Assembly: GCA_001804865.1 (NCBI GenBank)
Contig: MHBK01000008.1
Location: 1-64,000, forward strand
Reading direction: 5' to 3'
DNA from: Lentisphaerae bacterium GWF2_57_35
GTDB taxonomy: Bacteria; Verrucomicrobiota; Kiritimatiellia; CAIQIC01; GWF2-57-35
DNA length: 64,000 nucleotides
Both the position numbers and the translations under genes were made by a program. This document shows positions 1-64,000 of this stretch, one piece after another (the first letter of the stretch is position 1; each line of letters starts with the position of its first letter). The notes below the pieces were generated by a model. It was not told the DNA's origin. It was given only the letters and a program-made list of their open reading frames with translations, and searched no databases.

Positions 1-2
1 TC

Positions 3-68
3 CTTCACGCCCTATTCACCGCCAACATCGAAACCGCTCAAGCCGCCCTCTACAAAAACTCCGCCTGA
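3..68 (+). CDS. C-terminal fragment of an unidentified protein
   Basis: An open frame enters from the left edge and ends at TGA 66-68, giving 21 residues (LHALFTANIETAQAALYKNSA). The composition is helical and alanine-rich, like a genuine protein tail. It runs over the end of the restriction-gene remnant on the opposite strand, so one of the two is not functional. The family cannot be named from so few residues. Confidence 0.3.
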   Translation, partial: LHALFTANIETAQAALYKNSA

Positions 69-181
69 CCACCGCCGGAATGGGCTAAACTGTTACCCTT
101 TTGCTGCTCCCTAAGATCGAAGCCGGCTGCTTCGAGCAACTTGTTGATCTTTATGCGGGCAGTGGCTTCTTTATCGGACAT
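50..181 (-). pseudogene. HsdR-like N-terminal remnant (type I restriction)
   Basis: Reading from ATG 181-179 gives MSDKEATARIKINKLLEAAG, a close match to the usual opening of type I restriction endonuclease R subunits. The similarity is lost after about 25 residues and the frame stops at 52-50. HsdR proteins are normally around 1000 residues, so this is a 5' stub left by a deletion. Identification rests on the N-terminal pattern only. No hsdM or hsdS is visible in the window. Confidence 0.4.
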
Positions 182-737
182 TCAGTTCCCCAATGTATAA
201 TGGGTTAATGTTTACATTGGCTTGGCAAATCATTGCTTTTTTATTGGACTGCATTATGAGGTTGGCGAGGGCTTGGTTCAACGTAAATACTTGTGGTTAT
301 TAAGCAAGCAATAAAATGCCTTTTGAAAAACGTTGTTGCGCGCGTTTAGTCTTTTTCTCCGTCTTTCGTTGTTTTCGTTCGGCGAGAATCGTTTCTAACA
401 TTTGGCCGATCTACGGTCTTTTATGTGCACGCCGCTTATTGGATAGCAAAACGGGTTTGGCGCGCCTTCGAGCAATCCAAGCACATGATTCCTGGAGGGT
501 TCCGCTCTGTCGGAACCGTCTTCTTCCGGTCGCGACGGAGCGCGACCCTCCAAAATGCGGATCTATCGCCAATCCTTTCCAAATCGTTTCCGGCAGTAAG
601 CCATTAAAGCCGCCGATGCGATAAGGATATTCGCAGATTAGATTTACTAGCAGCCTGATTTCCCATTTCGCCCTCAATGAGCATCCTTATGCATATTTAT
701 GCGAGCGAAACCTGACCCATCAGGGGGAGGATCTGTC
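182..737. other. Intergenic region without a supported gene
   Basis: This 556-base stretch is AT-rich at 200-310 and contains the GC-rich palindrome at 494-551. Short frames on both strands have no family-like features, and I see no RNA gene. The promoter of the protease gene at 738 should lie here, but no convincing -35/-10 pair stands out. Confidence 0.5.
494..551. repeat. GC-rich palindromic repeat, family P2, full hairpin copy
   Basis: The left arm 494-518 begins GGAGGGTTCCGCTCTG. The right arm 527-551 ends GGAGCGCGACCCTCC and is an imperfect inverted copy with an 8-base loop. The right arm and the bases after it recur at 19165-19189 (both followed by AAAATG), so this is a dispersed REP/BIME-like intergenic repeat. 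The function is unknown; a role as transcript-end hairpin or transposase substrate is possible. Confidence 0.6.
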
Positions 738-2177
738 ATGAAAATGAAAACCGTCTGCGGCGTGGTTTGTTTGGCATGGTGCATTACAGCGGGACAGCCG
801 ATTCTGGCGGACGAATTGCCTCCGCTGCCGGATGAAATCACATCGCCTGCGCGCGCACTAAGTCGCGCGTTCTCCGCCGTGGCAACCCATGTTCAGCCCT
901 CCATCGTCAGCATTACCTCGCAAAGAACCATCCGAGAGCCCCGGGAAGAACTCCTGCCCTTCGACAACGATTTCTTTCGCCAGTTCTTCGGACAACCCCT
1001 CCCCACCCCCCGGCCTAGAACGCTACAAGGGCTGGGGTCCGGCATGATCGTCGACAAAAAAGGACGCATTCTGACCAACTTTCATGTCGTGCGCGACATG
1101 GATGAAATCAACGTGCAACTCGCGGACAAGCGCGCCTTCAAGGCGGAACTCGTCGGTTCGGACCCGATGATCGACGTGGCGGTAATTCAGTTGAAAGGCG
1201 AAGTGCCCGACGACCTGCCGGTCGTGCAACTGGGCGATTCCGATGCGGTGGCCGTGGGCGAACTCGTGATGGCCATCGGCGCCCCCTTCGGTCTGGCGCG
1301 AACCGTTACTACGGGCATCATCAGCGCCAAAGGACGGGCTAACATGGGCATTGAAGACTACGAGGACTTCTTGCAAACCGACGCCGCGATCAATCCCGGC
1401 AATTCCGGCGGCCCGCTGGTGAATATGCATGGCGAGGTCATCGGCTTGAACACGGCCATCGCCACCAGCGTAGGCCAGTTTTCGGGCGTCGGCTTTGCCA
1501 TTCCCATCAAGATGATTAAAACCATCATGCCCGTCCTGCTGGAAGGAGGAACGGTCGAGCGAGGGTTTATCGGCGTGGGCATTCAGGACATCGACAGCGA
1601 GCTGGCCCGGCAGTTCGAGCTGCCGGATACGAAGGGAGCGCTGATTACACAAGTCAACAGAGGCTCGCCGGCCGAAAAAGCCGGTCTGGAAGTCGGCGAT
1701 GCGATTGTGGAGTTTCAAGACAATCCCGTGGAGGATTCCAGCCAACTGCGCAATCTGGTGGCGTCGACGCCGCCAGGAACGAAGGCAAAGCTTGTGATCG
1801 TCCGGAAAGGCAAGGAACGGGAGCTGACCGTGACGCTCGGAAAATTGGCCTCGGATAAAATGGCCGGCTCGGCGGCCGGGGAGCAACCTTTGGAACCGTT
1901 CGGCATCCTTGTTCAACCGCTTACCCCCGACTTGGCCAAGCGATTGGATTATGAAAATCAGCAAGGCGTCGTCATGGGCAAGATTATTCGAGGCAGCCCG
2001 GCCGACCAGGCCAACTTGCAGGTCGGAGATCTCATTTCCGCGGTCAATCGCATACCCATTTCGGACGTGGACGAACTGCGCGAGGCCCTGGGCAAGACCC
2101 CGGATTCCAAACAGGTGCTGTTGCTGGTTCATCGCAAAGGAGGACGATTGTTCGTCGTGCTGCAGATTCCGCCGTGA
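738..2177 (+). CDS. DegP/HtrA-type periplasmic serine protease
   Basis: A 479-residue serine endopeptidase of the Deg/HtrA family, expected to degrade or refold damaged envelope proteins. The start is ATG 738 after a strong GGGGGAGG site. An upstream in-frame start at 699 would bury the signal peptide (MKMKTVCGVVCLAWCITAG, cleavage near ILADE). The trypsin-like domain carries the triad: His in ILTNFHVV, Asp in DPMIDVAV and Ser in GNSGGPL. Two PDZ domains follow (openings RGFIGVGIQ and PFGILVQP, with SPAEKAGLEVGD and SPADQANLQVGD). Length and layout match DegP/DegQ/MucD. It stands alone and converges with the gene at 2306-3310. Confidence 0.95.
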   Translation: MKMKTVCGVVCLAWCITAGQPILADELPPLPDEITSPARALSRAFSAVATHVQPSIVSITSQRTIREPREELLPFDNDFFRQFFGQPLPTPRPRTLQGLGSGMIVDKKGRILTNFHVVRDMDEINVQLADKRAFKAELVGSDPMIDVAVIQLKGEVPDDLPVVQLGDSDAVAVGELVMAIGAPFGLARTVTTGIISAKGRANMGIEDYEDFLQTDAAINPGNSGGPLVNMHGEVIGLNTAIATSVGQFSGVGFAIPIKMIKTIMPVLLEGGTVERGFIGVGIQDIDSELARQFELPDTKGALITQVNRGSPAEKAGLEVGDAIVEFQDNPVEDSSQLRNLVASTPPGTKAKLVIVRKGKERELTVTLGKLASDKMAGSAAGEQPLEPFGILVQPLTPDLAKRLDYENQQGVVMGKIIRGSPADQANLQVGDLISAVNRIPISDVDELREALGKTPDSKQVLLLVHRKGGRLFVVLQIPP

Positions 2178-2216
2178 CCCAAATAGGCCAGCCTGCCGAA
2201 AATCGACTCTCCATTC

Positions 2217-2286
2217 ATCCGTGGGGCTCCCTCTAATCTGAGAAGATTTACCCCACGGATGGCAAAGCGGTCCCACGGATAAAAAA
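2217..2286. repeat. Palindromic repeat, family P1, partial copy
   Basis: It contains ATCCGTGGGGC, an AT-rich loop and then the complete right arm ending TCCCACGGATAA. The left arm is shortened compared with the full copies at 18969-19054 and 26272-26357. It lies between two convergent genes, so a transcript would fold here and may end; there is an A-run on one side only. Confidence 0.7.
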
Positions 2287-2305
2287 GAGGATTCAAAGTC
2301 CGGCT

Positions 2306-3310
2306 TCACTTGCCGTAGCTGGCCGCGTTGGTGATGAACGCGACTTCCATCGCGACGTTTTTGTTCGTGCCGGGCCAGGGCCACAGCCATTTATCGGGAA
2401 TCACATACTCGCTTAGCCCCACATGGTTGCTGGGCTGCCCCCAGTCGTAGGTGTAGCCCAGCCGGGTCCACGGCCAGCTATTGGTAGGATTGTCGCCGGG
2501 CATGTCATAATGCCGGGTGTTGAAGGTGTTGGTATACCAATGGAAATAATCGGGACTGACGCTCATCGTCGACATATACGAAAACGCGTTCGTGTAGAAT
2601 TCGGCATTGGCCTCGTGATCGTAGATTTCCGGATCGGGCGACGGGCGGAACAGGAAGTTGGGATCGACCCAGAATTCGACCATCGTATCGTTCCCGGACC
2701 ACGGGGGCATGCCCAACACTTGCTTGATGCGCAGCAGTTGGTTCGTGCCTTTGTAATTCCGGCAGAAATTGTACATCTCCGGATAGATGGTCACCCATTG
2801 CTCGCTCGCCGTGATATTCGTGTGCCCTTGATAGAAATTCATCGCCGCCCATTGGGACATGAACGAAACCACTTTGATCTCCTTGACGCCCGAGCTGTTG
2901 GTGCGCCACACGATGTCCGGGTTGGAGGGATGGACGGCAAAAAGATGACGGGTGATTTTCTCAGGCGTTGCATTGGACGCATCGCGCACGGCATTCACGT
3001 ACATCTGCCGCAACACCGCCGGATCGGACTCTTCCCGGTAACTGTACCCGCTGACGCGGTAAAACATCGGGATGTCCACCGTGACGATTTGATTCGTCGT
3101 TTCGATGCCGCTCAAGCTCGACCAGGACGATTGCCAGGCGGAGCCTTCGAGCGACGGCGCCCATTCGACGGTATAAACGGAGATCGCGTTGGCCGCGTCG
3201 GTGGTCCAGGTCATGCGCCCGCCTTGCGTATCCACCACCTCGACCTGATCGGCATAAATCGGGACAGCGCACACCACAGAACAAATCAAAACCACCGTCT
3301 TTGGGGTCAT
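2306..3310 (-). CDS. Secreted protein of unknown function
   Basis: A 334-residue protein opening with a signal peptide (MTPKTVVLICSVVCAVPIYA). ATG 3310 follows AAGGAGCCCTT, which fixes the start; the longer frame upstream is only the shadow of modB. The first 90 residues resemble the 'xxTVEWAPSLEGSAWQSSWSSL.GIETTNQIVTVDIPMFYRV' style of small beta domains found at the ends of verrucomicrobial secreted proteins. The rest is rich in Trp, Tyr and Asn (for example WPWTRLGYTYDWG) and matches no family I recognise. It lies 58 bases after modB on the same strand and could be co-transcribed, but has no evident molybdate role. Confidence 0.75.
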   Translation of the reverse strand: MTPKTVVLICSVVCAVPIYADQVEVVDTQGGRMTWTTDAANAISVYTVEWAPSLEGSAWQSSWSSLSGIETTNQIVTVDIPMFYRVSGYSYREESDPAVLRQMYVNAVRDASNATPEKITRHLFAVHPSNPDIVWRTNSSGVKEIKVVSFMSQWAAMNFYQGHTNITASEQWVTIYPEMYNFCRNYKGTNQLLRIKQVLGMPPWSGNDTMVEFWVDPNFLFRPSPDPEIYDHEANAEFYTNAFSYMSTMSVSPDYFHWYTNTFNTRHYDMPGDNPTNSWPWTRLGYTYDWGQPSNHVGLSEYVIPDKWLWPWPGTNKNVAMEVAFITNAASYGK

Positions 3311-3368
3311 AAGGGCTCCTTGTCGATCGCGACGCCAACTCCACAGATACATCGACCGCCAACGAGTG

Positions 3369-4196
3369 TTAATAGCCTGTCTGCCGCGACTCGAAGTGCC
3401 GCAGCAGCGCCAGCAGGAGAGCCGAAAACAGCAACAGGAAAAGGGACAAGGCCAGCACCACTCCCAGATCCCGCTCGAACCCCATATAAATCGCCAGCGG
3501 CATCGTCTGGGTGCGCCCCGCCAGGTTGCCGGCAAAAAGAATCGTCGCGCCAAACTCCCCCAGCGCGCGCGTCCAGCTCAGGATGAGGCCATTGAGAATC
3601 GGACGCCGGCAAAGCGGCAGCATGACATTCCAAAACAACTGCCAGGAACCCGCGCCTTCCGTGACGGCCAGCTCGGCCATATGACGGTCCACCGAAGCAA
3701 ACCCCATCCGCGCGGCCCGGATGAAAAACGGCGCCGCGACAAAAATCTGCGCCACCACCACCGCCGCCGTCGTGAACGGCAAACTAATGCCAAAAAATGC
3801 CAGCGTACTGCCCAACAGCCCCCGCCGTCCAAACGCCATCAACAAAGCCAACCCCGCCACCGACGGCGGCAGGACAATCGGCAGATCGATCAACAACTCA
3901 ACTAGATGCCGGCCGGGAAATCGTTTGACGGCCAGCAGGTAAGCCAGGGGAGTTCCCGCCATGAGAATGACCAGAACGCTGACCAGGCTGGTCCCCAGGC
4001 TGAGCCGCAAGGCCGTGAAAGCCGCGGGACTCAGCAAATGCCCCAGAAAATCCGAATGGACGCCCCGCCAGACCAAGGCAAACAAGGGAATGCCAAACAG
4101 CGCTGCCATCAAAACCGAAGGAACGATAAACAACCACACGCCCGTGCGGCGGGAATCCACCGGCTGGGGATCGCATTCTTTAAGGCTGGGCGGCAA
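3369..4196 (-). CDS. modB: Molybdate ABC transporter permease ModB
   Basis: Inner-membrane permease of a molybdate/tungstate importer, with several hydrophobic helices (WLFIVPSVLMAALFGIPLFAL onward). It has the EAA-type cytoplasmic loop (AELAVTEGAGSWQLFWNVMLP) through which an ATPase would couple. The length is near the usual 220-280 residues. The frame is open from 4271, but the region before 4196 overlaps modA and is not permease-like. I take TTG 4196 after GGGGG as start; GTG 4160 is an alternative. It overlaps modA by about 17 bases. No ModC ATPase gene follows or occurs elsewhere in the window, so the system must borrow an ATPase or be completed elsewhere. Confidence 0.9.
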   Translation of the reverse strand: MPPSLKECDPQPVDSRRTGVWLFIVPSVLMAALFGIPLFALVWRGVHSDFLGHLLSPAAFTALRLSLGTSLVSVLVILMAGTPLAYLLAVKRFPGRHLVELLIDLPIVLPPSVAGLALLMAFGRRGLLGSTLAFFGISLPFTTAAVVVAQIFVAAPFFIRAARMGFASVDRHMAELAVTEGAGSWQLFWNVMLPLCRRPILNGLILSWTRALGEFGATILFAGNLAGRTQTMPLAIYMGFERDLGVVLALSLFLLLFSALLLALLRHFESRQTGY

Positions 4197-4959
4197 GAAA
4201 CCCCCATTTTTGCAGGATAGCCCGCCCCTCCGCGGCAAAAAGCAGGTCGACAAAGGCTTGAGCCTGGTCACGCTGCGGAGCGGCTTTCAGAACCGCCACC
4301 GGATACAGCGCCCGGACATTGAATTCTGACGGAATGGGAATCGATTCGATATCGGTCAGGCCCACTTGATCCGTGCGATACACTACGCCGGCATCCGCTT
4401 CGCCCAGGCGGACCTTCGCCAGGACTTGCTTGACCGACTCCTCATTGGACGCCACATTGGCCAGCACCCGACCCTGAAAGCCCTTGCCGAAACGGCTTTC
4501 CATCTTGGCCAGCGACTCGCGCGTATACGCTCCGACCGGCACGTCTTCGGCCGCCAGAACCACCTTCAAGCCGGGACGGGCCAGTTCCTCCAGAGATTGC
4601 ACCTGACCGGGATTGTCCGCCGGCACGATCGCGATCAATTCGTTCGCCGCAAAAAGACGGACGTCGGAATCTGCCGCCAAGCCGCCGGCGCGGACCGCAT
4701 CCATCTCCTTGCGGTTCGCCGAGGCAAAGACGTCCGCCTGGGCGCCGTCGTTCAGTTGCATGCTCAGGCGCTGCGCACCGGCAAATACAAACGTTACGGT
4801 CGCACCCGGAACCCGTGACTCGTACAACGCGCCCAACTCGGTGAACGGCTCCGTCAACGAAGCCGCGGCAAACACCATCAGGGGGTCTTCTCCGCGAGCA
4901 CTCCCTGCGAACAAACTCATGGCCAGCACGCAGACCGCGCGCTTGAAACCAAAGATCAT
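4180..4959 (-). CDS. modA: Molybdate-binding periplasmic protein ModA
   Basis: A 259-residue substrate-binding protein of the molybdate importer. The signal peptide MIFGFKRAVCVLAMSLFAGSARG precedes LMVFAAASLTEPFTELG, the hallmark N-terminal strand and loop of ModA. Further family motifs are FVFAGAQRLSMQL, GAQADVFASANRKEM and, near the end, ADAGVVYRTD. ATG 4959 overlaps the stop of the thioredoxin-like gene (ATGA) and its stop overlaps modB, so the three genes form one translationally coupled operon. Confidence 0.95.
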   Translation of the reverse strand: MIFGFKRAVCVLAMSLFAGSARGEDPLMVFAAASLTEPFTELGALYESRVPGATVTFVFAGAQRLSMQLNDGAQADVFASANRKEMDAVRAGGLAADSDVRLFAANELIAIVPADNPGQVQSLEELARPGLKVVLAAEDVPVGAYTRESLAKMESRFGKGFQGRVLANVASNEESVKQVLAKVRLGEADAGVVYRTDQVGLTDIESIPIPSEFNVRALYPVAVLKAAPQRDQAQAFVDLLFAAEGRAILQKWGFLAAQP

Positions 4960-5438
4960 TCCCCACCGGCCTTGGCCGTGGAGGCTTTGTGCTCTTCAAT
5001 GATCTTCTTCAACATCTCGACATACGGCTCCGCTCCGCCCGCCTGATAGCCGGTGGTTTCCACCAACTGGCCGGAGGGATCCAGGATCAATACCGTCGGA
5101 AAGCCTTTGATGCCATATTTTTTTTGCAACGCATCGTTCTGTTTGGCCAGCTTTTTCGACTGGGGCTTCTGCCGGGGAAAATCCAGCAAGACCAGGACGA
5201 GGTTGTCTTCGGCAAAGACCTTGAATTCCTTGCGGCTGAAGACCTCCTTGTCGAGCTTGATGCACCAGCCGCACCAGTCCGACCCGCTGAAATCCACCAG
5301 CATATACTTGCCGCTCTGCTTTGCCTCCGCGGAAGCCTTTTCGAAATCGTCTTCCCAGGATTTGGCCTGGGCCGCTACCGCAAACCCTACCAACAAGGCC
5401 GCCGCAACACCCAAATAACGCTTCATGCGAGAGTCCAT
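4956..5438 (-). CDS. Exported thioredoxin-like protein
   Basis: A 160-residue thioredoxin-fold protein with a signal peptide (MKRYLGVAAALLVGFAVAAQA). The redox motif is in DWCGWCIKLDKEVF (CGWC), and the cis-proline loop GIKGFPTVLILDP is present. It belongs to the DsbD-gamma/thioredoxin_7 type that handles disulfides outside the cytoplasm. Start ATG 5438 has GGAG five bases upstream; the longer frame to 5486 lacks a ribosome site. It is first in the operon with modA and modB. The link to molybdate uptake is not obvious and may concern redox repair of periplasmic proteins. Confidence 0.88.
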   Translation of the reverse strand: MDSRMKRYLGVAAALLVGFAVAAQAKSWEDDFEKASAEAKQSGKYMLVDFSGSDWCGWCIKLDKEVFSRKEFKVFAEDNLVLVLLDFPRQKPQSKKLAKQNDALQKKYGIKGFPTVLILDPSGQLVETTGYQAGGAEPYVEMLKKIIEEHKASTAKAGGE

Positions 5439-5516
5439 AATTTCTCCAATTGATGTTGATTGAACGATCGGCCCGTATAGTATCATGCCGCACCGGCTGT
5501 AAAAGAAAGAAACGAC

Positions 5517-5855
5517 ATGAACACGATTACGCTTTTAATCATTTCGAATATCTTCATGACCCTGGCCTGGTACGGCCACTTGAAGTTTTTCAAGGGCCAT
5601 GCCACGCCCATGGTCTACATCATTCTCATCAGTTGGGGCATCGCCTTTTTTGAGTACTGCTTCCAGGTGCCGGCAAACCGGCTGGGCTACGGACGCTTAA
5701 CAGCCACCCAGTTGAAGATCATTCAGGAGGTCATCTCCATCGCCGTCTTCATGGTCTTCGCCTGGCTCGTAATGGGCGAAAAATTCAAGTGGAACTACGG
5801 CGTCTCCTTCGGCTTGATCTTCGGCGCGGTCTATTTTGCGTTCGGGTTCAAGTAA
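5517..5855 (+). CDS. DUF486 (DMT-like) four-helix membrane protein
   Basis: A 112-residue inner-membrane protein with four predicted helices. Family landmarks are the opening TLLIISNIFMTLAWYGHLKF, the central SWGIAFFEYCFQVPANRLGYG and the tail GVSFGLIFGAVYFAFGFK. DUF486 proteins are small relatives of drug/metabolite transporters with no settled substrate. It is a single-gene unit diverging from the thioredoxin-modAB operon. A copy of the P4 repeat starts just after the stop. Confidence 0.9.
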   Translation: MNTITLLIISNIFMTLAWYGHLKFFKGHATPMVYIILISWGIAFFEYCFQVPANRLGYGRLTATQLKIIQEVISIAVFMVFAWLVMGEKFKWNYGVSFGLIFGAVYFAFGFK

Positions 5856-5857
5856 GC

Positions 5858-5914
5858 GTCTATTTCGGTAGGTCGCCCCTCCTAAATCCTAATCTTAATC
5901 GTAATCGTAATCGC
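5858..5914. repeat. AT-rich dispersed repeat, family P4, half copy
   Basis: It begins GTCTATTTCGGTAGG and ends in hexamer-like tandem AATCTTAATCGTAATCGTAAT. The same order of blocks, GTCTATTTCGGTAGG followed by the AATCTTAATCGTAATC run, occurs in the full inverted copy at 25598-25734. Confidence 0.65.
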
Positions 5915-5998
5915 TCTTAAATCCATTCATGCACTTTACACTTAAGTTATTTACATTTTTGTCGTTTATACATACATTACATTCACGTTTGTATAGAT

Positions 5999-7588
<1,590 letters not shown>

Positions 7589-7607
7589 TCAGGGCCTGGC
7601 CGCACAT

Positions 7608-7637
7608 CGCAGGCAAGAATGCCTGCGGTCCTTTTTT
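7608..7637 (+). terminator. Rho-independent terminator
   Basis: Stem CGCAGGC (7608-7614) pairs with GCCTGCG (7621-7627) around a 6-base loop, followed by a run of six T at 7632-7637. It lies 20 bases past the NifA-like gene. Confidence 0.8.
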
Positions 7638-7669
7638 GAGAGCTCCGCCAGGCATGGAGGCTTGAAAAA

Positions 7670-8299
7670 CTATCTGTTCTTCTGCAGAGCATCCCATTCC
7701 TTAAAGGACGTGATGCTCACCGCCAGATCTTTCAACAATCCATCGGCAATATCGTAGACCCAACCATGGATGGCGACTTCTTGTCCGCGGCCCCAGGCAT
7801 CCTGAACAATCGTCGTGTTGCCGACATTGATGACCTGTTCGACCACATTCAATTCGCACAGCCGTCGTAGCCGTTCGGGTTTGCTCGAAATCACATTTAA
7901 CTTTCTTTCATGCCGGTGGTGGATATCGCGAACATGCCGCAACCAATTGTCCACCAGCCCATGCGGCTTGTCGGCCATCGCCGCCTTGATGCCGCCGCAT
8001 CCGTAGTGCCCGCAGACGATCACATGCCTGATCTTGAGAAGGTCCACCGCATATTGAAGAACCGAAAGGCAATTCATATCCGTGTGAATGACCAGATTGG
8101 CGATATTCCGATGGACGAACAACTCGCCCGGCTGCAATCCAACGATTTCGTTTGCAGGAACCCGGCTGTCGGAACACCCAATCCATAGGTATTCGGGGGC
8201 CTGCTGCGCGACAAGCCGGGAAAAGAATTCCGGGTTGGAAGCACACGTCTCCGCGGCCCATTTTTTGTTGTTTTTAAAGAGGCGCGACAATATTTTCAT
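7670..8299 (-). CDS. can: Beta-class carbonic anhydrase
   Basis: A 209-residue cytoplasmic zinc enzyme interconverting CO2 and bicarbonate. Zinc ligands and the dyad are visible in IGCSDSRVPANEI (Cys, Asp-Arg) and CGHYGCGGI (His, Cys). Length and ends match the E. coli Can type. The start overlaps the stop of the M28 peptidase (ATGA), so it is the last gene of the acs-M28-can operon. Supplying bicarbonate for carboxylation of acetyl-CoA, made by the first gene of the operon, is a plausible but unproven link. Confidence 0.95.
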   Translation of the reverse strand: MKILSRLFKNNKKWAAETCASNPEFFSRLVAQQAPEYLWIGCSDSRVPANEIVGLQPGELFVHRNIANLVIHTDMNCLSVLQYAVDLLKIRHVIVCGHYGCGGIKAAMADKPHGLVDNWLRHVRDIHHRHERKLNVISSKPERLRRLCELNVVEQVINVGNTTIVQDAWGRGQEVAIHGWVYDIADGLLKDLAVSITSFKEWDALQKNR

Positions 8300-9303
8300 G
8301 GGATTCCTGACTGGGGGGGGGCGTCTATTTTTTTGATGGCCTCAAAGACGGCAACGACCACTTTGCCTAGTCGATCAAAATCCAGCCTATTGAGCGTGTC
8401 GTTCGCCGTATGATACGCTTTGTTTCGATAAAAGGCCGTATCCGAAATCATCACCGCTGGGAACCCATGTTTCCAGTAATTAAGATGATCGGAGAAATCC
8501 ACCCCAGGCAGCATGGCAGGGGCACGAATGGAAAACACGGGCAAACTCGTGGCATTTTTCATACCGGCCTTCACGGCCTTGATCCAATCTCCTTGATCCG
8601 ATTTTCCAACGACCCCGATGAAGTTGCCCCGATGGGGATACATAATATGTAAAAGCAGGCTTGGATACGATTGAGTGAAGAGGTCGTCCTGAAAATATCC
8701 AACCATCTCGAAGACAAGAACGCCTTTGATGGATTCGTTTTGTTCTGCAAGCCGCTGCGCATGAAAGGAACTGCCCATTTGTGGACCTTTGAAAAAGGGA
8801 GGTTCCTCCAAAGCATACGCGACCAGTTCAACTTCTCCTTGCAAGGGATTGCGTCCAAGAAGATAAGCCAGTTCAATAAACGCCGCCACACCGCTGGCGT
8901 TGTCGTCGGCCCCGGGCGTATCGCCGTAGGAATCGTAATGGGCTCCCACAACCACTTTTCCCTGGCCACTTTTTCCAAACCGGCCAATTACGTTCCGATA
9001 TTGACTATCCCCCACTTTGAACAACTGGTCTTCGACGGAGGCGCCGGCTCGGATCAGCTCCCCGGCAATGTACGCGGCACATCGGTCAAGATTTTGGGTT
9101 TGCAGCCAATTCCTTGGGCAATACGTTTCAGACAGCATCCGAACATGAGCTTCAAGTCGGCCCGAACTCACACGCTCTGCCGACCGCCGATTATGCGCCC
9201 AGGTCGGCTGCGCGATGAGGACCCAAGCAACGAGCACGACGGCGACAACCGCCAACGCGACGCGCAGGATTGATTTCTGGAGGCTATGCCGGGTTATCTT
9301 CAT
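8296..9303 (-). CDS. Exported or membrane-anchored M28 zinc aminopeptidase
   Basis: A 335-residue metallopeptidase. The N-terminal hydrophobic helix (ILRVALAVVAVVLVAWVLIA) acts as anchor or signal. The M28 metal-binding set is visible: VVGAHYDSYG (His, Asp), GADDNASGVAAFIEL (Asp), ALEEPPF (catalytic Glu and ligand), VFEMVGY and DFSDHLNYW (His). The family removes N-terminal residues from peptides. It starts 16 bases after the STAS-acetyl-CoA synthetase stop and shares ATGA with the carbonic anhydrase gene. The reason for this grouping is unclear. Confidence 0.9.
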   Translation of the reverse strand: MKITRHSLQKSILRVALAVVAVVLVAWVLIAQPTWAHNRRSAERVSSGRLEAHVRMLSETYCPRNWLQTQNLDRCAAYIAGELIRAGASVEDQLFKVGDSQYRNVIGRFGKSGQGKVVVGAHYDSYGDTPGADDNASGVAAFIELAYLLGRNPLQGEVELVAYALEEPPFFKGPQMGSSFHAQRLAEQNESIKGVLVFEMVGYFQDDLFTQSYPSLLLHIMYPHRGNFIGVVGKSDQGDWIKAVKAGMKNATSLPVFSIRAPAMLPGVDFSDHLNYWKHGFPAVMISDTAFYRNKAYHTANDTLNRLDFDRLGKVVVAVFEAIKKIDAPPQSGIP

Positions 9304-9321
9304 AACGATCCCAATACGTCG

Positions 9322-11601
9322 TTAATCGTCGGCGCTGAGTTTCGCTAACACCCCGAAATCTTCGAGCGTGGTGGTGTCGCCCTGGACTTCAACTCCCGCG
9401 GCGACTTGTTTAAGGAGGCGGCGCATGATTTTGCCGGACCGGGTTTTGGGGAGCGCCTCGGCAAAACGGATTTCCTCGGGCCGGGCGACGACGCCCAACT
9501 CGCCGGCGACATGCCGGCGCAATTCTTCGCAAAGATCGGGGCTGGGTTGCGCACTCGATTTCAACGTGACAAACGCGACAACGACCGATCCCTTGATGTC
9601 GTCGGGACGCCCGACCACGGCGGCCTCGGCCACGGCTTTGTGGCTGACGAGCGCGCTTTCGACTTCGGCGGTGCCGATGCGGTGGCCGGAGACGTTGAGT
9701 ACATCGTCGATGCGTCCGATCACCCAGAAGTAGCCGTCCTCGTCGCAACGCGCGCCGTCGCCGGTAAAATAGCGGCCCGGATAGTCGCACCAATAGGTCA
9801 TCTCATAGCGGGCGGGATCGCCCCAAATGCCGCGCAACATGCTGGGCCAGGGGCGGCGGATGACCAGGGAGCCGCCGGCATTCGCGGGGGCCGGCTGGCC
9901 TTGAGCATCCACTACCTGGGGCTCCACCCCAAAGAAGGGCCGCGTGGCGGACCCGGGCTTGGCGGAGATCGCGCCGGGCATGGGGGCAATCATAATGGCC
10001 CCGGTTTCGGTTTGCCACCAGGTATCCACGATCGGGCAGCGCTTGCCGCCGATGATTTCATGATACCAGATCCAGGCTTGCGGATTGATGGGTTCGCCGA
10101 CCGTACCGAGCAACCGCAACGACGAAAGGTCATGCTGGGCGGGCCACTGGTCGCCCCACTGCATGAAAGCGCGAATGGCCGTGGGCGCCGTGTAGAAAAT
10201 GGAAACGCCATACTTTTCGATGAGGCGCCAGTAGCGGGCGGGATCGGGATGGTTCGGCGCGCCTTCGTAAAGCAGGCAGGTGGCGCCGTTGGCCAGCGGA
10301 CCGTAGACCACATAGCTGTGCCCGGTGACCCACCCCACATCGGCCGTGCACCAGAAGACGTCGGTCTCCTTCAGATCGAAGATGTACTGATGCGTCAGCT
10401 TGGCGCCGAGCAGGTAGCCGCCGGTGCTGTGGAAAATGCCTTTGGGTTTTCCCGTGGACCCGCTGGTATAGAGAATGAAAAGAGGGTGTTCGCTGTCCAC
10501 GGGTTCGGCGGGACAATCTGCGTTGACCATTTTTATTTCATCGTCCCAGAACACATCGCGGCCCGGCGCCATGTCGATTTTGTTCTGTGCGCGGCGCAGC
10601 ACGACCACCTTCTGAACGGAGGCGGTCAGCGGATGGCCTTCGGCATTCTGCAAGCGCAGCGCCTCATCGACCTGCGGCTTGAGCGCGACGACGGAGCCGC
10701 GACGAAAGCCGCCGTCGGCCGTGAGCACCAGCTTGGCCTGGCAATCGTGAATGCGGTCGGCAATCGCCTGGGCGCTAAACCCGCCGAACACCACGGAATG
10801 AATGGCGCCGAGCCGGGCGCAGGCCTGCATGGCCACCACGGTTTCGGGAACCATGGGCATGTAGATCAGCACGCGATCGCCTTTGCCAACGCCGTTTTGC
10901 TTGAGCACATTCGCAAAGAGGCAAACCTCGCGATGAAGCTGCCGGTAGGTAAGCACGCGCTCCTCGCCGGGTTCGCCTTCCCAGATGAGCGCGGCTTTAT
11001 TGGCGCACGGCGTGGACAGATGCCGATCCAGGCAATTGACGCTGGCGTTGAGCTGGCCTCCGGCGAACCATTTAACGTTGGGCGGGGTCCACTCGCACAC
11101 CTGATCGAAGGGCGTGCTCCACACCAAATGCTCGCGGGCCTGCCGGCCCCAAAACTCGTCGGGCTGCTCGATGGATTCTTTGTAGAGCGCCTCGTAATCC
11201 GCTTTGGAGCCGACCCGCGCCTGCTGAACAAACGACGCGGACGGAGGGAAAACGCGAATTTCATGCATCATGCATTGGATGGAGCTGTCGCTCCCCAGCA
11301 ATTGATCCAGGCCGGAGGTCGCAAACAAATCCTTGATGAACGGATTCATGTTGCCGACGCGGAAGTGTTCCTTGCCCATCTTTTTAAGCGTGGTCATCAC
11401 CAGGCGAATGAAGACCGAGGAAACATAATCCGTCTGGGCCAGCTCGAACACGACATCCCGAATGGGCTCCCCCCCGCCCTGCGATGCCGCTGACAGCCGT
11501 GCCGCCAGATCTTTGGAAATTTGCGAGCAGTTGCCGCTGTTGATGTGACGGCCAAAGCGGCACGTCAGGCATCCATGATCCAAGTCATATTCGCAGCTCA
11601 T
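9322..11601 (-). CDS. Acetyl-CoA synthetase with N-terminal STAS domain
   Basis: A 759-residue fusion. Residues 1-115 form a STAS/anti-sigma-antagonist-like domain: [18 protein letters not shown], then [20 protein letters not shown], the classic Ser-containing loop and last helix. Residues 120-759 are a complete AMP-forming acetyl-CoA synthetase with [28 protein letters not shown] and the acetylatable lysine in [13 protein letters not shown]. It activates acetate to acetyl-CoA. Start ATG 11601 follows GAAGGAAG; an upstream in-frame ATG at 11634 is less likely. Acs is usually about 650 residues, so the extension is additional. The STAS part could let partner-switch proteins control the enzyme (inference). 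First gene of an operon with an M28 peptidase and carbonic anhydrase. Confidence 0.93.
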
Positions 11602-11834
11602 TGGTGCTTCCTTCTTCGTTTTACTGAACGCCATCGGGATGGTGTATTGCAGGAATAGCGGAATACGAGGTTATTGTAAACCACGAAGATGGAAATCAGT
11701 AATCGCCGGGAGGCGTCTTGAACGGCCCTCGTTCGAAGGCTGTCGCTAAAAAGCATCCACTTGCGCCGACGGCTGCGCAGCCGCGTCCGCAAGGCCGTGG
11801 CCTCTGTCAGATGGATGCACCGATGACAGCGAAT

Positions 11835-14780
11835 CTACTCATGCACCTTCACCTGATAGGCTTGAAATCCGCTCTGCATGACCGCGTCCGTATAGCAATT
11901 CTCCGGCGGGGTGGCGGGAAGGTCTACGGCCAGCACGGAAAAACCGTTCAGCAAATTGGTCGTCCGGCTCAGGGTGTAAGTTCGACCTGGAGCGCTGGGC
12001 CAGCGAATGATCGAGTCCTCGCCCGGCGACGATTCGCCGGCTCGCAAGGCGAACACCGACTGCCCATCGCAGGCATCCGTGCCGGCGATCCGTTCGTCCC
12101 CATCGCCCGAGCCGTCGGCATCGGAGTCCCAGAGCGTCGGACTGCTCCCCATCGCCAGTTCGTTGGCATCCACCAATTCATCCCCATCGCTATCCGCCAG
12201 CGCATGCATGAATTCGTAGCAGCCGATATCGCACCGAGGCGCGCCGTCAGCATGGCCGTCCAGCGGTCGCGGCAGCCCATCCAAGTCGAACGAGGGAAAC
12301 ACCTCCGTATGTCCGGCATCCACGCAGGGAGAGCCGGCTTGCAAATGATAATCTCGGGCCGTTGCGTCGACAAATTGAGGATCGGCGTTCAGAGATCCTG
12401 CGCCCGAAAGAAGCGGGTATGCACAGCAGTAGCTCCAGGCGGCAGGGTATCCTTCAATGAAATAGTTGAGGCCATTGGAGCCGTAATTACCGGTCAGAAT
12501 AGTGTTCGCCGCCGCCCCGCCATGGTACGTCGCCAAACCGCCGCCATTCGTGGCCCAGTTGCCGCTGATCGTGCAATTCTGGACCCGTCCGCCGTTGAAG
12601 CAGTAAACTCCGCCGCCATAGGCGGCACGGTTGCCGTACACCAGGCAATTTTGCCCAACTCCGTCATAGCGGAAATAGATGCCCCCGCCACAACGGGCCG
12701 CATTGCTGTAAACCAGGCAGTCCTCCGCCCGTCCGCCCATCAGGTAGATTCCCCCGCCCCAATCCGCCTGATTGTCGACAAGAATACAACGCTTAACCAT
12801 TCCACTCTTGCACAGTACGCCTCCGCCATCTTCATATTTTTCGTAGCCCTTGCGGATGGTAAATCCTTCCAGCACGGCGCCGGTGTGATTCAAATAAAAG
12901 CATCGATTGCTATAGACCCCTTCGACCAGCGTGGAGGCGGCGCCATTCATACCACAGAGCCAAATGCCATTCGTAACGCGGATGCTTGAAGCGATGCGAT
13001 ACAATCCTCCGGTTACCAACACCCGACTCCCACTAACCCCCACATCGACCGCCGTCTGAATATTGGTGGCCGCCATGATCCAGTTGGTGAATGGGAAGGT
13101 GTTTTGTCCAGACGGCGAGACATGGATGAAAGCCGGCGCGCTGTACAGGCTCAAGTTCGAAATGACGACCGGCGCACCCAGGCCCTGGCTCAACGTCAGG
13201 GATGCCGAATAATGGCCAGGCTGCGGATACTCGTAAGAAACAGCCATTAAATCGTAGCCTTCGCGATCGACGATCCCATCGCCGTCAAAGTCCCATCGAT
13301 ACAACAACGGCTCCGTCCCAACGCCTGCGATCAAGGCCCTCAGTTCCACCTGAAGCGGCGTCACGCCTTTCGTACGATCGGCCCGCAAAGCTCCTCGCAG
13401 CGATCCGGAGTCGAAATCGTACTCGTAGGCGCCGATGTCTACGATTCCATGATTAATGCGCGCGGCGCCCGCGAAATCGAAAGCTGAATCCATCCAGGAC
13501 AGGTTCATTCCCGCATCCAGACAGGGCGATCCCATGGTCAGGTTGAAATTGGTTTGTGCGACATGGACGAAGCCGGGATCGCCGGCGACGTTGCCTAGGC
13601 CATTAAGTAGAGGGGACGAACAGCAATGCACAAATCCGCTGCCGGCACAATTGATAATCTCATCGTCGCCTGCGAGAAGCACGGGCCCCATGCTGTTGTT
13701 CAAGATGATGCAATTGCGCACATCGCTCTCCCAGGAGCAGACCCCGCCTCCTACACCTGAGAAGTAAGAAGAGGCGGATTTCGATACCGCTGTATTTTCC
13801 ATTACCGTGCAATTTTCGGCCGCACTGCCATTTATACAAGCCATACCACCTCCCACACACCCGCTATAGTTTCGAAAAACAACACAGTTGCGAGCCGTGC
13901 TGCCTAACAGTTCGATTCCCCCTCCGATACCATAGCTCCCCCCATCGAAATGATCTTGAGTAGCGAGATTGCCTGTAACGATGCAATTTTCGACCCATGA
14001 TCTTGAACAGGCCGAGATCCCACCCCCGGAACCTTCCGCAAAGTTTCGATTCAGGGTGCAGGCGCGTACGACCGCACCACTGGCAAAGACGCCTCCACCT
14101 GCTAACCCCGCGATATTCCAGCCTATCCGGCAATGCGCAACGGTGGCGCCAGGGCCTGCATAAATTCCACCCCCTACACCCGTATTAGTGGCCGCCCACA
14201 ATTCCTGGAAGCTTCGGTTGGACACCACCACGCAATCCTGGATCAAACCTCCCTGCTCAAGATACACTCCGGCTCCGGGAGCCCACGCGGCTCCACGTTG
14301 TATCGTCAAGCCCAAGATCCTCGCCTGAGGATGCCTCACTCGAATGCATGACGTCGTATGGGCTCCGTCGACCATCGTATTCGATGCTCCATTTACGCTG
14401 CTCAACGTGATCGCATTGGTTAATTCGATGGGCATCGTCAGCGTATACATCCCATTGCTGACCCACACCGTGGTTCCATTCGCGCCAACATCCACCGCCG
14501 CCTGGATATTGGTGGCGGCCGTGGCCCAGTTCGTGTACGGATGCACATGAGAACCTTCCGTCGAAACATAGATTTCAAGGGGGGCAACCTTCGTGACGCG
14601 GGGTTGAACGAAGGAGGCCGCTTCGCCAGCCGCATTGGACACGACGAGTCCCTCGGAGTATTGAATGGGCAATCCTTCGACGATGGCCCTACGCAGGCCG
14701 TTCGGCTCGCTTTCCTGTCCCCGAGCCCAGACGGCGAAGCTAAAAACCAGCACCAGCTCCAAGAGGCGAACGCACTTCAT
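11835..14780 (-). CDS. Large secreted right-handed beta-helix protein with PKD domain
   Basis: A 981-residue exported protein with signal peptide MKCVRLLELVLVFSFAVWARG. It has two parallel beta-helix blocks, each opening with '(Y/H)VS..G....P(Y/F)TNW..AATNIQ(A/T)AVDVG' (about residues 65 and 555) and built of short Cys/Asn-rich coils such as RCGGGIYF and YGGGVYC. The first block ends in CLDAGMN...VDIGAYEY, a choice-of-anchor-Q type end. A PKD domain (YRWDFDGDGIVDREGYD) lies between them. Near the C-terminus are Asp-rich calcium-binding repeats (LWDSDADGSGDGDE), then the RWPSAPGRTYTLSRTTNLL module also found in the 2071-residue protein. Polysaccharide binding or cleavage is possible, but no catalytic site is identifiable. 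Confidence 0.85.
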   Translation of the reverse strand: MKCVRLLELVLVFSFAVWARGQESEPNGLRRAIVEGLPIQYSEGLVVSNAAGEAASFVQPRVTKVAPLEIYVSTEGSHVHPYTNWATAATNIQAAVDVGANGTTVWVSNGMYTLTMPIELTNAITLSSVNGASNTMVDGAHTTSCIRVRHPQARILGLTIQRGAAWAPGAGVYLEQGGLIQDCVVVSNRSFQELWAATNTGVGGGIYAGPGATVAHCRIGWNIAGLAGGGVFASGAVVRACTLNRNFAEGSGGGISACSRSWVENCIVTGNLATQDHFDGGSYGIGGGIELLGSTARNCVVFRNYSGCVGGGMACINGSAAENCTVMENTAVSKSASSYFSGVGGGVCSWESDVRNCIILNNSMGPVLLAGDDEIINCAGSGFVHCCSSPLLNGLGNVAGDPGFVHVAQTNFNLTMGSPCLDAGMNLSWMDSAFDFAGAARINHGIVDIGAYEYDFDSGSLRGALRADRTKGVTPLQVELRALIAGVGTEPLLYRWDFDGDGIVDREGYDLMAVSYEYPQPGHYSASLTLSQGLGAPVVISNLSLYSAPAFIHVSPSGQNTFPFTNWIMAATNIQTAVDVGVSGSRVLVTGGLYRIASSIRVTNGIWLCGMNGAASTLVEGVYSNRCFYLNHTGAVLEGFTIRKGYEKYEDGGGVLCKSGMVKRCILVDNQADWGGGIYLMGGRAEDCLVYSNAARCGGGIYFRYDGVGQNCLVYGNRAAYGGGVYCFNGGRVQNCTISGNWATNGGGLATYHGGAAANTILTGNYGSNGLNYFIEGYPAAWSYCCAYPLLSGAGSLNADPQFVDATARDYHLQAGSPCVDAGHTEVFPSFDLDGLPRPLDGHADGAPRCDIGCYEFMHALADSDGDELVDANELAMGSSPTLWDSDADGSGDGDERIAGTDACDGQSVFALRAGESSPGEDSIIRWPSAPGRTYTLSRTTNLLNGFSVLAVDLPATPPENCYTDAVMQSGFQAYQVKVHE

Positions 14781-15172
14781 GAAAACTCCTTGTTGAAAAC
14801 CGCCACAACAAAACCGGATGTATTGATACGGTTTATCATTCAGAAAGTCAAGATTGATTGATGCTGCTTATCATATACCCGCGATCGCCTCTCCGGATCG
14901 CGATGACGGACGACCTGAGATAGGATCGCCAAGCACCATCCCTTAATATTTTGCATTTATTTCACTTTTTCATCTTGAACGTTTAGAAATTTCTAAATAA
15001 ACTCAATCGACAGCGCGCTAGTATGCCTCTAGTTCACTATTGGCATACGAATTAAGTCCAAAACAGCAACGAAAGGAGGTGTTGAGGGTCGAGTTGTAAT
15101 CGTAAGAAGCGAATCCACAAGGGGAAGTCGGACTTGTCCGATTCCATTGAACATCAAAATAAGGGGAAAGTT
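14781..15172. other. Divergent promoter region between two secreted-protein genes
   Basis: 392 bases separate the start codons of the beta-helix protein (leftward) and the FG-GAP protein (rightward). The region holds the 16-bp perfect palindrome at 14982-14997. It also holds an isolated perfect Shine-Dalgarno sequence AAAGGAGGTG at 15073-15082, about 90 bases before the chosen start codon and followed by no usable long frame. No RNA gene is recognised. Confidence 0.55.
14982..14997. promoter_or_regulatory. Perfect 16-bp palindrome, possible operator
   Basis: TTTAGAAATTTCTAAA is a perfect dyad between divergent genes, in an AT-rich block with T-rich and A-rich flanks. Its position suits a repressor or activator shared by both genes. 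The protein that would bind it is unknown. Confidence 0.45.
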
Positions 15173-18100
15173 GTGAAGTTAAATATAACGTTTCTGCGCA
15201 AGATGTGCGTTGTCGCGATGCTGGGAGCCCTGAGTGGGGTTCCTGCGCGCGGTCAAGCTCCGGCCCCGGCGGCCGGATGGCCGGTATGGGTCGAGAATAT
15301 TGAAGGAGTCAGCAATGCTTTTCACAAGCCTTATGTGAGCGTTGCGAACGCGGCGGGCGGCAGCCGACGGGTTGTTGTGGCCTTGGGTACGAGTATCAGC
15401 GTGTATAGCGCCACCGGTTCTTTGCTGAATCAATGGGAAGTGGGAGCCGATCCGCTCTACTACCCCATTACCGCCGTCGACCTGGACGGGAACAACACGG
15501 ACGAGTTGGTTACGAACATGCAGTTGGATGGGACCAACGGCGGCTTGTTCTATGCGTACAGCTTGGAGGGCGCCTTGCCCATGGGCTGGCCGGCAAGAAT
15601 CCCCCTCCCCCCGGGCGGAGAGTATGCGCGGAGTTGTTCTCCGATCGTTGTGGACGAACGCGACTACCCTCAATACAAAGGTCTCGTCGCGAATGCCTGC
15701 AATCGCTACGCGGACGGGGTGAACAGCACCTACCTCTGCCTGCTCAATCCGGATGGCCAGGTGCAAGAAGGATGGCCGATCGCATTGGACGCCGACCTGC
15801 CCGCTTCGGATCTGCTGAATCGGATGGCTCCGTCCGTGAATGACGATCATGAGGCATCCTTCTACTTCGCCACCGAACAATATGGTCTGGGGATATTCAA
15901 CTCCTTCGGCTATCCACAGATCATGGGAGATCCGCCTCAAATCGAAGATATCGGCGTTTCCGTGGCCCTTGGCGACATCGACAACGACAGCGATGCGGTG
16001 GGTTACTTCAGCGATCGAGAAATCGTCGTGGGAGGATCGGACGGACATGTCTATGCCTACGATGTCCTCGGCGAATATTGGAACCGCCTGCTGCTCCCGG
16101 TCCCTGGCTGGCCCATCACCGTCGACCGCAGCGATGTGAACGAGATTGCCTTGGCGGATTTGGATGGCGATCTCGATTTGGAAATCGTCTTCACGGCGGA
16201 ATACGCGTTGCCCGGGGGAACGGAAGGCGACGAGAAGCTGTACGCCTATCACCATGACGCCACGCCCGTGGCGGGTTGGCCTCAAAGCTTGGGCGGCGGC
16301 ATGCACCATAACGCACCGGTGGTTGCCGATGTGAACGGCGACGGCGCTCCCGAAATCGTGGTTTGCAGGGGCGAGAACGGCATTGCGGCCTTCAGCGCCG
16401 CCGGCAACTTGCTCTGGGAAGTGAGCATGGGCGCCAATGCCAAGGGCGGCAATCGGTTGGTGCTGGACGACGTGGACGGCGACGGCTTGCTGGAACTGCT
16501 CGCCGGCGACGATCTGGGGTATGTTTACGTGTGGAATCTGACCGGCCCGTACAAACCTCATTTGCTGAACTGGCCCTGCTACAAGCATGATGGACACTTC
16601 ACTGGACGTCAGCGCACGGCAGGGGCGCCGCCCAGCATCATGTACCCGCCGCAGGATGCCACGCTCTATAAGGGCGAATACTACAACGCCTTTTTTGAGG
16701 CCATGAATCCGGATGCCGATCCAATAACGCTCACGGCGTCAGGCGTTCCCGCCGGCGCTTCGTGTATTGTCGACAATAATGACACGATTCTTCCCTACGG
16801 AAACTTCTACTGGATTCCGGCCTCCGATCAGGCCGGCGTCTATCCGATCACGTTCACGGCCTCAGATGGTCTGTTTTCCACCTCCCATACCGCCGTGGTC
16901 ACAGTGCTGAATCGCACGCCAGTCCTGGAACCCATCACCAACTACACGATCAACCTGGACGAATCGTGCTGGCCTCCCGAATTGTGTCAGGTCAGCTTGA
17001 ACATAACGGCCATGGACGACGACAACGATGTACTGACCTTTGGGGTTTCGCCGCTGCCGGACGGAGCGTACTTGTCGGCCAACGCATATTCGCCCATACC
17101 GGGCATGCCGTATCCCCAAACCGTGTATTTCTTATGGAGGCCGACTACGGAGCAAGCAGGCGATCACGTGTTGACCTTCTCCGCCTCGGACGGGGACGTC
17201 ACCGTATATCAAACGATGACGGTGACGGTGGCGACTCCCAACGAAGCGCCGGTGTTGAATCCGATCGGCAACCAGTTCGTCGCGGAAGGCAGCGCGTTGA
17301 CGTTCTCGGCTACCGGGTTCGATCCCGACGGCCAAGCGTTGTTCTTCAACGCCGCGCCGCTGCCCTCGGGCTCGTCCTTCACCACCAACGGAATGTTCTC
17401 CTGGTCCCCGTCCTATGCCCAGGCCGGCGTCTACACCGTGACCTTCACGGTTTCCGACGGCGCGGCGCAGGACGCCGAGACCATTACGATCACTGTCGCC
17501 GATGTAAACCAAGCGCCCGTGCTGAACGCGATCGGCAACCAGTCCGTCGCGGAAGGCAGTGCGTTGACGTTCTCGGCTACCGGGTCCGATCCCGACGGCC
17601 AGGCGTTGTTCTTCAACGCCGCGCCGCTGCCCTCGGGCGCGTCGTTCACCACCAACGGAACGTTCTACTGGTCCCCGTCCTATGCCCAAGCCGGCGTCTA
17701 CACCGTGACCTTCACGGTTTCCGACGGCGCGGCGCAGGACGCCGAGACCATTACGATCACCGTCGCCAATGTGAACCAAGCGCCCGTGCTGAATCCGATC
17801 GGCAACCAGTCCGTCGCGGAAGGCAGTGCGTTGACGTTCTCGGCTACCGGGTCCGATCCCGACGGCCAGGCGTTGATCTACAGCGCCACATCGTTGCCCT
17901 CGGGCGCGATGCTTGCCACCAACGGAACCTTCACCTGGACGCCGACGTCGAGCCAAGTGGGGACTCATACGGTCACCATCGCCTGTTCCGACGGGACCGC
18001 TACGGACTCGGAGACGATCGTCATCACGGTGAGCAGCGTCAATCATGCCCCGGTCCTCAATACGATCGGCAGCAAGAGCGTGCGTCGCACGAAGCTGTTG

Positions 18101-18307
18101 AGCTTCACCGTTTCCGGATCCGATCCGGACGGCGACAGCCTCACATACAGCGCCTCGCCTCTGCCTGCGGGCGCGACCTTCGTCAACCGTACGTTCTCGT
18201 GGAGGCCGACCTCGTCCCAGGTGGGCTATCACTACGTGACCTTTACGGTCCGCGACAACCGCGGCGGAACGGATTCGGAAACCGTTCGCATCAGAGTGAC
18301 GCGGTAG
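15173..18307 (+). CDS. Secreted FG-GAP/VCBS protein with tandem Ig-like repeats
   Basis: A 1044-residue exported protein. Start GTG 15173 has GGGGAAA upstream and opens a signal peptide (TFLRKMCVVAMLGALSGVPARG). Residues 50-470 are FG-GAP/VCBS-like propeller blades with calcium loops (AVDLDGNNTDE, LADLDGDLDLE, VADVNGDGAPE). Residues 500-690 are two diverged Ig-like modules. From residue 690 come four He_PIG-type modules of 89 residues each (NxAPVLNxIGNQxVAEGSAL...SDGxAxDxETITITV) on an exact 267-base period, starting at 17240, 17507, 17774 and 18041. The first three are nearly identical in DNA. Adhesion or surface display is likely. A terminator follows the stop. Confidence 0.9.
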   Translation: MKLNITFLRKMCVVAMLGALSGVPARGQAPAPAAGWPVWVENIEGVSNAFHKPYVSVANAAGGSRRVVVALGTSISVYSATGSLLNQWEVGADPLYYPITAVDLDGNNTDELVTNMQLDGTNGGLFYAYSLEGALPMGWPARIPLPPGGEYARSCSPIVVDERDYPQYKGLVANACNRYADGVNSTYLCLLNPDGQVQEGWPIALDADLPASDLLNRMAPSVNDDHEASFYFATEQYGLGIFNSFGYPQIMGDPPQIEDIGVSVALGDIDNDSDAVGYFSDREIVVGGSDGHVYAYDVLGEYWNRLLLPVPGWPITVDRSDVNEIALADLDGDLDLEIVFTAEYALPGGTEGDEKLYAYHHDATPVAGWPQSLGGGMHHNAPVVADVNGDGAPEIVVCRGENGIAAFSAAGNLLWEVSMGANAKGGNRLVLDDVDGDGLLELLAGDDLGYVYVWNLTGPYKPHLLNWPCYKHDGHFTGRQRTAGAPPSIMYPPQDATLYKGEYYNAFFEAMNPDADPITLTASGVPAGASCIVDNNDTILPYGNFYWIPASDQAGVYPITFTASDGLFSTSHTAVVTVLNRTPVLEPITNYTINLDESCWPPELCQVSLNITAMDDDNDVLTFGVSPLPDGAYLSANAYSPIPGMPYPQTVYFLWRPTTEQAGDHVLTFSASDGDVTVYQTMTVTVATPNEAPVLNPIGNQFVAEGSALTFSATGFDPDGQALFFNAAPLPSGSSFTTNGMFSWSPSYAQAGVYTVTFTVSDGAAQDAETITITVADVNQAPVLNAIGNQSVAEGSALTFSATGSDPDGQALFFNAAPLPSGASFTTNGTFYWSPSYAQAGVYTVTFTVSDGAAQDAETITITVANVNQAPVLNPIGNQSVAEGSALTFSATGSDPDGQALIYSATSLPSGAMLATNGTFTWTPTSSQVGTHTVTIACSDGTATDSETIVITVSSVNHAPVLNTIGSKSVRRTKLLSFTVSGSDPDGDSLTYSASPLPAGATFVNRTFSWRPTSSQVGYHYVTFTVRDNRGGTDSETVRIRVTR
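17240..18307 (+). repeat. Four in-frame 267-bp tandem repeats
   Basis: Units begin at 17240, 17507, 17774 and 18041 with AAC/AAT coding Asn before the APVLN block. The first three are almost identical at the DNA level apart from scattered changes. The fourth has drifted (SKSVRRTKLLSF instead of NQSVAEGSALTF). Recent unequal crossing-over or array expansion is implied. Confidence 0.9.
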
Positions 18308-18342
18308 TTCGCATCTGAAAGGCCAAGTACATGGCCGTAAAA

Positions 18343-18377
18343 GGGCGCCCCGACAAGTTCGGGGCGTCCTTTTTTTT
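18343..18377 (+). terminator. Rho-independent terminator
   Basis: Stem GGGCGCCCCG (18343-18352) pairs with CGGGGCGTCC (18360-18369) around 7 bases, followed by eight T (18370-18377). It lies 35 bases after the FG-GAP protein gene. Confidence 0.9.
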
Positions 18378-18571
18378 CGATCGGCGGAAACAAGCCGCGA
18401 GGCTAAGGTTTGTAGGTGAATTTTCTAATAACCACTTCCACCTCTTTGCCGAAGGCGGATTTGGACGCGGCGCTCAGCCAGAGATTCATTCGCAGGGTCG
18501 ACGACGCTTGGCATATGAATAAAAGAATCCACGTCCTTACGGACGCGGCTACGTAGCCGCCGGCGTAAGCC
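18378..18571 (-). other. Degenerate coding remnant and GC-rich hairpins
   Basis: On the minus strand a frame ending at 18403 finishes with SAFGKEVEVVIRKFTYKP, which looks like a true protein tail. It is cut off upstream by the repeat region, and no family can be assigned. Bases 18528-18570 contain short perfect stems (GTCCTTACGGAC and GGCTACGTAGCC). Confidence 0.3.
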
Positions 18572-18854
18572 CTGTCTTTTATACACAGATTGATGGCACG
18601 GAATTCATCTGTAAGCATGAGAAGGGCTGGCTTCTGTAGGTGGGCCGCGTTCTCCCTGCCCGCAACGTGGCGTAGCCATGTAGGCGGGCGTAACGCGGCT
18701 TCAGGACCCGAAGAGCCCGTCTTCGCCCGCCTGTGCATCGCTACGCGAAGCGTTGCGGGCAGGGAGAAGCCGGGCCACCTGTTGTTTCACCAGAATAGTT
18801 TCATCCGAAGGCCTTGCAGAAAATGACTGCCTCAAATCTGTGTATAAAAGACAG
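18572..18854. mobile_element. Mini-element A with Tn5-like terminal inverted repeats
   Basis: It is bounded by CTGTCTTTTATACACAGATT (18572-18591) and its exact reverse complement (18835-18854). The outer 16 bases differ at one position from the Tn5/IS50 mosaic-end sequence. A 10-bp direct repeat GGCGTAAGCC flanks it (18562-18571 and 18855-18864), as expected for target duplication by an IS4/Tn5-type transposase. It is 283 bp, codes for nothing and carries the palindrome 18651-18768. It looks like a non-autonomous MITE; no matching transposase is in the window. Confidence 0.65.
18651..18768. repeat. Imperfect palindrome, family P3
   Basis: The left arm 18651-18690 starts TCTCCCTGCCCGCAACG. 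The right arm 18724-18768 ends CGTTGCGGGCAGGGAGA. They pair over about 40 bases with gaps. A related single arm occurs at 62316-62356, next to the entericidin gene. It lies entirely inside mini-element A. Confidence 0.55.
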
Positions 18855-18863
18855 GGCGTAAGC

Positions 18864-19112
18864 CTGTCTCTTATACACAGATTTCATTTAAGGATGATCT
18901 GTAACAACTTCCATTCCAGGAACAGGATATACATGGCGATGAAAGGATCACGCAGTCCAAATATTCCTTTATCCGTGGGACGCTTTGCCATCCGTGGGGC
19001 TACTTCTTCTCCTAAAAGAGTGGCCCCACGGATGGCAAAGCTTCCCACGGATAAGGAATGAGGACTCGTTTGAATGCCGGACTCTCTTGGAGAATCTGTG
19101 TATAAAAGACAG
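18864..19112. mobile_element. Mini-element B with Tn5-like terminal inverted repeats
   Basis: It is bounded by CTGTCTCTTATACACAGATT (18864-18883) and AATCTGTGTATAAAAGACAG (19093-19112), with one mismatch. It begins on the last base of the direct repeat that closes mini-element A, so the two are directly abutted. It is 249 bp and carries a full P1 palindrome plus about 70 bases homologous to the region beside the second full P1 copy (26348-26430). It is non-coding or a decayed cargo. Confidence 0.55.
18969..19054. repeat. Palindromic repeat, family P1, full copy
   Basis: Arms of 32 bases (18969-19000 starting TTATCCGTGGGACG, 19023-19054 ending TCCCACGGATAA) surround a 22-base loop. It is nearly identical to 26272-26357 and partly present at 2217-2286. 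This copy lies within mini-element B. Confidence 0.8.
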
Positions 19113-19164
19113 GGCTTCATTCGTTGGAATCCATCTTCTCCGGGCCAATAAATCATCAGGACCA

Positions 19165-19189
19165 CGGTCGCGACGGAGCGCGACCCTCC
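19165..19189. repeat. GC-rich repeat, family P2, single arm
   Basis: It is identical over 25 bases to the right arm of the hairpin at 494-551 (begins CGGTCGCGACGG, ends CGACCCTCC), and the following AAAATG is also shared. The opposite arm is missing. Confidence 0.6.
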
Positions 19190-19262
19190 AAAATGTGAAT
19201 CCACCGGCAAATCGATAAGTTATCGTTTCACATAAAAAGACCGTACGGATAACAACCGCCCA

Positions 19263-22200
19263 TCACGGCGCCATTTCGACGCGGACGCGATGGAACAGAA
19301 TATCCGTGGCGGCGTTGGTGAAGCTCATGATGCCGCCCGTGCCGGACAAGTCGATGAAGCCCGGCGCGAGGGTCCAGCCCCCTGCCAGGACATTGGTGGA
19401 GAGGCTGACGGAATAGAGTCGTCCGATTTCGCTGGGCCAGCGGATCATGATGTGGTCGCTGCTCGCGCTGCCGATGGGATTGACGGCGAAGTAGCTTGCC
19501 GCATTCGTCGGATCGGTGCCGGTGACGTATTCCTGCCACGAGAGCATGCCGTCGAAATCCTGATCGGCGAGTTCCGCGACGGCAAACGACGGATTGGTCA
19601 GCCCGTAGGACGCCAGCCACCAAAGCGGCGTTCGATACGGCGCCAGATCGGGCGAGAAGAGACCTTCAATGGTGCGCGGCTGATCCATGGGCAGGAGCAG
19701 TTGGTTGGTCGAAACGACCGTGGAGCCATTCGTTTCGCCGGTCCAGCCCGTGAAATACCAATACGGATCGTTGTTGGCCGTTACCAGCAAGGTGGACCCC
19801 ACACTATACCAACCGCTGGCTGGAACGAAACTGCCGCGGGGAGGAAGGGCCTCAACCGCGAAATAATTCTGCGTCTGCCAATTCCACATGATCGAGGAAT
19901 CGTTCGTTATGGAAAACACGCCGGTCGTCACGCTGACGCCGGACGCCGGAACGCTGCCGGAGCCGGTCCAGCCCGAACAGACGAATTTGCTGCGCCCCCG
20001 CAGCAGCGGCGAGTTGGTCAGGCGGCATTCGATCGCGCTGTTCCATGTGTAGGAGGACAAACCCATCGGCGGATCGCTCCGAGCGAACGTCAGATCGCTG
20101 CCGATCAGGAGGGACACGGGGGCAATGTCGAACACGGTGTGCAGGGTGTGGTCTTCGATGACGTTGGTAAACGCGTAAACGCCGTCGGCCGGTACGTAGA
20201 GGCCGTCGACGATCATATACGCCACCATGCAATGGGTTGAGGGTTCGTTGGTGAAGACGATGCCGGCGCCGGGATTCACCCAATTGGTGCCGGACGGGAC
20301 CACCTGTCCGTTTTGCGAGGACGTGGCGACGATCCGGCACGGGTTGGTGCTGAAGGTGGCGACGATGGATCGGGGTTGGTCCATGGACAGCGTGATGCGC
20401 GACGAGTTCGACTGGGCCGAGGGCACATCGCCCTGCCAGCCGCCGAAGCGGAAACCCGGCGTTATGGGCGTGGCCGTGATGACGAGGTTGGAGCCGTCGT
20501 TAAACCAACCGTTGACTTGATCGACGGTTCCATTGGTTCCCTCGACCGCCACGTCCAGATAGTATTGCGTGCGCCAATTCCAGGCAACTTCGGTATTCGT
20601 AGTCAGCGTGAAAAAGCCCGTGCTTTGCGCCGTTCCCGAGGTCGGGACGCTGCCGGAGCCCGTCCACCCCAGCAACAGATAGCGCGAGAAGCCGTCCAAA
20701 ACGAGCGTTTCCTCGACGTAACAAGCCATATTGCTCCCCCGCAATAGCGCATAGACGCCGTTGGACGGAACGACCGCGCCGTGGGCGCTTTCGATGGTCA
20801 GGTCGTAGAGGTCCGGCTCGAACGAAACGCTGATCGTATGATCCGCGTTTACCGTCGCAAACGCATACGAGGACGGGCTTCCGCTCGATACGCCGTCAAC
20901 GATGACTTCATCCACGCGATAGTTGGTGGCGGGAGACATGGTGAAAGAGGCCGTCGCCCCCGGAATCACCGGAATCACCCCCGAAGGATCGATCGTTCCA
21001 TTGTCGCCGGCGGTGGCCGTAATGAGGCAATAGTTGGTGCTGAACTCGGCCTGAACCGAGCGGGCCGCATTCATGGTCAGCGTGAGGGGATTTTGCGTCA
21101 ATTGATTCGACGGCACAGCCCCCGCCCATTGCACGAAACGTGCGTCGACATTCGGCTGCGCCCGCAGGATAACGCTCGTGCCGGCGGTCGTCCAGGCGCT
21201 GTTGACGTCCACGGTGCCATAGGAGGTATACGAGACGGAAAGCCAGTATTGCGTCTGCCAGTTCCAAGCGATGCCGGATTGATTGGTGATTACAAAATAT
21301 CCGCTATTCGTGGTCAAACCTGCTGCTGGCACACAGCCGTAACCGGTCCAGCCCCGGCAGACATATTGGGTTTGGCCATTGACCACCGGCGAATTGGTGG
21401 CCATGCAGACGATATTGCTCCCCGCGACATACACGTTCGTTCCCGGCGGAGGCGAAACCATCGCAAGGGAACTGGCCACCACCAGGTCGTAAACATCCAA
21501 CGTGAATTCCGCACGAATGGAATGGTCGTTGATCACCTGTGTGAACACGTAGAGATTGGTGAGCGCAACCGCGGCGCCATCCACCACGATGTTGGTTAAT
21601 CGGTATCCCGGATCGGGCGTCATCACAAAGGTGGAATTGTTGCCGGGCAAAACGCTCACGACGCCGCTGGGAGAAATGACCCCTCCTCCACCGGCGGAGG
21701 CGGAAATGAAACACCGGTTCGTGCTGAAATGAGCCATTACGGAACGAGCCTGATCCATGGTCAGGACCAAGGGGTTCTGATTGGTTTGTGTGGTCGGCAC
21801 ATCCCCGGTCCACTTGTGAAACCGGTAATCGCTGTTGGGAATGGCCGTGATCGTCGCGTTGGTGGCGGCCTCGAACCAGGCATTGTTGACGTCGACGGTT
21901 CCGTTCGGCCCATTCGCCGTTTGCAGCCAATACTGGCTGTGCCAGTTCCAGGTCAGCGTGGAATTGGTGGCGATCGTAAAACTGACGTTGAGCGTCGTGC
22001 CGCTGGCCGGAACGCTGCCGCCGCCGGTCCAACCGCGACAGACAAACTGCGTCAGGCTGTCGCCTACCGGGGAAGTCGTCACGCTCGCAACAACATTGCT
22101 CATCGACGCCAAAGTCCAGATCCCGGTGGCGGGATCCGTGACGCCATGATCGCTGACCATCGTCAGCGTGTAGGTATCCAGCTCGAACGCCGCCTGAATG

Positions 22201-25200
22201 GTCCGGTTGCTGCGCACATTCGCAAAGGAATATTGCCCTACGCGCCCGATCGACACTTGGTCCACTTGAACGGTCGATACCCGATAGCCGGCATCCGGAA
22301 CGATCAGGAAATTCGTGCTGCCGCCGTAAACCAACGTTACCTCGCCGGAGGGAGCAATGACTCCATTCGGCCCCGCCGTAGCTGTGATGATGGGCCGGTT
22401 GCTAGCAAAATTCGCCGTCAAGCTGCGCGCCTGATCCATGAGGACAGCCAGCGGATTGGCGTTCGACTGCCCCAAGGGCACATCGCCGGACCAATGGCTG
22501 AACCAATAATTCGAGACCGGGGTTGGAACGATCGTAGCGCCCGCCCCCGCCAGATACCAATTGTTGCTGAGATTGACGCTGCCGTTGGTGGCCTCCAGCG
22601 TCAAATAGTACTGCGTCTGCCATTTCCAAATCACCGTGGAATCGTTGGTCACCACAAAGGGGCCGGTATTGGTTTCCAAGCCGGCATGCGGAGCGCTTCC
22701 GGAACCCGTCCAGCCCAGGCACATCAACTGCGTACCGCCGTCAATAATCGGAGAGCCGGCCACCGCACACGTCTGCGTCGAATAATTGGGGACAGAATAA
22801 ATCCCGGCCGCCGGAATGGGCGTGCCGTAGGCGCTGCCGATCAGCAACCGGTATTGATCGCTAGCGAAGGAAGCGCTGATGCTGTGATCCGTGATTACAT
22901 TGGTAAAGGCGAGATAGGATATCGCGTAGGGATTGGTGACCGCCACGGATTGGCCGTCAACCGTGAGGGCTTCGATCCGATATCCGGCGGACGCAGAAAC
23001 CGTGAAGGAGGTCGAGCCGCCGGGTTGAACATAGACGGTTCCCGTCGGAGCGATGCCCCCACCCGCTGCGGAGGAGGCGGAAATCCGGCACAGATTCGTG
23101 CTAAACTGCGCCGTCACGTAGCGGGCCCGATCCATGCTCATGCCCATGGGATTGTCGTTGGTGCGATGACCGGGAACATCGCCGATCCACCCCGCAAAGC
23201 GATATCCGTTGGACGGCGTCGCGGTCAGAGTCACCTGGGTTCCATCGTCCCGCCATTGGCTGGCCATGTCGACCGTGCCGTTCGAAGCCGACACCTCGAG
23301 CCAGTACTGGATCTTCCAATGCCAGGAAACCGACGATTCCTCCCAGATCGTAAACGACCCGGTGTTGGTGTCGCTTCCGAAAGGCGGCGCATTGCCGGTT
23401 CCGGTCCAACCGGTGCAAATGACGCGTTGCGTCACTCCATTCAAAATCGGCGAGCCGGCGATCGTGCAGGCCACCGCGTCGCCTCCCGAATACTCGTTCG
23501 TGCCCACAGGAGACGGCGAACCATACGAACTGTCTATATACAGATAATAAGAATCCGGTTCGAAGGCGGCTTCCAACAGATGATTGCTGCGTACATTCAT
23601 AAAACTCTGCATGTTGCCGAGGCCGTTGAATACGCCGTCGATGTAAACCGCAGCCACCCGGTAACCCGTCGCAGGAAGAAGCTCGAAGGACCGGCTCGCA
23701 CCATAGGCCACTTGCACGCGTCCGGTAGCCTCGCCGGTCGGATAAATGGTTCCGTTCGTGCCGGGAATCGTGGTAATGGTATAGACCAACGGACTGAACT
23801 GGGCCCGGACGGCGCGAGGGCCGTCATTAGTCAGGATCAGCGGGTTGTTGTTCGTCTGCGTAGCGGCCACATCGCCGGACCAGCCGGAGAAAAAGTAACC
23901 GATCGCCGGACCCGCCAGGACGCTCGTAACCGAACCGGAGGTTTTCCAGCCGGCAGCCACGCCGACCAATCCGTTGGAATTCTGCGGGGCGATATCCAGA
24001 TAGTATTGGGTTTCCCATAGCCAGGCGATCGACGTGTCGTTCGTCAGAATAAAAACGCCGGTATTGGTGGCCGTGCCGGCCGAAATGACGCTCCCCGCCC
24101 CCGTCCACCCTCGGCACACGTATTGGGTAGTCGCCTCAGCAATCGAATTGGTCAGGCTGATTCCGGCCAAACGGCGGCCAGCCGGATAGATCAAGGTTCC
24201 CACAGGCGCGGACACCGAATCGTACGTCCCGTACTGATCCTGATTTTTCCACCACTTGATCGTATCCAAATCATAGGACGCGCCTACGATATCCAGGCGG
24301 CCGTCATTATTAAGTTCGACCACATCGACGGCCACGGCACGGGGAAACAAAGGATCGATCGTGCGAAACGTCCAGTTGGCGCCGCTTCCGTCGTTTTCCC
24401 ACCACGCCAGATTCGTCGCGGTGTTATACGAAACCGCCACCAGGTCCACGAAGCCATTGCCATCCATGTCGGCAGCTTTGACGGCATAGGCGTAATCGAA
24501 ATTGGACGCCACCACATGCCGAACCCAACTGTTGCCGCTTCCGTCGTTCTGCCACCAGACGATATCGTCCTGAAGAGACGGGCCATTGTAGGCCGCGGCG
24601 ATAATATCCAGCTTCTGATCGCCATTGAGATCGGCGGTTTGAACGCAACGTACGCTGCGAACGCCGCCGGCCAGGGCATGTTTCGTCCAATTGGAGCCCG
24701 ATCCATCGTTGGCCCACCAAGCCATATTGTTGGCCATATCCGTGCTGTAGGCTCCGGCAATCACGTCCAGAGCGCCGTTCGTATCGATATCCGCTATGCA
24801 AACCGACATGGCGTTGGTGAAAGAATAAATGACGTTCTTCGTCCAGTTCGACGCCGACCCGTCATTCAGCCAGCAGGAAACCTCGTTCCGAGCGTAGGAT
24901 GCCGCCACGACGTCCGGCGATCCGTTCCCATCCAAATCGGCCGCCGCCGCCGATTGCCCGTTCGAAAAGGACGGCAGATTAATCCGCGACCACCCGCTGC
25001 CCCCTCCTCCATTAAGCCAACAGGACACGCCATCCGAGCCCGCGCCCAACACATCGACGGAGCCGTTCGTATTCAAGTCGACGGCAAAAACACTGCGAGG
25101 CAAAGCAAAGTTGGTAACGATGGGATTTTCAAGCCAATCGGAGCCGTTGTACTTCCACCAGGAAATGCGCGAGGCAAGATTTGCCGCCCCTATTACGTCG

Positions 25201-25478
25201 TTGGAGCCATCCTGGTCCAAGTCAGCCGCCGTTACCGAAAAGGCGCCATCCGCATAGCCCCCCGCCACCGTCGCCTCGACAAACTGCAACCCCACCCGTG
25301 AAATCGCCGAGCGGCCATATTGATTGGAAACCGTGACATTGAACGACACGGCTTGCGAAACGACCAGTCCCCCCAGCCAAAAAAACGTAAAAAACGCTGT
25401 GTTTCTGAAGAAATCGGCAAACCGCCCCCGAGCGACGATCCACCGCCGATGAGCCCACTTGTTATTATTCATACGCAT
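19263..25478 (-). CDS. Giant secreted FG-GAP / InlB-type-repeat protein
   Basis: A 2071-residue exported protein. A basic N-terminus is followed by the hydrophobic segment NTAFFTFFWLGGLVVSQA as signal. Residues 55-410 contain repeated FG-GAP/VCBS blades with Asp/Asn loops (AADLDQDGSNDVIGA, AVDLNTNGSVDVLGA). From residue 420 to about 1945 seven units of about 230 residues follow. Each has a QxVCxGWTGxGxxP block, a (Q)YxLxxxxxNGTV block with GWxGDVP...DxAR, and a second GxIxPxG...AGYR block, as in divergent InlB B-repeats; the last unit lacks the second half. An EF-hand-like DQDFDGMLSWQEY and the RWPSEIGRLYSVSLSTNVL module close the protein. Likely an adhesin or sheath component. No clear ribosome site is seen before ATG 25478. 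Confidence 0.88.
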   Translation of the reverse strand: MRMNNNKWAHRRWIVARGRFADFFRNTAFFTFFWLGGLVVSQAVSFNVTVSNQYGRSAISRVGLQFVEATVAGGYADGAFSVTAADLDQDGSNDVIGAANLASRISWWKYNGSDWLENPIVTNFALPRSVFAVDLNTNGSVDVLGAGSDGVSCWLNGGGGSGWSRINLPSFSNGQSAAAADLDGNGSPDVVAASYARNEVSCWLNDGSASNWTKNVIYSFTNAMSVCIADIDTNGALDVIAGAYSTDMANNMAWWANDGSGSNWTKHALAGGVRSVRCVQTADLNGDQKLDIIAAAYNGPSLQDDIVWWQNDGSGNSWVRHVVASNFDYAYAVKAADMDGNGFVDLVAVSYNTATNLAWWENDGSGANWTFRTIDPLFPRAVAVDVVELNNDGRLDIVGASYDLDTIKWWKNQDQYGTYDSVSAPVGTLIYPAGRRLAGISLTNSIAEATTQYVCRGWTGAGSVISAGTATNTGVFILTNDTSIAWLWETQYYLDIAPQNSNGLVGVAAGWKTSGSVTSVLAGPAIGYFFSGWSGDVAATQTNNNPLILTNDGPRAVRAQFSPLVYTITTIPGTNGTIYPTGEATGRVQVAYGASRSFELLPATGYRVAAVYIDGVFNGLGNMQSFMNVRSNHLLEAAFEPDSYYLYIDSSYGSPSPVGTNEYSGGDAVACTIAGSPILNGVTQRVICTGWTGTGNAPPFGSDTNTGSFTIWEESSVSWHWKIQYWLEVSASNGTVDMASQWRDDGTQVTLTATPSNGYRFAGWIGDVPGHRTNDNPMGMSMDRARYVTAQFSTNLCRISASSAAGGGIAPTGTVYVQPGGSTSFTVSASAGYRIEALTVDGQSVAVTNPYAISYLAFTNVITDHSISASFASDQYRLLIGSAYGTPIPAAGIYSVPNYSTQTCAVAGSPIIDGGTQLMCLGWTGSGSAPHAGLETNTGPFVVTNDSTVIWKWQTQYYLTLEATNGSVNLSNNWYLAGAGATIVPTPVSNYWFSHWSGDVPLGQSNANPLAVLMDQARSLTANFASNRPIITATAGPNGVIAPSGEVTLVYGGSTNFLIVPDAGYRVSTVQVDQVSIGRVGQYSFANVRSNRTIQAAFELDTYTLTMVSDHGVTDPATGIWTLASMSNVVASVTTSPVGDSLTQFVCRGWTGGGSVPASGTTLNVSFTIATNSTLTWNWHSQYWLQTANGPNGTVDVNNAWFEAATNATITAIPNSDYRFHKWTGDVPTTQTNQNPLVLTMDQARSVMAHFSTNRCFISASAGGGGVISPSGVVSVLPGNNSTFVMTPDPGYRLTNIVVDGAAVALTNLYVFTQVINDHSIRAEFTLDVYDLVVASSLAMVSPPPGTNVYVAGSNIVCMATNSPVVNGQTQYVCRGWTGYGCVPAAGLTTNSGYFVITNQSGIAWNWQTQYWLSVSYTSYGTVDVNSAWTTAGTSVILRAQPNVDARFVQWAGAVPSNQLTQNPLTLTMNAARSVQAEFSTNYCLITATAGDNGTIDPSGVIPVIPGATASFTMSPATNYRVDEVIVDGVSSGSPSSYAFATVNADHTISVSFEPDLYDLTIESAHGAVVPSNGVYALLRGSNMACYVEETLVLDGFSRYLLLGWTGSGSVPTSGTAQSTGFFTLTTNTEVAWNWRTQYYLDVAVEGTNGTVDQVNGWFNDGSNLVITATPITPGFRFGGWQGDVPSAQSNSSRITLSMDQPRSIVATFSTNPCRIVATSSQNGQVVPSGTNWVNPGAGIVFTNEPSTHCMVAYMIVDGLYVPADGVYAFTNVIEDHTLHTVFDIAPVSLLIGSDLTFARSDPPMGLSSYTWNSAIECRLTNSPLLRGRSKFVCSGWTGSGSVPASGVSVTTGVFSITNDSSIMWNWQTQNYFAVEALPPRGSFVPASGWYSVGSTLLVTANNDPYWYFTGWTGETNGSTVVSTNQLLLPMDQPRTIEGLFSPDLAPYRTPLWWLASYGLTNPSFAVAELADQDFDGMLSWQEYVTGTDPTNAASYFAVNPIGSASSDHIMIRWPSEIGRLYSVSLSTNVLAGGWTLAPGFIDLSGTGGIMSFTNAATDILFHRVRVEMAP

Positions 25479-25597
25479 GCTGGCATGGTTGTTAGCAAGG
25501 AGTATACCAACGTGCGTCGAAAATGTACAAGCCGGGGCTTGGAGACGGGACCTTGTAATTATGACTCAAGACGCATCGACCAGCTCATTGTATTAGA

Positions 25598-25734
25598 GTC
25601 TATTTCGGTAGGCCGTTCTGATTCCCCCCTCATAATCTTAATCGTAATCATAATCTCTTCATCGATACAATAATGAGATTAAGATTACGATTAAGATTAA
25701 GATTATGAGGTGAGCCTCCCCCGAAAAAATAGAC
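25598..25734. repeat. AT-rich palindromic element, family P4, full copy
   Basis: The outer ends are GTCTATTTCGG (25598) and CCGAAAAAATAGAC (to 25734). Inside, CTCATAATCTTAATCGTAAT is mirrored by a run ending AAGATTATGAG. The left half matches 5858-5914. It lies directly before the IS3 remnant. Confidence 0.7.
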
Positions 25735-25766
25735 AGGCAAGGTGCTTAACTGATAAGGAAAAAGTC

Positions 25767-26102
25767 ATGGAAAAAGCACCCAAAGAGATTATTCACCGCC
25801 GTAAATATGACAAGACGTTCAAAAATGATGCCGTCAATCGGGTCATTCGTACGGGAAAGACGTGTGCCGAAGTGGGCCGAGAGCTTGGGATTAAGGGGAA
25901 TATTCTGGCGAAATGGCGCCAGGAGACGCTGGAGGCCGGCGGAACTTCCGCCGGCGCCGGCGAGGCCTTAAACCCCAAAGACTTGGCGGAGGGCCTGAGA
26001 GCCGCCCGTCGAGAGATTGAGGATCTTCGCGAGCAGCGGGACATTTTAAAAAAAGCCTTGAGCATATTCAGCCTACCCTCGAGCAGCGGAGGCAAATCAT
26101 GA
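25767..26102 (+). CDS. IS3-family transposase OrfA
   Basis: A 111-residue protein. Start ATG 25767 follows AAGGAAAAAG. It has the HTH_Tnp_1-type helix-turn-helix (YDKTFKNDAVNRVIRTGKTC, VGRELGIKGNILAKWRQE), then a leucine-zipper-like region (REIEDLREQRDILKKALSIF) typical of IS3 OrfA. It overlaps the start of orfB (ATGA) instead of showing the usual slippery frameshift window. With orfB broken it cannot make an active OrfAB transposase. Confidence 0.88.
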   Translation: MEKAPKEIIHRRKYDKTFKNDAVNRVIRTGKTCAEVGRELGIKGNILAKWRQETLEAGGTSAGAGEALNPKDLAEGLRAARREIEDLREQRDILKKALSIFSLPSSSGGKS

Positions 26103-26257
26103 ACAGACTCTCTCCTGAATATGCGCGCAGCCAGCTATCGAGAGTTTTATGCGTGTCTCGCAGCTTTTTTTATCGGGCTCCGGGCTTGGGGCCGAGGGCG
26201 CAATCGGACCGGGAGTTGCTTGAGCATATCCATCGGATAAGAAGATATCTGCGTTGA
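26099..26257 (+). pseudogene. Truncated IS3-family OrfB
   Basis: 52 codons from ATG 26099 read MNRLSPEYARSQLSRVLCVS, then RSFFYRAPG and SDRELLEHIHRIRRY, the N-terminal part of IS3 OrfB. A stop follows at 26255-26257. The DDE integrase domain (about 230 residues) is absent and a P1 palindrome begins 14 bases later. The element has lost its 3' end. Confidence 0.8.
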
Positions 26258-26271
26258 CGAATCATAATTCC

Positions 26272-26357
26272 TTATCCGTGGGACGCTTTGCCATCCGTGG
26301 GGCTACTTCTTCTCTTAAAAGAGCGGCCCCACGGATGGCAAAGCGTCCCACGGATAA
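26272..26357. repeat. Palindromic repeat, family P1, full copy
   Basis: 32-base arms (26272-26303 and 26326-26357) are exact inverted copies, with a 22-base loop that itself pairs (TCTCTTAAAAGAG). It follows the IS3 remnant and lies at the 3' end of the leftward TRAP operon, so it may end its transcript. Confidence 0.85.
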
Positions 26358-26434
26358 AAGATTATTTGGAATGCGTGATCCTTTCATCGACATGTCGGTC
26401 CTATTCCTTGAATAGGAGGTGTTACAGACTCCCC

Positions 26435-27700
26435 TCACCGCACGCTAAACAGCGACAACGCCGGCACATAAGTAATCAGCGCCAGGACCAGCAGGAGCAA
26501 CAGCAGGAAGGGAAGCGAGGCGCGGGCCAGTTGCAGGATGGTTTTATCGAAGCGAATGGCGGCAATGAAAAGATTCATGCCGACGGGCGGCGTACTATAC
26601 CCGATGGCCAGATTGGCCAAAAAGATGATGCCGAGATGAATGGGGTGAATTCCAAACTCGAGCGCCATCGGAACGAGCAAGGGGACCACGACGATAATGG
26701 CCGTATAAATGTCCATCATGCACCCGACGATCAGCAGGAACAGATTGAGGATGATCAGGAAAAGAATGGGATGATGGACATGGGTTTTGACCGCCTCCAA
26801 AATCTTCATGGGCACTTCCTGATCGACCAGATAATTCGTAATGGCCATGCCCATGCCCAGAATCAAAAGCACCCCGCCAACGAGCATCATGCTGCTGCGG
26901 ATAATCGCCGCCATGTCGCGCAGCTTGATCTCACGATAAATCAGGACTTCGACGATCATCGTGTACGCCGCCGTGATCACGGCCGCCTCGCTCACGACCA
27001 GCTTGCCGCCGTAAATACCGCCCAATACAACAAACGGCAGAGGAATTTCCCAGCGCGCAACCCAGATGGAAGCCATCAACTCGCGCAGGGAAAACCGGGA
27101 GCGGGGAATCTTGTGGAGCACTCCGATGACCGTGCCGTAAATTCCCAGCGCGACCACGCTCAACAACCCGGGCGCCAGAGCGGCCATAAACAGACGGTCG
27201 ATCGTCACTTCGTTCGAGATCGGATTGGCGATCACGGCATAAAGAATCAGCGGCAGGCTCGGCACAAAAAGCACGCCCATATTTCCGCCGCTGGTCAGCA
27301 GTCCGAGCGAGAAGCGCTCCCGGTAGCCTTCCTTCAACAGCGCGGGCAGCAGCAGCCCGCCCATGGCGACCAGCGTCACGCCCGAGGCCCCGGTAAAGGC
27401 CGTCAGCAGCGTACAGGACACGATCGTCACCAGGGTCAGCCCGCCGGGCAGCCAGCCGATGGCCGCGCGCGAAACGCGCAGCAGGCGTTCGGAGGCCTTG
27501 CTTTCCGCCAGCACATATCCGGCCAGCGCAAACATCGGCAACGCCCGTAGCAGCGGCAGGGTGGCCAGGCGGGCCAGCTCCGAAATCACCAGCGAGGAAT
27601 CCAGGCCGGCGGATTGATAGGCCCACAGCGCCAAGGCGCCGAACACCGCGAACATCGCGGCGCCCAATACGCCCAAACCGACGATCAGCGCCAGCATCAT
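26435..27700 (-). CDS. dctM: TRAP transporter large permease DctM
   Basis: A 421-residue inner-membrane protein with about 12 hydrophobic helices. Family landmarks are LPMFALAGYVLAES, LTAFTGASGVTLVAMGGLLLP and PVGMNLFIAA near the end. It is the sodium-coupled permease of a tripartite substrate-binding importer. ATG 27700 overlaps the stop of dctQ (ATGA). Last gene of the tatT-dctP-dctQ-dctM operon. Substrate unknown, probably an organic acid or hydrophobic ligand. Confidence 0.95.
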   Translation of the reverse strand: MMLALIVGLGVLGAAMFAVFGALALWAYQSAGLDSSLVISELARLATLPLLRALPMFALAGYVLAESKASERLLRVSRAAIGWLPGGLTLVTIVSCTLLTAFTGASGVTLVAMGGLLLPALLKEGYRERFSLGLLTSGGNMGVLFVPSLPLILYAVIANPISNEVTIDRLFMAALAPGLLSVVALGIYGTVIGVLHKIPRSRFSLRELMASIWVARWEIPLPFVVLGGIYGGKLVVSEAAVITAAYTMIVEVLIYREIKLRDMAAIIRSSMMLVGGVLLILGMGMAITNYLVDQEVPMKILEAVKTHVHHPILFLIILNLFLLIVGCMMDIYTAIIVVVPLLVPMALEFGIHPIHLGIIFLANLAIGYSTPPVGMNLFIAAIRFDKTILQLARASLPFLLLLLLVLALITYVPALSLFSVR

Positions 27701-28227
27701 AACACCGACTCCGACCGGGCCGCCGCTTCGGATTGGCCGCGATGCATCACGAGATATGCCGCTTGAACAACAAAACGGAAGGACATCAGAAACAGACAGA
27801 CGGGAATGATTTCATAATACACCCATAGCGGCACATTCAGGATGACCGCCGGCTCCATTTCCTTTTGCAATCCGACAAACCGTACCGCCGCCATGCCCAA
27901 CAGGGCGCAGACCACCGCGGCAAACAAATCGGCCGGCACGATCGCCAGCCAGCGACGATGCTTCGCCACGAGCTGGGTGACCAGATCCATGTTGATGTGC
28001 TTGCGGGCGCCCGTGGCCACCAGCGCCCCGATCATCGTCAGCCACAACAGGGCCACCCCCAGCAGCGGATCGGCCCAGTTGAACCCCATCTGAAAGAAAT
28101 TGCGCAAGATAATCTGGACCGCAGCGAGAAACACCATGCCGCTGACCAGCACGGCGAGGAGCGTTTGTTCAAAAACGCGCCAGGCCGCAGCCATTCTTAC
28201 GAAAATATGTATCCGGTCACTGGCCAT
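27697..28227 (-). CDS. dctQ: TRAP transporter small permease DctQ
   Basis: A 176-residue protein with four transmembrane helices. ATG 28227 lies within the end of dctP (11-base overlap); the longer frame to 28308 covers coding sequence of dctP and is rejected. The pattern AVQIILRNFFQMGFNWADPLLG...ARKHINMDLV is typical of DctQ (the 'ARKHI' segment follows helix 2). It pairs with DctM. Confidence 0.92.
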   Translation of the reverse strand: MASDRIHIFVRMAAAWRVFEQTLLAVLVSGMVFLAAVQIILRNFFQMGFNWADPLLGVALLWLTMIGALVATGARKHINMDLVTQLVAKHRRWLAIVPADLFAAVVCALLGMAAVRFVGLQKEMEPAVILNVPLWVYYEIIPVCLFLMSFRFVVQAAYLVMHRGQSEAAARSESVL

Positions 28228-29245
28228 GATCCAATCTCGCTTGTCCGCCCGCCAGTTCGGCTTTGTATTTCTGAACCATATCCAACGCCTTGGTGGAAAA
28301 GAGCGCATCCTTCAAAGTTTCAAGGCCCTTGTCGCGAATGGCCAAAAATTGCCGGATGTCGGCGTCGGAAGACTGCACGGTTTGAATCCCGTTGGAGGCG
28401 ATCACGCGAATCGCGTCCTCATTGCTCTTGCGAACTTCCTGCGTCAACTGGTTCATGCGACGACGACAAATTTCCAGCATCTTCGTCTGCATGTCCTCCG
28501 GGAGGCGATCCCAGGACTTTTTCGACACGAACAGGCCGCCAAACGTATAAGCCAACCGCAGGTCGTTCCAATATTTGACTCGCGAATACCACTGCATGGC
28601 CACGGCCGCCAGCGGCGGCGAGAAGATGGTTTCGATCAAACCGGTTTGCAGGGCGGTCAGAACATCGCTGACGGGCACGGGGATCGTGCTGATCCGTCCC
28701 GCCTTGAACAGCTCGGTCATCATTTGCTCGTTGGGCATCGACCAAGGCTTGGCGCGCTGAAGATCCGCAATGCTGCGGACGGGTTGCGTGCTGTACAGAT
28801 AACTAAAGCCGATCTCGGTCCAGCCAAGCGCGACAAAATCGTTCTGAAGACAGTGCTCCTCCAGATAAGGCGCCATTTTTCCAAAAACGGCGTCCACTTC
28901 TTCGTAATTCGTGAACATGAACGGAACCATCAACGCGCGGGCATCCGGACAAATCTTTCCGACTCCATGACCAATGAATCCCGCCCCATCCACCTGCCCC
29001 ACTTTGATTTTATAGAGGACATCCTTCTCCTCACCCAGCACGCCGCCGGGATAAACCTTCATCTGAAGCTTGCCGCCCGTCGCTTCAAAGATCTCCTTCT
29101 TCACCTGATCGAAGGTGTTCATCCAGGCGCTGCCTTCAGGGGCCAGTGTGGCGAATTTCAGCGTAAATTCGGCCGCCGAGGCCAGGCCGCCAGACAGCCC
29201 GGCCAATATCGCTCCCAACACCATTCCAAAAACAATTCTCTTCAT
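28217..29245 (-). CDS. dctP: TRAP transporter periplasmic binding protein DctP
   Basis: A 342-residue substrate-binding protein with signal peptide MKRIVFGMVLGAILAGLSGG. It opens with EFTLKFATLAPEGSAWMNTF. The family arginine region YPGGVLGEEKDVLYKIKVGQ and the SVPVSDVLTALQTGLIET-type segment are visible (here ISTIPVPVSDVLTALQTGLI). It delivers a ligand to DctQM. Its neighbour TatT suggests the TPAT variant, in which binding protein and TatT form a complex. Confidence 0.93.
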   Translation of the reverse strand: MKRIVFGMVLGAILAGLSGGLASAAEFTLKFATLAPEGSAWMNTFDQVKKEIFEATGGKLQMKVYPGGVLGEEKDVLYKIKVGQVDGAGFIGHGVGKICPDARALMVPFMFTNYEEVDAVFGKMAPYLEEHCLQNDFVALGWTEIGFSYLYSTQPVRSIADLQRAKPWSMPNEQMMTELFKAGRISTIPVPVSDVLTALQTGLIETIFSPPLAAVAMQWYSRVKYWNDLRLAYTFGGLFVSKKSWDRLPEDMQTKMLEICRRRMNQLTQEVRKSNEDAIRVIASNGIQTVQSSDADIRQFLAIRDKGLETLKDALFSTKALDMVQKYKAELAGGQARLDHGQ

Positions 29246-29277
29246 GCCTCAACATCCTTTCCCGCGCAATAGCCGCA

Positions 29278-30159
29278 TTAGAATAATTCGTCCATACGAT
29301 CGAGCAAAGCCTGCGCCCGGCGTCGGGCGGCCTCGTTCATCAGTCGGAAATCAGGCGCGTCGGTCTTCTGTTCCAACACGCCCCGGAGCGTTTTCTCGAA
29401 GAGCTCCTGGTCAAAAGCGTAACGCGCATAATACTCCGCAAAGACAACATGCGGCAGCAAATATTCGGCGCCGGCGTATTCCATGGCCTTTTCGAAATGG
29501 GCCTTGGATTTCTCCAGATTACGCCCGGCGCCCAGCGGTTGAACGGCATAATAGATGCCGAAATACATGTCCGCCCCACCCTTTTGCCAGGTGGGATCGA
29601 GTTCCAGCACCCGCTGCATGAGCGACATGGCCTTGGGAAACTGGGCAATCGCATCGATGGACCCCGACGAGCTGACAATCCAGCCTGTCCAGGCTGTGGC
29701 TGTCGCATACAAAGCCGGCACATCCCTCTTTTTAAAGGAAGGCAGGGCGGTTTTGAATTCGTCCAGAGGGCGATCGGCAACCTTTTGAAAACGTCTATTG
29801 CGACAGAGAACGCGCAAACCGTAATCGCGGGCTTTGGCATACATGAGACGAGCCCGGCCGGCTTGAGATTTATCCAAAAACGCAGCCGCATAGGCCGTCT
29901 GAGCGCTGGCCGCCGCCAGCAATAAATCGGGATTCTGCGGCGACGACTCGACCAAGCCGTCCAGCAGCAGCAGATAAGCCGGAGCCCCCTCTTCCACCAA
30001 GGCGAAATCTTCCTGGCGTTGAAGGGACTTGGCCAAATTGCCGGCCATGGGCGTCATCATGGACCCGACGCCCTTCCGAAGCAGCGAACAGCCGGAACCG
30101 CTCCCCAGCAATAGAAAGGCCGCCCCAACACGCAAAAAAATGTTTAATAACCGTCGCAT
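29278..30159 (-). CDS. TatT-like lipoprotein of a TPAT-type TRAP transporter
   Basis: A 293-residue lipoprotein. Start ATG 30159 follows GGAGGGGAC. The signal ends in LLLGSGSGC, giving an acylated cysteine. The body is all-helical, TPR-like, and follows the TatT (TRAP T-component) pattern: RQEDFALVEEGAPAYLLLLD, MYAKARDYGLRVL, YGIYYAV-type (here FGIYYAVQPLGAGRNLEKS) and YAGAEYLLPHVVFAEYYAR. In Treponema the homologue forms a trimer that binds the periplasmic receptor. First gene of the operon; 32 bases separate it from dctP. Confidence 0.88.
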   Translation of the reverse strand: MRRLLNIFLRVGAAFLLLGSGSGCSLLRKGVGSMMTPMAGNLAKSLQRQEDFALVEEGAPAYLLLLDGLVESSPQNPDLLLAAASAQTAYAAAFLDKSQAGRARLMYAKARDYGLRVLCRNRRFQKVADRPLDEFKTALPSFKKRDVPALYATATAWTGWIVSSSGSIDAIAQFPKAMSLMQRVLELDPTWQKGGADMYFGIYYAVQPLGAGRNLEKSKAHFEKAMEYAGAEYLLPHVVFAEYYARYAFDQELFEKTLRGVLEQKTDAPDFRLMNEAARRRAQALLDRMDELF

Positions 30160-30316
30160 AGTCCCCTCCAAAAGCCCCTATAGCATACTGTAATATCGCC
30201 GCATGGCAATCCGACATTGGACTTTAGACTTGTTGGACTTTGGGCGCGCGTGGAACCCCGACACCATTCTGCGACGTTATTTATGCGAAAACATCCGTCA
30301 AAACAGCGTGTAGGGG

Positions 30317-32302
30317 TCAATGAGGGGGACTCGCCTTTACATCATTGCCTTGATCGAGCGAATTCCGCACTTTGCGAACCAGCGCCGTCGACGTGAACGG
30401 CTTTTGCAGGAAGGTCATCCTGGGCTCCAGGATGCCGCGGCGTGCTACGATGTCGTCCGCGTAGACGGACAGGAGCAATACCTTGATGCTGGGTTTCAGG
30501 GCCACGATCCGTTCGGCCAAGAGGTAGCCGCCGATTCCCGGCATCACCACATTCGAAACGAGTAGGTGGATCGTGCCATGGTGTGTTTTGGCCAACTGAA
30601 TGGCTTCGTCGCCATGAGCCGCCTCCATAACCGTGTAGCCGTACGTCTGCAGGACGTGCCGGGCGAGCGCCCGAACCGCTACATCGTCCTCCACCAGCAA
30701 GATCGTTTCATCGCCATGGGGCGGTTGTTCGATGGCTGTAGGTAGAGGGGCCGGCGAGAGGGCGTCTTCCACTTCCGGAAGGTATATCTTAAATGTGCTT
30801 CCACGTCCCGGCTCGCTGGAAACGAGGACCTGGCCGCCGCTCTGCTTGATAAATCCATCGATCATCGCTAATCCAAGGCCTGTTCCTTTGCCTTCTTCCT
30901 TGGTGGTGAAGAACGGTTCGAAAATGCGAGTCTGCGTCTGATCGTCCATGCCGCTGCCGGTGTCGTTCACCGCTAGCATGACGAAATGGCCGGGGTTCAC
31001 CTGCGCGTTTGGGCGTCCACAGGGTAGATCCAGGATGGCGTTGGAGGTTTCGATGGTGAGCGTGCCGCCCTGGGGCATGGCATCCCGCGCATTGATCACC
31101 AGGTTCATCAGGACCTGTTCCATCTGGCCGGGATCCGTCTTCACCCGGCCCAACGCAGGAGCGAGAACCGTCACGATATTCACGTCCTTGCCCACCAGCC
31201 TCTTGAGCATTTTTTCACTGTTGGCCACGATGGCATTGAGATCCACCACCCGAAGCTCAAGCACTTGCTTTCGGCTGAAGAGCAGTAGTTGGTGAGTCAA
31301 AGAAGAGGCCCGCTCTCCGGCGTTCTTGATCTCCTGGAGCAACTCCCTGGCGGGGGCGTCGGGAGGCAACATCTCCAGCAGCAGTTCACCGTATCCGGAA
31401 ATGACGGTGATCAGGTTGTTGAAGTCGTGAGCCACCCCCACGGCCAACCGGCCCATCGCCTCCATCTTTTGCGCCTGTCGGAACTGCTCTTCCAACTTCT
31501 TGACCTTGGTAATGTCGTGGGCGATCTTCGAAGCCCCAACGGTCTCCCCTTCGCAATTTTCAATGGGCGCAACACTCACAGATAGGTTAATCAACGTGCC
31601 GTCTTTTCGTTTGCGAACCGTGTCATACGAAGGAATCGCCTCGCCTTTGCGCACTTTCTTCATGATCTGAAGGTATTCCTGGTAACGATCGGGAGGGAAC
31701 AGGATGGCAATGGAATGTCCGATCATTTCCTCGTCGGTATAGCCATACTGTCGTTCGGCGCCGTCGTTCCAACTGATGACGATGCCGTCCACCGACATGC
31801 TCACGATGGCGTCTTTCGAGTATTCGACAATGGCCACCAGTCGAGCCCGATCTTGCTCAAGCGCTTTGCGATCGGTGATGTCCTCGGCAATGCCCGCGAA
31901 GCATTTGATTTGGCCCTGCCCGTCGCGAACAGGATAGCTCCGAGCCCAGATCCATCGCAGGGTCCCGTCCGGCCGCAGAATGCGATATTCCTGCTCGTAT
32001 CCCCCGGTCTCGCGCTTATCGGTCATCGCCTGGACGACCCGCGCGCGGTCCTCCGGGTAAATGGCGTCCAGGAAAGATTGGAAGTTGTCGTAGAGGCTTT
32101 GGCAGGTGCGGCCGCAAATGGTCTCGTAGGCCGGGCTGATGTAAAGCACCGCATCGTCCGCGGCGTTCATGATCCAGAACGCTTGTTGGAGGTGAGCCAT
32201 CAGTTCGCGGAACTGTTCGACGCTCTCGCGCCGTTTAGGCTCCACCTGATTCCTCGTCATCTGGCGGGCGACCGTTCCTTCGTCTTGACCCTCGCTCTTC
32301 AT
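30317..32302 (-). CDS. PAS-PAS hybrid histidine kinase with degenerate receiver
   Basis: A 661-residue cytoplasmic sensor without membrane segments. PAS 1 is at about 30-150 (ending FAGIAEDITDRK) and PAS 2 at 155-275 (SKDAIVSMSVDGIVISWNDG...IAHDITKVKK). The phosphoacceptor His is in AVGVAHDFNNLITVISGYGE. The ATPase boxes are NLVINARDAM, DTGSGMD and KGTGLGLAM. A C-terminal receiver follows (LLVEDDVAVRALAR...FLQKPF). The receiver has LLVSNVVMPGIGG where Asp is expected: AAT (30553-30551) encodes Asn at the phosphorylation site, so normal phosphotransfer to it is unlikely. No cognate regulator adjoins it directly; the NarL-type operon starts 95 bases away on the same strand. Confidence 0.92.
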   Translation of the reverse strand: MKSEGQDEGTVARQMTRNQVEPKRRESVEQFRELMAHLQQAFWIMNAADDAVLYISPAYETICGRTCQSLYDNFQSFLDAIYPEDRARVVQAMTDKRETGGYEQEYRILRPDGTLRWIWARSYPVRDGQGQIKCFAGIAEDITDRKALEQDRARLVAIVEYSKDAIVSMSVDGIVISWNDGAERQYGYTDEEMIGHSIAILFPPDRYQEYLQIMKKVRKGEAIPSYDTVRKRKDGTLINLSVSVAPIENCEGETVGASKIAHDITKVKKLEEQFRQAQKMEAMGRLAVGVAHDFNNLITVISGYGELLLEMLPPDAPARELLQEIKNAGERASSLTHQLLLFSRKQVLELRVVDLNAIVANSEKMLKRLVGKDVNIVTVLAPALGRVKTDPGQMEQVLMNLVINARDAMPQGGTLTIETSNAILDLPCGRPNAQVNPGHFVMLAVNDTGSGMDDQTQTRIFEPFFTTKEEGKGTGLGLAMIDGFIKQSGGQVLVSSEPGRGSTFKIYLPEVEDALSPAPLPTAIEQPPHGDETILLVEDDVAVRALARHVLQTYGYTVMEAAHGDEAIQLAKTHHGTIHLLVSNVVMPGIGGYLLAERIVALKPSIKVLLLSVYADDIVARRGILEPRMTFLQKPFTSTALVRKVRNSLDQGNDVKASPPH

Positions 32303-32396
32303 GGCAATCTGCGCTCCCCCCTATGTCGAACGGACCCATCTGAATAAAAAATACGACAGAGCTTCCTTTTCGATCAAACTTTTTTTGTTCCTGCAG

Positions 32397-33083
32397 CTAG
32401 ACGATCGTCAACTGGACCGTGCTTTCGACGAGGCCCGCCGCGATGGCGTAGCGGGTGAGACTTGCGGTGTCGTGGATGTCAAGCTTTCGCATGAGATGGT
32501 CCCGGTGCTTCTCGACGGTTTTGATGCTGATGCCCAGCTCCGCCGCGATCTGTTTGTTTGCTTCGCCTTCGGCAATCAGTTGAAGCACTTCCGTCTCGCG
32601 CGAACTCAGGAGGGCGGCCTTCGCCTTGGGCCGTCCCTTTCGATCCAACGACTTCTGATTCTGGCGGCGGAATCTCTTGGCGATAGAGGGGCTGAAAAAG
32701 GCGTTTCCCTTTTGGACTTCCCGTATCGCTTCAGAGAGAAAATGGGCGGAGGTTTGCTTGATCAGGTATCCCGAGGCCCCCAACGCCGTCGCTCGCTCGA
32801 CGTAGGCGTCATCGCTGTGGGCGGAAAGAATGAGCACCTTGGCGTCAGGAATGATTTGTCGAATTTGACGGGTGGCGTCCAACCCGTTGAGCAACGGCAT
32901 GGCAACGTCCATGACGATCACCGAGGGACGGAGCTTCCGGGTCATTTCCACGGCCTGGCGGCCGGTGGCCGCTTCGCCGACGATCTCGATATCGCTTTCG
33001 GACTCCAAAAGCTTCCGCAGGCCCTCCCGGACAATCATGTGGTCCTCCGCCAGCAATACGGTGATGCGCTTGATGGATTTCAT
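32397..33083 (-). CDS. NarL/FixJ-type response regulator
   Basis: A 228-residue DNA-binding regulator. ATG 33083 overlaps the kinase stop (ATGA). The receiver has acidic residues in LLAEDH, phospho-Asp in SVIVMDVAMPLLNG, Thr/Ser switch in LILSAHS and Lys in GYLIKQ. A LuxR-type HTH follows: LSSRETEVLQLIAEGEANKQ and IAAELGISIKTVEKHRDHLM. It receives phosphate from the kinase at 33080-34243. The operon promoter carries the shared dyad (34971-34989), which makes this protein the best local candidate for the activator of the regulon (inference). Confidence 0.95.
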   Translation of the reverse strand: MKSIKRITVLLAEDHMIVREGLRKLLESESDIEIVGEAATGRQAVEMTRKLRPSVIVMDVAMPLLNGLDATRQIRQIIPDAKVLILSAHSDDAYVERATALGASGYLIKQTSAHFLSEAIREVQKGNAFFSPSIAKRFRRQNQKSLDRKGRPKAKAALLSSRETEVLQLIAEGEANKQIAAELGISIKTVEKHRDHLMRKLDIHDTASLTRYAIAAGLVESTVQLTIV

Positions 33084-34243
33084 AGGCGAGCCGGCTCCTT
33101 GGCGCCGTTCACGAACGGAATCTGCGCATGGAGGGTGGTGCCGGCGCCCGGCGCAGATTCGACGGTGAACTTGCCGCCGACCATCTCGACCCGTTCCCTG
33201 ATTCCCAGCAATCCCAATCGCTTGCATCGGCCGACCAACAGGACCCGTTTCACTTCAAACCCTTTGCCGTTGTCGTGGATGTTCATGCAAACGGCCTTCG
33301 GAAGTCGCTGAATGTTCACGTCCACCCGGGTGGCTTGCGCGTGGCGGGCGATATTGGTCAGCGCTTCGTGGGCGACCCGATAAAGGACCGTGCGTTTGGC
33401 GCTGCTCATTTTTTCCACCCCCTCAAACGCCGTCAAACTAACCCGAATGCCCGTTTCTTTCGTAAAACTCTTCATGGACGAATGCAGGGCGGGAATCAGC
33501 CCCAGATCGTCCAGCGCCGCCGGACGCAATTCGCGGGCGAACCGATGCACGACGTCCACCGACCTTTCCACCAGCCGTTGCGTGCGCGAAATCTTTTGGC
33601 TGAGGCCCTTGGCATTCGTCGTGGCCTCCAGCTTCAAAGTCGCCAGCCGGACATTGATGCCCGTCAGCATCTGGGCAATGACATCGTGCAGCTCGCGGCT
33701 GATCCTCTTCCGCTCTTCCTCCTGCGCGGACAAAACCCGGCGGGACAGCCGCCGCAATTGCTCCTGCATGAGCCGCGACTGCTCCAATAACCGGATGGAG
33801 TCCTGTTCGCTTTTCCGAAGGGTCTCCTCCACAATCTGGCGCTTGGCAATTTCTTTCTTCAACTTCCGGTTGGAGGCCGAGAGATCCATCGTGCGTTGAT
33901 TCAACGCCTCGTTCAGCCGGCTCAAATGGACATTGGCCTCCATCGCCGAGCGGTGTGTTTCCTCCATCGGCAGGATGGCCTCGGCAAAGAAAACTCCAGC
34001 TCGCTTAACGATGCGATTACGGACGCTGGAAGAATGGATCGACAACGCCTGCGTGATCAAGGCCTGCTCGTGTATCAGGGCCAGGTCCAGCGTTTCCAGC
34101 CCAGAGGCTACGGCCTGGCGGCCCAGTCTCAGCGCCGGTTGCAAGCTCGCCGCCGGTCCTTGCTTAAGGTAGCGGCTCAACGCAGCTTGATAGGGTCGCA
34201 ACAAAGTGCGCAACTTAGGATTCATGATGTATGCCGAATTCAT
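33080..34243 (-). CDS. NarL-family cytoplasmic histidine kinase (HisKA_3)
   Basis: A 387-residue soluble kinase. The N-terminal 65 residues (AALSRYLKQGPAASLQPALR, then LGRQAVASGLETLDLALIHEQAL) resemble the RsbU N-terminal helical dimer domain. A long coiled coil (residues 85-180) leads to the HisKA_3 His in RKRISRELHDVIAQMLTGIN. The HATPase has HEALTNIARHAQAT, IHDNGKGF and GLLGIRERVEMVGG. It has no sensor known for small ligands, so it may sense a protein partner through the RsbU-like domain. Its start lies within the end of the preceding kinase fragment (29-base overlap), and it shares ATGA with the response regulator. Confidence 0.93.
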   Translation of the reverse strand: MNSAYIMNPKLRTLLRPYQAALSRYLKQGPAASLQPALRLGRQAVASGLETLDLALIHEQALITQALSIHSSSVRNRIVKRAGVFFAEAILPMEETHRSAMEANVHLSRLNEALNQRTMDLSASNRKLKKEIAKRQIVEETLRKSEQDSIRLLEQSRLMQEQLRRLSRRVLSAQEEERKRISRELHDVIAQMLTGINVRLATLKLEATTNAKGLSQKISRTQRLVERSVDVVHRFARELRPAALDDLGLIPALHSSMKSFTKETGIRVSLTAFEGVEKMSSAKRTVLYRVAHEALTNIARHAQATRVDVNIQRLPKAVCMNIHDNGKGFEVKRVLLVGRCKRLGLLGIRERVEMVGGKFTVESAPGAGTTLHAQIPFVNGAKEPARL

Positions 34244-34922
34244 CAGCCGTCCGATTGATTGTCTTGACGGATTGTTTCACCAGCCGTTGCGTCTCGGCAA
34301 CTTCTTTCTTGAGGTTTTCCGTATGGGCTTTGGTCGCATTTTTCAAGGCCAGCAGCCGGATGTTGATGCCCAACAGGGTCTGGGCGATTTCATCGTGCAA
34401 CTCGCGGCTGACCTTCTTTCTTTTATGCTCCTGGGCTGAGATGATCCGGTGAGTCAGATGCCTCAGATGATCCTGGAGGCGATAGGACTCCTCGAGCAGT
34501 TTGCCATAGTGTTCTCCGCTTTTCTTGAGGGCGGCCTCCGCGCCTTTTCGTTGAGCGATTCGGCGTTTCAAATACTGCTTGGAGGCGGCCAAACCGGTGG
34601 TGCGCCGGTCCAGCGTGGCGGTCAGTTGCTTCACATGCCGGTTCGCCTTCAGCGCGGCGCGATGAGTATCCTCTATCGGCGCGATGGCCTCGGTAAAAAA
34701 GACCTCCGCCCGCTTGAGGGTCTGCGCGCTGCGGCTGGAGGGTTCCAGTTTGGCGAGGGCTTCCGCGTGAATCTTGGCCACGTCCAACGTCTCCAACCCG
34801 AGGGCCGCCGCCTGGCGGCCCAATTCCAACGCCGGCCGCAGGCTCGACTGGGGGCCTTGCTTAAGGTGTTTTCTCAATGCCATTTGATAGCAGTGCGACC
34901 ATGCTGTTTGCTTGACCTTCAT
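34215..34922 (-). CDS. Kinase paralogue lacking the ATPase domain
   Basis: A 235-residue protein similar along its length to the first 220 residues of the next kinase: the RsbU-like domain (LRKHLKQGPQSSLRPALELG), the coiled coil and a HisKA_3 segment with His (SRELHDEIAQTLLGINIRLL). It ends before any HATPase, at FGIHHES. Start ATG 34922 has GAGG upstream; the longer frame to 34946 is unlikely because the predicted transcript begins near 34938. It could be a non-catalytic phosphoacceptor or dimer partner of the full kinase, or a truncated duplicate. First gene of the operon and directly behind regulon promoter 1. Confidence 0.8.
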   Translation of the reverse strand: MKVKQTAWSHCYQMALRKHLKQGPQSSLRPALELGRQAAALGLETLDVAKIHAEALAKLEPSSRSAQTLKRAEVFFTEAIAPIEDTHRAALKANRHVKQLTATLDRRTTGLAASKQYLKRRIAQRKGAEAALKKSGEHYGKLLEESYRLQDHLRHLTHRIISAQEHKRKKVSRELHDEIAQTLLGINIRLLALKNATKAHTENLKKEVAETQRLVKQSVKTINRTADEFGIHHES

Positions 34923-34944
34923 AAGTCCTCGACATTTCCAGGTC

Positions 34945-34989
34945 AATATTGCATCGCCGCTTTCGTTTGTCTATGGGGTAAAACCCTAC
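34945..34989 (-). promoter_or_regulatory. Regulon promoter 1 (kinase/response-regulator operon)
   Basis: Dyad GTAGGGTTTTACCCCATAG at 34989-34971, then 20 bases, then -10-like AATATT at 34950-34945. This predicts a transcript start near 34938, 16 bases before ATG 34922. The -10 lacks the first T of TANNNT. Confidence 0.7.
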
Positions 34990-34996
34990 CCGTTGT

Positions 34997-35233
34997 TCAA
35001 ACCAACATACGGGTTTCAGCCTCCAGCCAATGCTGCACGTCGCGGCCTTGCGGACAGCCTTCCATCAAATAGATTTCATAGGCCATCCTGGCCACCTCGT
35101 CTTGCGTCGGTTTAAATGCCATTTCCGTTGGGCAGGAGCGTACGGCCGGCGCCAACGGATGTCCGCTGAGGGAGTTTGCATGATGCGATGGTTGCGGGTA
35201 CTTCGATTGATGTGCGTGATGTGGATGTTTCAT
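34997..35233 (-). CDS. DUF2934 small protein with His-rich N-terminus
   Basis: A 78-residue protein. Its C-terminal 40 residues (DEVARMAYEIYLMEGCPQG, then DVQHWLEAETRM) match DUF2934, a short helical module common in bacteria and of unknown function. The N-terminal half is His/Pro/Ser-rich (MKHPHHAHQSKYPQPSHHAN). ATG 35233 is one base after the predicted transcript start of regulon promoter 2, so it may be leaderless. An internal ATG at 35122 would give the bare DUF2934 domain. Confidence 0.7.
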   Translation of the reverse strand: MKHPHHAHQSKYPQPSHHANSLSGHPLAPAVRSCPTEMAFKPTQDEVARMAYEIYLMEGCPQGRDVQHWLEAETRMLV

Positions 35234-35240
35234 GCTCGAA

Positions 35241-35285
35241 AGATAATCCAAGTCAACGTGCGCTCGCAATGGGGTGTAACCCTAC
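35241..35285 (-). promoter_or_regulatory. Regulon promoter 2 (DUF2934 gene)
   Basis: Dyad GTAGGGTTACACCCCATTG at 35285-35267, 20 bases, then TTATCT at 35246-35241 as -10. The predicted start is near 35234. Confidence 0.7.
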
Positions 35286-35322
35286 CGCGAGGCAAAGCGA
35301 TCCCAATTTCTCCAGGACAATA

Positions 35323-35524
35323 TCAATTTTGCCGTTCAGGTTGTTCAGGCGCTCGCTTGGCCATCTGCAGACGCGCATCCGCCGGCACGATGTCGCCCAG
35401 GCGCAAGCGAATCACGTCGCCCGGCGCCAGCTCGCGCGCTGCCGAAGTGATGGGCTGGGACGGCAGCCTGCAGGGCAGCCGCCGTCTCGCTCACCGTTTT
35501 GTCCGTGGATAATTTGGTCAGCAT
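35323..35524 (-). pseudogene. Chimeric remnant: DUF302 start joined to P-type ATPase fragment
   Basis: From ATG 35524 the frame reads MLTKLSTDKTVSETAAALQA, as in DUF302 proteins, for about 28 residues. From about 35440, in another frame, the sequence reads ARELAPGDVIRLRLGDIVPA, then DARLQMAKRAPEQPERQN and a stop at 35325-35323. This is the actuator-domain start of a P-type ATPase. A deletion has joined two unrelated genes out of frame; neither part can work. Confidence 0.65.
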
Positions 35525-35577
35525 GGTTTCCTTTCGTTCTTAACGGTTCACTTCACAGCGGGGTTGTGAACGCACGA

Positions 35578-35691
35578 CTATTTCTTGGATAACTTGTAAA
35601 TCGCGACGACCAGCAGGACCACCGCCAGGACGCCGATTACCGTCCAAAGCCACATCCCTCCGCCCATCCATCCGCCTGTATGATTCATCAT
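35578..35691 (-). CDS. Small single-pass membrane protein
   Basis: 37 residues: MMNHTGGWMGGGMWLWTVIG followed by a Val/Leu/Ala helix and YKLSKK. Start ATG 35691 follows GAAAGGCG. The pattern of Met/Gly/Trp before one helix and a basic tail is common in tiny proteins near metal-resistance genes, and a CopB-type ATPase lies upstream on the same strand. Function unknown. Confidence 0.65.
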   Translation of the reverse strand: MMNHTGGWMGGGMWLWTVIGVLAVVLLVVAIYKLSKK

Positions 35692-35731
35692 GAGACGCCT
35701 TTCGTTGCGCTGCCGCCAGCCCGCCGTTTGG

Positions 35732-35903
35732 GGGTGCATCCCGACACTGCCGCAGAAAACACGTATCTGGGGATAAACTGGCCAGTGACGGTTGGAGGCG
35801 GGGCCACATGGCCCCGCTGCCGGGGCGAGGTCGCCCCAGCTCCATTTTGTAAGCCCGATCCTTATTGAACGGAATGAATCTGCGGCAGTGTCGAGATGCG
35901 CCC
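35732..35903. repeat. 172-bp segment with 24-bp inverted ends
   Basis: The 24 bases at 35732-35755 (ending CCCGACACTGCCGCAG) and 35880-35903 (beginning CTGCGGCAGTGTCGAG) are inverted copies with two mismatches. Inside is a strong hairpin (GGGGCCACATGGCCCC) and no gene. It may be a small MITE, or a structured 3' end of the CopB-type gene. Confidence 0.5.
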
Positions 35904-35944
35904 GCCGTTTGGTATTTCAGATCGTTTCCGTCCTTGCGAATCTG

Positions 35945-37990
35945 TTATCGTTTTATTCTCAGCCATCGCGCATTGATGGCCACGATCACCGTGCTCGCCG
36001 ACATCAACACCGCGCCCAACGCGGGAGTGAGCAGCACGCCCCAGGCGTAAAGCGCTCCGGCGGCCAGCGGAATAGCGAAGACGTTATAGCCCGTGGCCCA
36101 GACAAGGTTCTGAATCATTTTCCGGTACGTGGCGCGAGAAAGCTGCATGATGGCCACCACGTCCAATGGATTGCTTCGCACCAGAATCACGTCGGCGGTT
36201 TCCACCGCCACATCCGAGCCCGCTCCAATGGCGATGCCCAAATCGGCCTGCGCCAGCGCCGGGGCATCGTTCACGCCGTCGCCGGTCATGGCCACCCGCA
36301 CGCCCCGGGATTGAATCTCTTTCACTTTGGCGGCTTTGTCCTGGGGCAGGACTTCGGCGAAGTATTCGTCCAACCCGACTTGATCCGACACCCATTTAGC
36401 CGTCGCCTTGTTGTCGCCGGTGAGCATCATGCAGCGGATGTCCAGCGCCTTGAGGGCATCGATGGCTTGCTTCGCCTCGGTCCGGACGAGGTCCGCCAAA
36501 GCAATCGCGCCCTTCAACTTCCCATCGACGAGGACAAACACCGTCGTCTTGCCTTGGGCTTGCAGCGACTCGATGCGCTTGTCGGCGAGTTCGATCTTCT
36601 GCTCGCGCAGGAATCCCGGGCTAACCACCTTGATCTCTCTGCCTTCGACCCGGCCTTCGACTCCTTTGCCCATGATGCTTTTGAAGTTTTCGACGGGAGA
36701 CTTTCTTTCCGAAGAAGCGGCGATGGCCTTGGCGATGGGATGTTCGGAATTCGCGTCCACGGAGGCCGCGTACTGACGCAACGTATCTTCGTCGATGTCC
36801 TTCGAAAGCACCAGGGTGTCGGTCACGCCAAAACGGCCCTCGGTCAGCGTGCCGGTCTTGTCGAAGATGACGGCCTGCAGTTTCCGGGCGCCTTCGAAAG
36901 AAACGCGATTGCGAATGAGCAGGCCGTTTTTCGCGGCCAGCGCCGTGGAAACGGCTACCACCAGCGGCACGGCAAGACCCAGGGCATGCGGACAGGCGAT
37001 CACCATCACGGTCACGGCGCGTTCGATGGCAAACGCGAAGTCCTTGCCCATGATGGACAGCCAGACAAGGATCGTAATCGCGCCGCCCCCGAGGGCCATG
37101 AGGGTGAGCCACCGCGCGGCTGTGTCGGCGAGGTTTTGGGTCTTCGATTTGCTTTCTTGGGCCTGTTTGACCAGGTCGATGACCTGCGACAGGAACGAAT
37201 CCTTGCCCGTGCCTTTGACCTCAATGGTCAGCGAGCCCTCCCCATTGATGGAGCCGCCGATGACCTTGCCGCCGGTCTTCTTCGTGACCGGGGTCGATTC
37301 CCCGGTAAGCATCGCTTCATTGACCGAGCTCTCACCGTTCGCAATGACACCGTCCGCGGGGATTTTTTCGCCGGGCTTAATCAGGACCTTGTCATTCACC
37401 GCCAGCTCGCCCAGCGGCACGTCCTTCACGCTGCCGTCGGGCATGAGCTTGTGGGCGTCGGAGGGCATGAGTTTGGCCAGTTCTTCCAAGGCCTTTGAGG
37501 CGCCCATCACCGACTTCATCTCGATCCAGTGCCCCAGCAGCATGATGTCCACGAGGGTGGCCAGCTCCCAGAAAAACATCGTGCCGGTCAGGCCGAAGAC
37601 CACGGCGCTGCTGTAAAGATAGGCGGTGGCAATGGCGACGGCGACCAGCGTCATCATTCCGGGCTGCCGGGTTTGAAGTTCCTTGAACAAGCCTTTAAGA
37701 AAGGGCCAGCCGCCATACCAGAAGACCGCGGAAGAAAAGCCAAACAGCACATAGAGGTCGCCGGAAAAACGGATCGCTTCGCGCAGGCCCACGAGCTTTT
37801 GGAGCATCGGCGAGAGGACGAGAATCGGCAGGGTCAGGATCAGCGATATCCAGAACCGTTTCCGGAAATCCGTCATCGTATGGGTATGGGGGTCGCGATG
37901 GGCATGACGGTCAGGCTCTTTCCCGGCTACCTTCTCGTGCCGCGGCTCAGATTCGGGAGTCTTGGGTTGGTCGGCCGTTGTCATGTTCAT
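35945..37990 (-). CDS. copB: CopB-type (P1B-3) metal-transporting ATPase
   Basis: A 681-residue P-type ATPase. The His-rich N-terminus (HRDPHTHT) replaces the usual CXXC metal domains, and the ion-binding helix motif is CPH (IACPHALGLAVPLVVA), as in CopB-type copper/silver exporters. The actuator has TGES, the phosphorylation site is DKTGTLTEG, and the hinge is MTGDGVNDAPAL. Start ATG 37990 follows GGAAAG and overlaps the stop of the small frame upstream (ATGA). Expected to expel Cu or Ag from the cytoplasm. Confidence 0.93.
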   Translation of the reverse strand: MNMTTADQPKTPESEPRHEKVAGKEPDRHAHRDPHTHTMTDFRKRFWISLILTLPILVLSPMLQKLVGLREAIRFSGDLYVLFGFSSAVFWYGGWPFLKGLFKELQTRQPGMMTLVAVAIATAYLYSSAVVFGLTGTMFFWELATLVDIMLLGHWIEMKSVMGASKALEELAKLMPSDAHKLMPDGSVKDVPLGELAVNDKVLIKPGEKIPADGVIANGESSVNEAMLTGESTPVTKKTGGKVIGGSINGEGSLTIEVKGTGKDSFLSQVIDLVKQAQESKSKTQNLADTAARWLTLMALGGGAITILVWLSIMGKDFAFAIERAVTVMVIACPHALGLAVPLVVAVSTALAAKNGLLIRNRVSFEGARKLQAVIFDKTGTLTEGRFGVTDTLVLSKDIDEDTLRQYAASVDANSEHPIAKAIAASSERKSPVENFKSIMGKGVEGRVEGREIKVVSPGFLREQKIELADKRIESLQAQGKTTVFVLVDGKLKGAIALADLVRTEAKQAIDALKALDIRCMMLTGDNKATAKWVSDQVGLDEYFAEVLPQDKAAKVKEIQSRGVRVAMTGDGVNDAPALAQADLGIAIGAGSDVAVETADVILVRSNPLDVVAIMQLSRATYRKMIQNLVWATGYNVFAIPLAAGALYAWGVLLTPALGAVLMSASTVIVAINARWLRIKR

Positions 37991-38295
37991 GTTCTTTCCA
38001 TCGCGTCCACGTATGCGCCGCGGCACACTGTCCGGCTGCTTTGTTCATTCTCTCTTGGCTCCTGCTTCTTCATCATGTCCACTTTTTGGCGCATAGACGC
38101 CATTCGCTCCTGCCTCTTCGTTGTCTGTGCATCGTTCTTTTGGACCTGGGCCATCTGGATAGAGAGCTCCTTCATGTGTTGCGCCATCTAGCCCATCTTG
38201 CCCCGCCACTCATCCGTGCAAGCGCTGAGGCCGCTGCCAGTCCGGTAATGGCCGCTATCGCGACCATTTTTTCGTTTGTTTTCTACTTTGGTCAT
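37987..38295 (-). pseudogene. Frameshifted small Met/Gln-rich exported lipoprotein
   Basis: From ATG 38295 the frames read MTKVENKRK, then (shifted) MVAIAAITGLAAAS, then (shifted again) ACTDEWRGKMG, an amber codon, and MAQHMKELSIQMAQVQKNDA to the end at 37987. Pieced together this is a lipoprotein signal followed by a coiled Met/Gln/Lys helix, similar in style to the periplasmic protein at 42827-43267. Two frame changes and one stop mean the full product is lost. The last 66 codons are still open and coupled to the ATPase start. Confidence 0.5.
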
Positions 38296-38744
38296 TTATC
38301 GCGAATAATTCCTGATCTTTGGGTCTGTCCATGCGATGCCAAAACGTCCTGACTCCTTTAGAAGGAAACCGTGGTTATTTGTTAATCGTCAGGCAATGTG
38401 GTGCAGGTCGATGGATTTTTCAACTGCGGCATTAATTTGGCCGGCAATAAGTATGATGGGAAAAGCGTTCCTCACTACAGCTTTGCGCGAAAAGTCGCTA
38501 CCGATTCAGGCTTTCTAAACTCCATGATTTGACGTTGACGGGAAATACCCTCCGGACTGCCTTGTTCGCAATTGTTGGCTATGCACACAGGGGATTTACG
38601 GAATGGCAAAAAACATTATTTCATAGAACCCCATGCTCCATCAAGCAGCCACACATTATGAAAATCACAAGCCTGCGCTTCCGCGCATCGGGAAAAGGTG
38701 GTAAGAATGACAGCGTTTTATGCGTGGTTTAATCCAAGGGTGTT
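38296..38744 (+). other. Region with decayed coding fragments, no intact gene
   Basis: On the plus strand about 38399-38527 reads VVQVDGFFNCGINLAGNKYD and continues KSVPHYSFARKVATDSGF before a stop. It looks like part of a lost enzyme but cannot be named. The rest shows only short frames. The 5' part of the ATPase-like pseudogene at 38745 may originally have lain here. Confidence 0.35.
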
Positions 38745-39419
38745 ATGAAATTTGCTGAAGTGGCCGGAAATGTGAAGCAGTTGGTGGAAAATCCGCCGCC
38801 GAAGGATGAATGTATTTATGCGCTACTACTGGAAGCCGTGGTGAATGCGATTGCCCATCGGAATTATGAAGACAGTTCCCGCCAGATTCTGGTCAAGCTG
38901 TTTGCGGATCGTCTCGAAATCCTGAGTCCGGGCGCACCGATGAAGCCATTGACTGTAGCAAAAATCAGAAAAGGCAACTGTCTGCCCTGTTCTCGAAATC
39001 CGATTCTCGGCCAGTATCTGAATCACCTGCGATTGATGGATCAGCGAGGCAGCGGCATCGGGCGCATGAAAGAGGCGATGTTGAATCATGGCCTGGATAT
39101 GCCGGAGTATGATTTGACCGAAGGCTATTTCCGCGTCACTTTGAACGGCCCCGGCGATGATCTCGATCGGCTTCGGTCTCCTTCGGATACGTTCGCCGGT
39201 ATACCACCGGCGGTTGCCGACCAGTTGTCAAAGCGCCAGATATCCATACTGGAGCAAGCCGTTAAAGAAGGAAAGGTCACTACTGGATGGGTGATCTCTA
39301 ATTTGAATGTCTCAAAAGTGACCGCTGTGCGTGATTTGAAGGGGTTGTGTGAGCTTCGCTTGTTCGAACCCAGAGGGAAAGGGCGCGGGGCATATTATGT
39401 TCCCAGTCATTCGAAATAA
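38745..39419 (+). pseudogene. 5'-truncated AlbA/HATPase_c_4-type ATP-binding transcriptional regulator
   Basis: 224 residues matching the C-terminal half of 'RecG-like' divergent AAA_4/Schlafen regulators. The HATPase_c_4 block is clear (ALLLEAVVNAIAHRNYED, DRLEILSPGAPMKPLTVAKI, LMDQRGSGIGRMKEAM). It is followed by a winged helix (ISILEQAVKEGKVTTGWVIS, NVSKVTAVRDLKGLCELRLF). The N-terminal AlbA_2 domain (about 180 residues) is missing and no ribosome site precedes the ATG. It is either a remnant or a shortened protein. Confidence 0.65.
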
Positions 39420-39885
39420 TCGTTTCATAATCGTTTCATTTCAGAGGGGTAATCGTTTCATTCCGTGAAAGAATTTTTTTCCAATGTTTGGAAAAAATGA
39501 ATGGGAAAGTTCCAAGGGTTGAAAAAACGGGCAATAGTGAAAGAACTGGCGGAGCAGAATTGATTGGAAAGCGGAGAGCGATTTGAAATGTAAAAGAAGC
39601 GGCATGTGTTGAGTTCAGAGTCCTCGGAGCGGATTTTCGGGAATCACAGCGGGTTCCGGAATCTGAAGGCGTACCGCCTGGCTGACGCAGGCGCATCTGT
39701 GCGCGCTGTTCCAAAAGTCGAAAGCGACGATTAGTGAGCACATTAAGAACATATTCTAAAGAAGGCGAACTGCTCGAAGAGTCAGTTGTTCGGGATTTCC
39801 GAACTACTGTGAAACCCTGCCGAGGATGAAGGAGCCGCCGCCCTGCGAAAAGTTCAACGAAGGGCAAGAGATGGGCTTGTTTGCA
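39420..39885. other. Intergenic region, no supported gene
   Basis: It begins with three direct copies of AATCGTTTCAT (39413-39464). A long minus-strand open frame (39436-40044) has biased, low-complexity composition, crosses regulon promoter 3 and matches nothing, so I do not call it. Confidence 0.5.
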
Positions 39886-39930
39886 GTAGGGTTTTACCCC
39901 ATAGCCAGGGTCCGGCCTATCGGTTAGCGT
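39886..39930 (+). promoter_or_regulatory. Regulon promoter 3 (GH1 / glycosyltransferase)
   Basis: Dyad GTAGGGTTTTACCCCATAG at 39886-39904, 20 bases, then TAGCGT at 39925-39930 (TANNNT). The predicted transcript starts near 39937, which supports translation from TTG 40012 rather than from ATG 39940. Confidence 0.8.
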
Positions 39931-40011
39931 ATTTGCAGGATGAATGGACCCCATAAGCGAAAGGCCGATTTGCGAAGCCGTGCGTTCTCGATTAACCGAG
40001 GAGGCAGCGCC

Positions 40012-41370
40012 TTGTCCACAGACAGCCTCAACTTTCCGGACCACTTCATCTGGGGCACCTCAACAGGGGGTCACCAGGTGGAAGGCGGCAACGAATTTTC
40101 CGACTGGTGGGCATGGGAACAGAAGGGGTTGATTGCGGACGGGACGGTCTCCGGCCGCGCTATGGATTACTGGCGCCGCTACGAAGAGGATCATGCCCTC
40201 ATGGCGAAACTGGCTTACAAAGGGTTTCGCCTTGGTATCGAATGGGCTCGTGTTGAACCACAGAAGGGCTGTTTCAACCGCGACGCGATCGAGCATTATC
40301 GGCGTATTCTTCAATCCCTTCGCAACCACAAATTCATCATCTGTCTGACTCTACACCACTGGGTGAAACCGATTTGGGTCGCCGACCAGGGCGGCTGGCT
40401 GAATCCCGACACGGTGAACCACTTCCTGCGGTACGCGAATTTTGTGATCGATGAACTGGGCGCGTTTCCCGACTACTGGGTGACGCTCAACGAACCGATG
40501 GCGCCGGCGATCATGGGCAATTTTCTGGGCCGCTTTCCGCCGCATCGCCATTCGATCAAGGCGTATCGCGCCGTATCCAGAGCCTTTCTGCGCGCCCATG
40601 CAGAAACCTACCGCCTGATCCACGCCAAGCATCCGCTGGCGCCGGACGGCACTCGGTCCATGGTGGGGGTCGCCATGGCGTATCCTTGGATCGAGACATG
40701 GAACTCGCCGGGTCCCGCGGGTTGGTACGAGCGCTTTGCCGCGTTTATCGCCCGACGCGCGGCTTTTGAGGGATGGGATCATACGATCCGCACGGGGAAC
40801 CCGCACTGGATTCATGGCGGACCCGCCGTTGCCGGCATCCAGAACTCCTACGACTACTGCGGAATCAACTATTACACGCGGGCATCCCTGAAATACGACC
40901 GGCGAAGAGGCGACCAGTACTGGATCGACGACGCCAAGGCGCCACCGGGTGTCGAGGTGACCCAGATGGGTTGGCAAATCTATCCGGAGGGGCTCTATCG
41001 TACGATCCGCTCCGTATGGGAACGTTTCAGGAAACCGATCCTTATCACGGAAAACGGCATCGCAGACGATACGGATAAGCAACGACCGCGCTACCTTATC
41101 GAACATCTCGCGCAGATTCATCGGGCACTTCAAGAAGGCATCCCGATCCTTGGTTACTACCACTGGTCATTCGTCGATAATTTTGAGTGGCAGACCGGAT
41201 TTGCGAAGCGCTTCGGGCTTATCTGCGTCCAACACGACGACCCGGATCTGATACGAGTGCCCCGCCCCAGCGCGTACCTCTACTCCGAAATCGCCCAAAA
41301 AAATGCGGTAACACGGAAAATGATCGAGGCCTACGCCCCCGAGATCGTCGCGACGATTCTTGGCGATTGA
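40012..41370 (+). CDS. Glycoside hydrolase family 1 (beta-glucosidase-like)
   Basis: A 452-residue TIM-barrel glycosidase without a signal peptide. TTG 40012 is preceded by GAGGAGG at good spacing. The protein begins near the typical FPDHFIWGTSTGGHQVEG. The acid/base Glu is in YWVTLNEPM, the nucleophile Glu in ILITENGIADD, and the sugar-binding HHWV and YYHWSFVDNFEW are present. It would cleave beta-linked disaccharides or aryl glycosides in the cytoplasm. The glycosyltransferase gene follows 47 bases later, so the pair may manage a glycolipid or compatible solute. It lies behind regulon promoter 3. Confidence 0.92.
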   Translation: MSTDSLNFPDHFIWGTSTGGHQVEGGNEFSDWWAWEQKGLIADGTVSGRAMDYWRRYEEDHALMAKLAYKGFRLGIEWARVEPQKGCFNRDAIEHYRRILQSLRNHKFIICLTLHHWVKPIWVADQGGWLNPDTVNHFLRYANFVIDELGAFPDYWVTLNEPMAPAIMGNFLGRFPPHRHSIKAYRAVSRAFLRAHAETYRLIHAKHPLAPDGTRSMVGVAMAYPWIETWNSPGPAGWYERFAAFIARRAAFEGWDHTIRTGNPHWIHGGPAVAGIQNSYDYCGINYYTRASLKYDRRRGDQYWIDDAKAPPGVEVTQMGWQIYPEGLYRTIRSVWERFRKPILITENGIADDTDKQRPRYLIEHLAQIHRALQEGIPILGYYHWSFVDNFEWQTGFAKRFGLICVQHDDPDLIRVPRPSAYLYSEIAQKNAVTRKMIEAYAPEIVATILGD

Positions 41371-41417
41371 AACGGCCTTTGGAGCAGCGGACGCCAGGCG
41401 TCAGAAAGGACACAAGC

Positions 41418-42617
41418 ATGAGCAGCGACGAAACTCAGCAACAGGCTTCGACCGCCGATGCCGTTACCATGATACCCGAGAACCGAGGATCCAAACTCGT
41501 GATTCTCTCGGCCAGCTCCGGAAGCGGGCACACGCGCGCAGGCGAAGCGTTGGAGGCGGCCGCTGCGCACGTTCCCGGCATTTCCTCTGTGCGGCACATC
41601 GACGTGCTGGAATATGCGTCGGCCCTGCTCGCAGAACTCTATGCGGACCTGTACAAGCAGATGGTCAGCAAGACCCCTTCGCTTTGGGGATGGTGGTACG
41701 ACAAAAGCGATGCGCCGTGGAAGGGCGAACATTTTCGCGTCGCCATGGAACGCTCTCAGATGCAACCCCTCATGGAGTGTCTGAAAGCCGAGGCGCCGGA
41801 CATCACGATCTGTACGCACTTCCTTCCCTCCGATATCGTCTCCTACATGCTTCAACATGAACAGATATCCACGAGGCATGCCGTTGTCGTGACCGATCTG
41901 CACGTCCATGCCCTGTGGTTGTGCCATCAGTTTGAACGCTATTTTGTTTCCACGGATGAATCGGCCTATTACCTGCGCCAGATCGGGTTTCCAGACGATC
42001 GCATCACCGTTACGGGCATTCCTATTCATCCGGCGTTTTCACAGCCCATGGATCGGGAGGCGCTTCGAAGAAAATACGAGATCGCCCCCTCCCTGCCGGT
42101 CGTTCTTCTATCCGCGGGAACATTCGGCATGGAATCAAGCCTCGTGGCCATTCGTGCCCTCCTGCACATGGAACGGCCTGCCCAAATCGTGGCCCTCTGC
42201 GGGAAGAATAAGGATCTCTTGACCGAAGTCGTGCACGCGACGGAAGCAGCGCCGGCACATTTGAAGTTCAGGGCGCTCCCTTACACCCCCGACATGCACG
42301 AATGGATGGCGATCTCCGACCTCTTTATCGGCAAGCCCGGCGGGCTTACGCTGTCGGAAGCGATGGCGAGCGCCCTGCCGATGATCCTCTTGAACCCGAT
42401 CCCCGGACAGGAAGAGATCAATGCAGCAAGTATTCTTGAGGAGGGCGTGGCCGTGAGCCCGACGGATGTCGTCACGCTTCCGTACAAGGTGGACCTGCTG
42501 TTGCGAGAGCCGCAGCGCCTTGCCCGGATGAGGGATCGGATGAAGAAACTGGCGCAACCGAGGGCGGCCTATACGATCCTCGAGACCCTGCTCGGAGCCC
42601 AGCCAGGGATCACTTGA
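41418..42617 (+). CDS. MGDG-synthase/UgtP-like glycosyltransferase
   Basis: A 399-residue protein. Start ATG 41418 has AGAAAGGA upstream; the open frame before it is the tail of the GH1 gene in another register. The N-terminal half follows the MGDG synthase domain (LVILSASSGSGHTRAGEALE, a conserved GSGH loop). The C-terminal half is GT28-like (VVLLSAGTFGMES, DLFIGKPGGLTLSEAMA with the nucleotide-sugar GKPGG loop, LNPIPGQEEINA). Such enzymes add galactose or glucose to diacylglycerol at the membrane. With the GH1 gene it suggests stress-induced glycolipid remodelling (inference). Confidence 0.9.
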   Translation: MSSDETQQQASTADAVTMIPENRGSKLVILSASSGSGHTRAGEALEAAAAHVPGISSVRHIDVLEYASALLAELYADLYKQMVSKTPSLWGWWYDKSDAPWKGEHFRVAMERSQMQPLMECLKAEAPDITICTHFLPSDIVSYMLQHEQISTRHAVVVTDLHVHALWLCHQFERYFVSTDESAYYLRQIGFPDDRITVTGIPIHPAFSQPMDREALRRKYEIAPSLPVVLLSAGTFGMESSLVAIRALLHMERPAQIVALCGKNKDLLTEVVHATEAAPAHLKFRALPYTPDMHEWMAISDLFIGKPGGLTLSEAMASALPMILLNPIPGQEEINAASILEEGVAVSPTDVVTLPYKVDLLLREPQRLARMRDRMKKLAQPRAAYTILETLLGAQPGIT

Positions 42618-42812
42618 GCGGAAGCCATACAAGCCCGCTCGCCACTGAGGCCACGCGCTTCACGTCTTTACCCTGGGCCGTGCGCGCTTCGAGCCCGGCG
42701 AGGTAGGCTTCCGCCACCTGCCGATAACGAGGCAGCCCAAAGAGCAGCGTCACGTTGACATTGATCCCTTCGCCAATGAGTTGCTGGATCGCGGGAAGCC
42801 CTTCTGTGGTTT
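42611..42812 (-). pseudogene. Transaldolase fragment
   Basis: The minus strand reads TTEGLPAIQQLIGEGINVNV, TLLFGLPRYRQVAEAYLAGL and VKRVASVASGLVW before TGA 42613-42611. This is the central TIM-barrel strand/helix pattern of transaldolase, including the INVNVTLLF signature. A stop precedes it at about 42816 and both ends are missing (transaldolases are over 200 residues). It overlaps the last bases of the glycosyltransferase gene and is a dead remnant. Confidence 0.75.
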
Positions 42813-42826
42813 AAGGAATACAGCCG

Positions 42827-43267
42827 TCATTTCTGTTCTTTTTGAGTATCCCCCGTTTGTCCTTCCATTCCCTTCATCGTCGGGCTCTGCGACATGGAGT
42901 CCTTGCCCTTCTGCATGCGCTGCATCATCTCCGTATGCATCTTTTCCATTCGCTCATTCATGGCCGTCCGTTGTTCCACCAGGCGGGTGACGATGGCGGC
43001 GATCAGGTCCACCTTCTTGTCCTCCGGAGCGCTGTTCATCTGCGCGACCATTGCGGTGAGTTCGGCGTCCTGCGCCTTCATTTCGGCCATCATATTCTGC
43101 CGCTGGGCCATCATCTCCTGGCCGTGTTCCATCATTTTGCCCCCCATCATCCGTTCCCCCTGCGCCGGCTCGGCCGCTTGCGATCGGACGGGCGCCCAGA
43201 CGGCCAACGCCAAGGCTAAAACGAGACTCGAACGGATGACGAAGTTTGCATGAGTTTGATTTTTCAT
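42827..43267 (-). CDS. Periplasmic Met/Gln-rich helical protein (Spy/CpxP-like style)
   Basis: A 146-residue exported protein with signal peptide cleaved near RSQAAEP. ATG 43267 follows GGAAGC. The mature part is one long amphipathic helix rich in Met, Gln and Glu (MMGGKMMEHGQEMMAQRQNM; MNERMEKMHTEMMQRMQKGK), resembling Spy/CpxP-type chaperones or metal-binding Met-rich proteins, but without a clear LTXXQ motif. The paralogue-like tail at 37987-38295 lies next to the metal ATPase. A half-conserved regulon dyad lies upstream (43394-43412). Confidence 0.75.
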   Translation of the reverse strand: MKNQTHANFVIRSSLVLALALAVWAPVRSQAAEPAQGERMMGGKMMEHGQEMMAQRQNMMAEMKAQDAELTAMVAQMNSAPEDKKVDLIAAIVTRLVEQRTAMNERMEKMHTEMMQRMQKGKDSMSQSPTMKGMEGQTGDTQKEQK

Positions 43268-43502
43268 TTTCTGCAGCTTCCTTTCCCTTGGGGGTTGTTC
43301 TTCGCTGTTGTCGTTCGGCTGAAAGCGAAAGTCGGTTTCGCCTCGCTCTCGCCGCGTTCACGCCCATACGTTGCGCCAGCGGGAAGCGTTTTGCAATGGG
43401 GTGCGAGCCCGGTCATGGGTTATACCCATTACAGATGAGGACCAGCGGATTCTTGATGTTGCCCGGGAGACGTGAAGCTCCACCTGCGACCTTCGGAACC
43501 AA

Positions 43503-43547
43503 GTAGGGTTTCACCCCATAGCGCATGATCGGCTCATCGTATAAAGT
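43503..43547 (+). promoter_or_regulatory. Regulon promoter 4 (small membrane proteins)
   Basis: Dyad GTAGGGTTTCACCCCATAG at 43503-43521, 20 bases, then TAAAGT at 43542-43547 (TANNNT). The predicted start is near 43554, giving a 36-base leader to ATG 43590. Confidence 0.8.
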
Positions 43548-43589
43548 ATCCTGAAAGAGTAAGGGAAAATCCCTTCGAAAGGAAAAACC

Positions 43590-43697
43590 ATGAGCTTTCT
43601 ATTATCACCGGTTCTCGCGAATATTTACTACATCGGCGGAGGTTCGGTTGGCTTGCTTCTTCTTATCGTCGTTGTGGTTCTATTAGTTCGCCGCTAA
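43590..43697 (+). CDS. Small single-pass membrane protein
   Basis: 35 residues: MSFLLSPVLANIYYIGGGSV followed by a Leu/Val helix ending VRR. ATG 43590 has GAAAGGA upstream. It lies directly behind regulon promoter 4 and before the truncated DUF1328 gene, as stress-induced small membrane proteins often do. Family not assigned. Confidence 0.65.
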   Translation: MSFLLSPVLANIYYIGGGSVGLLLLIVVVVLLVRR

Positions 43698-44060
43698 CCG
43701 CCGTAGAGGGCGAAGCCTTAAGGAGCGCATCATGCTGGGATGGGCGATCCTTTTTTTGCTTATCGCGATCGTCGTCATTTCGGAGGCCAGATCGTTGGCG
43801 AACTGGTGGGGAATGTCCGCGCCAATATGAATCTTGTTCAGGTCGCCGACGATCGGCGTCCCTTCCAGAAACAGGATACGTTCGATCAACTTTTCGGCAT
43901 GCTTCATCTCCGTGATGGCCCGCGCGCCCACGGATTTCTTCAATTTGCCATAGCCCCAATTCTCGGCCATTTCCCCGTGCACGACGTACTGATTGATGGC
44001 CGTCAGCTCATCGGCCAGTAATTCGTTTAGTGTCTGTATCAGTTTCTTATCGCCCTTCAT
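43683..44060 (-). CDS. Bacterioferritin, 3'-truncated
   Basis: A 125-residue product. Residues 1-92 are a bacterioferritin N-terminal half: LNELLADELTAINQYVVHGE, MKHAEKLIERILFLEGTP (ferroxidase Glu/His) and LNKIHIGADIPHQFANDL. After LASE the sequence turns into unrelated residues (MMRSLRLRPLRRLAAN) read through the complement of the DUF1328 remnant. Normal Bfr is about 155 residues with two more helices carrying ferroxidase ligands, so iron storage is probably lost. It lies 16 bases after superoxide dismutase on the same strand. Confidence 0.8.
   Translation of the reverse strand: MKGDKKLIQTLNELLADELTAINQYVVHGEMAENWGYGKLKKSVGARAITEMKHAEKLIERILFLEGTPIVGDLNKIHIGADIPHQFANDLASEMTTIAISKKRIAHPSMMRSLRLRPLRRLAAN
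43732..43830 (+). pseudogene. Truncated DUF1328/YtjA-type membrane protein
   Basis: ATG 43732 follows AAGGAGCGCATC, a strong site. The product begins MLGWAILFLLIAIVVISEA, like the DUF1328 N-terminus, then switches at about 43780 to the antisense of bacterioferritin and stops at 43830 (32 residues; DUF1328 proteins are about 50-55). The break coincides with the break in bacterioferritin. Confidence 0.6.
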
Positions 44061-44076
44061 TTCGACATTCTCCTTG

Positions 44077-44727
44077 TTATTTCAACTGCGACGCCGCGAA
44101 TTCCCAATTCGCCAGATGGTCCAGGAAAGCTTCCACGAAGTCCTTGCGGCGGTTCTGGTAGTCGAGATAGTAGGCGTGCTCCCAAACGTCGCACGTCAGA
44201 AGTGCGGTTTGCCCGTGCGCGATTGACGTATCCGCGTTGGACGTCTTGATGATCTTCAACGTGTCGCCCTCCTGTACAAGCCAGACCCACCCGCTGCCGA
44301 ACTGCGCGACCGCCGCGGTCACGAAAGCATTCTTGAATTCATCGAAGCCGCCGAACGATTTCTCGACAAGCGCCAGCAGACGCCCCGCCGGTTTTCCGCC
44401 GCCACCCGCCTTCATGCTGTTCCAGAAGAAAGCATGGTTCCAAGCCTGAGCGGCATTGTTGAAGACGGCGGCCTTATCTGCCTTGCCCGCGCTCTCCAAG
44501 ACAACCTTCTCCAACGATGATCCTGCTGCCCACGGGGTGCCGACGACCAGCTTGTTCAGGTTGTCCACGTAGGCTTGATGATGTTTGCCGTAGTGGAAAC
44601 CCATTGTCCGAGCCGATATGTAAGGCTCGAGGGCACCCTGGGCGTAGGGCAACGCCGGCAGAGTGAACGCGGGTGATCCGCCGGACGCAGCGGGACCGGG
44701 TGCAGACTTCTCGACACGTGGACTCAT
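44077..44727 (-). CDS. sodB: Iron/manganese superoxide dismutase
   Basis: A 216-residue enzyme converting superoxide to peroxide and oxygen. The metal ligands are in FHYGKHHQAYVDNL (first His), FNNAAQAWNHAFFWNSM (second) and CDVWEHAYYLDYQ (Asp, His). The Fe-type FNNAAQ(A/V)WNH with Gln is seen. A 20-residue polar leader precedes the fold (PALPYAQGALEPYIS). It is followed by the truncated bacterioferritin, forming an oxidative-stress pair. Confidence 0.95.
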   Translation of the reverse strand: MSPRVEKSAPGPAASGGSPAFTLPALPYAQGALEPYISARTMGFHYGKHHQAYVDNLNKLVVGTPWAAGSSLEKVVLESAGKADKAAVFNNAAQAWNHAFFWNSMKAGGGGKPAGRLLALVEKSFGGFDEFKNAFVTAAVAQFGSGWVWLVQEGDTLKIIKTSNADTSIAHGQTALLTCDVWEHAYYLDYQNRRKDFVEAFLDHLANWEFAASQLK

Positions 44728-44777
44728 TTTCTTTCTCCTTCTCGTTGTGTTCTATTACCGCGCTTCAGAAAGCGATC

Positions 44778-45602
44778 TCAGGTCTTAAGGAATGCCAGCA
44801 GGTCGGCGTTGAGCTTGTCTTGGTGCGTGTACGCGAGGCCGTGCGGCGCGCCCTTGTAGATCTTCAGAGTCGCGTTCTTGACCAGCTTCGATGAGCGGAG
44901 CGCCGCGGCGCCGATCGGCACAATCTGGTCGTCGTCGCCGTGAAGGATCAGCGTCGGCACGTCGAACTTCTTGAGGTCTTTGGTGAAATCCGTCTCGGAG
45001 AACGCCTTGATACAGTCGAAGGTGTTCTTGGCGCCCGCCTGCATCCCCTGGAGCCAGAACGAGTCGATCATGCCCTTCGAGACCTTGGAGCCGCGCCGAT
45101 TGGCCCCGAAGAACGGGCCGGCGGCGAGATCCTTGTAGAATTGCGAGCGGTCGGCGAGGCAGCCGTGGCGGATCCCGTCGAACACCTTCATCGGCAAGCC
45201 GCCGGGATTGGCCGCCGTCTTCAGCATCAGCGGCGGGACGGCAGAAATCAACGCGGCCTTGGCCACCCGTTTCGTGCCGTGGCGGCCGATATAGCGGGCC
45301 ACTTCACCACCGCCTGCGGAAAAGCCGATCAGAACGGCGCGCTTCAGGTTGAGCTTCTCGATGAGCTCCGAGAGATCGTCGGCATACGTGTCCATCTCGT
45401 TGCCATGCCAGGGCTGACTCGACCGCCCATGGCCGCGACGGTCATGGGCAATGCAGCGGTAGCCGTTGGAGGCCAGGAACAACATCTGGGCCTCCCAGCT
45501 GTCCGAACTGAGGGGCCAGCCATGGCTGAACACCACCGGCTGTCCCGCGCCCCAGTCTTTATAATAGATCTGCGTACCGTCTTTTGTTGTGATTGTGCTC
45601 AT
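44778..45602 (-). CDS. Alpha/beta hydrolase (arylesterase/perhydrolase type)
   Basis: A 274-residue cytoplasmic hydrolase. ATG 45602 follows AAAGGAAAACG. It has the oxyanion [11 protein letters not shown], nucleophile Ser in [15 protein letters not shown], Asp in [12 protein letters not shown] and His in [12 protein letters not shown]. This pattern is that of cofactor-free haloperoxidase/arylesterases. A truncated paralogue at 53449-53799 shares the first 100 residues and is fused to CsbD. It lies 50 bases beyond the superoxide dismutase gene and is probably part of the oxidative-stress set. Confidence 0.92.
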
Positions 45603-45745
45603 CGTTTTCCTTTTTTTCGCGGGATTGGTCTGCCTCTCCGGCCCGTCCAACGCTCTCGCTCAGTGGCCCCGCCCGCTTACGGGACCACCGAGGGAACTCA
45701 ACTCGGGCGCTCCTGCAAAGATCCGTCCGGCGCACAGGTGATTCT

Positions 45746-47152
45746 CTATTCCGTTGTTTGGCCATCGGAACCGCTCTCGAGCCGTCCTTCGATGGGCGGA
45801 TTCAGCAGACGGACCCAGGTCCCTTTGGCGGAAGCGCCGGTGACCACGGCATCAAACAACTCTCCGATCCTTGATTCCAACAGCAGGGCCGCCGCGGATT
45901 TTAGCACCTGCCGCTCCACCTTTTTTGCGGCATCTTCGCTTTCGGTGCAATGCCTGGCGAGCGCCGCCAATTCATCGTTTTCATAGGGCGGTAAAGAACC
46001 CGTCATGGCGGCTTTCAGCAGCCGCTGGGTAATCAGATCCGGGTATCGGCGATTGGGGGCGGTGGAATGAGCATAGTCTCTGACGGCAAGCCCAAAGTGC
46101 CCGGCCGTGCCGCCTCCCGGCAGTTCGAGCACGTACTCCCCCGCGCCCAGGAGTTTGATGACACTCAGGGACAGATCGGGAAAACGGAGAGGATCGGCGG
46201 CTTTGGCCGATGCCAAAAAATGCTCCAGGGCCTTGGCGTCGGGCTCCTGGGGCAAGGGAGAGCCCCGCTCGGCGGCCAGTTCGACAATGCGGTCCCAGCG
46301 TTTGGGGGTGCGCACCACGCGGCGCAGCGATGGAAACTTTTTGGAGGCAAGATATCTTGCGGCAACCCCATTCGCCGCGATCATGAAATCCTCAATAAGG
46401 TCTTTGGCGGCGTTCCTGTTATCAGCGGCCAGGTCCTTGAGTTCGTCTCCGTCAAAGACCGGACGGGCTTCGACGGTTTCGAGATCCAAGGCGCCCTGCA
46501 GGCGCCGGAGAGCCTTCATTTTTCTGGCAATGCGGTCCTGGAGTCGAAGGTTCTCCGCCAGTCCGTTGACCGCGCTAATCCGTTGAGGCGCCGGCCCGTT
46601 GCCGTCCAGCCAGCCCGCCACGCTGTTATAGGTCAGCTGAGCCCGATTCCGCACCGTCGCCCGGTAAAGGTCTGAGCCCTGAAGCGAGCCCTCCTCGGCA
46701 AGCACCATTTCAAGGACAAGGGCCGCGCGGTCCACTTCCATATTGAGAGAGGTAAGATTGGTGGAGAGCTTCTCGGGCAGCATGGGAAACGTCTCGGCCA
46801 CCGTATAGATCGAGGTGGTGTTTTGCCGCGCATGATCATCAAGCGCAGAGCGTTTTTTAACGAATACATCCACATCCGCAATGGCGATCAGGACTTTGAC
46901 AGCCCCGCCGGGCAGGGCTTCCGCAACAGCGAGTTGGTCCAAATCGCGCGAATCATCGTTGTCGATGGAGCACCAAAGCAGGTTCCGGAGATCGCGCGTC
47001 ACGCCCTCCACCCCTGCCACCGGCCCATGGATTCCCCCGAGTTCAGCAAGGGCCTGACGTGAAAAATCCGGGATCAGTTTTCTGTCCAGCATGGCCCGAT
47101 GGGCAAGGCTCCGAAGGATGGAACGGTGCGATCTGTCATCGGTGTCTGTCAT
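45746..47152 (-). CDS. Compact RNase II/R-family exoribonuclease
   Basis: A 468-residue RNB-domain 3'-5' exoribonuclease. The catalytic acidic cluster is in LWCSIDNDDSRDLDQLAVAE. The substrate-clamp pattern APNRRYPDLITQRLL and the internal LVLEMVLAEEGSLQGSDLYR are present. The N-terminal cold-shock domains of RNase R are absent and only a rudimentary S1-like tail (FDAVVTGASAKGTWVRLL) remains, so it is a minimal form. Its RNA targets cannot be told from the sequence. Confidence 0.9.
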   Translation of the reverse strand: MTDTDDRSHRSILRSLAHRAMLDRKLIPDFSRQALAELGGIHGPVAGVEGVTRDLRNLLWCSIDNDDSRDLDQLAVAEALPGGAVKVLIAIADVDVFVKKRSALDDHARQNTTSIYTVAETFPMLPEKLSTNLTSLNMEVDRAALVLEMVLAEEGSLQGSDLYRATVRNRAQLTYNSVAGWLDGNGPAPQRISAVNGLAENLRLQDRIARKMKALRRLQGALDLETVEARPVFDGDELKDLAADNRNAAKDLIEDFMIAANGVAARYLASKKFPSLRRVVRTPKRWDRIVELAAERGSPLPQEPDAKALEHFLASAKAADPLRFPDLSLSVIKLLGAGEYVLELPGGGTAGHFGLAVRDYAHSTAPNRRYPDLITQRLLKAAMTGSLPPYENDELAALARHCTESEDAAKKVERQVLKSAAALLLESRIGELFDAVVTGASAKGTWVRLLNPPIEGRLESGSDGQTTE

Positions 47153-47233
47153 GGCCTCATCCTCCCTGAATCCTGCGCCCGCATTTTTTCCATCATTTCA
47201 AGCATCATGAATCACTCCACGTTTTCGCCGGTG

Positions 47234-49021
47234 TCAGCTCAACGCTTCCAACAGGTTAAAGGTTGAATAGGGGTCGCTGAAGACGGTGAACATGGCGGTC
47301 GTTTCCGGTCCCATCACGGTGCTCACCAGCGGTTCCAAAGCGAGCGGCGCCAGTATGATCACACGCACCCTTTTGACACAGAGATCTCCTGCCATGGCGT
47401 TGAGTTGCTCGAGGAGGGTCTTGAAAAAGGGCAGAGAAGACGCCTCCAGGATTAGACCGTCAAAATTCAGAGCCTGCGCTAAAGCACTCGCATCATCCAC
47501 ATGAAGGTCATATCCCATGGAATGCAGCCAGAACTCGACCACATCGAGATGAGGTTTGATTTCGCGAATCATGAGCAGTCTGTTTCGTGTTCCCGGTTTG
47601 TGTTGGGCGGCCACCGGTGGGGCCGTCACGCCCGGGCATTGAGAAACATAGACGCTCCACAAATCGCCCAGGTCTTTGTCGATCTCCTTGTCGATCCCGC
47701 GGACAAAATCTCCGCTGAGATCAAGACTCAGGGCCAGCACATCGGGAATCAGCCTTAATTTCTCCGGGGCTCCGGGTTTGAGACCGCGCGCGAGGGTCAA
47801 AATATCGCACACTGGAAGTATTCCAGCGCTCACTCTGTCCGCCTGGTTCATGCGCATCAGTTCGCTCCAGGACAGGCCATACCCCATCAGCGGCTTGAGT
47901 TGCCGGGTGATATGCCACTTCTCCAGGACGCGGCGGGTCAATTCAACGTGATCATGCCCCAGCAGGTTCATCTCATGCATCCGAATATCGCCCTGGCTGT
48001 CCGCCACGCGCCGGAGGACCTCCGCGTATTCCTCATGAAAGGCCTCATCATAAACGGCCATGCCTAGGCGATGGAGCAATCCCGACAAAAAAAAGGTTTC
48101 AGGATGGTCAGCGCCGAGATGCTGGGCGATTCGCCTGGCATACGATGCGCAGCAGAAACTATGCTGCCACAGACTGATCCGGTCCAACGGGCTGCCCGCC
48201 GAGGGCCTCGTGAAAAGATTCACCACCGCCGTGCCAAAGACCAGATCCCGCACTTCACTCACGCCCAGGCTGACGACGGCCCGCTCCAGGGAGATGACGG
48301 GCTCCTGCATGCCATGGAAAGCGGAATTGGCTGCTTTAAAAACCTTGGACGCTATGGACGGATCCTTCTCGATTTCCCTGGCCATGACGGTGGCATCTGA
48401 AAACTTGTCCTCCGTCAACTGCATGATTCTGCTCGCGACAAACGGAAGAGCCTTGATGCTGTCGGCCTTGCTCAAGCGAGCCTCAAACTCAGCCTCCGAA
48501 ACCAATCGTCGCGCCGCGGGAAGGCTGGGGATGGCAGGCGTCAAGGCCTCCCTGGCGCTCAGTACGGAATCATCCTGCCCTTTCTCGACCGGCGCCGATT
48601 CCGAAGGAATGTTCTCCTGCTGCGAAGAGACCCCAGGTCCTGCACCTTTTCCCTTTTGGATGGCCGCATTGACCTGTATTCTCAACAGGAGATTCTCGAT
48701 ATCCGACGTCTTGGCAATAAAATCCTGCGCCCCTTCCTGCAAAGCTTCTATCACATTGCCTTGTGAAGGGATTCCGGTCAGCACGATAATGGGAATGGCT
48801 GCGGTGTTGGATCGAGCCTTGAGCCGGCGCAGCGCCTCCAAGCCGTGCATTTCGGGCATATCCAGGTCTAGAAGCACCATGTCGGGCCGCTCTCGAACGG
48901 CGGCCAACAGGGCTTCCAATCCGTTCTGAGCGGCTATCACGACAAACCCATCCTTCTCAAGGACCCTTTTCAGCATGCTTCGAAAGATCGGATCATCATC
49001 TGCCAGGACAATTTTTTTCAT
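47234..49021 (-). CDS. REC-HDOD signalling protein with C-terminal pseudo-receiver
   Basis: 595 residues. The receiver (1-120) has IVLADDDPIFRS, phospho-Asp in MVLLDLDMPEMHG and an atypical IAKTSD in place of K-P. A variable linker (120-175) follows. The HDOD domain (about 185-390) has IKALPFVASRIMQLTEDKFS, NSAFHGMQEPVISLERAVVS and FLSGLLHRLGMAVYDEAF. The last 115 residues (RLLMIREIKPHLDVVEFWLH ...VIILAPL) have receiver-like spacing but no acidic pocket. HDOD proteins act in signalling and motility. ATG 49021 overlaps the stop of the REC-kinase. Confidence 0.88.
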   Translation of the reverse strand: MKKIVLADDDPIFRSMLKRVLEKDGFVVIAAQNGLEALLAAVRERPDMVLLDLDMPEMHGLEALRRLKARSNTAAIPIIVLTGIPSQGNVIEALQEGAQDFIAKTSDIENLLLRIQVNAAIQKGKGAGPGVSSQQENIPSESAPVEKGQDDSVLSAREALTPAIPSLPAARRLVSEAEFEARLSKADSIKALPFVASRIMQLTEDKFSDATVMAREIEKDPSIASKVFKAANSAFHGMQEPVISLERAVVSLGVSEVRDLVFGTAVVNLFTRPSAGSPLDRISLWQHSFCCASYARRIAQHLGADHPETFFLSGLLHRLGMAVYDEAFHEEYAEVLRRVADSQGDIRMHEMNLLGHDHVELTRRVLEKWHITRQLKPLMGYGLSWSELMRMNQADRVSAGILPVCDILTLARGLKPGAPEKLRLIPDVLALSLDLSGDFVRGIDKEIDKDLGDLWSVYVSQCPGVTAPPVAAQHKPGTRNRLLMIREIKPHLDVVEFWLHSMGYDLHVDDASALAQALNFDGLILEASSLPFFKTLLEQLNAMAGDLCVKRVRVIILAPLALEPLVSTVMGPETTAMFTVFSDPYSTFNLLEALS

Positions 49022-50220
49022 TTTTCCTCACCCCCTGTCACGGGGCATGGTTGTCCGCTTGGTGGCTCATGGCCTTGGGACGGCAAGGTGAACCAGAAGG
49101 CGCTTCCTTGGCCGGGTTCGCTCTCCACCCCAATCTCGCCTCCGTGCGCCTCCACCGCCAGCTTGCAGAACGTCAGTCCAAGTCCGGTGGAATACATTTT
49201 TCTTTGCTGCCGGGTTTCGACTTGCCCGAATTTTTCGAATATTTTGTGGCGATATTCCAGGGGGATGCCGCTCCCAGTGTCGGCAACGCAAATCCTGGCG
49301 GCCACTCCCCTGCTCTCCGCCGAAACCACGACCTGGCCGCCTTCAGGGGTGAATTTGATGGCATTTCCCACCAGGTTGGCGACGATGCGCGCAACCAGAT
49401 TAACGTCGCAATGGACCAGGATCGGAAGAGCGGATTTCCGATGGATCAGAACCACCTGTTTCGTCAGGGAGCCGAGGGACTGGAGCGCCTTTTGAATCAG
49501 GACATCGATATCCGCCTTTTCCCTGTGGAGCGGCATCTTGCCCTCTTCCAGCCGGCTCACATCCAAAAGCGTATTCACCATGTTCTCCAGCAGCGAACCG
49601 CAGCTTCTGGTCTCCCCGAGCATCATCCTTTCATCCGGACTCAGCTTTTCCGCGGCATCCGTTTCCAGCATTTTCAGATATCCCGTAAGACCCATCAAGG
49701 GCGACCGCATGTCATGGATGATCATATTCGTCAGATTATCGCGAAGATCCTCCAGCTTCTTGAGCTGGTCGCAGCTCTCCTGCAGCTGCTGGTTCTGCCG
49801 CTGCCGCTCCACCTGAAGCCGGCGAAGCTTCAAGTGCGTCTGCACCCTGGCCTCCACTTCTTCGAACTGAAACGGCTTCGTAATATAGTCCAATCCACCC
49901 ACGGCAAAGGCCTTGATCTTGTCCATCGTCTCGTCGAGGGCGCTGATGAAAATGACGGGAATCTCCTTCAAGGCATCATCCGCCTTGAGACGTTCGCATA
50001 CCTCGTAGCCGTTCATCCCCGGCATGTTGATGTCGAGCAGGATCAGATCGGGTTTTTCCTTCTGAACCGCCTGGATCGCAAGCTGCCCGCCGGGAACGGG
50101 ACGAACCTTGCACCCGCGCTCTTTCAACAGGTCTGTCAGCAGCCGGAGATTGGCCGGTGTATCATCCACCACTAGAATATCCGGTTTTTTCTGAAGGACG
50201 TCCGCGGTGGGCAGGTTCAT
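49018..50220 (-). CDS. REC-histidine kinase
   Basis: 400 residues from ATG 50220. N-terminal receiver: ILVVDDTPANLRL, Asp in DLILLDINMPGMNG and DYITKPF. A coiled linker (LQVERQRQNQQLQESCDQL) leads to HisKA with His in MIIHDMRSPLMGLTGYLKML. The HATPase has NLVGNAIKFTPEGG, DTGSGIP and YSTGLGLTFCK. It is a soluble phosphorelay kinase controlled by its own receiver. It lies between the triple-PAS hybrid kinase (1-base gap) and the REC-HDOD protein (ATGA overlap), so the three make one relay operon. Confidence 0.93.
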   Translation of the reverse strand: MNLPTADVLQKKPDILVVDDTPANLRLLTDLLKERGCKVRPVPGGQLAIQAVQKEKPDLILLDINMPGMNGYEVCERLKADDALKEIPVIFISALDETMDKIKAFAVGGLDYITKPFQFEEVEARVQTHLKLRRLQVERQRQNQQLQESCDQLKKLEDLRDNLTNMIIHDMRSPLMGLTGYLKMLETDAAEKLSPDERMMLGETRSCGSLLENMVNTLLDVSRLEEGKMPLHREKADIDVLIQKALQSLGSLTKQVVLIHRKSALPILVHCDVNLVARIVANLVGNAIKFTPEGGQVVVSAESRGVAARICVADTGSGIPLEYRHKIFEKFGQVETRQQRKMYSTGLGLTFCKLAVEAHGGEIGVESEPGQGSAFWFTLPSQGHEPPSGQPCPVTGGEEK

Positions 50221-50221
50221 C

Positions 50222-53026
50222 TCAACACATCCCTTCATTCCCGGCCGCCACGTCCAGCACCTTTTGATATTCGAAATTCTCCGCGAGACGCCGCATTCTC
50301 CCCGCCATCCGGGCATCCTGTTTCTCGACCTGCTGAATGATTTCCAGCATCCGGTCCAGATCCGCGGAACCTGTGGCCTCGCGCAACCGGATCATGACCG
50401 TTTCAGGCAGTGCCGGCGGCCTCTCTTTCAAGCTTTCCACCGCGGCTTCCTTTTCAGGCTGGAGGACGGAAGGGGCATCCGCATAAACATATTCCAGCTT
50501 TAAGAGCGTTTTGATTTTTTCAAGCAGAACCTCCTCGCGAAAAGGCTTGCCGAGAAAATCGTCCGCGCCGATTTCCAAGGCGGTCTTGCGGTCCTCATCG
50601 AAGGCGCTGGCCGTCACACTGACAATCTTGACCTTCTTTCCCGCGGCGCCGGCCCGGATCCTCTGGATGGCCTCGTAGCCATTCATGACCGGCATGCGCG
50701 TATCCATGAGAATCAAATCCGGCCGCCAGGTCTCATATTGCTGAACCGCCTGCTCCCCATTGATGACACCCCGGACATCGAAACCGGTCCGCTCCAGCAT
50801 CTGGGAAAGCAATATGCGGTTGTCGTCTTTGTCGTCGGCAATCAGGATCCGGAAGATCTTCTGCCCGGGCTGGAGCCCCGTGACGCGCCGCATCCTGTCC
50901 TTTTTGGTGAGGATGCCTTCCCGCCCTTCCTCCAAGTTGATCTCGAATTGGAAAAGGCTGCCCTTGTTCGGCTGGCTGCTGACGCTGATGTCGCCTCCCA
51001 TCAGGCGGACAAATTCGCGGCTGATGGCCAGGCCCAGTCCTGTTCCCATTTGAATCTTCCTGCCGCTCTCGGTTTGCTCGAACGGCTGGAACAATTTCTG
51101 GATTTCCGCTTCCGCGATGCCCGCGCCGGTATCCTCCACCTCCACCATCAGGCGCAGGGCCATCCCGGACCTGCTCTTGACACCCACCCGAACGGAGACG
51201 CCTCCGCTCCTGGTAAATTTGATGGCATTACCGATCAGGTTGATGAAGATCTGGAGCAATTTATTCTCGTCCCCCACGACGCACGGGGGCAGCGATCCCA
51301 CCCGTTCCACCAGGAAGCGCAGGTTCTTCTCATCCGTGCTGATTCGAAACATCATTTCAAGTTCATCGAGCATGCCATTCAAATCGAAGGCAGCCAGCGT
51401 CAGGGCCAGCCGGCCCGCCTCGATTTTGGACAGTTCCAGGATGCCATTGATCAGCGAGAGCAGGCGTTCTCCGCTGCGGTTGATGGTCTGCAGGTGTTTC
51501 TTCTGCAAGGAGGATAATTCGACATCACGCATCATCAACTGCGAAAAACCCAAAATGGCATTCATGGGCGTGCGAATCTCATGCGACATATTGGCCAGGA
51601 AAGCGCTTTTCGCCCTGTTGGCTATTTCCGCGGATTCCTTGGCCTTTTCCGCGACCAGCTTGGCATCGGTAAGCTCCCCTTCCACCTTCCTGTGCTCGGT
51701 CAAGTCCCGCGTGAGCTTGGCATACCCGCGAAGATTGCCCTGGTGGTCCAGGATCGCCGTAACGACCACATTGGCCCAGAACTTCGAGCCATCCTTGCGC
51801 ATCCTCCAGCCCTCCGCTTCAAACCGTCCCTGGGCATTCGTAACATCCAGATCGTGTTGCGGCAGGCCTCGATCGATGTCTTCCCTCAAATAGAACCGCG
51901 AGAAATGCTGGCCGACGATTTCTTCCGCGCAGTAGCCCTTGATCCGCTGCGCCCCGCTGTTCCAGCTGACCACGCGCCCCAGCGGATCCAGCATGACAAT
52001 CGCGTAGTCGGACACGCTCTCCACCATCAGGCGAAAACTCTCCTCGGTCCATCGCAGCTGATCCTCGATTTTCTTGCGCGCGGTGTTGTCGGTGCCGATC
52101 AGCAGATAACCAATGATGTGTTCCTGAATATCGCGCAGCGCCGTGACGGATACCATCGCCGGAAAGCGGCTGCCATCCTTGCGGATATAGGTCAGCTCGT
52201 AAATATCCTCCAGGCCGCGGGAGGCCTTGAACACCAGGGCCTCGAAGCCCGGCGCGATGGTGGTTCCCAACTCCAGGCTCAACGCTTCGGCGCGCGCCAC
52301 CAGTTCGTGCGCATCGGAAATATCGGCCGGGGTGATCCGGTTCACCACATCGGCGGCCGCGTAGCCCAGCATGCGCTCCGCACCCACATTAAAGATTTGA
52401 ATCACGCCCTTCTCGTCGGTGGCAATGCTGGAGAAGTTGGCGCTGTCGAAGATGGCGGCCTGCAAGGACCCCGCATTCAACAGGGCTTCTTCCGCCCGCT
52501 TGCGCGCGGTGTTGTCCGTGCCGATCAGCAGATAGCCGATGATGGCGTTTTGAGACTCGCGCAGCGCCGTGACGGACACCACCGCCGGAAAGCGGCTGCC
52601 ATCCTTGCGGATATAGGTCAGCTCGTAGATATCCTCAATGCCACGAGAGGCCTTGAAGACGAGGGCCTCGAACCCCGGCGTGATCGGCGTGAAAAGTTCG
52701 GCGCTCAAGGCCCTGGCGCGCACAATCATTTCCTTCGGATCGGAAATGTCGGCCGGAGTAATTCGGTTGATCACGCTGGCGGCCGTGTAGCCCAGCATGC
52801 GTTCGGCGCCAACATTGAAGATCTGGATGACCCCCTTCTCATCGGTGGCGATGCACGAGAAGTTGGCGCTGTTGAATATCGCCTTCTGCAAGGCGCCGGT
52901 CTTGAGCAGCGTCTCGGCGCGCCGAACCGCATCGCGAACCCCCGCGGGGCTTGCGGAGGACAACAAGGCTTCCGGGTTCCTGGCCATGCCTTTATCATCC
53001 ATTAACGGTTTCATCAGGGACTCCAT
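50222..53026 (-). CDS. Triple-PAS hybrid sensor kinase
   Basis: 934 residues, cytoplasmic. PAS 1 and PAS 2 (from about residues 45 and 187) are near-duplicates with a 142-residue period (SANFS(C/S)IATDEKGVIQIFN, RITPADISD, FEALVFKASRG). PAS 3 spans 310-425 (SDYAIVMLDPLGRVVSWNSG). HisKA has His in FLANMSHEIRTPMNAILGFS. HATPase has NLIGNAIKFTRSGG and MGTGLGLAISREFV. The receiver at 705-825 has Asp in LILMDTRMPVMNG and FLGKPFREE. A helical tail (PETVMIRLREATGSADLDRM) is of the type often found after receivers in BarA-like sensors. First gene of the relay operon. Confidence 0.94.
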   Translation of the reverse strand: MESLMKPLMDDKGMARNPEALLSSASPAGVRDAVRRAETLLKTGALQKAIFNSANFSCIATDEKGVIQIFNVGAERMLGYTAASVINRITPADISDPKEMIVRARALSAELFTPITPGFEALVFKASRGIEDIYELTYIRKDGSRFPAVVSVTALRESQNAIIGYLLIGTDNTARKRAEEALLNAGSLQAAIFDSANFSSIATDEKGVIQIFNVGAERMLGYAAADVVNRITPADISDAHELVARAEALSLELGTTIAPGFEALVFKASRGLEDIYELTYIRKDGSRFPAMVSVTALRDIQEHIIGYLLIGTDNTARKKIEDQLRWTEESFRLMVESVSDYAIVMLDPLGRVVSWNSGAQRIKGYCAEEIVGQHFSRFYLREDIDRGLPQHDLDVTNAQGRFEAEGWRMRKDGSKFWANVVVTAILDHQGNLRGYAKLTRDLTEHRKVEGELTDAKLVAEKAKESAEIANRAKSAFLANMSHEIRTPMNAILGFSQLMMRDVELSSLQKKHLQTINRSGERLLSLINGILELSKIEAGRLALTLAAFDLNGMLDELEMMFRISTDEKNLRFLVERVGSLPPCVVGDENKLLQIFINLIGNAIKFTRSGGVSVRVGVKSRSGMALRLMVEVEDTGAGIAEAEIQKLFQPFEQTESGRKIQMGTGLGLAISREFVRLMGGDISVSSQPNKGSLFQFEINLEEGREGILTKKDRMRRVTGLQPGQKIFRILIADDKDDNRILLSQMLERTGFDVRGVINGEQAVQQYETWRPDLILMDTRMPVMNGYEAIQRIRAGAAGKKVKIVSVTASAFDEDRKTALEIGADDFLGKPFREEVLLEKIKTLLKLEYVYADAPSVLQPEKEAAVESLKERPPALPETVMIRLREATGSADLDRMLEIIQQVEKQDARMAGRMRRLAENFEYQKVLDVAAGNEGMC

Positions 53027-53063
53027 TTGGCCTGGCCGCCGCGCGCGAGAATCTGCGCGCTTC

Positions 53064-53222
53064 TCAAATACGGCCCATCAGCAGCAGGAACACGATCAGA
53101 AGAACCAGGCCCAGGCCGCCGCTCGGGTAGTAACCCCACGACCGGCTGTGCGGCCAGGTGGGCAGCGCGCCCACCAACAGGAGCACCAAAATGATGAGGA
53201 GAACGGCGCCTAACATAGTCAT
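53064..53222 (-). CDS. DUF3309 small membrane protein
   Basis: 52 residues from ATG 53222 (MTM start; an internal ATG at 53216 is also possible). Two hydrophobic helices flank LPTWPHSRSWGYYPSGGLGL, the DUF3309 signature. These proteins accompany CsbD and other stress proteins. A nearly identical paralogue is at 59802-59960. A GC-rich hairpin lies just upstream, after CsbD. Confidence 0.9.
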   Translation of the reverse strand: MTMLGAVLLIILVLLLVGALPTWPHSRSWGYYPSGGLGLVLLIVFLLLMGRI

Positions 53223-53237
53223 TTTCCTTTCAGGTGC

Positions 53238-53265
53238 GGAAGGCCGGGGCGGGCCCCGGCCTTCC
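53238..53265 (-). terminator. Strong hairpin after CsbD, likely terminator or attenuator
   Basis: GGAAGGCCGGGGC (53238-53250) pairs perfectly with 53253-53265 around two bases. No T-run follows. A comparable hairpin with similar flank (TTCGARTCAG) lies after the other csbD gene at 59542-59567. Confidence 0.55.
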
Positions 53266-53280
53266 CTTTCGAATCAGCTT

Positions 53281-53799
53281 TCACGCGCGCATGCGCTTGG
53301 CAACCTTGTCGGTCACTTTTTCGGCGGCTTGTTTGACACGGCCCACGGCCTGGTCCGTCTTGCCGTTGCGGCGAAGCTTGTCATTGTTCACCAGCGCGCC
53401 CGCCGCTTCCTTGATGCGACCCTTGGCAATATCTGTTTTTCCACCCATGGTGCTGCTCCATTCCATCAATCCGGCTCTGCCACCGCCGGCGGAGAAACCG
53501 ATCAGGACCGCGCCCTTCAGGTCCAGTTTTTCGAGGAGCTCCGAGAGGTCGTCGGCATAAGTGTCCATCTCGTTGCCGCTCCAGGGCTGGCTCGACCGGC
53601 CATGGGCAATGCAGCGATAGCCGTTGGAGGCCAGGAACATCATCTGAGCTTCCCAGCTATCCGCACTGAGGGGCCAGCCGTGGCTGAACACCACGGGCTG
53701 TCCTGTGCCCCAGTCCTTGTAATATATCTGAGTACCGTCTTTCGTTGTAATCGTGCTCAAGGTTTGCTTCTTTCTTTTTTTATCAGCGTCGATCCTCAT
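53281..53799 (-). CDS. Chimeric frame: truncated alpha/beta hydrolase fused to CsbD
   Basis: A 172-residue open frame. Residues 15-105 nearly copy the hydrolase at 44778-45602 ([44 protein letters not shown]). DRRGH is reduced to a direct join in [11 protein letters not shown], and all downstream catalytic residues are lost. After EWSST the frame continues into a complete CsbD protein ([20 protein letters not shown] ... [14 protein letters not shown]). CsbD alone would start at ATG 53448 (55 residues), with GGAG nine bases before, and is probably made separately. ATG 53799 replaces the paralogue's normal start. Confidence 0.8.
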
Positions 53800-53871
53800 A
53801 CCCTCTCCGAATGTTTTTCGGCATCCGTCGTAGGGGCGGTTGTCCCCTTGTCCGCCGAAGTGCTCTGCTTT

Positions 53872-54210
53872 TCAATGATTGCGCAAAAACCACAACTCGG
53901 CGCGCAAGCGTTCGACCTCATCGAGTAGATCAAACATCGTTTTGATCCAGGCCACATCGATGCCGTGAACAGTCCGCAAGCGATCGATTCTCCGTACAGT
54001 ATGGATCGCTTCTTCTGTAAATTCCATCACCCCATACGGCGGCTGCAAGACAGGCCGTACAAGACCGGCGCGACAATAGATCAGAACGGACCGGCGAGAA
54101 ACGCCCGAGCGATGAGCGGCCTCATCAAGGCGATACAAGACGTTTGGCTTCGGCTCAAACAACACAAGAGCAAGAGTCGGAGGGCTATCTGAATCAAACG
54201 GGTTGCTCAT
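53872..54210 (-). CDS. cbpM: CbpM-like chaperone modulator (MerR-fold)
   Basis: 112 residues from ATG 54210, preceded by GAGGAGT. A MerR-like helix-turn-helix ([30 protein letters not shown]) is followed by ILRL-type helices ([20 protein letters not shown]) and a short coiled coil. This matches CbpM, the inhibitor of the J-domain co-chaperone CbpA. Its start overlaps the end of the J-domain gene by 17 bases, the usual cbpA-cbpM arrangement. Confidence 0.85.
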
Positions 54211-55174
54211 GAATACTCCTCGGGGTAAACGCCGATTTTGCGGCCAGCTGCTCCCACAGGACTTTTTCATCGGATGTAACCGACGAGGGGACTTGGATGG
54301 ATACCCGGGCATGCAGGTCGCCGCGCGTTCCATGACCCGTGGGCAACCCTTTTCCGCGCAAACGAAATTGCCGTTCCGCCGCGGTGCCCGCCGGAATTTT
54401 CAAGGACACCCGTCCATCCAGCGTTGGGATTTGAACGGTGGCCCCGAGCACCGCTTCCCAGGGGCCCAAATCCAAATCGTAATACAGGTTGGCGCCCCAC
54501 ACCCGGAAATCGTGGTGCTGGGCGAACTTTACGCGCAAGTAGAGGTTCCCCGAATCGCCTCCGCCGATGCCGTCCTGACCTTTACCCGTGAGGCAGATGA
54601 GCTGCAGTTGCCGTACGCCAGGCGGAATTTTCACGCGCAAGGTCTGCATCGTCGATTTCTCGGTGCGACGGTCCGTATGCCACAGACGGATCGTTCGCGT
54701 CGAACCGCGAAGAACTTCGTCCAGCGTCACCCGGATGTCGCCCTCGATGTCCTGGCCGCGGCGTGCGGCCTCCGCGCCTTCCGCGCCATCTTCCCCTCGG
54801 CCGAAGCCGCTGGTTGGGCGACCGCGGCTGCCAAAGAACTGCTCGAAGAAATCGCTGAAGCCCGTGCCGTCGAAATGGAATTCGGAACCCTCTGGCGCGC
54901 CTCCGCGGAATCCGCCGGCTTGATGCGCCGTTGGCCGCTCTGAATGGTTCCAGCTCGCTCCCAGTTCATCGTACTTCCGCCGCTTATCCGGGTCGCTGAG
55001 AACTTCGTTGGCCTCGTTGATTTCCTTGAACCTGTTTTCCGCGCCCGCCTTGTCCTTGGCGACGTCGGGGTGATATTTTCGCGCCAGACTGCGGAAGGCC
55101 TTCTTGATGTCCTCGTCACTCGCGTTGGAGGCCACGCCGAGAACGTCGTAGTAGTCTTTGAATTCAACGGACAT
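54194..55174 (-). CDS. cbpA: CbpA-type J-domain co-chaperone
   Basis: 326 residues. The J-domain (6-70: [23 protein letters not shown] in RKYHPDVA) is followed by a Gly/Phe-rich linker ([17 protein letters not shown]) and two DnaJ C-terminal beta domains ([36 protein letters not shown]). There is no zinc-finger cluster, which distinguishes CbpA from DnaJ. It feeds unfolded clients to DnaK. Coupled to cbpM. Confidence 0.93.
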
Positions 55175-55217
55175 GGCGGCCTCCAGGGGAATGACTCAAA
55201 ACATTGCAGCGCTATAG

Positions 55218-55526
55218 TCAGGGGCTGCACGAATCTCGGTTTTGTGCGCGAAACGCCAGCCAGAGAACGGAAATAAGGACCGCGCCGTTGAGGATGCCAG
55301 GCCATCGGGAAGATTTCGATGCGGTCTCCACGGGCTGCTCGCGGTGGAAGGCGGCCAGGCCCGTCGCCAGCACCGCGGCGGACGAGGCGATGGCCCCCAA
55401 AGCGGTAGCGCGGCAGGCCAGCCTGCGAACGCCCGCCGTCAGCGCGGCCAGCTCGCTCACCAGTTGGGCCCGGTTGAGTTCGCTTTCCGCGAGCAAGAGC
55501 TGTTTGCGCGATTCGAGGGGGGTCAT
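55218..55526 (-). CDS. YqjK-like small membrane-associated protein
   Basis: 102 residues. An N-terminal charged helix (LESRKQLLLAESELNRAQLV) is followed by two hydrophobic stretches (ATALGAIASSAAVLATGLAA; ILNGAVLISVLWLAF). It shares ATGA with the preceding yqjE-like gene, and order and layout match the YqjD-YqjE-YqjK set. The assignment depends largely on this context. Confidence 0.7.
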   Translation of the reverse strand: MTPLESRKQLLLAESELNRAQLVSELAALTAGVRRLACRATALGAIASSAAVLATGLAAFHREQPVETASKSSRWPGILNGAVLISVLWLAFRAQNRDSCSP

Positions 55527-55933
55527 TGGAAAAGGTTCTCCAAACCGGCTCGATCCTTTCGGAGTTGATCGAGCGAGGCCGCAAGAGGCTGCTCATCGTG
55601 CAGCCGTCCGACGAATCTCCGGTACAGACAAAATCCCGCGGCGCCGTAGAGAAAGGCCAGGGTCAGAAGGACGGCCACCGGCGAGTACGCCCGCAACAGA
55701 AGCACGAGGGCCGCCGTGAAGGTCATGCCGGCAAGCAGGCCGAAAGCGGCCACGCCGAACGCCAGCAGGACCGCGCGCAGGAGAAGCTCGCGCTCCTCCT
55801 GCACGGCCGCCATCAACAGTTCGAGGCGGTTTTCGCCGATGGTCAGCAACAACCGCGCAAAATGCTTCGAGGACGCCGAAAAGCGCCCGAGGTCGGCGGC
55901 CGCTGCTCCCAAGATGACAGGATCAGTCGCCAT
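55523..55933 (-). CDS. YqjE/Holin-X family membrane protein
   Basis: 136 residues from ATG 55933. An amphipathic N-terminus (FARLLLTIGENRLELLMAAV, QEERELLLRAVL) leads into two transmembrane helices (LAFGVAAFGLLAGMTFTAAL and VAVLLTLAFLYGAAGFCLY) and a basic/acidic tail, as in YqjE (PF07332). It overlaps the yqjD-like gene by 11 bases and the yqjK-like gene by 4. Envelope-associated and stress-induced in other bacteria; mechanism unknown. Confidence 0.85.
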   Translation of the reverse strand: MATDPVILGAAAADLGRFSASSKHFARLLLTIGENRLELLMAAVQEERELLLRAVLLAFGVAAFGLLAGMTFTAALVLLLRAYSPVAVLLTLAFLYGAAGFCLYRRFVGRLHDEQPLAASLDQLRKDRAGLENLFQ

Positions 55934-56327
55934 GTCGGGGGCCTCGACGCGAGAAGAGATAGCCAACGAGCGCACCCACGCCCAAGGCAATTCCCATCGT
56001 TTGATAAAGATTCTCGCGGAAGGCATGATCGGCTGTCTTGGCTTTTTCGACCACCTTGTCGTAAACGTCGCCATAGATTTCCTTGCCGCTCTCCAGGGCC
56101 GCCGTGCAAAGCTTGCGGACTTCCTCGACGTCTTCCCCTACTTTGTCGGAAGCCTTGCCCATCAAAGATTCTCCATTCGACTTCCCTCGCTCCAGGGCGG
56201 CGGCGAGACGCTTTCGGGCTTGCCCCACTTTGTCGCTGGCCAGATGGACCGTGGCTTCCATCAATACGCGCGCATCTTCCGCGAGCTCGCTGAATTCCTT
56301 GCTGGGTGCGGTTGCTTGTTTGCTCAT
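55923..56327 (-). CDS. YqjD/ElaB (DUF883) membrane-anchored protein
   Basis: 134 residues. A long amphipathic helical region (AEDARVLMEATVHLASDKVG ... YDKVVEKAKTADHAFREN) ends in a single C-terminal glycine-rich transmembrane helix (GIALGVGALVGYLFSRR). This is the tail-anchored layout of DUF883 proteins, some of which bind ribosomes in stationary phase. First gene of the yqjD-yqjE-yqjK-like operon, behind regulon promoter 5. Confidence 0.88.
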   Translation of the reverse strand: MSKQATAPSKEFSELAEDARVLMEATVHLASDKVGQARKRLAAALERGKSNGESLMGKASDKVGEDVEEVRKLCTAALESGKEIYGDVYDKVVEKAKTADHAFRENLYQTMGIALGVGALVGYLFSRRGPRHGD

Positions 56328-56391
56328 ATTTTCTTTCCCTTTGTTTTATCCAATATTTTCGCCCCTAGAGGCGCGATCCTTGGCTGTTTGC

Positions 56392-56436
56392 AAGCTACAG
56401 GGGATGACCTGACAAAGCTATGGGGTGTTACCCTAC
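56392..56436 (-). promoter_or_regulatory. Regulon promoter 5 (yqjDEK-like operon)
   Basis: Dyad GTAGGGTAACACCCCATAG at 56436-56418, 20 bases, then TAGCTT at 56397-56392 (TANNNT). The predicted start is near 56385, giving a leader of about 58 bases. Confidence 0.8.
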
Positions 56437-56482
56437 CCACGCTGACGACATCCTGCCCAAGATCGAAAATCGAACGTCCGGG

Positions 56483-57691
56483 TCACTTGTCCTCGGACAG
56501 CTTTTCGTGAAGGGCCTTTCGCGCCAGTCGATCCAGGTCGGCGTCCGTTACAGCGGGAAGAAAGCGTTTTCGATAAAGCTCGTCGTGCAAGATATCCACT
56601 ATGGCCACCAGGGGAGCCGCAACCAGCACGCCCAGCACGCCGAAGGAGGCCACGCATAAGAGCATGGAGAAGAGCACCGCCACCGGATGCAATTTCATGC
56701 TGCGCGCCATGATGAGAGGGAGGATCACATTGTTCTCCAAGGCCTGGACGGTCAAATAGGCGAGCACGACCCACAACGGGGTCAAGCCTCCTTTGCCAAC
56801 CGCGAACAGCAGGGCCGGCGTCGCGCTGAGGAGCGGCCCCAGAAAGGGAATCGCTTCCAGGATGCCCGCGATCAGCCCCAAGGCCAACGCGTCCATCATC
56901 CCGAAGATCGGCCACATGAGCAGGAAAACCAGCAGGCCAATCGTCAACATCCCCAGCAGAGTGGCCCCGGCCCAGCCGGGAACGAAATTTCCAATGCGCT
57001 GCAGGATGGCGAGAGTCAGCGCGTGATGGCGTTCGGGCACGAGAGAAAACAGGGCCCCCACAATCGGGCGGGGATTCATCAGCGTGAGGGTCACGCCAAA
57101 GAAAACCGTGGCCAACACGACCAGGATCTGAGCCGTATTGACCGCCACCGCCGTGAAACTGCCGGCCACGTCCTGCAGCAGTTGGCTTAAACGGGAACGA
57201 AGAGCGCCCGATTCTTTGGCCACCTTGGCCGGAGCCGGTTTAACCGACTGCGTCGAGGCTGCGGACGTGCCTGCCGCCATCGCGGCTTGGGCCATTTCCG
57301 TGGTGACTTCCGCCTGGAGTTTTTCCTCGGAAAGCACGGATTGCTTTTCTATTCTGATCAAGGGTTTTTGCAGCCGCTCCCAGTAGCCGGGCAACTGTTC
57401 CGAGATCTTTGCGATAGAAGCATTCATCGGCCCGAAGAAGACCAACCCCGTCAAGGCAATAACCGCAAGAAAGGCCGTCACGACAAGCCCGGTCGCGATT
57501 TTTCTTCCCCCCATCAAAGCCCGCATCCGGGAGATCACGGGATTGAAGGCGAGCGAAATCAACAGAATAAGCAAAAATGACAACAGAATGGGAGATAGCA
57601 AAGAGAACGTTTGGATGAAACCAAACAGCGCCGCAGCCAGGATCAAAGCGAAACCCACCGAGATTGATTTCACCTCTAATTTATCGGTCAT
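56483..57691 (-). CDS. AI-2E family transporter (PerM/TqsA-type)
   Basis: A 402-residue inner-membrane protein with about eight helices and the family's long periplasmic/cytoplasmic helix region (residues 90-170, here with an unusual Ala/Ser/Lys-rich stretch). Landmarks are VVLATVFFGVTLTLMNPRP and IPFLGPLLSATPALLFAVGK, then YLTVQALENNVILPLIMARS. Members export small molecules or exchange sodium and protons; the substrate here is unknown. ATG 57691 lies 12 bases after the enzyme I stop. Confidence 0.9.
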   Translation of the reverse strand: MTDKLEVKSISVGFALILAAALFGFIQTFSLLSPILLSFLLILLISLAFNPVISRMRALMGGRKIATGLVVTAFLAVIALTGLVFFGPMNASIAKISEQLPGYWERLQKPLIRIEKQSVLSEEKLQAEVTTEMAQAAMAAGTSAASTQSVKPAPAKVAKESGALRSRLSQLLQDVAGSFTAVAVNTAQILVVLATVFFGVTLTLMNPRPIVGALFSLVPERHHALTLAILQRIGNFVPGWAGATLLGMLTIGLLVFLLMWPIFGMMDALALGLIAGILEAIPFLGPLLSATPALLFAVGKGGLTPLWVVLAYLTVQALENNVILPLIMARSMKLHPVAVLFSMLLCVASFGVLGVLVAAPLVAIVDILHDELYRKRFLPAVTDADLDRLARKALHEKLSEDK

Positions 57692-57703
57692 ATTGCGTTT
57701 CTC

Positions 57704-59464
57704 TCATTGCGAGCGGTCGAGCGTCTTCATTCGTTGTTCCACCTCATCGGCGTTTTCAAAGTCCAAGAGGATGGGCAACAGGGCTCGCAGCTCCGCCACG
57801 TTCAGCATGGAAAGGGTCTGGCGAACAGAATGCACCGCATCCGGTTGAATGGAAAAGTTCGCGGCGCCCAGGGCCGCGAGCAGGCAACACCCTTCGGGAT
57901 CGGAAGCCATCTCGCCGCACACCGTGAGCGGGACGCCGTGCTGTTCGCAGGAGGAAATCACATCCCGGAGCAACTTGAGAAAGGCCGGGTGGGTGAATCG
58001 ATTATACGGCTGCAAGTCATCCTGATCTCGATTGACGGCAAAGAAATATTGAAGAAGATCGTTCGTTCCCAAACAGACAAAGTCGACTTTCGGCAAGAAC
58101 TTTTCGATCGACATGGCGACGGAGGGCACTTCGACCATAATGCCAACGTGCGGAGAATCGTCCGTTATGCTCATTTCCGCAAGCACCTCGTCGATGAGCT
58201 TCCGCGTCTTCAAGAGATCGTCCACGGTCGTAATGAATGGCACGAGTATCCGCACGTGAACCGTGTTGCGCGCGGCCAGGATCGTGCGAAGCTGTTTTAT
58301 CGTCAGGTCGGGGTGCGACAGCAGAAAGCGAACTCCCCGGCATCCTAATTGAGGATCGGTCTCTCTGGACATTTGCAGATAGACCGGAAGTTTGTCGCCG
58401 CCGAAGTCAAGAAGGCGGAAGGTCATGATCCCGAGGCCCTCCAGCCCAAAAAGCCCTGCATAGTAGGCCGTCTCCTGCTGGTCTGAAGGCGAAATGGTAT
58501 TCGCAAGATACCGTATTTCACTGCGGAAAAGGCCGATATCCCGGATGCCAAAACGCTGTGCGCGTTTCACCTCCGCAAGGGTGCAGGCATTACACAGCAG
58601 ATGCAACGCCAGCCCGTCGAGGGAGTGAACGATCGATTCATCGCTTGGAGGCGACGACGACGCGACCTCGGCATGGAGCCGGGTCTCCTCATCGCGGCAT
58701 TCCTTGACGGTCTCCTCGGAGGGATTGAGAAATGCATAGCCGCGGTAGGCGTCCACCAGCACCTCGGTCGATTCATCGACGAGCGGACCGATGCCTGGAA
58801 ATCCGATGATGATCGGCACGCCCAACGTTTGCGCCATGATGGAGGCATGGGAATATTGCATGCTTTCTTCAATGAGGATTCCGGCCACTTTATCCATGGG
58901 AATCACGGCGACCTCGACCGGGGTCAGCCGGTCGGCGATCAAGATCGAGCCCGCCGGAATCCTGAGAAGGGATGAAATCCGGCTTTCGCTGGCAGGCAGG
59001 ATGTTGTAGAGAAGCCGATAATACAGATCCTGCATGGTGATCAGTCCTTTGACCGTCGCCTCATCGGCGCTTCCCAGCGCCTTGTCCCGCAATCGGGCGA
59101 TTTCCTCCGCCAGCACGGATTCTCCATGCAGGCCGGCACGCTCAATCAGTTCCTTCATGGAGGAAATAAAGGTCGGATCGTTTAGGAGAAGCAAATCCGC
59201 TTCGAATATCAGATGCGCGTGATCGTCTGGCTCTTGCCGGCTGTTGCGCATGAAGCGGGATATCTGGTCTTTACTCTTAAGTATCGCGAAATCAATTCTG
59301 GCCCATTCGGCGGAGACCAGATCGGCGGTGCTCTTGTCGTTTCGAAATTGCTCCAGGTCCACCCGCTTTAAAAGATATGCTTTGCCGCGTGCGATGCCCG
59401 GAGCAAGGGGCTTCCCGATGAATTTCAGCTCGCTATTCCCGAAGGTCTTTGGCCGCAGTTTCAT
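57704..59464 (-). CDS. ptsI: PTS enzyme I (PEP-protein phosphotransferase)
   Basis: 586 residues, full length. It transfers phosphate from PEP to HPr. The N-terminal domain opens FIGKPLAPGIARGKAYLL. The active-site His is in ESMQYSHASIMAQTLGVP, diverged from the usual GGxTSH. The PEP-binding TIM barrel has the conserved FRSEIRYL and FRLLDFGGDKLP, then GCRGVRFLL, and Cys in LTVCGEMASDP. No HPr or EII gene is in the window, so it probably serves a regulatory or genome-scattered PTS. No GAF domain, so it is not PtsP. Confidence 0.9.
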   Translation of the reverse strand: MKLRPKTFGNSELKFIGKPLAPGIARGKAYLLKRVDLEQFRNDKSTADLVSAEWARIDFAILKSKDQISRFMRNSRQEPDDHAHLIFEADLLLLNDPTFISSMKELIERAGLHGESVLAEEIARLRDKALGSADEATVKGLITMQDLYYRLLYNILPASESRISSLLRIPAGSILIADRLTPVEVAVIPMDKVAGILIEESMQYSHASIMAQTLGVPIIIGFPGIGPLVDESTEVLVDAYRGYAFLNPSEETVKECRDEETRLHAEVASSSPPSDESIVHSLDGLALHLLCNACTLAEVKRAQRFGIRDIGLFRSEIRYLANTISPSDQQETAYYAGLFGLEGLGIMTFRLLDFGGDKLPVYLQMSRETDPQLGCRGVRFLLSHPDLTIKQLRTILAARNTVHVRILVPFITTVDDLLKTRKLIDEVLAEMSITDDSPHVGIMVEVPSVAMSIEKFLPKVDFVCLGTNDLLQYFFAVNRDQDDLQPYNRFTHPAFLKLLRDVISSCEQHGVPLTVCGEMASDPEGCCLLAALGAANFSIQPDAVHSVRQTLSMLNVAELRALLPILLDFENADEVEQRMKTLDRSQ

Positions 59465-59541
59465 GTTATGTTGCTCCGATATTTCGAACCGATGAGACTA
59501 AGCGACAAATTGGGCGCCTGTTATGTTTCCTATGCAATGCA

Positions 59542-59567
59542 GGAGGCCGGGTCATGCCCCGGCCTCC
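59542..59567 (-). terminator. Strong hairpin after CsbD
   Basis: GGAGGCCGGG (59542-59551) pairs with CCCGGCCTCC (59558-59567). It lies 34 bases after csbD and has no T-run. Similar to the hairpin at 53238-53265. Confidence 0.5.
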
Positions 59568-59600
59568 CATTTCGAGTCAGAATTTCAAGAACTGACCACA

Positions 59601-59768
59601 TCACCCGCGCATTTTTTTTGCGACTTTGTCGATGACTTTCGCGGTGGTTTGCTTCACTTGGCCCACCGCCTGATCCGTCTGGCCCTTGTTGCGAAGCTTG
59701 TCGTTGCCGGTCAACACGCCCGCCGCTTCCTTGATGCGGCCCTTCGCGATGTCTGTTTTGCCGTTCAT
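59601..59768 (-). CDS. CsbD family stress protein
   Basis: 55 residues from ATG 59768: [20 protein letters not shown] ... LRNKGQTDQAVGQVKQTTAK. The family repeat KGxxKEAxG...DKxxxxGxxDQxxGxxK is complete. A hydrophilic, natively helical general-stress protein. It closes the BON-DUF3309-CsbD operon. About 75% identical to the CsbD part of the chimeric frame at 53281-53448. Confidence 0.93.
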   Translation of the reverse strand: MNGKTDIAKGRIKEAAGVLTGNDKLRNKGQTDQAVGQVKQTTAKVIDKVAKKMRG

Positions 59769-59801
59769 AATGAGAACTCCTTTTCCTGGAACACGTAGTT
59801 T

Positions 59802-59960
59802 CTAGATCCGGCCCATAAGAAGCAGGATGAGCAGAATCAAGACAACGAGTCCCAATCCGCCGCTCGGGTAGTAACCCCAACTCTTGCTATGAGGCCACGT
59901 GGGCAATGCGCCCACGAGAAAGAGAATCAATATAATCAGTAGTATCGTTCCGATGCTCAT
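59802..59960 (-). CDS. DUF3309 small membrane protein
   Basis: 52 residues from ATG 59960, behind AAGGAGCAACCGC. Two Leu/Ile-rich helices surround ALPTWPHSKSWGYYPSGGLG. A longer in-frame extension to 60023 has no ribosome site. Paralogue of 53064-53222; here it lies between the BON protein and CsbD. Confidence 0.93.
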   Translation of the reverse strand: MSIGTILLIILILFLVGALPTWPHSKSWGYYPSGGLGLVVLILLILLLMGRI

Positions 59961-60036
59961 GCGGTTGCTCCTTCCCTTTGCCTGGTTTTGTCGTCGGCTG
60001 GCGCAACCCGCGCCAGCCGGCAACGATCGTTCGAAT

Positions 60037-60816
60037 CTACTTGGTCATGACTTCTTCGACCGTCATCTGGTTCTTTACGTCGGTCACGCCCTGAATGTCG
60101 GCAACCAGCTTGGTAACCAGGGATTTTTCGGCTTCGTTCTTGGCAATGCCGGTCAACGTGACTTCGCCATCCCAGGTCTCGACCTGGGTCTTGAGGGCGC
60201 CGGTCGAACGATGGGTCAACAATGCGGCCTTGACCTGGGCGGTGATGGAGGCGTCATCGATCTTCTCGCCTGCGGTCCGTTCCGCCGGTTCCGGAGTCGC
60301 GGCCACCGTCATCTCATTCTTCACTTCTTTCACGCCATCGATATCCTTGGCGTATTCGGAGGTCAGCTCCTTCTGGGCCGCGCTGGCCGCTTCGCCTTTC
60401 AGCGTCACGATGCCGTCTTTTACCTCGACGATGGTTTTGCCGGCGTTGACGTTGCGATGGAACAACAGCGCGAGCGTCACCTTTTTGCCGATCCACGCAT
60501 CCGCGTTTTCGGCGGCGACTTCGGCCTTGGTCGCGAGTTGATTATCCACGCGGATGACTCCGGGCAGACTCGCTACGGTATCCTGAGCCAGTGTTTTGTG
60601 GGATTCTTCGGCCACCGTCCCGGTCAAGGTCACAACGCCCTCTTTGGCTTCGGCCTTGACCGCGTCGTCCTTGAGATAGGTCTTATAGACAAAGGTCTTC
60701 TTGAACGACGACTCGATCTTGTCGTCTATTTCGGAGGCGCGCACTGGCGCGCTATTGATCAACACAACGGCGACTACGGCGGCAAACGCTAAACGATACA
60801 TGATCTTCGATTTCAT
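60037..60816 (-). CDS. Periplasmic triple-BON-domain protein (OsmY-like)
   Basis: 259 residues with signal peptide MYRLAFAAVVAVVLINSAPVRA. Three BON domains follow (about 30-95, 105-170 and 185-255), each with a GVVTLTG-type strand (EGVVTLTGTV, DGIVTLKGEA, DGEVTLTGIA) and GVxxVxNxxT ends. BON proteins bind phospholipid surfaces and protect against osmotic stress. First gene of the operon with DUF3309 and CsbD, transcribed from regulon promoter 6. Confidence 0.93.
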   Translation of the reverse strand: MKSKIMYRLAFAAVVAVVLINSAPVRASEIDDKIESSFKKTFVYKTYLKDDAVKAEAKEGVVTLTGTVAEESHKTLAQDTVASLPGVIRVDNQLATKAEVAAENADAWIGKKVTLALLFHRNVNAGKTIVEVKDGIVTLKGEAASAAQKELTSEYAKDIDGVKEVKNEMTVAATPEPAERTAGEKIDDASITAQVKAALLTHRSTGALKTQVETWDGEVTLTGIAKNEAEKSLVTKLVADIQGVTDVKNQMTVEEVMTK

Positions 60817-60939
60817 TCTATTCCCCTGATTCAGTTGTTGCGGGAGGTTTGCTCCCCTTGGTTAGACTCACTCAGACCAATGCTCCTTGATCGCAGCCCC
60901 TCGCTTTCCCCTAGATGGATTTCTGTTTCTTAGTGAGGA

Positions 60940-60984
60940 AATCTACGTCATGCCCGACTCATTTGCTATGGGGTGTAACCCTAC
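60940..60984 (-). promoter_or_regulatory. Regulon promoter 6 (BON-DUF3309-CsbD operon)
   Basis: Dyad GTAGGGTTACACCCCATAG at 60984-60966, 20 bases, then TAGATT at 60945-60940 (TANNNT). The predicted start is near 60933. Back-to-back with promoter 7, 95 bases away. Confidence 0.8.
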
Positions 60985-61079
60985 TGCGGAAAGGTCCGAA
61001 CACCGCGCCTTATGGAATGAAGCACGGCCTCGCACCTGCCCGCCCTCCCTCTGGTCAATTATGATTAAGAGAAGAGGCG

Positions 61080-61124
61080 GTAGGGTTACACCCCATAGAA
61101 AAACGAATCCCGAATGACTACCGT
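61080..61124 (+). promoter_or_regulatory. Regulon promoter 7 (ice-binding-like protein)
   Basis: Dyad GTAGGGTTACACCCCATAG at 61080-61098, identical to promoter 6, 20 bases, then TACCGT at 61119-61124 (TANNNT). The predicted start is near 61131, with a 51-base leader to ATG 61182. Confidence 0.8.
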
Positions 61125-61181
61125 GCCGTCAGTGAATCGCACCACATCGCCATCGCAAGGCAAACCAAAAGGAGTCAAGGG

Positions 61182-62237
61182 ATGAAGACGCATATGACGA
61201 GATATTTCAACCAGCAAGCGACCCGTTCGAAGAATGCCAACGCCCCACGGGCGCCCATCGCCGCCTCAGCGAAACCAATGCTCCTCGGTCTAATCCTTGC
61301 GGCGGCCATGATGACCCCGCATCGGACGTGGGCGGCGGGGCCGGCGTCCGTCAACCTGGGCTCGACGGCTCATTTTACGATTCTGGCCGGCGCCGCAATC
61401 ACCACCACGGGAGGGGGCCCCATTAATGGGGACGTCGGGGCAAGTCCAATTGCCGGGTCGGCCATCGGTTTGACCGACGCTCAAGTGAATGGGATCATCT
61501 ATGCGGTCGATGCCACGGGACCGGCAGGTTCTGTGATCGATCCAGCGCTCTTAACCGCGGCCAAGGGCGATTTGACCACGGCATACAACGAGGCCCGAGA
61601 TCGAACGCCTGTCCCTACGGGACCTTTCCTGAATCCCGGGGCCGGGAATATCGGAGGGATGAACCTGATCCCCGGTCTCTACAAATTCACGGGCACGGCG
61701 TTGATCACGGGAGAGGACGTCACCCTCACCGGAGGTCCAAACGACGTCTGGATTTTTCAAATAGCCGCCGATCTCCAAGTGGGCAGTACGATTCAGGTCC
61801 TCCTGGCCGGCGGCGCACAGGCCAGGAATATTTTCTGGCAAGTGGGCTCTTCGGCGACGATTGGGACGTTCGCCGTGTTCAAGGGGACCATCCTGGCCGA
61901 TCAAGCCATCACGATGGATACCAGCAGCACGATGGAGGGACGAGCCTTGGCGTTCAGCGCCGGGGTGACCTACAACGGCGATGGCGGCAGTCTGCCCACG
62001 GTGGAGGCCCCCACGTTTACCCACATCTCCAGATTGACCGCCAACTCCGAGACCCTCGTCCTCAACACCACGCCGTATTTCCTCGTGACGCTGGAGGGCA
62101 GCCCGGACCTGTCCCCCACGAACTGGACAACGATCGCCACGGATACTCCGGTCGTCAACCTCTGCACGTTCACCAACGACGCCGCCCTGGCCACGGCAAC
62201 GCAGCGCTTCTACCGGGCGTTCGCCACCACGTATTGA
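61182..62237 (+). CDS. DUF3494 ice-binding-like secreted protein
   Basis: 351 residues from ATG 61182 (AAAAGGAGTCAAGGG upstream). A long leader (about 50 residues, hydrophobic core MLLGLILAAAMMTPH) exports the protein. Residues 55-275 follow DUF3494/ice-binding proteins: VNLGSTAHFTILAGAAIT, GDVGASPIAGSAI, ...NPGAGNIGGMNLIPGLYKF, DVWIFQIAADLQVGS and FWQVGSSATIGTFAVFKGTI. The C-terminal 75 residues are a separate beta module (EGSPDLSPTNWTTI...RFYRAF). Such domains also act as adhesins, so ice binding is not certain. Confidence 0.9.
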   Translation: MKTHMTRYFNQQATRSKNANAPRAPIAASAKPMLLGLILAAAMMTPHRTWAAGPASVNLGSTAHFTILAGAAITTTGGGPINGDVGASPIAGSAIGLTDAQVNGIIYAVDATGPAGSVIDPALLTAAKGDLTTAYNEARDRTPVPTGPFLNPGAGNIGGMNLIPGLYKFTGTALITGEDVTLTGGPNDVWIFQIAADLQVGSTIQVLLAGGAQARNIFWQVGSSATIGTFAVFKGTILADQAITMDTSSTMEGRALAFSAGVTYNGDGGSLPTVEAPTFTHISRLTANSETLVLNTTPYFLVTLEGSPDLSPTNWTTIATDTPVVNLCTFTNDAALATATQRFYRAFATTY

Positions 62238-62262
62238 CCTGCGGACAAACGGCCGCAACACC

Positions 62263-62284
62263 GGACGGCGGCGGAGCGCCGTCC
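62263..62284 (+). terminator. Hairpin after the ice-binding-like gene
   Basis: GGACGGCG (62263-62270) pairs with CGCCGTCC (62277-62284) around six bases, 25 bases after the stop. There is only a weak T-run afterwards. Confidence 0.5.
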
Positions 62285-62315
62285 CTACCGTTCTTTGTCG
62301 TTGGTAGGGCGCTCA

Positions 62316-62356
62316 CTCCCTGCCCGCAATGCTGCGCATAGCGCTGCAGGCGGACG
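62316..62356. repeat. Family P3 repeat, single arm
   Basis: CTCCCTGCCCGCAATG followed by GCGCATAGCG and CAGGCGGACG resembles the left arm of the palindrome at 18651-18690. It lies in the spacer before regulon promoter 8. Confidence 0.4.
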
Positions 62357-62428
62357 CTGAGCGCCTTGTTTTCTCCAGATGACCTACGGCACGAATTGCA
62401 CAACGAAAATTAGATTGCGGACGCAACG

Positions 62429-62473
62429 GTAGGGTTATACCCCATAGAAACAGGTCGCCTGGTGGACTAGTGT
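62429..62473 (+). promoter_or_regulatory. Regulon promoter 8 (entericidin cluster)
   Basis: Dyad GTAGGGTTATACCCCATAG at 62429-62447, 20 bases, then TAGTGT at 62468-62473 (TANNNT). The predicted start is near 62480, with a 33-base leader. Confidence 0.8.
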
Positions 62474-62512
62474 AATGTGACATAGGAAGCAACAAACAGA
62501 CGGGAGTTTAGC

Positions 62513-62641
62513 ATGAAAAAGATATTCGTCATTTTGGTTTTGTTGGGCGCGATGGGATCCTTTACCTCTTGCAATATGCTCCATGGCGCGGGCCAGGACA
62601 TTGAAAACGCCGGTGACGCGGTGAAAGACGCCGCCAACTGA
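62513..62641 (+). CDS. Entericidin-like lipoprotein
   Basis: 42 residues: MKKIFVILVLLGAMGSFTSC is a lipoprotein signal, and the mature tail NMLHGAGQDIENAGDAVKDA is the EcnA/EcnB pattern. It is a small stress-related membrane lipoprotein; in enteric bacteria the pair acts as antidote/toxin in stationary phase. First gene behind regulon promoter 8. Confidence 0.92.
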   Translation: MKKIFVILVLLGAMGSFTSCNMLHGAGQDIENAGDAVKDAAN

Positions 62642-62663
62642 CAGACATCCAACGGAGGCCATT

Positions 62664-62852
62664 ATGCCCCTGATTAACATTGTTATCGTTCTGGTCGTCG
62701 TCGGCGCTGCGCTTTGGGCCATCAACAACTATATCCCCATGGCCCCGCCCATAAAAACGATCCTGAACGTGGTCGTGGTGATCGTGGTTTGCCTGTGGCT
62801 GCTCCAGGTGTTTGGCATCGTCGGCAGCATCCATGACATCACCGTAAAATAA
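62664..62852 (+). CDS. Thivi_2564-type small membrane protein
   Basis: 62 residues, two transmembrane helices: MPLINIVIVLVVVGAALWAI and ILNVVVVIVVCLWLLQVFGI, joined by YIPMAPPIKT. This matches the Thivi_2564 family of small inner-membrane proteins of unknown function. AACGGAGG precedes the start. It lies 22 bases after entericidin and is probably co-transcribed. Confidence 0.88.
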   Translation: MPLINIVIVLVVVGAALWAINNYIPMAPPIKTILNVVVVIVVCLWLLQVFGIVGSIHDITVK

Positions 62853-62866
62853 GTCAGAGAGGAAAA

Positions 62867-63304
62867 ATGAGGCCAACGCCCAAATTCATTCCGATCTTGA
62901 CCATGGGTCTGCTGTTTGGCGGCATGGCGGTCTTCATCCCGGCCAATCTCTTTCCAGCGCCTGTGGACAAAGGGTTCGTTATGGTCGGGACGGCCGTTTT
63001 CTTCGCGGGTCTGGTTATCGCGCTCGTGGGCGCGATCTGGTCGATCTGTACGCTCACCAATCCCGCCCAGCGCAGAACCTATGGCCTCGCCACGCCGGTC
63101 GTCACCATTCTGGTCGCGGCGTTCGCCTGGTCCGGGGCTTCGTTGACCGTCTACAAGTTCAAGAAATCGAGCGATATTCGAACAGAAGCGGACGCACAAA
63201 TGGTCGCGAAAACCGTGCAGCAAATAAATCTCCCCGCGGTCGGACGCAAGTCTCCTGCAGAGCAAAGCGTCCCGCCGCCGCCGTCGAACGACGCGGGCGA
63301 GTGA
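62867..63304 (+). CDS. Three-helix membrane protein of unknown function
   Basis: 145 residues from ATG 62867 with GAGAGGAAAA upstream. Three hydrophobic helices (FIPILTMGLLFGGMAVFIPA, VGTAVFFAGLVIALVGAIWS, TPVVTILVAAFAWSG) precede a soluble tail (KKSSDIRTEADAQMVAKTVQ) and a Pro-rich end. No family recognised. It lies 14 bases after the preceding gene. Confidence 0.75.
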   Translation: MRPTPKFIPILTMGLLFGGMAVFIPANLFPAPVDKGFVMVGTAVFFAGLVIALVGAIWSICTLTNPAQRRTYGLATPVVTILVAAFAWSGASLTVYKFKKSSDIRTEADAQMVAKTVQQINLPAVGRKSPAEQSVPPPPSNDAGE

Positions 63305-63313
63305 AAACGATAT

Positions 63314-64000
63314 ATGGAAGCAGGTTCTGAAATTAAAAAGATCGCGTTTCTCGGCGACTATCTGCCGCGCAAGTGCGGCATCGCCACGTTCACGTCCGAC
63401 ATACTGACCTCCGTGGCCGCCGCCTACCCGCAAAGCCAGTGCTTCGCCGTGCCGGTAAACGACCTCGCGGGCGGCTACGAATATCCGGACGTCGTTCGCT
63501 TCGAGATTGAGGAACAGGATTTGCCCTCGTACCAGCGCGCGGCGGACTTCCTGAACATCAGCAACGTGGACATGGTCTGCGTGCAGCACGAGTTCGGGAT
63601 CTACGGCGGGCCCGCCGGCAGCCATGTGCTGGCGCTGTTGCGCGAGTTGAACATGCCCGTCGTCACCACCCTCCACACCCTCCTGAGCGCTCCCAGCGCG
63701 GAGCAGCAGCTCGTGATGAAGGAATTGATCGCGCGATCGACCCGGCTGGTGGTCATGAGCGAGCGGGGAAAACGCATGCTGCAAGAGGTTTACCAGGCGC
63801 CGCCGGCCAAGGTGGATTTCATCCCGCACGGCATCCCCGACATCCCGTTTATCGACCCGAATTATTACAAGGACCAATTCGGCGTGGAAGGACGGGTGGT
63901 GTTGCTCACCTTCGGCCTGCTTTCGCCGAACAAGGGCATCGAGCAGGTGCTCATGGCGTTGCCGGCCATTCTGGCGGATTTTCCCGATGTGGTGTACATC
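63314..64000 (+). CDS. GT4-family glycosyltransferase, cut by the window edge
   Basis: The first 229 residues of a GT-B fold glycosyltransferase. It opens KKIAFLGDYLPRKCGIATFT, with VQHEFGIYGGPAGSHVLALL, TTLHTLLSAPSAEQQ and HGIPDIPFIDP, and continues to FGLLSPNKGIEQVL, the start of the sugar-nucleotide domain. The arrangement resembles mannosyltransferases that act with mannoside phosphorylases. Start ATG 63314 lies 9 bases after the preceding gene, so it belongs to the entericidin cluster and perhaps the same regulon. Confidence 0.88.
   Translation, partial: MEAGSEIKKIAFLGDYLPRKCGIATFTSDILTSVAAAYPQSQCFAVPVNDLAGGYEYPDVVRFEIEEQDLPSYQRAADFLNISNVDMVCVQHEFGIYGGPAGSHVLALLRELNMPVVTTLHTLLSAPSAEQQLVMKELIARSTRLVVMSERGKRMLQEVYQAPPAKVDFIPHGIPDIPFIDPNYYKDQFGVEGRVVLLTFGLLSPNKGIEQVLMALPAILADFPDVVYI

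What the first reader, a model, noticed from the sequence alone, without database searches (positions are those of the whole stretch)
18562..18864. Mini-element A: Tn5-like ends with 10-bp direct repeats
Perfect 20-bp terminal inverted repeats starting CTGTCTTTTATACACAG, close to the IS50/Tn5 mosaic end, enclose 263 non-coding bases. GGCGTAAGCC is duplicated exactly at both sides. This is the mark of transposition by an IS4/Tn5-type enzyme, and the element is too small to code for one.
Basis: partly seen in the sequence, partly recalled or inferred. Interest (0 to 1): 0.55.

Follow-up and report, generated by a model that had tools for sequence, protein, structure and literature searches.

The report
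Tn5-like mini-transposon inside a hairpin repeat
A 283-base stretch of non-coding DNA is a real miniature transposon with Tn5-like ends, one of dozens in this bacterial genome, and the family often lands in the exact middle of small palindromes found in other repeated sequences.

Summary
Element A (18572-18854, 283 bp) has perfect 20-bp Tn5/IS50-like inverted ends and an exact 10-bp duplication, GGCGTAAGCC. A second element, B, starts at 18864. The genome holds 99 such ends against 1 for a reversed-motif control. Of 30 paired mini-elements, 10 have exact 9-10 bp duplications. Empty sites exist: the target core CCGGCGTAAGCCGG occurs intact 68 times, control 0. The ends are not sequencing adapters.

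Self-complementarity of the bases next to 111 ends peaks sharply at 10 bp (0.51 versus 0.26). A sits in a remnant of R1, elsewhere a 135-140 bp miniature element.

No Tn5-type transposase was found in this assembly. Similar ends accompany Tn5-type transposases elsewhere: apparently DruA-fused in a Verrucomicrobia draft, unfused in Ktedonobacter. The Ktedonobacter copies also sit in palindromes, some beside IscB-type or TnpB genes.

Best reading: a non-autonomous element moved in trans by a Tn5/IS50-type transposase that prefers palindrome centres. Precedent exists (ISRm22, PMC1525189). It is a new variant of a known kind.

The parts
18562..18571 (.). left 10-bp target duplication GGCGTAAGCC
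   Evidence: read directly; exact repeat at 18855-18864
18572..18591 (+). left 20-bp terminal inverted repeat of element A
18572..18854 (+). mini-element A, 283 bp, non-coding
   Evidence: aligns end to end with 7 other genomic copies
18638..18780 (+). internal hairpin of A, arms 18638-18667 and 18751-18780 (90% complementary)
   Evidence: whole element folds far better than shuffles, z -11.7
18835..18854 (-). right 20-bp terminal inverted repeat of element A
18855..18864 (.). right 10-bp target duplication GGCGTAAGCC; its last base is the first base of element B
18523..18571 (+). remnant of repeat R1 (elsewhere a 135-140 bp miniature element); A follows the left half of its CCGGCGTAAGCCGG palindrome; R1's outer left end and its right half were not found here
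18864..19112 (+). mini-element B, 249 bp, same kind of ends, no matching duplication at its borders
   Evidence: 80% and 86% identical to two other two-ended elements over about its whole length (C59 and C34)
18969..19054 (+). internal hairpin of B, arms 18969-19004 and 19019-19054 (94% complementary)
35785..35874 (+). uninterrupted copy of R2, the second preferred target repeat (an empty site in the same window), 96% identical to the query

Best explanation
Element A is a miniature, non-autonomous transposon (a MITE) with Tn5/IS50-type ends. A Tn5-like transposase made elsewhere cut out such elements at the CTGTCT...AGACAG ends and joined them to staggered cuts 10 bp apart; host repair filled the gaps and left the 10-bp duplication. 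The enzyme did not choose targets at random: many insertions sit at the centre of symmetry of short palindromes, chiefly in two dispersed repeats, R1 and R2. Shown by sequence: the ends, the duplications, the copies, the empty sites, the palindrome-centred 10-bp target. Inferred: that the mobilising enzyme is of the Tn5/IS50 type and acts in trans. Unknown: which gene supplied it, whether the family still moves, and whether symmetric sequence or an extruded hairpin is what is recognised.
For: Ends, duplication and interior. 99 ends in the genome versus 1 in the reversed control. 30 paired elements of 150-654 bp; 10 with an exact duplication, eight of 10 bp and two of 9 bp. Self-complementarity next to 111 ends is 0.51 at exactly 10 bp, against 0.24-0.30 at 8, 9 and 11 bp and 0.26 for shifted windows: this measures the duplication length independently of pairing the ends. 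28 of 111 ends lie in R1 and 46 of 111 in R2-like sites, by a loose match of up to 3 mismatches. R1 core intact 68 times, control 0. 19 of 40 scored R2 matches stop at the dyad within 3 bp of a listed end (one search held). Elsewhere: Ktedonobacter elements with similar ends, Tn5-type genes and 9-11 bp duplications in palindromes; Ktedonosporobacter L248; JABGQM fragments L191 and L238.
Against: No Tn5-type DNA-binding domain (PF14706), no DruA and no homologue of a fusion transposase was found in this assembly, so the mobiliser is unidentified. 46 of 111 ends have no opposite end (up to 4 mismatches) within 4 kb in the fetched stretch. 20 of the 30 paired elements lack an exact duplication. 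37 of 111 ends lie at neither R1 nor R2. B has no duplication. Some insertions in R1 may be copies carried by R1's own movement, so independent events are fewer than the counts.
Confidence: 0.9

Rival explanations
1. The ends are Nextera/Tn5 sequencing-adapter sequence left in the assembly.
For: The adapter mosaic end (recalled: CTGTCTCTTATACACATCT) differs from some ends here by one or two bases.
Against: Ends vary and continue into conserved family-specific DNA; many pair as inverted repeats at 150-654 bp, ten pairs with exact target duplications, inside contigs.
Confidence: 0.01
2. A is an internally deleted derivative of a DruA-Tn5 fusion element like the one inferred in Verrucomicrobia draft JABGQM, and such a fusion enzyme moved it.
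For: JABGQM ends share the first 16-17 bases; a DruA N-terminal part lies just inside one end (L191) and a Tn5-type C-terminus just inside another (L238), and the two match the N- and C-terminal parts of the fusion L270 at 44% and 58% identity; its sites are palindromes too.
Against: The JABGQM family peaks at 8 bp, this one at 10 bp. No DruA hit in this genome (all 14 named control genomes were silent too, but the same model found 61 of 345 genomes of the class). The JABGQM fragments found nothing significant in the fetched own-genome loci; interiors were not compared at DNA level. The long open frames L266 and L270 show no such end motif within their loci.
Confidence: 0.25
3. The repeats are not transposed at all: R1, R2 and the mini-elements are patchwork repeats spread by recombination or by movement of R1, and the 10-bp repeats are part of the palindrome.
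For: Target sequences are palindromic, elements are mosaics sharing ends and interiors in different combinations, R1 is mobile in its own right, B and 20 of 30 pairs lack an exact duplication.
Against: Uninterrupted R1 and R2 contain the 10-mer once; occupied copies with an exact duplication contain it twice. Members of the A family sit in unrelated targets with their own duplications: GCGAGTCGC, GCGAGGTCGC, and the imperfect GGTTTGGA(G/T)GG.
Confidence: 0.05

Closest known systems
Tn5 / IS50 (IS4 family, IS50 subgroup)
   Same: Terminal 19 bases fit the published IS50-subgroup end consensus CW------Y---CA-A--W- (PMC2266710, Table 1, passage seen); the target mostly begins with G and ends with C and is symmetric.
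   Different: No gene; 10-bp rather than the published 8-9-bp duplication; insertion concentrated in defined palindromic repeats.
ISRm22 (IS4 family, IS4Sa subgroup)
   Same: All nine S. meliloti copies lie in REP palindromes; the consensus rebuilt from six has the insertion point at the axis of symmetry (PMC1525189, passages seen).
   Different: Autonomous; another subgroup (PMC2266710, passages and section 7 seen); targets REPs, not R1/R2.
Bacterial MITEs (e.g. Chunjie, QMITE; review PMC10969869, passages seen for Tn5, IS50, palindrome)
   Same: Short, non-coding, inverted ends, target duplications, many copies.
   Different: Ends are of the Tn5/IS50 type; the passages that I saw in the review name no MITE with such ends.
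DruA-Tn5 fusion transposases (this work: L266, L270; inferred for L191/L238)
   Same: JABGQM ends share 16-17 end bases and lie at palindromes.
   Different: Carry a fusion transposase (open frames of 729 aa, L270, and 735 aa, L266, the latter running to the contig end); JABGQM sites peak at 8 bp; no such ends seen around L266 and L270.

Membership tests
MITE (miniature inverted-repeat transposable element) | terminal inverted repeats and a target-site duplication | tested here: met
   20-bp perfect repeats, exact 10-bp duplication
MITE (miniature inverted-repeat transposable element) | short and without a transposase gene | tested here: met
   283 bp; no ORF of 100 aa or more is contained in it
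MITE (miniature inverted-repeat transposable element) | multiple copies at independent sites | tested here: met
   7 further end-to-end copies of A; 30 paired elements of the wider family
MITE (miniature inverted-repeat transposable element) | autonomous partner with the same ends in the same genome | tested here: inconclusive
   none found, but the assembly is 93% complete and several contigs end a few hundred bases inside an element
IS4 family, IS50 subgroup | end consensus CW------Y---CA-A--W- | tested here: met
   family ends CTGTCTYTTATACACARAT held by eye against Table 1 of PMC2266710
IS4 family, IS50 subgroup | 8-9 bp target duplication | tested here: not met
   10 bp here (8 of 10 exact cases; two are 9 bp); about 10 bp fits the IS4 family as a whole (PMC2266710). 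So it is not filed as an IS50-subgroup member, only as working like one
IS4 family, IS50 subgroup | DDE transposase with YREK motif | not testable with these tools
   the element has no gene and its mobiliser is unidentified
REP/palindrome-targeting insertion sequences | insertion at a fixed point, the symmetry axis of a repeated palindrome | tested here: met
   peak at 10 bp over 111 ends; R1 and R2 sites; 37 of 111 ends lie elsewhere
Tn5 sequencing-adapter artefact | identical adapter sequence at read or contig ends, no target duplication | tested here: not met
   variable ends, internal, paired, ten pairs with exact duplications

The most novel reading that the evidence does not exclude
A branch of Tn5/IS50-type transposons, spread over at least Verrucomicrobia-related bacteria and Chloroflexota, homes to the symmetry centre of hairpin-forming repeats, often the hairpins of other mobile elements: the R1 miniature element here, and palindromes beside IscB-type or TnpB genes in Ktedonobacter. 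The enzyme would recognise the two symmetric arms (CCCC-N13-GGGG in Ktedonobacter) rather than the centre, so that the duplication can vary from 9 to 11 bp, and one lineage has added a DruA domain.
Probability: 0.4. Interest if true: 0.62.

Novelty: new variant of a known kind. Interest (0 to 1): 0.42.

Why it matters
Tn5 is the textbook and workhorse transposon, valued because it lands almost anywhere. Natural Tn5-like elements that land at palindrome centres would give a ready comparison for finding what sets target choice in this enzyme family, and a start for a Tn5-type enzyme with a defined landing site. They would also be a case of transposons using other transposons' hairpins as safe harbours. 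The DruA-Tn5 fusion ties a domain named from the anti-phage system Druantia to transposition.

Tried and rejected
Sequencing-adapter artefact: rejected. Mobiliser in the own genome: PF14706 none; DruA none; homologue of the 729-aa fusion only weak hits at E 0.2 and 0.66; local tblastn on the fetched own-genome loci gave one weak hit, E 0.55. The two PF01609 hits were not shown to belong: loci L033 and L034 hold no end motif. The 1159-bp element in L194 with these ends carries a 23S-rRNA-intervening-sequence protein gene; no transposase was seen in it. DruA in G044 (L275) is joined to another transposase type (DDE_Tnp_1_assoc). The fusion loci L266 and L270 show no Tn5-like end within the loci held, so the link of these ends to a DruA-Tn5 enzyme rests on the JABGQM fragments L191 and L238 and on L272 (a DruA frame with an end motif of 2 mismatches); no contig spans a whole such element.

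Structure versus sequence: dealing right half-sites among sites did not separate the two within a genome (168 of 2000 shuffles reach the observed value for 10 sites here; 427 of 2000 for 15 Ktedonobacter sites); the pooled 29 sites exceed all 2000, but that can come from lineage differences alone. Endozoicomonadaceae ends (23 flanks) show no sharp peak, only 0.35-0.41 at 8-12 bp against 0.25. Eight gene neighbours of these ends were scanned: none is TnpB or IscB-type. No match of A+B in plasmids or phages, no exact 20-base end in viral contigs, no Rfam family over its gathering score in the window. The Rhodobacterales matches (5 loci) share nearly one flank and may be one conserved site; not used.

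Rows dropped: one search was given 18 of the 30 own pairs and used the 10 with exact duplications (8 dropped); Ktedonobacter or related pairs L320, L322 and L333 have both ends but no matching duplication and were left out, L343 is a 230-bp pair and was left out, L346 and L347 repeat the loci of L344 and L337. One search dropped no end. The R1/R2 classes had no chance control of their own. Of the neighbours of the Ktedonobacter elements I scanned seven proteins, not all.

Full report
OBSERVATION. The sequence at 18562-18864 reads GGCGTAAGCC, then 283 bp that begin CTGTCTTTTATACACAGATT and end with its exact reverse complement, then GGCGTAAGCC. One base of the right-hand duplication, the C at 18864, is also the first base of a second element, B, 18864-19112, with ends of the same kind. 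With up to 3 mismatches the end motif occurs 4 times in the window against 0.01 expected from shuffles. Both elements fold strongly as single strands, z -11.7 and -12.4 against 200 shuffles each, because each holds a long internal hairpin besides its ends. They lie between two convergent large genes for what look like surface proteins (15134-18307 plus; 19263-25478 minus).

COPIES. The window is the first 64 kb of contig C8 of a 5.05-Mb draft in 74 contigs, 93% complete. With up to 3 mismatches the end CTGTCTCTTATACACAG occurs 99 times in it, and the same motif read backwards once. I fetched these places and searched for partners; with the slightly wider motif CTGTCTYTTATACACAR the fetched stretches hold 111 ends. 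Thirty pairs of inverted ends 150-654 bp apart were examined. Ten of the 30 have an exact duplication, eight of 10 bp and two of 9 bp. Seven other two-ended elements align with A from end to end, some shortened by internal deletions. Other elements are mosaics that share one end or part of the interior. 46 of the 111 ends have no opposite end within 4 kb in the fetched stretch; several of these stand a few hundred bases from a contig end, so assembly gaps and decay probably both contribute.

TARGET. The bases next to the ends are not random. For the 111 ends the share of self-complementary positions in the adjacent w bases is 0.24, 0.30, 0.51, 0.28 for w = 8, 9, 10, 11; shifted windows of 10 give 0.26. 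The peak at exactly 10 means that the duplicated 10 bp are centred on the symmetry axis of a palindrome. It also confirms the 10-bp duplication without pairing any ends. By the same of 111 ends lie in one repeat (R1, core CCGGCGTAAGCCGG), 46 of 111 in a second, looser class (R2, core GGGCGAGGTCGCCC and variants, up to 3 mismatches), and 37 in neither. R1's core is intact 68 times in the genome, control 0. A 90-base R1 query has 40 matches of 88-100% identity that run through the dyad, six of them exact and full-length; 32 further weak matches are such places read on the other strand (40 of 136 candidates were scored). These are the empty sites. R2 has 10 uninterrupted full-length matches, one of them in this window at 35785-35874, while 19 of the 40 scored matches stop at the dyad within 3 bp of a listed element end (one search held; 40 of 95 candidates were scored). 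Intact copies contain the 10-mer once, occupied copies with an exact duplication twice.

R1 IS ITSELF MOBILE. Of 30 R1 copies examined with their flanks, 25 have both outer ends recognisable; they are 135-140 bp long, end in nGGGTGCATCTTGA...TCAAGATGCACCCn, and 14 of the 25 stand between 6-7 bp direct repeats. A therefore sits in a piece of another miniature element. In the window only the piece at 18523-18571 is left: R1's outer left end and its right half were not found, and B follows A directly. The A-B junction is thus a later rearrangement or a second insertion whose history I could not reconstruct.

WHO MOVES IT. Nothing found in the assembly fits: no Tn5 DNA-binding domain, no DruA, no homologue of a DruA-Tn5 fusion. 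Of 96 genomes searched, the own and its nearest relatives, only the own and one other have the exact 16-base end; none of the others shares its genus or family. In the named genome collection the 17-base end was found in 98 stretches; some organisms have it in quantity, others once and probably by chance. In Verrucomicrobia draft JABGQM all 21 loci run off a contig inside the element, 19 of them within 80 bp, the sign of a multi-copy insertion sequence. Just inside one such end begins a DruA protein (L191); just inside another lies the C-terminus of a Tn5-type transposase (L238). These two fragments match the two ends of one fusion protein, L270, at 44% and 58% identity, so I infer a DruA-Tn5 fusion element there; no contig spans it. 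Long open frames that join DruA to Tn5 domains occur in two genomes of the class of the window's genome (L270, 729 aa; L266, 735 aa, open to the contig end); L270 matches Tn5 transposase structures (1mus, E 2e-36). Neither shows a Tn5-like end in the stretch held. JABGQM sites are palindromes too, with the peak at 8 bp, 0.59 against 0.24 over 20 flanks.

KTEDONOBACTER. Ktedonobacter sp. SOSP1-85 and K. racemifer (Chloroflexota) hold 1437-1486 bp elements with similar ends and Tn5-type transposase frames of 434-473 aa without DruA, some copies interrupted (PDB 1mus, E 2.7e-35 for L328). Fifteen sites (14 full-length elements and one 159-bp mini-element) with exact 9-11 bp duplications were examined; in 13 of 15 the empty site has CCCC and GGGG arms around the centre, and in 11 they can be set 13 bases apart, while the duplication varies from 9 to 11 bp. 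As background, CCCC-N13-GGGG occurs 7 times in 138.6 kb of loci of these bacteria. Some sites resemble each other, so they are not 15 independent draws. Of seven neighbouring proteins scanned, three have the RRXRR and HNH domains of IscB (L330, L332, L344; the name IscB is recalled) and lie within 10 bp of the insertion, and one is TnpB (L326), about 150 bp away. So at least some of these palindromes lie at the edge of genes for RNA-guided-type nucleases.

HOW IT WORKS. Best supported: cut-and-paste transposition in trans by a Tn5/IS50-type transposase that prefers symmetric sites. That the preferred site is a palindrome centre is shown; that an IS50-type enzyme does it is inferred from the ends, the duplication of about one helical turn and the relatives. 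DruA does not seem to be needed for palindrome choice, since the Ktedonobacter elements lack it. Whether the enzyme reads symmetric arms or an extruded hairpin is open: shuffling half-sites within one genome does not exceed chance (168 of 2000 and 427 of 2000).

WHAT IS KNOWN. PMC1525189 (passages seen) reports REP sequences as targets of insertion sequences, among them the IS4-family ISRm22, and recalls that Tn5 sites tend to be palindromic. PMC2266710 (passages and section 7 seen) gives the IS50-subgroup ends and 8-9 bp duplications, and reports conserved target arms for some elements of the IS4 subgroup and for ISRm22. Among the titles and abstract openings listed by my literature searches I saw no paper on MITEs with IS50-type ends or on DruA-Tn5 fusions; these are capped listings of an open-access library and do not show that none exists. 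The find is therefore a family that I could not match to a described one, and a new variant of a known kind, not a new kind.

Noticed in passing
G000, loci L286-L315: R1 is a separate 135-140 bp miniature element with nGGGTGCATCTTGA inverted ends; 14 of 25 copies with both ends stand between 6-7 bp direct repeats; at least 40 copies in the genome; its own transposase family was not identified.
   Followed up: partly
L266:1153-3357, L270:1258-3444; fragments L191:6-596, L238:6390-6770: The DruA domain, named from the Druantia anti-phage system, is joined to a Tn5-type transposase in Verrucomicrobia-related genomes; elsewhere in the class it is joined to another transposase type (L275, L279).
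   Followed up: partly
L330, L332, L344 (RRXRR + HNH, IscB-type), L326 (TnpB): Ktedonobacter Tn5-type insertion sequences sit in palindromes next to iscB-type or tnpB genes; they might interrupt the guide-RNA or end hairpins of those elements.
   Followed up: partly
L194:5375-6533: In Verrucomicrobia draft JABGOW a 1159-bp element with similar ends and an 8-bp duplication carries a gene for a 23S-rRNA-intervening-sequence protein, with no transposase seen.
   Followed up: no
window 18864-19112 and 18855-18864: Element B abuts A with one shared base and has no target duplication of its own; the right half of the R1 copy is missing. The order of events is unexplained.
   Followed up: partly
window 18344-18379: A G+C-rich hairpin followed by a run of T just after the gene 15134-18307 reads like an intrinsic terminator (seen by eye).
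   Followed up: no
Rhodobacterales loci L169, L176, L185, L200, L201: The exact 16-base end follows a palindrome of the type TGGCCGGGCCA in five loci with nearly the same flank; possibly one old conserved site rather than mobile copies.
   Followed up: no
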